Source: a bacterium
GTDB lineage: Bacteria > Thermosulfidibacterota > Thermosulfidibacteria > Thermosulfidibacterales > JALWSI01
NCBI GenBank assembly: GCA_027080315.1
Contig: JALWSI010000051.1
Span: 1-27,865 of the forward strand
Length of the DNA: 27,865 bases
Reading direction: 5' to 3'
In this document: positions 1 to 27,865 of the stretch, piece after piece
How the letters are laid out: every line of letters begins with the position of its first letter
Numbering within the stretch: position 1 is the stretch's first letter
Translations under genes and position numbers: made by a program
Notes under the pieces: model-generated
What the model was told of the DNA's origin: nothing
The model's database searches: none
The model's input: only the letters and a program-made list of their open reading frames with translations

Positions 1-72
1 CCTGTGCAACACCCAGGCCCAAGTACCCATGTGCCAGCGGTAGTGCTTTATCACATTGGGCCTTTCCAACAT
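1..72 (-). CDS. sdhC: Succinate dehydrogenase/fumarate reductase cytochrome b subunit (SdhC-like), N-terminal fragment
   Basis: The frame opens with ATG at 72, preceded by a good ribosome binding site (AGGGAGGT about 7 bases upstream), and runs off the left edge after 24 codons. The peptide starts MLERPNV and contains RWHMGTWAWVLHR. The RP near the start and the LHR about 20 residues later match the N-terminal SdhC signature (RP...S-x-x-H-R; E. coli has ASILHR at the aligned place), although the Ser is Trp here. In this family the stretch leads into the first membrane helix and contributes to quinone and haem b binding. It follows fumA-fumB on the same strand after a 97-base gap holding a hairpin, so the TCA cluster probably continues with sdhC(D)AB outside the window. 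The call rests on 24 residues plus context. Confidence 0.6.
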   Translation of the reverse strand, partial: MLERPNVIKHYRWHMGTWAWVLHR

Positions 73-116
73 GGCAACAACCTCCCTTCAAGTAGGATTT
101 CTCTCTGTGCGTGGAG

Positions 117-145
117 CGTATAGCATAGAGATGGTGCCCTTCCAA
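117..145 (-). promoter_or_regulatory. Possible sigma-70 promoter for the sdhC-like gene
   Basis: On the minus strand TTGGAA (145-140) and TATACG (122-117) are separated by 17 bases. They would start a transcript near 110, with a short leader to the ATG at 72. The -35 overlaps the hairpin downstream of fumB. Both hexamers are only 4/6 matches, so this is tentative. Confidence 0.25.
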
Positions 146-162
146 GAAGAGAAGGGCACCAT
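131..162 (-). terminator. Strong hairpin between fumB and the sdhC-like gene
   Basis: Two perfect 12-base arms (131-142 and 151-162, ATGGTGCCCTTC and its complement) enclose an 8-base loop. No T-run follows on either strand, so it is not a textbook intrinsic terminator. It could be a processing or stability hairpin inside the operon, or a site where transcription partly stops. Confidence 0.55.
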
Positions 163-169
163 AATTCAC

Positions 170-727
170 TCACTTTATTGCGTATTGTTTGACACCTTCC
201 TTTTCAAGATCGTTACCCCGTACATCGTTCACCACGATTACGGGGAAGTCTTCAACTTCAAGGCGTCTCACGGCCTCTGGCCCGAGGTCGTCATAGGCAA
301 TAACCTCTGCCTTCTTCACCCTCTTTGCAAGCAAAGCACCTGCTCCGCCTACAGCACCAAAATAGACACATTTGTGTTTCACGCAGGCATCTATAACCTC
401 TTTGGCCCTTCCACCTTTGCCAATCATGCCTTTGAGACCAAGGGCGATCAACCGGGGAGAATAGGGATCCATGCGGTAGCTTGTGGTGGGACCTGCAGAG
501 CCTATGGGATTGCCCGGCTTGGCTGGGGAAGGCCCAACAAAGTAGATAATCTGCCCCTTAACATCAAAGGGAAGATCCTCTCCTCTGTCCAAAGCCTCAA
601 CCATCCTTTTATGGGCAGCGTCACGCCCGGTGTAAATAACACCGGTGATGAGCACTGTGTCTCCTATCTTCAGTTTCTCGACCACCTCGTCCGTCAGGGG
701 AGTGGTCACTTTAATGTAATCAGACAT
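170..727 (-). CDS. fumB: Class I fumarate hydratase, beta (C-terminal) subunit
   Basis: 185 residues, the usual size for the separate C-terminal subunit of oxygen-sensitive [4Fe-4S] fumarase (FumA/TtdB family). The family segments are visible: TGRDAAHKR at about 33-41, FVGPSPAKPG at about 63-72, GPTTSYRMD at about 79-87 and GKGG near 103. It pairs with the alpha subunit encoded 18 bases upstream to interconvert fumarate and malate in the cytoplasm. The start is fixed by AAGGAGGGG just ahead of the ATG. A split class I fumarase next to mdh is typical of anaerobes. Fumarase is preferred over the related L-tartrate dehydratase because of the TCA neighbours. The gene symbol is generic for the beta subunit and does not mean E. 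coli fumB. Confidence 0.93.
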   Translation of the reverse strand: MSDYIKVTTPLTDEVVEKLKIGDTVLITGVIYTGRDAAHKRMVEALDRGEDLPFDVKGQIIYFVGPSPAKPGNPIGSAGPTTSYRMDPYSPRLIALGLKGMIGKGGRAKEVIDACVKHKCVYFGAVGGAGALLAKRVKKAEVIAYDDLGPEAVRRLEVEDFPVIVVNDVRGNDLEKEGVKQYAIK

Positions 728-745
728 GATTCCCCTCCTTTCCGC

Positions 746-1585
746 CTAAATGGTGGCCGACTTATGCCTTGCAGCATGGCAGTTGATGTTAACCGCCACA
801 GGCAGGCTGGCTATGTGACAGGGCTCCATCTCAAAGTGAACAGCCAGGGCCGTTACCCTACCGCCCCAACCCATGGGGCCACTGCCGATCTTGTTGATAC
901 GTTCAAGCAGCTCTTCTTCAACTGCCGCAAGCTCGGGATCAGGGTTTTTGGAACCAATAGGCCTCAGCAGAGCCTTCTTAGCGAGAAAGGCTGATCTCTC
1001 ATAGGTTCCACCAACCCCTATCCCCACGGTGATTGGAGGACAAGGATTACCACCACACTCGGTAACCCTCTTGTACACATACTCTTTCACCCCCTCTAAG
1101 CCATCAGCAGGTTTAAGCATCATAACCCTGCTCATGTTCTCGCTACCGCCACCCTTGGGAGCAACTGTGATGTGAATCTTATCTCCGGGAACCACCTTAT
1201 AGTGGATAATTGCAGGGGTGTTGTCTCCAACATTGGCCCTGGTGAAGGGATGGCAGGTGGACTTTCTTAAATAACCCTCTTTGTATCCCTGTCTCACCCC
1301 CTCATGAATGGCATCCCAGATGTAGCCTCCTTCAAAATAGACCTCCTGGCCCACCTCAATAAAGACTACACCAAGACCACAATCCTGACAGATGGGCACC
1401 TGCTCTCTGCGGGCTATGTCTGCGTTCTCTATTATCTGCTGAAGCACAGAGCGCCCAACTGGAGACTCCTCTTTCTCAAGCCCTGCCTTCAGGGCGTCGT
1501 AAACGTCTTGGGGCAGGTTGTAGTTGGCGTCAATACACAGGTTCTTAATTGTCTCGGTAACCTGTGCAACATTAACCTTTCTCAT
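746..1585 (-). CDS. fumA: Class I fumarate hydratase, alpha (N-terminal) subunit
   Basis: 279 residues, normal for the alpha subunit of two-subunit iron-sulfur fumarase. The N-terminal half carries PICQDCG (residues 64-70) with a probable cluster Cys at 66. The middle has GGGSENMSRV (145-154) and NPCPP (180-184, Cys182). The C-terminus ends in the family-like NCHAARHKS. These cysteines should hold the [4Fe-4S] cluster that acts as Lewis acid in hydration of fumarate to malate; I cannot tell whether the third ligand is C256 or C269. GAGAGGAG precedes the ATG. It lies downstream of mdh on the same strand, separated by about 100 bases with a hairpin, so malate made here feeds the neighbouring dehydrogenase. 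Confidence 0.94.
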   Translation of the reverse strand: MRKVNVAQVTETIKNLCIDANYNLPQDVYDALKAGLEKEESPVGRSVLQQIIENADIARREQVPICQDCGLGVVFIEVGQEVYFEGGYIWDAIHEGVRQGYKEGYLRKSTCHPFTRANVGDNTPAIIHYKVVPGDKIHITVAPKGGGSENMSRVMMLKPADGLEGVKEYVYKRVTECGGNPCPPITVGIGVGGTYERSAFLAKKALLRPIGSKNPDPELAAVEEELLERINKIGSGPMGWGGRVTALAVHFEMEPCHIASLPVAVNINCHAARHKSATI

Positions 1586-1638
1586 GGTGCTAAGCTCCTC
1601 TCTCTTGACTTTAAGGTAGAACCTTTTTCAACAAGACA

Positions 1639-1660
1639 CGGGAGGGCCTACGCCCTCCCG
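1639..1660 (-). terminator. Hairpin between mdh and fumA (weak terminator or attenuator)
   Basis: A 9-base stem (CGGGAGGGC at 1639-1647 with GCCCTCCCG at 1652-1660) closes a 4-base loop. On the minus strand it is followed by TGTCTTGTT, a weak T-rich tail. It probably lets only part of the mdh transcript continue into fumA. Confidence 0.45.
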
Positions 1661-1689
1661 CAAGACGCCTCAATCTTTTGCATATTAAC

Positions 1690-2649
<960 letters not shown>

Positions 2650-3001
2650 TTAGCACCTCCTATTGGTACTCGAAGCCCTGGTCTCCCAGAGTCTCCGGTT
2701 TTGGTCAAACTCTCATCACTCGGATCAAAAAGGCAAACATCTTTAGCTCTTAACGCACCCCACCCTTTTCTAAAAAACGGGGTTTTATTCTCATCGCCCC
2801 TCTCTCCTCTCTTGGGAGTGCGTGAAAGATATCACTTGTGCAAAGTAACAGTCAACACCTTTTTCAAGCCTTTTTAGGGAGTAAAGTCAGTGGTTCTCCC
2901 TTTTACATCTTGGGCTCAAAAAAAGGTGGGGCACCATATTTTGTGGAACAGCTGTGAAGGGAACAGACAGAGATAAAAAGAAATGAGACTCTTCTAAAAG
3001 C
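2650..3001 (-). promoter_or_regulatory. mdh upstream region: promoter and long leader
   Basis: This is most of the only gene-free stretch over 300 bases. On the minus strand TTGACT (2855-2850) and an extended -10 (TG one base ahead of TATCTT at 2831-2826) are 18 bases apart, predicting a start near 2818 and a leader of about 170 bases before the mdh ATG. I recognise no known riboswitch in the leader. It holds the 10-mer TTGGTCAAAC (2701-2710, plus strand), which also occurs upstream of icd. Confidence 0.5.
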
Positions 3002-3028
3002 AAGAGGGGACCTACAAGGTCCCCTCTT
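3002..3028 (-). terminator. Intrinsic terminator of icd
   Basis: About 11-12 paired bases (AAGAGGGGACC at 3002-3012 with its complement at 3018-3028) close a 3-5 base loop. It lies about 30 bases after the icd stop, and the minus-strand tail reads GCTTTTAG. On the plus strand the stem is followed by a T-run, but no plus-strand gene needs it. Confidence 0.75.
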
Positions 3029-3055
3029 TTTCAACCAAACGCCTAAGCCTTGGTC

Positions 3056-5290
3056 TTAGATTGAGTCTATTATGGCATTTAAAGTGGGGCTTGGACGCAT
3101 CTCTGTAGCGGCCTTCTCCTCATCGGGGAAGTAGTAGCCATCAATATCCGCCGGGCGACCCTGAGCGGCAAGAAGCTCCTCGTTTATCTTGGCCTCATTC
3201 TCAGAGAGTTTCTTGTAAACCTCGCTGAACTTCTCCTTCAGCTCAGGAATCTCGTCCTGCTCTGCCAGGGCCTTGGCCCAGTAGAGAGCGAAATAGAAGT
3301 GCTCGCCACGGGTGTCAAGCTCGTTAACCTTTCTGGATGGCCACTTACCGTTGTTGAGCACCTCAGAGATACCGTAGTTTATGGCATCAAGCATCACCTT
3401 TGCGCCTTTGTGGTTGTACTTGTCCGCTATGAACTCAACAGAAGCCGCAATGGCTGTAAACTCGGCCAAAGAGTCCCACCTGAGATGGCCCTCTTTCAAG
3501 AGCTGCTGCACGTGCTTAGGAGCAGAGCCACCTGCTCCAGCCTCTATGAGGCAACCTCCAGCCAGCAGAGGCACAACGGAAAGCATCTTGGCGCTTGTGC
3601 CCACCTCTAAGATGGGGAAGAGATCGGTGAGGTAGTCCCTGAGCACATTACCGGTTACGGCGATAACGCCCTCTCCCTTTCTCACCTTCTCGCAGGAGAA
3701 CTTCATGGCCTCAGCAGGGCTAAGGATGTGTATGTCAACGCCGTTGGTGTCCAGGTCTTTAAGGTACCTATCAACCTTCTTGATCAGCTCAGCATGATGG
3801 GCCCTGTCCTTGTCAAGCCAGAAGACCACAGAGTATCCCGTCTTCTTACCCTGCTCAACTCCCAGTTTAACCCAGTCTTTGATGGCCTCGTCCTTGACCT
3901 GGCAGGCTCTCCAGATGTCGTCCTTCTCAACCTTGTGCTCCATGAGCACATTTCCGTTTGCATCAACGATCCTGAAGGTTCCATTGGAAGGAGCCTGGAA
4001 GGTCTTGTCGTGGGATCCGTACTCCTCGGCCTTCATGGCCATGAGGCCCACGTTGATGAGGGTACCCATGGTGGTTCTGTCAAAGGCGCCGTTCTTCTTG
4101 CAGTCTTCCACCATCTCCTCATAAGCGGTGGCATAGGACCTATCGGGAATCACAGCCTTTGCATCATGAAGCTGGCCGTCGGGCCCCCAGGCCTTACCGC
4201 CATCCCTAACGATCACAGGCATGGAAGCGTCAATGATCACAAGGTTGGGGGCATGCAGGTTCGTTATGCCCCTGTCAGAGTCCACCATGAATAGGTCAGG
4301 GTTTTTATCAAAGGACTCTTTGATAGCAGCCTCTATCTCTTTTCTCTTCTCCTCTGGCAGCTTCTGGAGCTTCTGCTCAAGATCACCCAAACCGTTGTTG
4401 GGATTGAAACCTATCTCTTCAAACACATCACCGTACTTTTCATACACATCCTTCAAGAAGGCCTTAATAGCATACCCGAAGATTGGAGGATCGGACACCT
4501 TCATCATGGTGGCCTTCAGGTGCAGAGAGAAGAGTACGTCTTTGTTCTTGGCGTCCTCAAGCTGCTCTTCCAGGAAGCTCTGCAGGGCCTTAACATTGAT
4601 GAAGGTGCCATCAAGCACCTCTCCCTCGGTCATGGGAAGCTCTTTAAGAACAGTGGCATTACCGCTCTCGTCAACAAACTCTATCTTTACCTTTGTCTCC
4701 TTCTCTATGGTGACCGACTTCTCGTTCTCGTAGAAGTCACCGTGGCTCATGTAAGAAACGTGGCATTTGCTGTCTTTGGGCCACTCTTTCAGGGGAAGAC
4801 CCATGAGCTTGGGGTGCTTTCTGGCTGACTCTTTCACCGGAGGGGGAACGCTACGAACGTTGTTGCCCTGCCTGAGCACGGGGTTCACGGCGCTTCCCAG
4901 CACCTCGGCGTATCTCTCTTGGATCTTCTTCTCTTCTTCTGTTTTGGGCTCCTCTGGATACTCGGGAACCATGTAGCCCTTCGCTCTGAGCTCTGCAATG
5001 GTGTCCTTCAATTGAGGAACAGTGGCGCTGATGTTGGGCAGCTTTATGATGTTTGCATCAGGGGTGAAGACCATCTCACCAAGCTCTGCCAGGTGATCAG
5101 GCACCCTCTGATCCTCTTTGAGATAATCGGGAAACGCCGCCAGCGCTCTTCCTGCCAAAGAGATATCCTTCTCTACCACGTCAATACCTGCGCACCTCAC
5201 ATAACGTTCCACAATGGGTAACAGCGAGAATGACGCCAAGTAGGGGGCCTCATCTGTCTTCGTCCAAATCATCACCGGGTTTTTAGCCAT
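3056..5290 (-). CDS. icd: Monomeric NADP-dependent isocitrate dehydrogenase
   Basis: 744 residues, matching the large single-chain IDH family (about 740 residues), which is unrelated in length to the 400-residue dimeric enzyme. Family segments seen: [10 protein letters not shown] near the start, the SVNPVLR-like stretch [13 protein letters not shown] (about 134-146) with substrate-contacting Ser/Asn/Arg positions, [22 protein letters not shown], and [12 protein letters not shown] toward the NADP-binding part. It oxidatively decarboxylates isocitrate to 2-oxoglutarate, producing NADPH in the cytoplasm. GAGAGGAGG precedes the ATG. It has its own promoter region and terminator, so it is probably transcribed alone although it sits next to mdh-fumAB. 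The protein is full length with no disruptions. Confidence 0.96.
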
Positions 5291-5334
5291 ACCCTGCCTC
5301 CTCTCTCTAAGGGATTTTGGGCGCTTACCTAACC

Positions 5335-5354
5335 CAAGGGAACTCCCTTGTCAA
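5335..5354 (-). promoter_or_regulatory. icd promoter -35 with an adjoining palindrome
   Basis: A perfect TTGACA lies at 5354-5349 on the minus strand. The bases directly after it form the palindrome CAAGGGA-AC-TCCCTTG (5335-5350), exactly where the promoter spacer would be. The expected -10 (TAGGTA) is poor, as would suit a promoter that needs an activator. A second possible extended -10, TGTGATAAT, lies farther upstream near 5370. I infer a regulator-binding site. Confidence 0.4.
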
Positions 5355-5521
5355 CATGAGAAAGTGATGATTATCACACTCTCGCCACTTTCTATTCCCG
5401 TGCAAAGATTGAAAGATCCGATTGGTCAAACCTTGGATGGAAGGCACCGCACAAAGGTAAAAGCTCAACTACCGATGGTTAAATGGGGGTTACGGTTTAT
5501 GCTGGATTCACAGGAAAAGGG

Positions 5522-6553
5522 TTACGAAGAGAGCTCTCTTTCTGTCTCCTCAACAAGCTCCTTCATGAGTCTTGGCACCGTGGTGATCTCTCTTAATCTC
5601 CACGCATTACCACCTGCAAACACGAGGCCTGTCTCCACATCCCCAGAGGCAGACCGTAAAAGAGCAGTGGCAATGCAATAAGGATCTGCATGACCAGAGC
5701 AGGGCTTGATGCAGTTGTACTTGCAACCGGGCTTTCTCCACTTTCCAGAGGCCATCTCTTCAACGAAGCGATTCTTTATGGCCCTGCCAGGCATCCCCAC
5801 AGGGCTCTTCACAAGCACGATATCTCCTTTTTTAGAGTTGAGGTATGCCTGTTTGAAGTTTGAATGCACATCGCACTCTTCTGTCACCACAAACCTGGTT
5901 GCAATTTGGACCCCTGACGCCCCCATCTTCAATGCCCGGGCTATGTCTTTACCGTCAAAGATACCCCCTGCGGCTATTACGGGTATGGAAACGGCCTCAA
6001 CAATAGAGGGCAAAATCTCCCATACAGACTCCATGGTGCCCAGATGTCCCCCTGCGTCGGTGCCCTCAACCACCACCGCGGCAGCACCAGAGCGCTCAGC
6101 GAGCTTTGCCCCTTTTGCAGAGGAGATGATCGAGACTATGGGAACATCAAAACGCTTACCCAGCCTGAACACCTCTCGTGAGAAGCCGGCCCCTGTAAGT
6201 ATAAGATCCACTCCTTCGTCAAAGGCGGTGAGAAGAAGGTCCTCAAAGTCGCTCATGGCAAAAAGAATGTTCACTCCAACCACGCCTTTGGAACCTGCTA
6301 TCTCCCTGGCCTTCCTGATCTCCTCCCTCAAAGGAATTGCATCATTGTAAGGTTTCTTTAGTTTCTCCCCTTTGCAGGTATCCTTTGGATGGTTCCGCCC
6401 AGGATCGTGAAGCAGCACCGCAGATATGACTCCAACTCCCCCTTCCCGGGCTACGCTGCCTGCGAGTCTGTGAAGGGAGACCCTTGCCCCCATTCCTCCC
6501 TGAATGATGGGAACTCTCGCCTCTACCTTTCCTATACGGAGAGGTTTAAGCAC
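5522..6553 (-). CDS. Nitronate monooxygenase-family FMN oxidoreductase with a cysteine motif
   Basis: 343 residues with the TIM-barrel flavoprotein fold of the nitronate monooxygenase/2-nitropropane dioxygenase family (also related to FabK). The N-terminal PIIQGGMGA (15-23) is the FMN loop, GTDAGGHLG (164-172) carries the family His170, and AAGGIFDG (194-201) binds the FMN phosphate. Near the C-terminus four cysteines form C277-x3-C281-x3-C285-x7-C293. As I recall, a subgroup in anaerobes has a similar motif, possibly for metal or cluster binding. The natural substrate in such organisms is unknown, and enoyl-thioester reduction is an alternative to nitronate oxidation. The start is GTG behind AAGGAAGG. 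A separate promoter just upstream suggests it is expressed independently of the leu run. Confidence 0.85.
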   Translation of the reverse strand: MLKPLRIGKVEARVPIIQGGMGARVSLHRLAGSVAREGGVGVISAVLLHDPGRNHPKDTCKGEKLKKPYNDAIPLREEIRKAREIAGSKGVVGVNILFAMSDFEDLLLTAFDEGVDLILTGAGFSREVFRLGKRFDVPIVSIISSAKGAKLAERSGAAAVVVEGTDAGGHLGTMESVWEILPSIVEAVSIPVIAAGGIFDGKDIARALKMGASGVQIATRFVVTEECDVHSNFKQAYLNSKKGDIVLVKSPVGMPGRAIKNRFVEEMASGKWRKPGCKYNCIKPCSGHADPYCIATALLRSASGDVETGLVFAGGNAWRLREITTVPRLMKELVEETERELSS

Positions 6554-6587
6554 TTTCGCCTTCCTTGCTTCTGGAATCCATGGTTTA

Positions 6588-6617
6588 ATAATATGGCGTT
6601 TGGATTGAAACGGTCAA
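6588..6617 (-). promoter_or_regulatory. Promoter of the nitronate monooxygenase-family gene
   Basis: On the minus strand TTGACC (6617-6612), 18 bases, then TATTAT (6593-6588), a 5/6 match to the -10 consensus. The predicted start near 6581 leaves a leader of about 28 bases to the GTG. It begins 8 bases after the stop of the phosphoesterase gene, so transcription can start here even when the upstream run is silent. Confidence 0.6.
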
Positions 6618-6624
6618 GAGAATT

Positions 6625-7110
6625 CTAAGGCCTCAAAGAAACGATCTCTGCCTCAAGGGTTTCGGTGTTCAAGATGGCAACCGTGGGTTTGCCAGTGAGA
6701 AGACCGCAGCATTCTCCGGGGTTCAACACCAGGGTCTTACCCACCATGCGATTATCCACCTCGTGGGTGTGGCCGTAGATCACCACATCAAACTTTCCAC
6801 CAAAGGCAATCTCATCCACGAAGTGATGGAAATGCTGTAACAGAATCTCGCAATCTCCTATGGTAAGGCGTCTTGGTGCCGGTTTGATAGCACCATTTGA
6901 CCGTTCTAAAAGCAAGGGAATCTCTCCGTCGTTATTTCCAAGCACGCCCTTAAAAGGGATGCCCGACTCTATTATGGGAACCAAAGAGAAGGGAGCCACT
7001 ATGTCTCCTGCATGTAGGATATGCTCCACACCTCTCCTCTCAAAGAGCTTTACCGCCTTCTCAATAAGAGATAGTTGATCGTGGGTATCAGAAATTACTC
7101 CAATAAGCAT
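6625..7110 (-). CDS. YfcE/MJ0936-family metallophosphoesterase
   Basis: A short cytoplasmic calcineurin-like phosphoesterase with every metal-binding motif of the family in order: SDTHD near residue 8, HAGD near 34, GNND near 58 and YGHTHE near 112. Members bind two divalent metals and hydrolyse phosphodiesters in vitro; physiological substrates are mostly unknown. There are two in-frame ATGs. The first (7116) is only 2 bases from the AAGGAG site; the second (7110, MLIGVIS) has about 8 bases, so I choose the second, giving 161 residues. The ribosome site overlaps the stop of the glycosyltransferase, so translation is probably coupled to it. Nothing in the protein links it to leucine or glycan synthesis. 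Confidence 0.9.
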   Translation of the reverse strand: MLIGVISDTHDQLSLIEKAVKLFERRGVEHILHAGDIVAPFSLVPIIESGIPFKGVLGNNDGEIPLLLERSNGAIKPAPRRLTIGDCEILLQHFHHFVDEIAFGGKFDVVIYGHTHEVDNRMVGKTLVLNPGECCGLLTGKPTVAILNTETLEAEIVSLRP

Positions 7111-7122
7111 AGCCATAACTCC

Positions 7123-10065
7123 TTATGCCCTTACAATGAAGTTTGCCTCTTCTCTGGAAAGGTTAGGGTTATAAAAGGGGTCGTTCTCAAGCATATCACC
7201 CCACCTTTCTATCATATAAGCTGTCTCTTTCTGGAACCTTTCACTAAACACATCGTCCCTGCCTCTGCTAAACGACTCGTGGTGATACAGCCGTGCATAG
7301 GGAGTGTAAACGATCCAATAGCCCCTCTCCCTTATCCGAAGACAGAGATCCACATCGTTGAAGGCCACAGGCAGGTTTTTTGAGTCAAATCCCCCCATCT
7401 CTTGAAACAGGTCTCTTCTTATGAGCATACACGCCGCTGTGACGGCAGAAACATTGTGGATGGCGTGGGGCCTGCCAAAGTATCCAGGCAGCTCATCTCT
7501 CAATCCAATGTGTTCATGATTGGCCACCCCCCCTATTCCCAAGATAACCCCTGCGTGCTGAATAGTACCATTGGGAAAAAGGAGCTTCGCTCCTACGACA
7601 CCAATCTCGGGCCTCTGGGCATGCTCCACCATGGCACGAAGCCACTCTTTGGAAATCACCTCTGTATCGTTGTTAAGGAAAAGCACCATATCCCCTTTGG
7701 TCCTATCAACCGCCCAGTTGTTGATCTGGGCAAAGTTGAACTCTTTTTCAGGGTACTTGAGAACAGAAACCCTATTCTCCTTTTCAACAACCTCTTCGTA
7801 GTAGGCGAAAGTGGCCTCCTCTCTGCTTCCGTTCTCCACAATCACCACCTCGTAACTGGGATACTCCGTCTTCTCTAAGATACTTGAGACGCACCGTTTC
7901 AGCATATGAACATGATCCCTGTTTGGAATGACAATAGAGACCTTGGGATACGGCTCTGCTATCTCATAGCTTACCCGGTACATGCCTGTAGAGTACCCAG
8001 GCAGCACTCTGCCCTTTATTCCCCTTCTCCTCAAAGCATCCTCCAAGGCTCTTTTGCCCGCATCCTGGGCAAAGGGCTTGGCATCAACCTCACCGGCACA
8101 TGAGCCAGGCACCATGCGCCAATGGTATAGGATATCGGGAATGTGATGAATCCTCTGGGTCTTCTCGGTGAACCTGAGCACCAGATCGTAATCTTGGCTG
8201 CCGTCGTATTCGCTTCGGAATCCCCCTATCTCCTCCAGGATGGAGCGACGATAAACCCCAAGGTGGCAGGTGTACATCTGGGTGAGGAGAAGATCCGGAG
8301 ACCAGTCGGGTTTAAAGAAGGGCTCACAACGATTCCCTTTAGGATCCAGCTTATCCTCATCGGAGTAGATCATATCCACAGAAGGCTTCTCTCTTATCAC
8401 CTTTGCCACCCGATAGAGGGCATGGGGAGGCAACTCGTCATCGTGATCAAGCAGGGCTACGAAATCTCCCGTGGCCATCTCAAGGGCAGCGTTTGAGGCA
8501 AAGGATATGCCCCCGTTTCGGGTAAGAAACTTCACCTTTATTCTTCTATCGTTCTTGGCGTATTCAGAGAGAAGCCTCTCTAAGGCTGGCTCGTGTGAGC
8601 CGTCGTCTGCTATGCAGAGCTCCCAAAAGGGATATGCTTGGTTCTTCACAGACTCTATGGCCTTCTCCAAAAGGGCAAGAGGGGTATTGTAAACAGGCAT
8701 AACAACGCTGATCAGCGGAGGATCTTGCCATTTTTCTGCGTCTCTTCTCATGTCTCTCAGCTCTTTAGGAGATGGGGTATGGGTCTCTACCCACGCCCTG
8801 TAAGCATCCAGGTTTGAGCCGTGTGCCTTTAGCTGCTGCCAGGCACCTTTAAACCCGGATCTCCTTATCAGGTCTATTCCCTTCTTGAGTTTCTCTCTTC
8901 TGTTCCCATCCTTCACAAATCCCACCCAGCCATCCCACAAGAGGACCCTCCTGAATGAACCCTGTGGGAGAAGCAGATCCCTTAACTTTCTAATTTTAAC
9001 CAAGATCCGCCACCCCAAAGTGGACTCAATTGCTGCTTTATGTGAAAGAAGCGTATCCCTTTCTCTCCTAAGAGCCTCTACATTATCATTCAAAAGCCCT
9101 ATTCTTGTAAGAAGGTCTTTGTTCTCCTCTTCTAAAGAGAATATTCTCTTTTTTAAGGACTCAATCTCTTTCTGGGCTATATACAGCTCTCCAGACAGCG
9201 ACTCCTTCTCTCTCTCTAAGGTGGCTATCTTTAAACCCACCACCCATCTCAGATAGTTTGTGAGATGATCAGATGAGATCTTGTTAATATGCTTGGCAAA
9301 TATCCTCTCTGTCCACCTCCAAAGATCATCTCCGGTTCGGGCATCTCCCACCCCTCCCTCTCTGTGCACCCTGTAAAGGGCGGTCACCTTGGGTATGTGC
9401 AATGGGGTGTACCTATCGGATAGCCTGATGATGAGATCCCAATCCTCGTAGATCTCAAAAGAGGTGTCTATTCCACCAACTTTCTGGAAGGCCTCTCTCT
9501 CCATCATGAGGGTCATGAATGGAATGAAGTTCTCAAAGAGAATCCTCTTTTCGTCAAAGGGTGTAGAGAACCTCTTTATTACACCTGGTTTACGCTGCCA
9601 GGTTCCATCAGAAGAGAGTTCCATCTCCACCATCTCACAGGCGGTGTAGGCCACCTTTCGGTGCTGCTTCTCCAAAACCCTTACCAAGGTGGAGACATGT
9701 TGAGGCAAAAGTATGTCGTCATCGTCCAGAAAATTGATGTACTTGCCACTGCTTGCCTCAACGGCCTTGTTGGCCGCCACTGATCTGCCCTGACGCGGCA
9801 GGTTAATAAGCTGCAGAGAGACCCCTTTAAGGTCAATACCTCCAAGCAATGGTGAGGGATCGTCCCCCCCGTCGTTCACAACCACAATCTCAATGGGGCA
9901 GTAATCCTGAGACACAACAGACCTCACCGCCTCTGCAAGCAGTGCAGGCCTGTTGCGGGTACGAATAAGGATTGAGACTAAAGGATTATTTTCCTTATTA
10001 GAGTATTGCTTAGAACCGGACCGACTCTGCCACCTTCTGGAAAATCCTGTATATCTCCTTCGCAT
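7123..10065 (-). CDS. Multidomain glycosyltransferase with three GT2 domains and a coiled coil
   Basis: About 980 residues with three family-2 glycosyltransferase (GT-A) domains; numbers count from a TTG at 10080. Domain 1 (about 33-260): VSILIRTRNRP, FLDDDD at 117-122 as the nucleotide-sugar/metal motif, and EDWD. A coiled coil follows (about 283-350). Domain 2 (about 455-695): ISVVMPVYNTP, DHDDE at 545-549, SQDYDL. Domain 3 (about 711-985): VSIVIPNRD, NNDTE at 803-807, NDVDLCLRI. Such proteins build O-antigen, capsule or other surface polysaccharides; the sugars cannot be read from sequence. There is no membrane span. The start is uncertain: ATG at 10065 (or TTG at 10080) overlaps the upstream gene by some 55-70 bases, giving a very basic N-terminus, and no canonical start lies between there and domain 1. 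No other glycan genes are nearby. Confidence 0.9.
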   Translation of the reverse strand: MRRRYTGFSRRWQSRSGSKQYSNKENNPLVSILIRTRNRPALLAEAVRSVVSQDYCPIEIVVVNDGGDDPSPLLGGIDLKGVSLQLINLPRQGRSVAANKAVEASSGKYINFLDDDDILLPQHVSTLVRVLEKQHRKVAYTACEMVEMELSSDGTWQRKPGVIKRFSTPFDEKRILFENFIPFMTLMMEREAFQKVGGIDTSFEIYEDWDLIIRLSDRYTPLHIPKVTALYRVHREGGVGDARTGDDLWRWTERIFAKHINKISSDHLTNYLRWVVGLKIATLEREKESLSGELYIAQKEIESLKKRIFSLEEENKDLLTRIGLLNDNVEALRRERDTLLSHKAAIESTLGWRILVKIRKLRDLLLPQGSFRRVLLWDGWVGFVKDGNRREKLKKGIDLIRRSGFKGAWQQLKAHGSNLDAYRAWVETHTPSPKELRDMRRDAEKWQDPPLISVVMPVYNTPLALLEKAIESVKNQAYPFWELCIADDGSHEPALERLLSEYAKNDRRIKVKFLTRNGGISFASNAALEMATGDFVALLDHDDELPPHALYRVAKVIREKPSVDMIYSDEDKLDPKGNRCEPFFKPDWSPDLLLTQMYTCHLGVYRRSILEEIGGFRSEYDGSQDYDLVLRFTEKTQRIHHIPDILYHWRMVPGSCAGEVDAKPFAQDAGKRALEDALRRRGIKGRVLPGYSTGMYRVSYEIAEPYPKVSIVIPNRDHVHMLKRCVSSILEKTEYPSYEVVIVENGSREEATFAYYEEVVEKENRVSVLKYPEKEFNFAQINNWAVDRTKGDMVLFLNNDTEVISKEWLRAMVEHAQRPEIGVVGAKLLFPNGTIQHAGVILGIGGVANHEHIGLRDELPGYFGRPHAIHNVSAVTAACMLIRRDLFQEMGGFDSKNLPVAFNDVDLCLRIRERGYWIVYTPYARLYHHESFSRGRDDVFSERFQKETAYMIERWGDMLENDPFYNPNLSREEANFIVRA

Positions 10066-10600
10066 CCTCCCCCTTCTCAAGTTTCTTTTCTAAGAAGAAG
10101 CTAAGGGTAAACTTGGGGCTGTAGTAGATTCTTTGGCAAACCAGATTCACCTCTCCAGTCTCTTTGGAAGAGATAGTGTATATCTCTTCTCCAAACCACA
10201 CGTCCTCTCCTCTATGTCCCAGATCGGTGCTGATCACATCCACCTTTCGTCCAGAGGCAGACCGTCCGTTCATGGCCTTGGCTGTGCCAACAAGCCTTTT
10301 TGCAAGCTCCTTAGCGCCTGCAGGTTCGTGATGATGATGTCCACCCTCACGACGGATCTCCTCAGGGGTCACAACTATTGAGGGCAAGACCCTGCAAATA
10401 ATCTCAAACTTGGGTTTAGAGGAATGGGTCACCACCGCCTTTCTTGAGTAAATAACCTTAAAGCCCAAACCTTTGGGCAGCTCCAGCTTAACGGTGAGTT
10501 CTGGTGCCTTCCAGGTAACCACATTGGCATGGGCTATGCTTGAGAACCCACAGTATACGCTCAACACCACAAAGAGAAAGATCGCCAGGCCTCTTTTCAT
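10010..10600 (-). CDS. Secreted or periplasmic protein of unknown function, coupled to leuD
   Basis: 196 residues that I do not assign to a family. The N-terminus is a clear signal peptide: MKRG, a hydrophobic core ([15 protein letters not shown]) and a likely cleavage after AHA at about 26. The mature part looks beta-rich at first, followed by a loop [12 protein letters not shown] (about 84-95) with four consecutive histidines, which could bind metal, and a helical C-terminus. One Cys lies in IICRV and another in LVCQRI. Its ATG overlaps the leuD stop by 4 bases (ATGA), with GGAGGTGA inside leuD, so it is translationally coupled to leuD. The downstream glycosyltransferase start overlaps its end. 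Why an exported protein is tied to a leucine enzyme is not evident. Confidence 0.8.
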
Positions 10601-11100
10601 CTTCTCACCTCCAGCCCCATCTTTCTGGCCACGTATGGCATGAGTCCTCCAACCTCAAGCAGCTCTTGCATAAATGGGGGAATGGGCACGGCCTTAAAGC
10701 TCTTGCCAGAAGAGACATTTTCAATGGTGCCGGTAGATAGATCCACCCTAACCACATCCCCCTCTTTAATGCCCTCAACGGCCTCGGGAGACTCAAGAAT
10801 GGGCAACCCCATGTTAAAGGAGTTGCGATAGAATATTCTTGCAAAGCTTTTGGCTATCACACAGGAGATTCCCGCAGCCTTTATGGCAATGGGGGCATGC
10901 TCCCGGGAGGAGCCACACCCAAAGTTCTCACCTGCGACTATGATATCGCCCTTGACGATCTTTTTGGCAAAGTCAGGATCCGCGTCCTCCATACAATGGC
11001 GGCCCAGCTCTTCCGGGTCTGAGGTGTTAAGGTACCTCGCAGGTATGATAACATCGGTATCAATGTGATCTCCAAACACCCATGCCTTGCCCTCAATCAT
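10597..11100 (-). CDS. leuD: 3-isopropylmalate dehydratase small subunit (HacB/archaeal-type LeuD)
   Basis: 167 residues, the short type of aconitase swivel domain found with HacA-type large subunits. [19 protein letters not shown] (10-28) and [15 protein letters not shown] (56-70) are the family hallmarks. The subunit completes the active site with LeuC and converts 2-isopropylmalate to 3-isopropylmalate. The loop after ARYL, which helps set specificity between isopropylmalate and homoaconitate-type substrates, reads YLNT here. The leucine assignment relies on leuA and leuC next door. The leuC stop and leuD start share one base, and the leuD stop overlaps the next start, so three proteins are made from one coupled message. 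Confidence 0.93.
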
Positions 11101-12362
11101 CAGATCACCTCCTCAGGATGGGCTATGCGGCCAGCCACCGCCGAGGCTGCTGCCACGTAAGGAGAAGCCAGATAGACCTCGCTTTTAGGATGACCCATTC
11201 TACCAACGAAGTTTCTATTGGTTGTGGCAACGGCTCTCTCTCCCTCAGCCAACACCCCCATGTGCCCCCCCAGACAGGGCCCACAGGTGGGAGTTGAGAT
11301 GGCAGCTCCCGCTGAGAGAAAGACATCAAACAATCCCTCTGTCATGGCCTGGTGATAGATCTTTTGGGTGGCGGGAATAATGATAAGTCTCACATTGGGA
11401 TGAACCCTATTCCCCTTCAATATCTCCGCCGCCTGACGCAGATCCCTTATTCTCCCGTTTGTGCAGGAACCGATCACCACCTGATCTATGGTAATCTCTG
11501 GAAGCTCAGATACTGGCTTCACATTCTCTGGCAAATGGGGCAATGCCACCACAGGCTCCAAAGAGGATACATCTATCTCAACAACCCTGGCATAATGGGC
11601 ATCTTCATCGCTTGAGAAGACCTCATATGGACGTTTTGCCCTGGCATTGGCAAACTCCAACGTCTCTTTGTCAGGTGGGATAATCCCCGTCTTACCCCCC
11701 GCCTCAATGGCCATGTTGCTCATGGTGAGTCTCTCTTCCATAGGGAGATCCGTTATGGCCTCTCCCACAAACTCCATTGCCATGTAGCGGGCTCCATCCA
11801 CCCCTATTCTGCCAATGGTCTCAAGGATCATATCCTTACCTGTGACCCATCTTCCCCTTTTGCCCGTGTAAACAAAGAGGATGCTCTCAGGCACCCTCAG
11901 CCATATTTCACCGGTGATCATGGCCGCTGCCAGATCGGTGCTGCCCACCCCTGTGGCAAAGGCCCCTAAAGCCCCATAGGTGCAGGTGTGAGAATCGGCA
12001 CCAATAACCAGGTCTCCCGGTACCACAATGCCCTGCTCTGGAAGCAAGGCGTGCTCTATGCCAACACTGCCCACTTCAAAGTAGTAGGTTAGCCCTTGCT
12101 CTCTGGCAAACTCCCTTAGCATCTTACACTGCTGGGCCGATTTGATGTCCTTGTTGGGGGTGAAGTGATCAGGCACAAGAACCACCCGGTCAGGATCAAA
12201 CACCTTCTCAACTCCCATCTCTCTCAAGGCCTTAATGGCTATGGGAGCTGTAATGTCATTCCCCAGGGCTATATCCACCTTGGCATTTATTATCTCCCCC
12301 GGCTTGACCTCTTCTTTGCCCGCATGAAAGGCCAGAATCTTCTCGGCAATGGTCATTCCCAT
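11100..12362 (-). CDS. leuC: 3-isopropylmalate dehydratase large subunit (HacA/aconitase-type LeuC)
   Basis: 420 residues, the compact HacA/LeuC type rather than the 460-residue E. coli type. The [4Fe-4S] ligands are visible as C300 in GSCTNGR and C360/C363 in PTCGPCLGG. Other landmarks are DHFTPN (65-70), [21 protein letters not shown] (121-141) and the [12 protein letters not shown] stretch near the C-terminus. It isomerises 2- to 3-isopropylmalate with LeuD. The ATG at 12362 is preceded by AAGGAGAGG about 10 bases away; a second ATG two codons on has worse spacing. It is 36 bases downstream of the synthase gene and overlaps leuD by one base. Homoaconitase activity cannot be excluded for this subtype, but the context favours leucine. 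Confidence 0.94.
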
Positions 12363-12398
12363 ACGATTTGCCTCTCCTTCTAAAGATTGGGAAATTAT

Positions 12399-13886
12399 CT
12401 ACTCGTCAATGGCCTTCAAGAAGGCCCTTATTGCTGCCTCTACAACATCGGTTCTAACGGCGCGGCCCACCCTTTCGCGGTTGCCCAACTTAACCCTCAC
12501 TATGGCCTCTCCCAAGGCGTCCTTTCCATAGGTCAAGGCCCTGACGCTGAAGTCAACCAATCTGGCAGTGGTCTCTGTTGCTCGTTCCACCGCTTTAAAT
12601 GCGGCATCTACAGGACCGTTTCCCTCCGCTTCTTCCTCAACCTCAACCTCGCCCCTTCTCAAACTCACCTTAGCCCGAGGGGCACAGCCGCTCTCCATTG
12701 AGATAGAGAAAGATACAAGCTCCCACTCAGAGCCATGCTCTGAGATCACCTCTTCCACTATGGCCGCCACATCAGCGTCTGTAACATCAGACTTCTTCCA
12801 GGCTATGCTTGAGAAGAGCTGGTAAGCCTTTGATAGCTGTCCCTCGCTAAGGGTGTATCCCAGCTCGTGAACCTTCTGCTCAAACATCATGCGACCAGCA
12901 TACCTCGTAATTGGGGTTCTGCTTGAGGGGCGTCCTATGCTCTGGGGATCCACGATCTGCACCGCCCTGTGGTCCTTAACCACAGCCATTCTATGCTCCT
13001 CAATGGTGTGCACAAAAGCGAGATCTCCAACCACAGCCTTGTGTGAGGGAAGCATACAGCCCGTGAGCATGGTGAGAAGGCGAGAGGTGGGATAGATCTC
13101 CTTCAGGTTGAGCAAACACTCTACTCCCAGCTCCTCTCCCCATATCTTCAAGGCAACGGCTATCTCTTCAATGGCTGCATTTCCTGCCCTGGTTCCCACT
13201 CCACCAATGGTTCCATGTATCTGGGAGGCACCGGCCTCTATGGCCGACAGGGAGTTGGCAGATGCCAATCCCAGGTCGTCGTGGCAATGGCTGCTCACCA
13301 CCGCATTGCCCTTCAAGGCGTCAACCACCCCCTTCACAACCCTGTACCACTTGGAGGGGATGGCCACCCCCACGGTGTCAGAGAGGTTGATCACTGTAGC
13401 CCCTGCCTCTTCAACGCCACAGCATACCTCTTTGAGGAAGCCCTCGTCTGCTCTGGCGGCGTCTCCCGGGGTGAACTCAACCTCGTCTGCGAGGCTAACT
13501 GCCTTCTCAACCAGAGCAATAGAGGTCTTTAACACCTCGTCTCGCTCCCCTCCTCGCAACAGGTAACGCCTATGGATGTCAGACACCGGGATATAGAGGT
13601 GGATCCTCTTCTTGGGAGCCTGGGCCAAGGCCTTGGCGGCAACCTCTATTTCAACCTCGTCGCCGTGGGCTAAGGCCATGACCGTGGTGGAGGAAACAGA
13701 TTGGGCTATACGTTCAACCGCCGCCCTCTCCTCAGCGGAGAGGGCGGGGTATCCAGCGTCAATCACATCCACCTTCAAGCGCTCAAGCTGCTGGGCAAAC
13801 CTGACCTTCCCTTCCACAGAGAAGGTCACCTGCGGAGACTGAGCACCGTCTCTTAAAGTGGTATCTACTATTAAGATCCTTCTCAT
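12399..13886 (-). CDS. leuA: 2-isopropylmalate synthase (divergent LeuA-type)
   Basis: 495 residues: an HMGL-like TIM barrel followed by a LeuA allosteric domain. DTTLRDGAQSP (8-18) carries the catalytic Arg12 and metal ligand Asp13. EFTPGDAARAD (137-147), SHCHDDLGLASANS (199-212) with metal ligands H200/H202, and GTRAGNAAIEE (231-241) follow. The C-terminal GNGPVDAAFKA and GRAVRTDVVEAA segments are typical of the leucine-binding domain. It condenses acetyl-CoA with 2-oxoisovalerate. Oddities: GAQ instead of the usual GEQ, and AFVHTIEEHRMAV (290-302) where LeuA normally has ESGIHQDG, keeping only His298. Citramalate or another acyl acceptor is therefore possible. It begins 3 bases after the aminotransferase stop with only a weak ribosome site, so translation is probably coupled. 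Confidence 0.85.
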   Translation of the reverse strand: MRRILIVDTTLRDGAQSPQVTFSVEGKVRFAQQLERLKVDVIDAGYPALSAEERAAVERIAQSVSSTTVMALAHGDEVEIEVAAKALAQAPKKRIHLYIPVSDIHRRYLLRGGERDEVLKTSIALVEKAVSLADEVEFTPGDAARADEGFLKEVCCGVEEAGATVINLSDTVGVAIPSKWYRVVKGVVDALKGNAVVSSHCHDDLGLASANSLSAIEAGASQIHGTIGGVGTRAGNAAIEEIAVALKIWGEELGVECLLNLKEIYPTSRLLTMLTGCMLPSHKAVVGDLAFVHTIEEHRMAVVKDHRAVQIVDPQSIGRPSSRTPITRYAGRMMFEQKVHELGYTLSEGQLSKAYQLFSSIAWKKSDVTDADVAAIVEEVISEHGSEWELVSFSISMESGCAPRAKVSLRRGEVEVEEEAEGNGPVDAAFKAVERATETTARLVDFSVRALTYGKDALGEAIVRVKLGNRERVGRAVRTDVVEAAIRAFLKAIDE

Positions 13887-13889
13887 GGC

Positions 13890-15089
13890 CTAAGAAAGGG
13901 CCTTCACAGCCTCTTCTATCCTGTCCAATCCCTTTTTGATTGCCTCCATTGAGGTGGCGTAAGAGAGCCTTGCGCAAGAGTCCTCTCCAAAGGCCACACC
14001 AGGTACAATGGCAACCTTCACCTCATTGAGCAGGTAGTCGGCCATGTCCAGAGAGTTTTTGATGGTTTTGCCGTTGTAGCTCTTTCCGTAGCATCCGGAA
14101 AAGTTGGGGAAGACGTAGAAGGCGCCCTTGGGGGTGAAGCAGGAGACCCCTGGAATGGAGTTTAGACGACTCACGATCACATCTCTCCGCTCTTTGAAGG
14201 CCTTAACCATTACACCAACAGCGTCTTGAGGGCCTCTCAAGGCCTCTATTGCAGCGGCCTGGGCTATGGAGGTGGGATTTGAGGTTGACTGGCTCTGTAT
14301 CTTTGACATGGCAGCCACAACATCGGCGTCTCCAGCAATCCAACCAATGCGCCAACCTGTCATTGAGTAGGTCTTTGAAACTGCGTTCACCACAAAGGTG
14401 CGGGCCTTAACCTCCTCCCCCAGAGAGGCTATGCTCACGTGCCTGTAGCCATCATACACTATCTTCTCGTACACCTCATCAGAGATGATCCAGAGGTTGT
14501 GTTTGAGGCACACCTCTGCCAAAGCCTCCAACTCTTCCTTCTCATAGGCCGTTCCTGTGGGGTTTGAGGGGGTGTTCAGTATAACAGCCCTGGTTTTGGG
14601 GGTTATGGTTTCCTCAAGCTGCTCCGGTGTGAGTTTGAAAAGATTTTCCTCTTTGGTCTCAACTATCACAGGCTCGGCATCAGCCAAGAGCACCTGGGCT
14701 GGATAGGTGACCCAGTAGGGAGCAGGCACTATCACCTCATCTCCTTCTTGGAACAATGCCATGGCGAGGTTGTAGAGGGAATGCTTCGCTCCACAAGAGA
14801 CTATCACCTGATTCCTCTCGTACTTCAAGCCGTGATCCTCTTCCAGGCGGTAGAGGATAGCATCTTTCATATCATCGGTGCCCGGAACCGGGGTGTACTT
14901 GGTGAAACCCTCTCTCATGGCCTTTATGGCCGCCTCTTTGATATGCTCGGGGGTGTCAAAATCGGGCTCACCTGCCCCAAAACCTACAACGTCTATACCC
15001 TGAGCCTTCATGGCCTTCGCTGCAGCGGTGATACTCAAGGTGGGCGAAGGTTTGATCCTTCCTGTTCTTTCAGCGAGCCTCTTCTCCAT
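13890..15089 (-). CDS. Class I pyridoxal-phosphate aminotransferase (aspartate aminotransferase type)
   Basis: 399 residues of the bacterial aspartate aminotransferase subgroup (AspB/AspC-like). Landmarks: GFGAGEPDFDTP (37-47), PAPYWVTYP (122-130) with the ring-stacking aromatic, NTPSNPTGT (172-180), ISDEVYE (202-208), the PLP lysine K239 in NAVSKTYSMTGWRIGW, and ARLSYATS near the end with the carboxylate-binding Arg. It moves amino groups between glutamate and oxaloacetate or similar 2-oxoacids. I place the start at the ATG at 15089, behind AAAGGAGG. A longer frame to a TTG at 15164 is rejected because that TTG is the first three bases of the -35 box. It heads the leu run; a role in the final leucine transamination is possible but not shown. 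Confidence 0.92.
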   Translation of the reverse strand: MEKRLAERTGRIKPSPTLSITAAAKAMKAQGIDVVGFGAGEPDFDTPEHIKEAAIKAMREGFTKYTPVPGTDDMKDAILYRLEEDHGLKYERNQVIVSCGAKHSLYNLAMALFQEGDEVIVPAPYWVTYPAQVLLADAEPVIVETKEENLFKLTPEQLEETITPKTRAVILNTPSNPTGTAYEKEELEALAEVCLKHNLWIISDEVYEKIVYDGYRHVSIASLGEEVKARTFVVNAVSKTYSMTGWRIGWIAGDADVVAAMSKIQSQSTSNPTSIAQAAAIEALRGPQDAVGVMVKAFKERRDVIVSRLNSIPGVSCFTPKGAFYVFPNFSGCYGKSYNGKTIKNSLDMADYLLNEVKVAIVPGVAFGEDSCARLSYATSMEAIKKGLDRIEEAVKALS

Positions 15090-15135
15090 GGCTCTTGATC
15101 CTCCTTTGTCAAGGAAAGCGTTAATTTCTGTTGAT

Positions 15136-15164
15136 GGAGTACGATCTTTGCTGTTGTATGTCAA
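15136..15164 (-). promoter_or_regulatory. Promoter of the aminotransferase-leu run
   Basis: Minus strand: perfect TTGACA at 15164-15159, then 17 bases, then a weak -10, TACTCC (15141-15136). The predicted start near 15128 leaves about 40 bases to the ATG at 15089. The -35 box abuts and shares one base with the -35 of the divergent cheY promoter, so the two units may compete for polymerase. Confidence 0.5.
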
Positions 15165-15182
15165 CGGTGGGGGTGCTATATT
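15154..15182 (+). promoter_or_regulatory. Possible cheY promoter, divergent from the leu run
   Basis: Plus strand: TTGTAT (15154-15159), 17 bases, then TATATT (15177-15182), a 5/6 match to the -10. The predicted leader of about 100 bases contains the inverted repeat GTATCCT/AGGATAC (15205-15211 and 15231-15237) with a smaller GGTG-A-CACC palindrome (15220-15228) inside it, which could fold as a hairpin in the leader. The -35 is poor. Confidence 0.4.
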
Positions 15183-15288
15183 TAGGTAAAGCGGATGGGC
15201 AAGGGTATCCTATGAAGGGGGTGACACCACAGGATACTCGTTCTTCATTTTTAGAAGAACCCAAAGGCAATGGTAGGAGGAGAACAGA

Positions 15289-15657
15289 ATGAAGATACTG
15301 GTGGTGGACGATTCTTCCACAATGAGAAGGATCATAAAAAACACCCTGGCCCGCTTAGGGTATAAAGATGTTGTAGAGGCAGAGAATGGAATAGAAGGCT
15401 TGGCAAAGCTGAAAGAGGGGGGAATAGATCTGGTTTTGACAGATTGGAATATGCCTGAGATGGATGGTCTAACCTTTGTGAAAACCATAAGAGGAAGCAA
15501 GAGCTTCGCAAACATTCCCATTCTTATGATCACCACCATGGCTGCAAAAGAGGATATAGTTGAAGCGTTGAAGTCCGGGGTGAACAACTACATAGTTAAA
15601 CCCTTTACTCCAGAGACTTTAAAAGAGAAGCTGAACCAGGTTCTTGGTCAACAGTAA
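15289..15657 (+). CDS. cheY: CheY chemotaxis response regulator
   Basis: 122 residues: one receiver domain and no output domain. The acidic pair D7/D8, the phosphorylated D52 in TDWNMP, T82, Y101 and K104 line up with E. coli CheY D12/D13, D57, T87, Y106 and K109, at a constant offset of five. Phospho-CheY binds the flagellar switch to change rotation. AGGAGGAG precedes the ATG. A CheZ-type phosphatase gene follows 25 bases downstream, which supports a true chemotaxis CheY rather than a generic single receiver. No CheA, receptor or flagellar gene is in the window. Confidence 0.95.
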   Translation: MKILVVDDSSTMRRIIKNTLARLGYKDVVEAENGIEGLAKLKEGGIDLVLTDWNMPEMDGLTFVKTIRGSKSFANIPILMITTMAAKEDIVEALKSGVNNYIVKPFTPETLKEKLNQVLGQQ

Positions 15658-15682
15658 AAAATAAGAAGAGAGGGAACAAGGT

Positions 15683-16264
15683 ATGAGCGACCATCAGGAT
15701 CTTGTTGAACAGTTAATGAAAGAGCTTAAAGAGAGGGAAGAGCAGGGGAACGTTCTGGACCAGGAAGGAACCTACGAACCCATCAAGAGTCTGGGAGCAG
15801 AAGAGGCAGCAGACACGGGAGAGGATCCCCTTATAAAGAAACTTGAAGAGTACCTCTCCACGCTTGAGGTAGGGGGCACAGAGGCAGAAGAGATAAAGAG
15901 AATAATCGCCCAGTTAAAGAAGGAAAGAGGCCCCAAGAAAGCCAGCAGGGTTGTTGAGCGTCTTTACAGCGTCACCAGAGAGACAGAAGAGAAGACCGGA
16001 GAGGTGATGGACAAGATAGATGAGGCTATGCAGAAGGTCTCTGAGATCACTGAGATGCTTGACAATCAAAAGATCGATGAGGCTAAAGGGGCCTTGGGAG
16101 ATCTTGAAGGCATACTTTTTGAGGCAATATCCCTGCTCCAGTTCCAGGACATCACAAGGCAAAAGATAGAAAGGGTTATCAGGGCCCTGCAGAACCTGAA
16201 CGAATACCTAAACGAGTGGTTTGGCACTACAGAAAACTCGCTGGCAAAAGGCGAGACATCCTAA
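15683..16264 (+). CDS. cheZ: CheZ-like CheY-phosphate phosphatase
   Basis: 193 residues, slightly shorter than E. coli CheZ (214). The C-terminal helix holds LLQFQDITRQKIERVI (151-166), which matches the CheZ catalytic signature QDFQDLTGQxIxRV. D156 and Q160 correspond to the catalytic Asp143 and Gln147 of E. coli, the latter orienting water onto the CheY aspartyl phosphate. The region around 85-135 is predicted helical, as in the long CheZ hairpin. The charged N-terminal third (about 1-80) is specific to this protein. The end, SLAKGETS, does not look like the E. coli CheY-binding tail, so docking may differ. Its position directly after cheY supports the call. Confidence 0.85.
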   Translation: MSDHQDLVEQLMKELKEREEQGNVLDQEGTYEPIKSLGAEEAADTGEDPLIKKLEEYLSTLEVGGTEAEEIKRIIAQLKKERGPKKASRVVERLYSVTRETEEKTGEVMDKIDEAMQKVSEITEMLDNQKIDEAKGALGDLEGILFEAISLLQFQDITRQKIERVIRALQNLNEYLNEWFGTTENSLAKGETS

Positions 16265-16280
16265 AAGAGAGAGGAAGTTT

Positions 16281-16463
16281 ATGCACAGAAAAGGTAAAGA
16301 GCCCAACGAAGAGGAAGAGCTTGATAAATTGGTAAAGAGGTTCTCAGAGCTCTTAGAGAGAAACCCTCGCGTGAGGAGGAGAAAGGCACCGTCCCCTTCC
16401 TCCACAACCTCAGAAGGAGAGGAAGAGAAGGATCGTTTCATAAAGCACGGAAAAGGGAAATAA
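16281..16463 (+). CDS. Small, highly charged protein of 60 residues, unknown function
   Basis: Starts at ATG 16281 behind GAGGAAG, 16 bases after the cheZ stop, and encodes MHRKGKEPNEEEEL... ending HGKGK. It has one likely amphipathic helix (about 9-26, EEELDKLVKRFSELLERN), then a basic stretch (RVRRRK), a Ser/Pro/Thr-rich linker and a charged tail. There is no Cys, signal peptide or membrane span. I do not recognise a family. Co-transcription with cheYZ suggests a link to chemotaxis or motility, but this is inference. A longer frame from 16221 overlaps cheZ and has no ribosome site. Confidence 0.6.
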   Translation: MHRKGKEPNEEEELDKLVKRFSELLERNPRVRRRKAPSPSSTTSEGEEEKDRFIKHGKGK

Positions 16464-16529
16464 ACCTTTCACCCCTTCCAAGAAGCGGAGAAAGCAAGAA
16501 GGTTTCTTGGGTCTACTTTATGGAGAAAG

Positions 16530-16556
16530 GGGCCACCAACAGTCCGCTGGTGGCCC
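16530..16556. terminator. Bidirectional terminator between the che unit and the acyl-CoA dehydrogenase gene
   Basis: Perfect 9-base arms (GGGCCACCA at 16530-16538 and TGGTGGCCC at 16548-16556) enclose a 9-base loop. The plus-strand tail is T-rich (ATTTATTTTA), and the minus-strand tail is CTTTCTCC. It lies between two convergent genes, as expected for a shared terminator. Confidence 0.75.
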
Positions 16557-16567
16557 AGAGATTTATT

Positions 16568-17749
16568 TTAACTATAGCTTTTAGGCATTCCTAAGATGTG
16601 CTCTGCAATGTAGTTCAGAGCCATCTGCTGGGTCACTGGTGCAAGCCTTACCAGGTTGATCTCTCTCCACCAACGCTCCACGTGGTACTCTTTTGAATAA
16701 CCGTATCCTCCCAGTGTCTGCATAGCCCAATAGACGGCCTTTGTAGCGTTCTCAACAGCAACAGCCTTGGCCATGTTAGCCACTGCTCCGATCTCTCTGT
16801 AATGGCCATCATTGTCAAAAAGCCAGCCAGCCTTGTAGGCCAAAAGCTCTGCGCTCACTAAGCTTGCATAGGCCTCTGCCAGAGGATGCTGCAGGGACTG
16901 ATAGCTGCTTATTGGCTGGGAGAAGACTTGCCTTTGATTACCGTAGTTCACCGCATAGTTTATTGCCAGCTTGCCAATTCCCACTGACGCCACAGTGAAC
17001 ACCAGCCTTTCAGGATCAAGCACATCAAGAAGAGAGAACCAGCCCTTGTCCACCTCTCCTAAAACAGCGCTCTCGGGAACCCACAGATCCTCAATAACCA
17101 CCTCACAGGTCTTAGAGTAGTTAATTCCGTGCTTGGGTATGGGGCTCACCTTAACTGCCTCGTTGGGAAGATCCACCAGAAATAGGGTGATCCCATGGGT
17201 CTTCTTGGGAGCATCCTCAGGTCTCGTGGTGCGGGCAATAAGCAACATGCCTTTGGCCCTGTCTGCACCGCTTATGAAGATTTTGCTGCCGTTTATCCTA
17301 TAGCCATCGCCTTCCTTCTTGGCAAAGGTCTCTATTCGGAAAGTGTTTGTCCCTGCATTGGGCTCGGTCAAGGCCATGCAGAACTCCAGCTCTCCAGAGG
17401 CTATCTTAGGCAGATACTTCTCTTTCTGCTCCTTGGTTCCATACTTAACTATGGGCATGGCACCAAACACCTCAGTTAGGCAGATGTACCAGTTTCCAGC
17501 CATGCCACAACCGTTCTCACACAGCTCCTGGATAACCAACATGAGCTCGGAAACTCCAAGCCCCACGCCTCCATACTCTTCAGGAATCACGATACCCAGA
17601 AAGCCAGCCTCGCTTATGGCTTTCCAGAACTCTGCTCCAAACTCGCCAGCCTCCTCCTTCTCGTACCAGTAATCAGGGGGAAAGTCCTTGGCGATCTTCC
17701 GCGCCGTCTCGGCCATGAGCCGTTGCTCTTCGGTGAAAGAAAACTCCAT
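16568..17749 (-). CDS. Acyl-CoA dehydrogenase family protein lacking the canonical catalytic Glu
   Basis: 393 residues with the three-part acyl-CoA dehydrogenase fold. FAD/substrate segments are present: PEEYGGVG (56-63), MALTEPNAGTN (125-135), LGGYGYSKEYHVERWWRE (346-363). Where most members have IYEGTxEI, with Glu as the base that takes the alpha proton, this protein reads LAPVTQQM (369-376), so Glu is replaced by Pro371. Glu247 in LDPERL sits where isovaleryl-CoA and long-chain enzymes carry their catalytic Glu on helix G, and probably serves instead. Substrate preference is unknown. GGGGAGGTG precedes the ATG. It appears to be a single-gene unit; no electron-transfer flavoprotein or other beta-oxidation gene is adjacent. 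Confidence 0.92.
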   Translation of the reverse strand: MEFSFTEEQRLMAETARKIAKDFPPDYWYEKEEAGEFGAEFWKAISEAGFLGIVIPEEYGGVGLGVSELMLVIQELCENGCGMAGNWYICLTEVFGAMPIVKYGTKEQKEKYLPKIASGELEFCMALTEPNAGTNTFRIETFAKKEGDGYRINGSKIFISGADRAKGMLLIARTTRPEDAPKKTHGITLFLVDLPNEAVKVSPIPKHGINYSKTCEVVIEDLWVPESAVLGEVDKGWFSLLDVLDPERLVFTVASVGIGKLAINYAVNYGNQRQVFSQPISSYQSLQHPLAEAYASLVSAELLAYKAGWLFDNDGHYREIGAVANMAKAVAVENATKAVYWAMQTLGGYGYSKEYHVERWWREINLVRLAPVTQQMALNYIAEHILGMPKSYS

Positions 17750-17818
17750 TTCACACCTCCCCTTTCTATCCGCTGGCTACTCGCCCAGCCGTCGATTGAT
17801 TGGCCTCATCGGTTTTTA

Positions 17819-17848
17819 GCGATACCAAATGATGTTTAGCCACGTCAA
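17819..17848 (-). promoter_or_regulatory. Promoter of the acyl-CoA dehydrogenase gene
   Basis: Minus strand: TTGACG (17848-17843), 18 bases, then TATCGC (17824-17819), preceded by TGG as an extended -10. The start near 17811 leaves a leader of about 60 bases. Confidence 0.4.
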
Positions 17849-17908
17849 CCATTCCCGGCCCAAAAATTTTGTCTCACGAAACTTTTTTGGCATAACCAAT
17901 CAAAACAA

Positions 17909-17939
17909 TGGTGAATCACCAAAACCCGTTTTGGATAAT
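17909..17939 (+). promoter_or_regulatory. Paired palindromes overlapping a possible smpB promoter
   Basis: Two perfect palindromes overlap: TGGTGA-A-TCACCA (17909-17921) and CCAAAAC-CC-GTTTTGG (17919-17934). The second runs straight into GATAAT (17934-17939), a 5/6 -10 box; the matching -35 (GTGAAT) is weak. They look like operator sites for dimeric regulators serving smpB, the divergent acyl-CoA dehydrogenase gene, or both. Regulator identity is unknown. Confidence 0.45.
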
Positions 17940-17994
17940 AGCCACTTGCTACCTCGGTCCCTTTGAGAATATCTCTGTTGTTTAGGAGGCGCTC

Positions 17995-18462
17995 ATGGGA
18001 AAAGGAGAGAAGATAATCACCCTGAACCGCAAGGCCCGTCACGACTACGAGATAATTGAGACCATAGAGGCGGGAATAGAGCTTAAGGGCAGCGAGGTTA
18101 AATCTTTAAGGGCAGGACAGGTTAACCTAAAGGACAGCTATGCCCGTATTGAAGATGGAGAGGTCTTCCTGGTGGGGTGCCACATTGCCCCTTACACCCA
18201 CGGGTCCGTCTTCAATCCAGATCCCCTACGCCCCCGAAAGCTCCTTCTTCACAAACAGGAGATTAAACGCTTAGAGAGGAAGATCGCCGAGAGGGGATAC
18301 ACCCTCATACCTCTCAGCCTATACTTCAAGAGAGGCAAGGCCAAGGTTGAGCTTGCCCTGGCGAAAGGGAAGACCATTGTGGACAAGAGAGAGACCATAA
18401 AGAGAAAGACGGCTAAACGGGAGATAGAAAGGGCTCTTAAACACTACAGGTACAAAGGATGA
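17995..18462 (+). CDS. smpB: SsrA-binding protein SmpB
   Basis: 155 residues, the standard SmpB size. It has the OB-fold core with NRKARHDYEI (11-20), GIELKGSEVKSLRAGQVNLKDSYARI (about 27-52) and the hydrophobic HIAPY segment. The basic C-terminal tail (KRETIKRKTAKREIERALK) enters the mRNA channel of the stalled ribosome. SmpB carries tmRNA to ribosomes stuck on broken messages. AGGAGG precedes the ATG. The gene overlaps the following ppx/gppA gene by 4 bases (ATGA). Its RNA partner, ssrA, is also in this window, about 4 kb away on the other strand. Confidence 0.97.
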   Translation: MGKGEKIITLNRKARHDYEIIETIEAGIELKGSEVKSLRAGQVNLKDSYARIEDGEVFLVGCHIAPYTHGSVFNPDPLRPRKLLLHKQEIKRLERKIAERGYTLIPLSLYFKRGKAKVELALAKGKTIVDKRETIKRKTAKREIERALKHYRYKG

Positions 18463-19388
18463 GACCATTAGCATCCCTTGATCTTGGAACAAACACCTTC
18501 AGAATGCTGATAGCAGAAAAGGCAGCCGGGAGGATAAAGCCTCTACAGGTAGAACGGGCCATTGTGAGGCTGGGAGAGAAAATGCACAAAACCGGTTCCT
18601 TTTCAGAAGAAGCCATGAAAAGGGCGGTTGAGGCCCTTAAAGTCTTCAGAAAGAAGGCAGACAAGGCAGGGGTTGCCAAATACAAGGCGGTGGGCACCAG
18701 CGCTTTCAGAGAGGCAAAGAACGGTGAAGAGTTAATAAGAAGGATAAAGAGAGAAACGGGGTGGGAGGTGGAGGTGATCTCTGGAGAGAAGGAGGCCAGA
18801 CTCACCGCCAAAGGGGCCTTTCTTGGATTGGAGATTGATGAGTGGCCTGTGCTTCTTCTTGATATTGGAGGTGGGAGCACTGAGTACACCCTTGTGGATA
18901 AAGGGAAAGTCATCTGCACCGTAAGCACCCATCTGGGAGTGGTGCACCTAACAGAGGGGTTCGTGAAGAACGATCCTCCCTCTCAAGAAGAGATCCTGTT
19001 TTTGAGAAAGAAGATCAGGGGAGAGGCAGAGGAACTGGCAAACACTTGGAAGATTGAGATCTTCCCATCAACCTTAGTGGGGGTTGCCGGCACCCCCACA
19101 ACCATAGCAGCGGTACACCAAGGCTTAGAGAGGTACAATCACAAGCTGGTGCATGGTTACACCCTCACCCAAAAGGAGGTTGAAGAGCTGACCCAGAGGC
19201 TACTTGAGCTCACAACGGCACAAAGACGGGAGTTGCCGGGCATGGAGAGAGGAAGGGAGGATCTCATCGTTTCAGGAGCCATCCTCTTGGAGGAGAGCAT
19301 GAAGGCCTTCAGGTGCACAAGGCTTGTGGTGAGCGACTGTGGGATCCTTGAAGGGGTCCTACTGGAGATGCTGGAGGAAGAAAGGTAA
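18459..19388 (+). CDS. Ppx/GppA-family exopolyphosphatase/pppGpp phosphatase
   Basis: 309 residues, the short two-domain form of the family (actin-like ATPase fold, lacking the long C-terminal helical domain of E. coli PPX). Phosphate loop 1 is LDLGTNTFRM (7-16), the catalytic Glu is E112 in SGEKEARLT, phosphate loop 2 is LDIGGGSTEY (134-143), and GVAGTPTT and VSDCGILEGVL follow. It removes terminal phosphate from polyphosphate and/or converts pppGpp to ppGpp; sequence does not separate these. It overlaps smpB by 4 bases and so is translationally coupled. Its 3' end contains GGAGGAAG, which serves as ribosome site or frameshift stimulator for the next gene. Confidence 0.92.
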   Translation: MRPLASLDLGTNTFRMLIAEKAAGRIKPLQVERAIVRLGEKMHKTGSFSEEAMKRAVEALKVFRKKADKAGVAKYKAVGTSAFREAKNGEELIRRIKRETGWEVEVISGEKEARLTAKGAFLGLEIDEWPVLLLDIGGGSTEYTLVDKGKVICTVSTHLGVVHLTEGFVKNDPPSQEEILFLRKKIRGEAEELANTWKIEIFPSTLVGVAGTPTTIAAVHQGLERYNHKLVHGYTLTQKEVEELTQRLLELTTAQRRELPGMERGREDLIVSGAILLEESMKAFRCTRLVVSDCGILEGVLLEMLEEER

Positions 19389-20296
19389 AGCGCTACCGCA
19401 CCCTTAACTCATACCTCAGAGAGACCTTCGGCTGCAGGGTCCAGAAGATCTCCCTTGATGCGGGATTAACCTGTCCCAACCGTGACGGCACCAAAGGTAA
19501 AGGGGGCTGCATCTACTGCAACCTCAGGGGATCAGGAACCGGCATGGCATCAACCCTCTCCATCCCTCAGCAGATTGCGAGGGCAAAAGAGAGACTCTCC
19601 AAACGCTACAAAACGGATAGGTTCATAGCCTACCTTCAGTCCTTCTCCAACACCTACGCACCGCTGGAAAGATTGAGGGAGATCTACTCCCAGGCCATTG
19701 AAGACCCTCAAATTGTAGGCCTCGCCATTGGAACCCGCCCCGACTGCGTATCGGAAGAGGCGCTGGATTTAATTGAGGAGTTCAGCCGCAAGACCCACCT
19801 ATGGGTAGAGTACGGGCTTCAGAGCATCCACAACGAAACCCTGCAGAAAATAAACAGGGGCCATGGGGCAGAAGAGTTCATAGACGCCGTTGAGAGGACC
19901 AGAAGAAGAGGGATAGAGGTGGTTGTACACGTAATACTGGGCCTGCCTGGAGAAGAGAGAGAGGATATGCTGGCCACAGCAAGGGCCTTAGGGAAACTGG
20001 ACATTCAGGGGGTTAAGCCTCACCTGCTCTATGTGATCAAGAATACGCCCTTAGAGAGGCTCTACTTAGAAGGAAGATACAACCCTCTCACTCGTCAAGA
20101 GTATGTGGAGATTCTCTGCGAGTTTCTGGCATTGCTACCCCCATCAGTGGTGATACATCGCCTCACAGGAGACCCCCACTCCCACGAGTTGGTGGCACCT
20201 GCGTGGGCCCTTGAAAAAGCCGCCACCCTGCAAGCCATAGACCGGGAGTTAGAGAGAAGAGACCTCTGGCAAGGCAAGTGGTGGTCTCCTGCCTGA
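19385..20296 (+). CDS. Radical SAM protein, YhcC/YtqA family, without a canonical start codon
   Basis: About 303 residues of the TIGR01212-type radical SAM family, whose biochemical role is poorly defined. The N-terminal part, KRYRTLNSYLRETFG, then DAGLTCPNRDGT and GGCIYCN, supplies the SAM/[4Fe-4S] cysteines C30, C42 and C45. Later segments (GLAIGTRPDC, WVEYGLQS, HVILGLPGE, HRLTGD) fit the family. The first ATG (19544) falls after all three cysteines, and an in-frame stop lies at 19349. No ATG, GTG or TTG occurs between them. An ideal ribosome site, GGAGGAAG, precedes GTA at 19385, exactly where homologues should begin. The options are a GUA start, a base error, or a -1 frameshift from ppx/gppA, whose frame ends here. 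The end faces oppD 9 bases away. Confidence 0.85.
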   Translation, partial: VKRYRTLNSYLRETFGCRVQKISLDAGLTCPNRDGTKGKGGCIYCNLRGSGTGMASTLSIPQQIARAKERLSKRYKTDRFIAYLQSFSNTYAPLERLREIYSQAIEDPQIVGLAIGTRPDCVSEEALDLIEEFSRKTHLWVEYGLQSIHNETLQKINRGHGAEEFIDAVERTRRRGIEVVVHVILGLPGEEREDMLATARALGKLDIQGVKPHLLYVIKNTPLERLYLEGRYNPLTRQEYVEILCEFLALLPPSVVIHRLTGDPHSHELVAPAWALEKAATLQAIDRELERRDLWQGKWWSPA

Positions 20297-20305
20297 GGAT
20301 CACGG

Positions 20306-21283
20306 TTAAAGAACCATCTCCCTTCCCAACCAGCACCTCACCTTGTGGGCACCGTTCTGGAACCAAGGGGGCATCTCCTGGGAGCAGATAGGCATCTCCT
20401 CCGGGCAACTGGAGGCAAAAGGACAGCCTATACCCTCATTTCTCTCCGTAAGAACCGTGCCAAGGTGAAAGAAAGGATCATCCCTCTCCCTATCGGGCAG
20501 GGCCTGCAGAAGGGTCTGGGTGTAAGGATGGAGAGGGGAGTTGAAGAGGTCCTCTATTGGCGCCTCTTCCCATAGCTCTCCGTGCCAGATTATACCTGCC
20601 CTGTCTGCCATCTCTGCCACAATGGCAAGGTCATGGGTGATGAAGAGAAGGGAGGTGTTCTCCTTTGAGATGATGGCCCTCATGAGAGAGAGGATCTGAG
20701 CCTGCACCGTAACGTCAAGGGCTGTGGTTGGTTCATCGGCGATCAAGAGACGAGGATTGCGGGATAGCGCCATGGCGATCATCACCCTCTGACACATCCC
20801 CCCGCTCAATTGATGGGGGTAAGAGCTGGCAACCTCTCTGGGAGAAGGAATCCCCATCTCGCCAAAGATCCTCACCGTCTCCTCCCATGCCTGAGACTTT
20901 GAAAGGCCCTCAAGCATCAACCCTTCTGCCACCTGATCGCCAACCCTCATGGTGGGATTCAAAGAGGCCACAGGATCCTGAAATATCATGGAGATACCAG
21001 AGCCCCTGATCTTCTGCATCTCTCTTTCTGGTATCCCAAGGATCTCTCTTCCCTCAAATGAGACCCTGCCCTCAATCACGGCAGCGATAGGCAAAAGGCC
21101 CATTATGGCCATAGAGGTCACTGATTTTCCTGAACCAGAGGCCCCTACTAAGGCGTAAACCTCCCCCTCATCAATAGAAAAGGAGAGGCCCCGCACTGCG
21201 GGCACCTCTCCTTTTTTGTCGTTTCTGAACCCAACCCTCAGGTTTTCAACCCTGAGGAGTTCTCCCTCGCTTCTCTTCGCCGT
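20306..21283 (-). CDS. Oligopeptide/dipeptide ABC transporter ATPase (OppD/DppD-like), probable ACG start
   Basis: About 325 residues. Counting from the first in-frame GTG (21205): Walker A GASGSGKS (21-28), Q-loop FQDP (75-78), signature LSGGM (133-137), Walker B LLIADEP (153-159) and switch His191. The C-terminal oligopeptide-transporter extension carries four cysteines (C261, C267, C274, C291), the pattern that binds a [4Fe-4S] cluster in some DppD proteins. Homology continues upstream of that GTG (LLRVENLRVGF, the first beta strand), but no ATG/GTG/TTG is available before the in-frame stop. ACG at 21283 stands a few bases after AGAGGTG and is the best start. No permease, binding protein or OppF partner is adjacent, so it is an orphan here or serves parts encoded elsewhere. 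Confidence 0.88.
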   Translation of the reverse strand, partial: TAKRSEGELLRVENLRVGFRNDKKGEVPAVRGLSFSIDEGEVYALVGASGSGKSVTSMAIMGLLPIAAVIEGRVSFEGREILGIPEREMQKIRGSGISMIFQDPVASLNPTMRVGDQVAEGLMLEGLSKSQAWEETVRIFGEMGIPSPREVASSYPHQLSGGMCQRVMIAMALSRNPRLLIADEPTTALDVTVQAQILSLMRAIISKENTSLLFITHDLAIVAEMADRAGIIWHGELWEEAPIEDLFNSPLHPYTQTLLQALPDRERDDPFFHLGTVLTERNEGIGCPFASSCPEEMPICSQEMPPWFQNGAHKVRCWLGREMVL

Positions 21284-21293
21284 TCAGCACCTC

Positions 21294-22127
21294 TTATTTA
21301 GAATCGGAGTAGGGAGAGAGCTTCTGCCACATGTGGAACATGCTGCTGGTGAGACCTCCAGCCTCTTTCCCAGGATGGGGGGGCTCTGCCAGCTTCTTCT
21401 TAGCAGGAGCAGCCTCCTCCTTTTTCTCCTCTTTCTTCACCTCTTCTTTCTTCTCTGCCTCAGCCTTGGCTGGAGCAGCCTTCTCTGCCTTGGCCTCAGG
21501 AGCAGGTGCCACGGCCTTTGTTACAGGAGCCACTGCAGTGGTTCCCCCAGCAGCCGCCTTCACCTCGGCAGTTAAAGCGGTAACCAGCCCAGGAATAGGA
21601 GATGGCCCCTTCTTCACCTCAGCCTCAAGGGCGTTAAGCAGGGCATTCAGCTTTGACCCAGACTTGCCAAAGGCAGCAGCCTCTGCCTTCATCTCATCCA
21701 CCACCTTCTGGGCAGCGGCATAGTTACGATCAACCATGGTGAGCATGTAAACCTGAGCGGCCTTCAGGGTGAAGTCACTCACCAGCTGGGCCTTACCCAT
21801 ATCGGCCACCTTCTTCTCTAAAGCAGCCTCTCTCTCCTCAAGCTTCTTCTCCTTCAACTGGGTAGAGAACCCCCAGAAGCTGAAGAACAATGCCACAATG
21901 GCAAGCCCCACAGCCGCATAGGTTAAAAACTTGGACTCTCCCCCTTCCACAACCTTCTCTTCACGCTCTTCCATCACCTCTTCCTCCTTTCCGCTATCAA
22001 TCAGAGTTGTATTCTCTGAGGTCTCTTCCGCCTTCTCAGTAGCCTCTACGCTCTCTTCAGCAACCTCCGCAGTCTCCTTTTCAAGAGACTCTTCCCCTTC
22101 AAAAACCCTCTCTTCGCCTTCAGTCAT
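21294..22127 (-). CDS. Single-span membrane protein with acidic N-terminus and Ala/Lys/Glu-rich tail, unknown function
   Basis: 277 residues that I cannot place in a family. Residues 1-65 are strongly acidic (Glu-rich, low complexity). One membrane helix follows (about 67-87, FLTYAAVGLAIVALFFSFWGF), then a likely coiled-coil or helical region (90-190). A low-complexity Ala-Pro-Lys-Glu segment (about 200-250) precedes a short C-terminal tail ending SPYSDSK. There are no cysteines. Topology is ambiguous because the positive charges lie after the span. GAGGGGAAG lies ahead of the ATG. It is encoded just upstream of the OppD-like ATPase (11 bases to the proposed ACG), so the two are probably co-transcribed, but no functional link is visible. 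It could be an envelope-spanning or scaffold protein. Confidence 0.75.
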   Translation of the reverse strand: MTEGEERVFEGEESLEKETAEVAEESVEATEKAEETSENTTLIDSGKEEEVMEEREEKVVEGGESKFLTYAAVGLAIVALFFSFWGFSTQLKEKKLEEREAALEKKVADMGKAQLVSDFTLKAAQVYMLTMVDRNYAAAQKVVDEMKAEAAAFGKSGSKLNALLNALEAEVKKGPSPIPGLVTALTAEVKAAAGGTTAVAPVTKAVAPAPEAKAEKAAPAKAEAEKKEEVKKEEKKEEAAPAKKKLAEPPHPGKEAGGLTSSMFHMWQKLSPYSDSK

Positions 22128-22206
22128 ACTTCTTCCCCTCTCGCTTGCAAGAAATTAGGATTGCCTTCTCCCCTCATCAAGGCTCCAACCCCATCCTTCG
22201 GCTTCC

Positions 22207-22235
22207 TAAATAGAGAATGGCCTTTAGCCAGTCAA
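22207..22235 (-). promoter_or_regulatory. Promoter of the membrane protein-oppD unit
   Basis: Minus strand: TTGACT (22235-22230), 17 bases, then TATTTA (22212-22207). The predicted start near 22200 gives a leader of about 70 bases. Spacing is ideal and the -35 is strong. Confidence 0.55.
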
Positions 22236-22359
22236 GACAGGTTTTGCTCTATTGAACCTTAAAAAGGCTTCATTCTTTACTCCAGGGGTAAAAGGTTAAA
22301 GCAAATAACAAAGGAAAGCTGGCTACCACCTTCTATGAAAGGCTCCTATGGTCCTAAAA

Positions 22360-22718
22360 TGGTGGAGGCGGCGGGAATCGAACCCGCGTCCGAGACTGAC
22401 CACAAAGGGGCATCTCCACGCTCAGCCCCTGTTCTTAATCTCGCCTCTGGTCTGCCCAGGGGCAGGCAGAATTCCAGAGACCAGCCCCATCAAAGGTCTC
22501 GTCTTCGCCCGTCGGGGCAGGAGGCAAAGACCAGCCTGCGAAACCCGTCGTCCGTCTCCCCCTTCGCAGGCAGAGAGAGAGGGGACGTGGCCGTCAATTA
22601 AGCAGCCATTGCGTATGCAGGTTCGGCATTTGTGAAGATCCGTCTTTTTTACGAGGTGACGGACCTCGGCGTGCTTCCCCTTTCTGGTAAGCAGCCCCGT
22701 CGAAACCGGTACGCCCCC
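22360..22718 (-). ncRNA. ssrA: Transfer-messenger RNA (tmRNA, SsrA)
   Basis: About 359 bases. The 5' end reads GGGGGCGUACCGGUUUCGAC and pairs through 7 bases, including one G-U, with CGCCUCC before an encoded 3' ACCA at 22363-22360. The T-arm CGGGTTCGATTCCCG lies at 22386-22372. A pseudoknot-like stem (GTCCGTC with GACGGAT) precedes the open frame. The tag reading frame ends AYAMAA and then UAA (stop at 22600-22598). If the resume codon is GCC at 22627, the tag is AEPAYAMAA; ACA or AAU just upstream are alternatives. It rescues stalled ribosomes with SmpB and marks their products for proteolysis. The one-piece arrangement is standard. Confidence 0.97.
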
Positions 22719-22731
22719 ATTTTCAATGGTT

Positions 22732-22759
22732 AAGATAGCCTCTTTCTGGGTCCTGTCAA
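22732..22759 (-). promoter_or_regulatory. ssrA promoter
   Basis: Minus strand: perfect TTGACA (22759-22754), 16 bases, then TATCTT (22737-22732), a 4/6 -10. It lies 13 bases before the mature 5' end, so a few leader bases would be removed by RNase P. It starts within 40 bases of the end of the activator gene upstream. Confidence 0.65.
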
Positions 22760-22796
22760 GGTAAAACTACGAAGAAAAGAGATGCCCTGCTTACAA

Positions 22797-23534
22797 TCAG
22801 GCGTCTTCAGACGCCACAAGGGCAGCCCCCAAGGCGGCTGTGAAGAGAGGATTCTCTGGCACCGTCATCTCGTGGCCAAGTTGCTGAGCCACAAGCTCAA
22901 CAAGGGTCTCAAACATGGCACCTCCTCCGGTGAAGATGAAAGGAGGGCCACCATCCATCCTCTTCACCATAGAGACGAGCCTCTGGGCAATTGAGAGGAA
23001 AACACCACGGGCAATACTCTCAACGGAAACACCCCGGGCCATGAGGGATACAAGCTCAGACTCAGCAAACACCGCACACATAGAGTTGAGTCTCGCCCCA
23101 TCCTCTGCGCCACGGGCCATCATATCCAGTTCTTTCAAAGAGAGGTCAAGCCTTTTAGCAGCCATCTCCAAGAACCTCCCCGTGCCAGCAGCGCATCGGT
23201 CGTTCATCTCAAAGTCGCTCACCCTGCCCTCTTTAACCTTAATCACCTTGAAGTCCTGACCTCCCAGATCAAGAACAGTGCCATCCCTCAGCCCCACCCC
23301 CAAGGCCTGAGCCTTAATCTCGGTTATGGCCTTCTGGGCTATTTGGGCTTTAACCAACCAATGGCGTCCGTAGCCTGTGGCAACGATCCGTTCTGGAGGG
23401 TTGAATTGGACAATCTCCCTCACAGCATCCTCCATAGAGGGCTTTGTGGGCAACATACGCCTGTTAACAACCCCTCCATCTTCTACCCATACCAGTTTGT
23501 AGTGGGTAGAACCAGCGTCTATTCCGAGAAACAT
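22797..23534 (-). CDS. 2-Hydroxyacyl-CoA dehydratase/double-cubane protein activator ATPase (HgdC/BadF family)
   Basis: 245 residues, full length for the homodimeric activator of the ASKHA ATPase fold. Phosphate loop GIDAGST (4-10), TEIKAQALG (71-79), DLGGQD (89-94) and TGGGA (202-206) form the nucleotide site. C114 in NDRCAAGTGRF and C153 in NSMCAVF are the two ligands per chain for the [4Fe-4S] cluster bridging the dimer. The protein couples ATP hydrolysis to injecting one low-potential electron into a partner iron-sulfur enzyme. Here the partner is the protein encoded 2 bases upstream. The ATG follows the partner stop as TGAGGATG, so the two are translationally coupled. It corresponds to the HgdC, YjiL or DCCP-reductase type; the partner suggests the last two. 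Confidence 0.94.
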   Translation of the reverse strand: MFLGIDAGSTHYKLVWVEDGGVVNRRMLPTKPSMEDAVREIVQFNPPERIVATGYGRHWLVKAQIAQKAITEIKAQALGVGLRDGTVLDLGGQDFKVIKVKEGRVSDFEMNDRCAAGTGRFLEMAAKRLDLSLKELDMMARGAEDGARLNSMCAVFAESELVSLMARGVSVESIARGVFLSIAQRLVSMVKRMDGGPPFIFTGGGAMFETLVELVAQQLGHEMTVPENPLFTAALGAALVASEDA

Positions 23535-23536
23535 CC

Positions 23537-24790
23537 TCAGGAGATCTCCTCCAAAAAGGCCTCTACTCTCGTGCGAAGCTGCTCTGCATCCTCAGGGGAG
23601 TAGTCTGTTGAGATCACCAAAGTTGGGATACCCCTCTCCTCAAGGGCCCGTTTCACCTTTCTGACCTCACCCTCGTAGATCTGGCAGAAGGATAGGGAGT
23701 GGTAAACCACACCGTTTGCACCTGACTGCAACGCCTCTTCAACGACCCTCTCCACCCTCTCGTGGTTGGGGGTGAAACAGGCACAGGTGATCTTGAAGTA
23801 GCGACGGGCAATAGCCTCAAGCAAAGCATCTTCGCTCTCTCCTTCCCCGTCAACGAGATCCCGGTAGTATCTGCTTCCTATGCAGCTCTCTTCGTGCACT
23901 ACCACGGCTCCGGCACCTTCAATAATGGCGTGAACCTTCCAATGGGGTATGGGCATGGGAGAACCTGCAACCATGATTCGGGGAGATGGTGGGTTAAGAC
24001 CCGACGCCTCTTCAAGCTCGTCTGACAGCCGGTTAACCTGCTTGGTGAACCTCTCAGGATCGTCAAAGAAGGAGAGCTGCTCAACAAGCAAACCATCAAG
24101 GCCTGAGAGAACCACGGGGTTCTTCCACCTCAAGCGGGCAAGCCTCTGCATAGCCATTCTCTTCTCGTTCACCACCTTTATGGCATCTTTCAGCTCACTC
24201 ACCCCAAAGGGTTGGCCCACCTCTCTCATGTGCTGGGCAAATCTCTTCACCTCATGGAGCCACAAAGAGAAGTCTTCTTTCGTCTTCCTCTGAGGCACCT
24301 CAAGAACGTGAAAGGGCATAAACTCACTTAGGGTCTCCCAGGCCTTCTTCTTGCCATCGCAGGTGGTCTCACCCCAGCCTTCAGTTAGCACCTGAAAGTA
24401 TGGACAGGTGGCAGAGAGCTTAAACCCAACTGCAGACTTTATTAGGGGACAAAGGGCCCTTGGAAGAACCTCTTCGGCCTTTGGTATGGGCATCTGGGCT
24501 CCTCCACACACCCCTACACAGACGCCACCTGCTGCAAGAACAAGCTCTTCGGGAACAAATATGCAGAAGATACCCACCACAGGCCAGCCTCCATCCTTAG
24601 CTTTAACCAGCTCTGACACCCTGCCACCGTGGATATCCCCCACCACAGAGTCAAAGTATCCCATGGCCTCAGGCCGCCCCTCTCTGCCCAAAAAGAGCTC
24701 CTGGTAAACAGGTCCCAACGAGTCCAGAAGCTGCTGGTGTGCCTCAAGGTCTATTCCAAGTCCACTCCACATCGCGTTCCAGTCGCCCAT
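23537..24790 (-). CDS. 2-Hydroxyacyl-CoA dehydratase D-subunit-like, double-cubane cluster type protein (YjiM/DCCP-like)
   Basis: 417 residues of the 2-hydroxyacyl-CoA dehydratase D-component family (HgdB/FldC). Landmarks: GIFCIFVPEELVLAAGG (73-89), ALCPLIKSAVG (112-122), TTCDGKKKAWE (142-152), EESCIGSRYYRDL (300-312), CACFTPN (336-342) and HSLSFCQIYEGE (364-375). Cysteines are at 76, 91, 95, 114, 129, 144, 303, 336, 338 and 369. True hydroxyacyl-CoA dehydratases use two different subunits. Here there is only one, followed by its activator, which is the arrangement of E. coli YjiM/YjiL and of the double-cubane [Fe8S9] protein with its reductase. That points to ATP-driven reduction of a small, hard-to-reduce substrate, which is unknown. 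AAGGAG precedes the ATG; the promoter region is shared with divergent uvrB. Confidence 0.88.
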   Translation of the reverse strand: MGDWNAMWSGLGIDLEAHQQLLDSLGPVYQELFLGREGRPEAMGYFDSVVGDIHGGRVSELVKAKDGGWPVVGIFCIFVPEELVLAAGGVCVGVCGGAQMPIPKAEEVLPRALCPLIKSAVGFKLSATCPYFQVLTEGWGETTCDGKKKAWETLSEFMPFHVLEVPQRKTKEDFSLWLHEVKRFAQHMREVGQPFGVSELKDAIKVVNEKRMAMQRLARLRWKNPVVLSGLDGLLVEQLSFFDDPERFTKQVNRLSDELEEASGLNPPSPRIMVAGSPMPIPHWKVHAIIEGAGAVVVHEESCIGSRYYRDLVDGEGESEDALLEAIARRYFKITCACFTPNHERVERVVEEALQSGANGVVYHSLSFCQIYEGEVRKVKRALEERGIPTLVISTDYSPEDAEQLRTRVEAFLEEIS

Positions 24791-24823
24791 TTTCTCTCTC
24801 CTTGACTTTCTTTTTGAAACAAG

Positions 24824-24852
24824 GTTAGACCCTTAAGGGGGATTAACTCCAA
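24824..24852 (-). promoter_or_regulatory. Possible promoter of the double-cubane-type pair with a palindrome in its spacer
   Basis: Minus strand: TTGGAG (24852-24847), 17 bases, then TCTAAC (24829-24824). The start near 24817 leaves about 27 bases, including the ribosome site. The spacer contains the perfect palindrome CCCTTAAGGG (24830-24839), a plausible operator. Both hexamers are weak. Confidence 0.35.
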
Positions 24853-24893
24853 TAAGAGTTTTCTATTCCAAGGGCAGGTTCTTATTGGGAACC
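24849..24893. promoter_or_regulatory. Inverted repeats in the uvrB/double-cubane divergent intergenic region
   Basis: CCAATAAGA (24849-24857) is repeated inverted as TCTTATTGG (24880-24888), with centres about 31 bases apart, or three helical turns. Overlapping the right copy is GGTTC-N7-GAACC (24877-24893), a 17-base palindrome that could be a LexA-type SOS box for uvrB. Its sequence does not match any LexA box I can quote exactly. Confidence 0.4.
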
Positions 24894-24905
24894 ACGGAAT
24901 ACCCT

Positions 24906-24933
24906 TTGCCTACAGGCCAAAGTGGGCTATTAA
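24906..24933 (+). promoter_or_regulatory. Possible uvrB promoter giving a nearly leaderless message
   Basis: TTGCCT (24906-24911), 16 bases, TATTAA (24928-24933). The predicted start falls within a few bases of the ATG at 24942, which fits the lack of a ribosome binding site there. Confidence 0.3.
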
Positions 24934-24941
24934 CCCTCACC

Positions 24942-26975
24942 ATGAGCGACATGTTCAAGGTGGAGTCTCCTTTTGAGCCCACAGGTGACCAGCCTCAAGC
25001 CATTGAGAAGATCGTTGAGAACCTGAGGGCAGGTGTGCCCTACCAGACCCTGCTTGGGGTGACCGGTAGCGGCAAGACCTTCACCATGGCCAAGGTGATT
25101 GAGGCGGTGAACAGACCAACATTGGTGATCTCTCACAACAAGACCCTTGCCGCCCAGCTCTACAACGAGTTCAAAAGGTTCTTCCCCAACAATGCAGCAG
25201 AGTACTTTGTCAGCTACTACGACTACTACCAGCCTGAGGCCTACATTCCCCACAAAGACCTCTACATTGAGAAGGACTGCTCAATAAACGAAGAGATTGA
25301 CCGCATGAAACACGCAGCAACCCGGTCTCTCTTTGAACGCAGGGACGTTGTGGTGGTGGCCAGTGTATCCTGCATCTACGGGCTCGGATCCCCCGATGCC
25401 TATTACGGCATGACCATTGGACTGAAACGGGGCATGGAGATTGACCGCCAGGAGCTGCTGGGTCGTCTAAGCGAGATCCAGTACACCCGCAACGATTACG
25501 ACTTCCACAGGGGGACATTCAGGGTGAGAGGAGACGTGGTAGAGATCTATGCCTCTCACATGGAAGACGCCGCGGTAAGGGTGGAGTTCTGGGGAGATGA
25601 GATAGAGGATCTCCTCATAATAGACCCCCTTACAGGGAGTGTTGAGGAGGAGCTTGAAGAGGTTAAGATCTACCCTGCTACTCACTATGTCACCCCCCAG
25701 GTGAGGTTGAAAAGGGCCATAGCCTCCATCAAAGCGGAGCTTGAAGAGAGGGTGAAAGAGCTGAAGAGAGCGGGAAAAGAGGCAGAGGCAGAAAGGCTGT
25801 GGAGACGCACCAACTTTGACCTTGAGATGCTCCAGAACATCGGTTACTGCAAGGGCATAGAGAACTACTCCCGACACCTGAGCGGAAGGGCTCCCGGAGA
25901 GCCCCCTCCAACTTTGGTGGAGTACCTTCCCGAAGACGCCCTCATCATCATTGATGAGAGCCATGTAACCATCCCCCAGTTGAGAGGGATGTACAGAGGC
26001 GATCGCTCAAGAAAAGAGAACCTGGTAGAGTACGGGTTCAGGCTCCCCTCCGCCTTGGACAACCGCCCCCTCACCTTTGAGGAGTTTGAGTCCTTCAACT
26101 ACCAGGTGCTCTTCGTCTCTGCCACCCCAGGAAGATACGAGCTTGAGAAGAGCGGACCTTACGTGGTGGAGCAGTTGATACGGCCCACGGGTCTCATGGA
26201 TCCCGAGGTGGAGGTGGTGCCTGCAAGGTTTCAGGTTGACCACCTGTTGGGAGAGATCAGAAAGAGGATTGAGATGGGAGACCGGGTGCTGGTCACCACC
26301 CTCACCAAGCGCATGGCAGAGGACCTATGCGACTACTACATGGATCTTGGAATCAAGGTCTGCTACCTCCACTCAGAGGTGAACACCATTGAACGCACGG
26401 CCATTATTCGGGATCTAAGGCAGGGCAAATACGACGTGCTCATAGGGGTGAACCTCTTGAGAGAGGGGCTGGACATACCAGAGGTCTCTCTGGTGGCTAT
26501 TCTGGACGCGGATCAGGAGGGCTTTCTGCGCTCCCATACCTCCCTCATCCAGACCATTGGCCGAGCCGCAAGAAACATCAGGGGCAAGGCAATTCTCTAC
26601 GCCGACAGAATCACAGACTCCATCAAAGCTGCGGTGGAAGAGACCAACAGGCGCAGAAGGATACAGAAGGAGTACAACGAGACCCACGGCATCACCCCCC
26701 AGAGCATTGAGAAAATGATTGACGAAGGGCTAACGGCCCCCTACGAAGCAGACTACTACACCGTGCCCTTGGCGGCAGAGGAAGCGGCTTCATACACAGA
26801 TGTGAAGAGGATTGAGGAGAGAATAGAGAAACTTAAAAGGATGATGCAGAAGGCTGCCCAGGAGATGGCCTATGAACAGGCAGCGGTTTACAGGGACGAG
26901 ATGAGAGCCTTGGAGAAGAGGCTTGTGGAGATACTTGAAGAGGCCTACGCCACGGCGGAAGGCTCAGAGGAGTAA
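24942..26975 (+). CDS. uvrB: Excinuclease ABC subunit B
   Basis: 677 residues from the ATG at 24942, a normal UvrB length. It has the helicase-like core with Walker A GVTGSGKT (39-46), the beta-hairpin region [12 protein letters not shown] that separates damaged strands, [29 protein letters not shown] and the motif VI stretch QTIGRAARN. The C-terminal UVR domain ([17 protein letters not shown]) contacts UvrC. It verifies damage after UvrA loading in nucleotide excision repair. The frame extends back to a TTG at 24885, but UvrB proteins begin at about [15 protein letters not shown]. ATG 24942 or 24951 is therefore the start, although neither has a Shine-Dalgarno sequence. Confidence 0.97.
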
Positions 26976-26983
26976 AAAGGGGC

Positions 26984-27012
26984 TTGACTACCCCACAGCG
27001 TTGGGGAATAAA
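26984..27012 (+). promoter_or_regulatory. rho: rho promoter
   Basis: TTGACT (26984-26989), 17 bases, then AATAAA (27007-27012, 4/6). The start near 27019 gives a leader of about 184 bases. The spacer holds a short inverted repeat, CCCCA-N6-TGGGG (26991-27006). It begins 8 bases after the uvrB stop. Confidence 0.5.
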
Positions 27013-27018
27013 GGAGCC

Positions 27019-27202
27019 ATCAGGCAGAGCTGAGCCACAACGTATTCAAAGGATAAAATCCTGTTAAAACTGCGAAGAGAATGGTTTTATTCCCGAAGAA
27101 GAATCCCTCTGAAGTTTGTAGAGGAGCCCCGTAGGGTGCAGTGGGTAGAATCTTGTAACTTTGCACCAGAACCCATGAGACGAAGAAGGAGTGTTTAGCG
27201 GC
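27019..27202 (+). promoter_or_regulatory. Long rho leader with possible folded element
   Basis: No open frame of note lies between uvrB and rho. GGTGCA (27135-27140) can pair with TGCACC (27162-27167), and TGGGT (27142-27146) with ACCCA (27171-27175). The pairings cross, so they form either a pseudoknot or two alternative folds just ahead of the ribosome site. Rho is known to autoregulate through its leader in E. coli; use of this element for that is inference. Confidence 0.3.
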
Positions 27203-27865
27203 ATGGAATCTACAGAAACCACAGAAGTCACCCCAAAGACCGAAGCTACGGCCTCTGAAGAGGCAACGGCTGTTACCCAAGAACCTCCCCCTGAAAAGCC
27301 AAAACGCCGCAGGGGCAGGCCACCCAAAAAGCGCGAGGAGACTCAAGAAGCTCAAGCCTCCTCAGACACCAACCAGGGACAGGAGGAGAACGGCGAAAAG
27401 AAGGATAAGCCATCACCTCCTGGACGGCTCATATTTGAGAAGCTCAACCTGCAAGAGCTTCAGTCCAAAAAGGTGGTAGAGCTGGTGGCCATGGCCAAAG
27501 AGATGAACATCTCTGGAATAGCAGGCCTGCGGAAACAAGAGCTGATCATGAAGATTCTGGAGCACCAGTCTGCCCAAAGCGGCACCATGGTGGGTGAAGG
27601 GGTTCTTGAGGTGTTACCTGACGGGTTTGGTTTTTTGAGATCCCCCTCTTTCAATTACCTCCCCGGACCTGACGACATCTACATCTCGCCCTCACAGATC
27701 AGGAGATTTGGGCTTAAGACCGGAGACGTGATCATGGGCCACATAAGGCCCCCAAAGAACGGTGAGAAGTACTTTGCCCTTCTTAAGCTTGAGAGCATCA
27801 ACGGAGCCCCTCCTGAGAGGGCGAGGGAGAGAATCCACTTTGACAACCTCACCCCATTCTACCCC
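27203..27865 (+). CDS. rho: Transcription termination factor Rho, N-terminal part (cut by window end)
   Basis: The first 221 codons, open to the right edge. Residues 1-75 are a low-complexity extension rich in Glu, Thr and Pro with a basic AT-hook-like [13 protein letters not shown] (about 33-45). Rho_N (about 79-120, [20 protein letters not shown]... [11 protein letters not shown]) follows, and then the cold-shock-like RNA-binding domain ([16 protein letters not shown] ... [19 protein letters not shown] ... [20 protein letters not shown]). The ATPase domain is beyond the window. Rho is the hexameric RNA translocase that terminates untranslated transcripts. AAGGAG lies about 11 bases before the ATG. 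Such charged N-terminal insertions vary between lineages. Confidence 0.95.

What the first reader, a model, noticed from the sequence alone, without database searches (positions are those of the whole stretch)
22797..24790. Stand-alone double-cubane-type reductase and its ATP-driven activator, substrate unknown
The sequence shows a single D-type subunit with ten cysteines, including the TTCDGKKK, SCIGSRYY and SFCQIY motifs, translationally coupled to an HgdC-type activator with both cluster cysteines. There is no second dehydratase subunit, CoA transferase or acyl-CoA gene beside it. From family knowledge, this layout matches YjiM/YjiL and the Carboxydothermus double-cubane [Fe8S9] protein, which reduces small molecules with ATP energy, rather than hydroxyacyl-CoA dehydratases. 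The physiological substrate of that group is unresolved. The divergent neighbour is uvrB, and palindromes fill the shared intergenic region.
Basis: partly seen in the sequence, partly recalled or inferred. Interest (0 to 1): 0.65.

Follow-up and report, generated by a model that had tools for sequence, protein, structure and literature searches.

The report
Double-cubane reductase tied to selenium use
The window carries a real copy of a known two-gene, ATP-driven iron-sulfur reductase whose natural job is unproven, and comparing genomes shows that this enzyme occurs almost only in microbes that use selenium, which gives a concrete, testable idea of what it does.

Summary
Window 23537-24790(-) encodes a 417-aa double-cubane cluster protein (DCCP), followed two bases later by its ATPase activator (22797-23534, -). 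The D protein passes the curated DCCP model (421.6 bits, cut-off 350). Its best solved relatives are the Carboxydothermus DCCP structures; two-subunit dehydratases and benzoyl-CoA reductases score far lower. It lies inside the DCCP clade of a tree, and the genome shows no other D-type subunit or activator. The new element is function. All 22 DCCP genomes among 290 sampled also carry selD, against 43% of the rest. So do 48 of 49 genomes behind close relatives, and all 53 DCCP genomes among 146 Clostridiaceae. Most relatives' loci hold DUF3343, YedF, SelD, YedE or Sec-lyase-like genes; E. coli yjiM-yjiL is followed by the DUF3343 gene ytiA. The host is itself a selenium user. Most likely role: ATP-driven reduction of a selenium (or sulfur) species feeding SelD. 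One preprint already calls the link provisional. The gene is a new member of a known kind.

The parts
23537..24790 (-). DCCP gene: 417-aa double-cubane cluster protein (HGD-D fold); likely cluster ligands C76, C114, C144, C303, C336, C369; DCCP-specific conserved C95 and C129
   Evidence: NF040772 421.6 bits, cut-off 350; PDB 7yyl/6eno 473 bits; cysteine alignment; tree
22797..23534 (-). DCCP reductase (activator) gene: 245-aa ASKHA-type ATPase with two cluster cysteines C114 and C153, two bases after the DCCP stop codon
   Evidence: TIGR00241 218.9 bits; best solved relative is chain E of the DCCP complex 7yyl; junction read
24791..24941 (.). Intergenic region shared with uvrB, taking the ATG at 24942 as uvrB start; 10-nt palindrome at 24830-24839 and 9-nt inverted repeat 24849-24857/24880-24888; regulatory role not supported

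Best explanation
The two genes encode a double-cubane cluster protein and its ATP-driven reductase. SHOWN by sequence: family membership, conservation of the cluster cysteines, the two-gene unit, and no other D-type subunit or activator found in the genome. INFERRED from the solved homologues: the ATPase hydrolyses ATP to push electrons through its [4Fe-4S] cluster onto the [8Fe-9S] double cubane of a DCCP homodimer. INFERRED from genome statistics: the physiological job lies in selenium metabolism, most likely reduction or reductive release of a selenium (possibly also sulfur) species to selenide, which DUF3343/YedF-type carriers then hand to SelD. SPECULATIVE: the substrate binds at the bridging-chalcogenide site between the two cubanes.
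For: Membership. Single D subunit and activator in the genome. Selenium: SelD in 22 of 22 DCCP genomes against 116 of 268 others and against 12 of 22 genomes with HGD-D proteins but no DCCP; 48 of 49 genomes of close relatives; 53 of 53 within Clostridiaceae against 39 of 93. In 14 named control genomes DCCP, SelD and DUF3343 pass their cut-offs in the same two, E. coli and M. jannaschii. 48 of 77 relatives' loci carry selenium-associated genes within six ORFs. E. coli yjiM-yjiL-ytiA, where ytiA matches Se_S_carrier. DCCP beside YqeB, YqeC and YedF in a clostridial genome without SelA over the cut-off. The host itself has SelA, tRNA-Sec, Sec-SelD, YedF, a Sec-lyase-like protein and DUF3343.
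Against: No selenium gene lies beside the window's own copy; its selenium cluster is on another contig. One DCCP genome lacks SelD. Many SelD genomes lack DCCP, so it is not essential for selenium use. Association does not name a substrate. The statistics ignore shared ancestry. The activities reported for the Carboxydothermus protein are on acetylene, azide and hydrazine (as cited in PMC11971306); no selenium assay was found.
Confidence: 0.6

Rival explanations
1. It is a general small-molecule reductase or detoxification enzyme (azide, hydrazine, alkynes, or a nitrogen or sulfur compound), and its selenium association is a by-product of anaerobic life.
For: Activities on acetylene, hydrazine and azide are cited for the Carboxydothermus DCCP, with physiological relevance unclear (PMC11971306). 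DCCP genes are down-regulated under CO in Calderihabitans (PMC7306483).
Against: Genomes with HGD-D proteins but no DCCP carry SelD much less often (12 of 22 against 22 of 22), and within the single family Clostridiaceae DCCP is still confined to SelD genomes (53 of 53 against 39 of 93). Operon partners are specifically selenium-associated genes.
Confidence: 0.25
2. It acts on sulfur rather than selenium, or on both, for example C-S or C-Se bond cleavage of methylated compounds, as proposed for gene clusters that contain DCCP.
For: DUF3343, YedF and class V lyases are sulfur/selenium-handling families. PMC10418091 places DCCP in clusters for methyl-selenide and methyl-sulfur metabolism. TudS, a one-domain relative, is a desulfidase (PMC11971306).
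Against: A sulfur role alone does not explain confinement to SelD genomes.
Confidence: 0.3
3. [quoted passage not shown]
For: Same Pfam family (HGD-D); weak matches to HadC and BzdN models. An acyl-CoA dehydrogenase gene lies about 6 kb away at 16568-17749.
Against: Those models score 113 bits or less against cut-offs of 421-700. No second HGD-D in the genome. Placement inside the DCCP clade. C95 and C129, conserved in DCCPs but mostly absent from sisters, are present.
Confidence: 0.03

Closest known systems
Carboxydothermus hydrogenoformans DCCP and DCCP reductase (PDB 6eno, 7yyl, 7yzm, 7yzq)
   Same: Full-length match of both proteins, long form of about 420 aa, all ten cysteines of the window protein conserved
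   Different: Falls in a different branch of the DCCP tree; nearest are order-mates and Campylobacterota. Cluster content and activity here are untested.
E. coli YjiM/YjiL (with YtiA)
   Same: DCCP model passed (531 bits) and activator beside it
   Different: Short form (383 aa) in another branch; followed by the DUF3343 gene ytiA, whereas the window copy has no DUF3343 neighbour
BzdN (benzoyl-CoA reductase) and HadC (2-hydroxyisocaproyl-CoA dehydratase)
   Same: Same fold family; BzdN also holds an [8Fe-9S] cluster with six cysteine ligands (PMC11971306)
   Different: They work as heterodimers on CoA-thioester substrates; scores are far below family cut-offs and there is no partner subunit here

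Membership tests
Double-cubane cluster protein (DCCP, NCBIfam NF040772) | Score above the curated cut-off | tested here: met
   421.6 against 350 bits
Double-cubane cluster protein (DCCP, NCBIfam NF040772) | Six cysteines able to hold the [8Fe-9S] cluster | tested here: met
   C76, C114, C144, C303, C336, C369 align with BzdN and are conserved in 100 DCCPs (one gap at C369). The choice of C336 over C338 rests on invariance, as phmmer aligned C338 instead
Double-cubane cluster protein (DCCP, NCBIfam NF040772) | Placement in the DCCP clade | tested here: met
   Inside the DCCP side of the tree; that branch has support 89, its own 12-row set 96
Double-cubane cluster protein (DCCP, NCBIfam NF040772) | Cognate ATP-driven activator and no second D subunit | tested here: met
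   Activator two bases downstream; single HGD-D and single BadF/BadG match in a 94% complete genome
Double-cubane cluster protein (DCCP, NCBIfam NF040772) | An [8Fe-9S] cluster and ATP-dependent reduction | not testable with these tools
   Needs anaerobic expression and spectroscopy
2-hydroxyacyl-CoA dehydratase / class I benzoyl-CoA reductase | Partner subunit encoded in the genome | tested here: not met
   Only one HGD-D match
2-hydroxyacyl-CoA dehydratase / class I benzoyl-CoA reductase | Score above the curated cut-off of HadC, BzdN or BcrC models | tested here: not met
   113.2, 89.6 and 46.2 bits against 700, 453.8 and 421.15
Selenium-metabolism gene (functional group) | Host uses selenium | tested here: met
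   Sec-containing SelD, SelA, tRNA-Sec, YedF, DUF3343
Selenium-metabolism gene (functional group) | Physically clustered with selenium genes in this genome | tested here: not met
   Selenium cluster is on contig C61; the DCCP operon is on C51 beside uvrB and tmRNA

The most novel reading that the evidence does not exclude
The [8Fe-9S] double-cubane reductase family is a dedicated selenium enzyme: ATP-driven electrons reduce or release a selenium species to selenide for SelD, in selenocysteine users and in users of the selenium molybdenum cofactor alike. It would be the first physiological role for DCCPs.
Probability: 0.5. Interest if true: 0.8.

Novelty: new member of a known kind. Interest (0 to 1): 0.52.

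Why it matters
DCCP carries one of the most complex biological iron-sulfur clusters outside nitrogenase, and its biological function is described as unknown in a 2025 paper (PMC11971306). The nearly one-sided nesting of DCCP within SelD-bearing genomes, including genomes without selenocysteine synthesis, points to a step near selenide supply. E. coli K-12, with yjiM-yjiL-ytiA, offers an easy laboratory test. A preprint (PMC10418091) already calls DCCP provisionally linked to selenium metabolism, so the idea is not new, but I found no count of this kind in the papers I could read.

Tried and rejected
Two-subunit dehydratase or benzoyl-CoA reductase: rejected. Palindromes as a regulatory signature: weak, near chance. 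uvrB neighbour as a functional clue: not seen beside DCCP in five order-mates (read by eye from ORF starts; in those genomes uvrB lies on other contigs). Rfam search of the window: only tmRNA. The primary DCCP papers (PNAS 2018 and 2022) and Haft and Gwadz 2023 are not held, so cluster ligands were inferred from BzdN and conservation. No structure prediction was run, because a close relative is solved. The tree is a quick one without bootstrap. The neighbourhood counts use a simple ORF caller and 77 loci chosen as the closest relatives, with no random-gene control.

Full report
WHAT IS THERE. On the minus strand, 23537-24790 encodes a 417-aa HGD-D protein and 22797-23534 a 245-aa BadF/BadG-type ATPase. 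The two genes are two bases apart, with GGAGGAG upstream of the second start. The D protein passes the NCBIfam equivalog for double-cubane-cluster-containing anaerobic reductase (421.6 against 350 bits), while HadC, BzdN and BcrC models stay far below their cut-offs. By sequence its best solved relatives are the Carboxydothermus DCCP entries 7yyl and 6eno (about 473 bits against 92 for the next family member). The best solved relative of the activator is the activator chain of the same complex. In the host genome (1.84 Mb, 94% complete) these are the only HGD-D and the only BadF/BadG-type genes found.

CYSTEINES. In an alignment of the window protein with 100 DCCPs and 18 sister proteins, the six positions shared with BzdN are C76, C114, C144, C303, C336 and C369; BzdN holds an [8Fe-9S] cluster with six cysteine ligands (PMC11971306). 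They are cysteine in all 100 DCCPs, except one alignment gap at C369. C95 (100 of 100) and C129 (98 of 100) are conserved in DCCPs but mostly absent from sisters: C95 is Cys in 3 of 18 and C129 in none of the residues shown.

TREE. In a maximum-likelihood tree of 117 proteins the DCCPs, E. coli YjiM among them, fall on one side of a branch (support 89), with all 16 sister proteins on the other. Only HadC, BzdN and MbdN in that outgroup are named two-subunit proteins; the rest are HGD-D proteins below the DCCP cut-off. The window protein sits inside, in a 12-row set (support 96) with three order-mates, Campylobacterota and a Desulfobulbaceae protein. Long outgroup branches make the rooting unsure, but not the placement inside DCCPs.

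NEIGHBOURHOODS. Of 77 close relatives' loci, 48 carry at least one of five selenium-associated gene types within six ORFs: DUF3343/Se_S_carrier 33, YedF 19, EF2568-type Sec-lyase-like 12, SelD 7, YedE 5. Families were named from one representative each. They include the closest relative (L002, 54% identity), Actinomycetota, Caldifarciminota and Campylobacterota as well as Clostridia. There is no random-gene control; single-copy genes would be expected near a given gene in only a few per cent of loci (my estimate). E. coli yjiM-yjiL is followed by ytiA, which matches Se_S_carrier.

CO-OCCURRENCE. I searched the same 290 genomes for DCCP and for SelD. All 22 DCCP genomes, from 17 families, have SelD over the cut-off; 116 of the other 268 do (Fisher 3e-8). 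Among genomes with HGD-D proteins but no DCCP only 12 of 22 have SelD (Fisher 3e-4; list taken, so not exhaustive). Genomes reached from relatives' loci: 48 of 49 (the exception is Paradesulfitobacterium ferrireducens). Within 146 Clostridiaceae: 53 of 53 DCCP genomes have SelD, against 39 of 93 others (Fisher 6e-15). These tests ignore shared ancestry. In the 14 named control genomes DCCP, SelD and DUF3343 each pass their cut-off in E. coli and M. jannaschii only.

NOT ONLY SELENOCYSTEINE. Seven DCCP-bearing clostridial genomes with a Sec-less SelD have no SelA over the cut-off. I fetched seven loci and scanned selected genes of three: L132 has YqeC, YqeB, YedF, DCCP, activator and a MocA-like protein in one run; L135 has a molybdenum hydroxylase, YqeB and an XdhC-like protein near DCCP; L136 has an EF2568-type lyase. 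Of the other four, L131, L133 and L134 look similar from ORF starts, which I read by eye only; L137 shows no such cluster. The link is therefore to SelD and selenide rather than to selenocysteine alone.

THE HOST. The host genome has a DUF3343 - EF2568-type lyase - YedF - Sec-SelD cluster on contig 61, SelA on contig 208 and tRNA-Sec on contig 237. It is a selenium user, but its DCCP operon is unlinked to that cluster.

MECHANISM. Known from homologues (papers and PDB titles): ATP-driven electron transfer from the activator to the double cubane. Inferred here: a role in selenium metabolism (about 0.6). More speculative: reduction or release of a selenium species at the bridging-chalcogenide site. 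The related desulfidase TudS, a one-domain relative, has a [4Fe-5S] cluster (PMC11971306), which makes chalcogen chemistry plausible in this fold.

PRIOR WORK. Lin et al. 2015 list a 2-hydroxyglutaryl-CoA dehydratase subunit and an activase among STRING partners of selenium genes in Slackia (PMC5322559); in that paper I searched only for those words. PMC10418091 calls the dicubane protein provisionally linked to selenium metabolism. PMC11971306 states that the function of DCCPs is unknown. The gene itself is thus a new member of a known family; the counts here strengthen an existing hint.

Noticed in passing
L125:5669-5926 (E. coli K-12 ytiA, b4715): Annotated only as an uncharacterized protein, ytiA follows yjiM-yjiL and matches Pfam Se_S_carrier/DUF3343 (48.9 bits, cut-off 25), so E. 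coli carries the DCCP - activator - DUF3343 set.
   Followed up: partly
window 22360-22718 (-): tmRNA gene directly downstream of the activator gene, tag peptide AEPAYAMAA, Rfam 189 bits.
   Followed up: no
L049 and other Clostridium genomes: Clostridium has short (~385 aa) and long (~425 aa) DCCP types, sometimes in tandem (for example G324:C1:4116507-4118994), which could form heterodimers.
   Followed up: no
L035 (Paradesulfitobacterium ferrireducens): The one of 49 DCCP genomes with no SelD match; SelA is also absent.
   Followed up: partly
window 24885-24942: uvrB as listed starts at TTG 24885, but an in-frame ATG at 24942 fits the start of the UvrB model match better.
   Followed up: no
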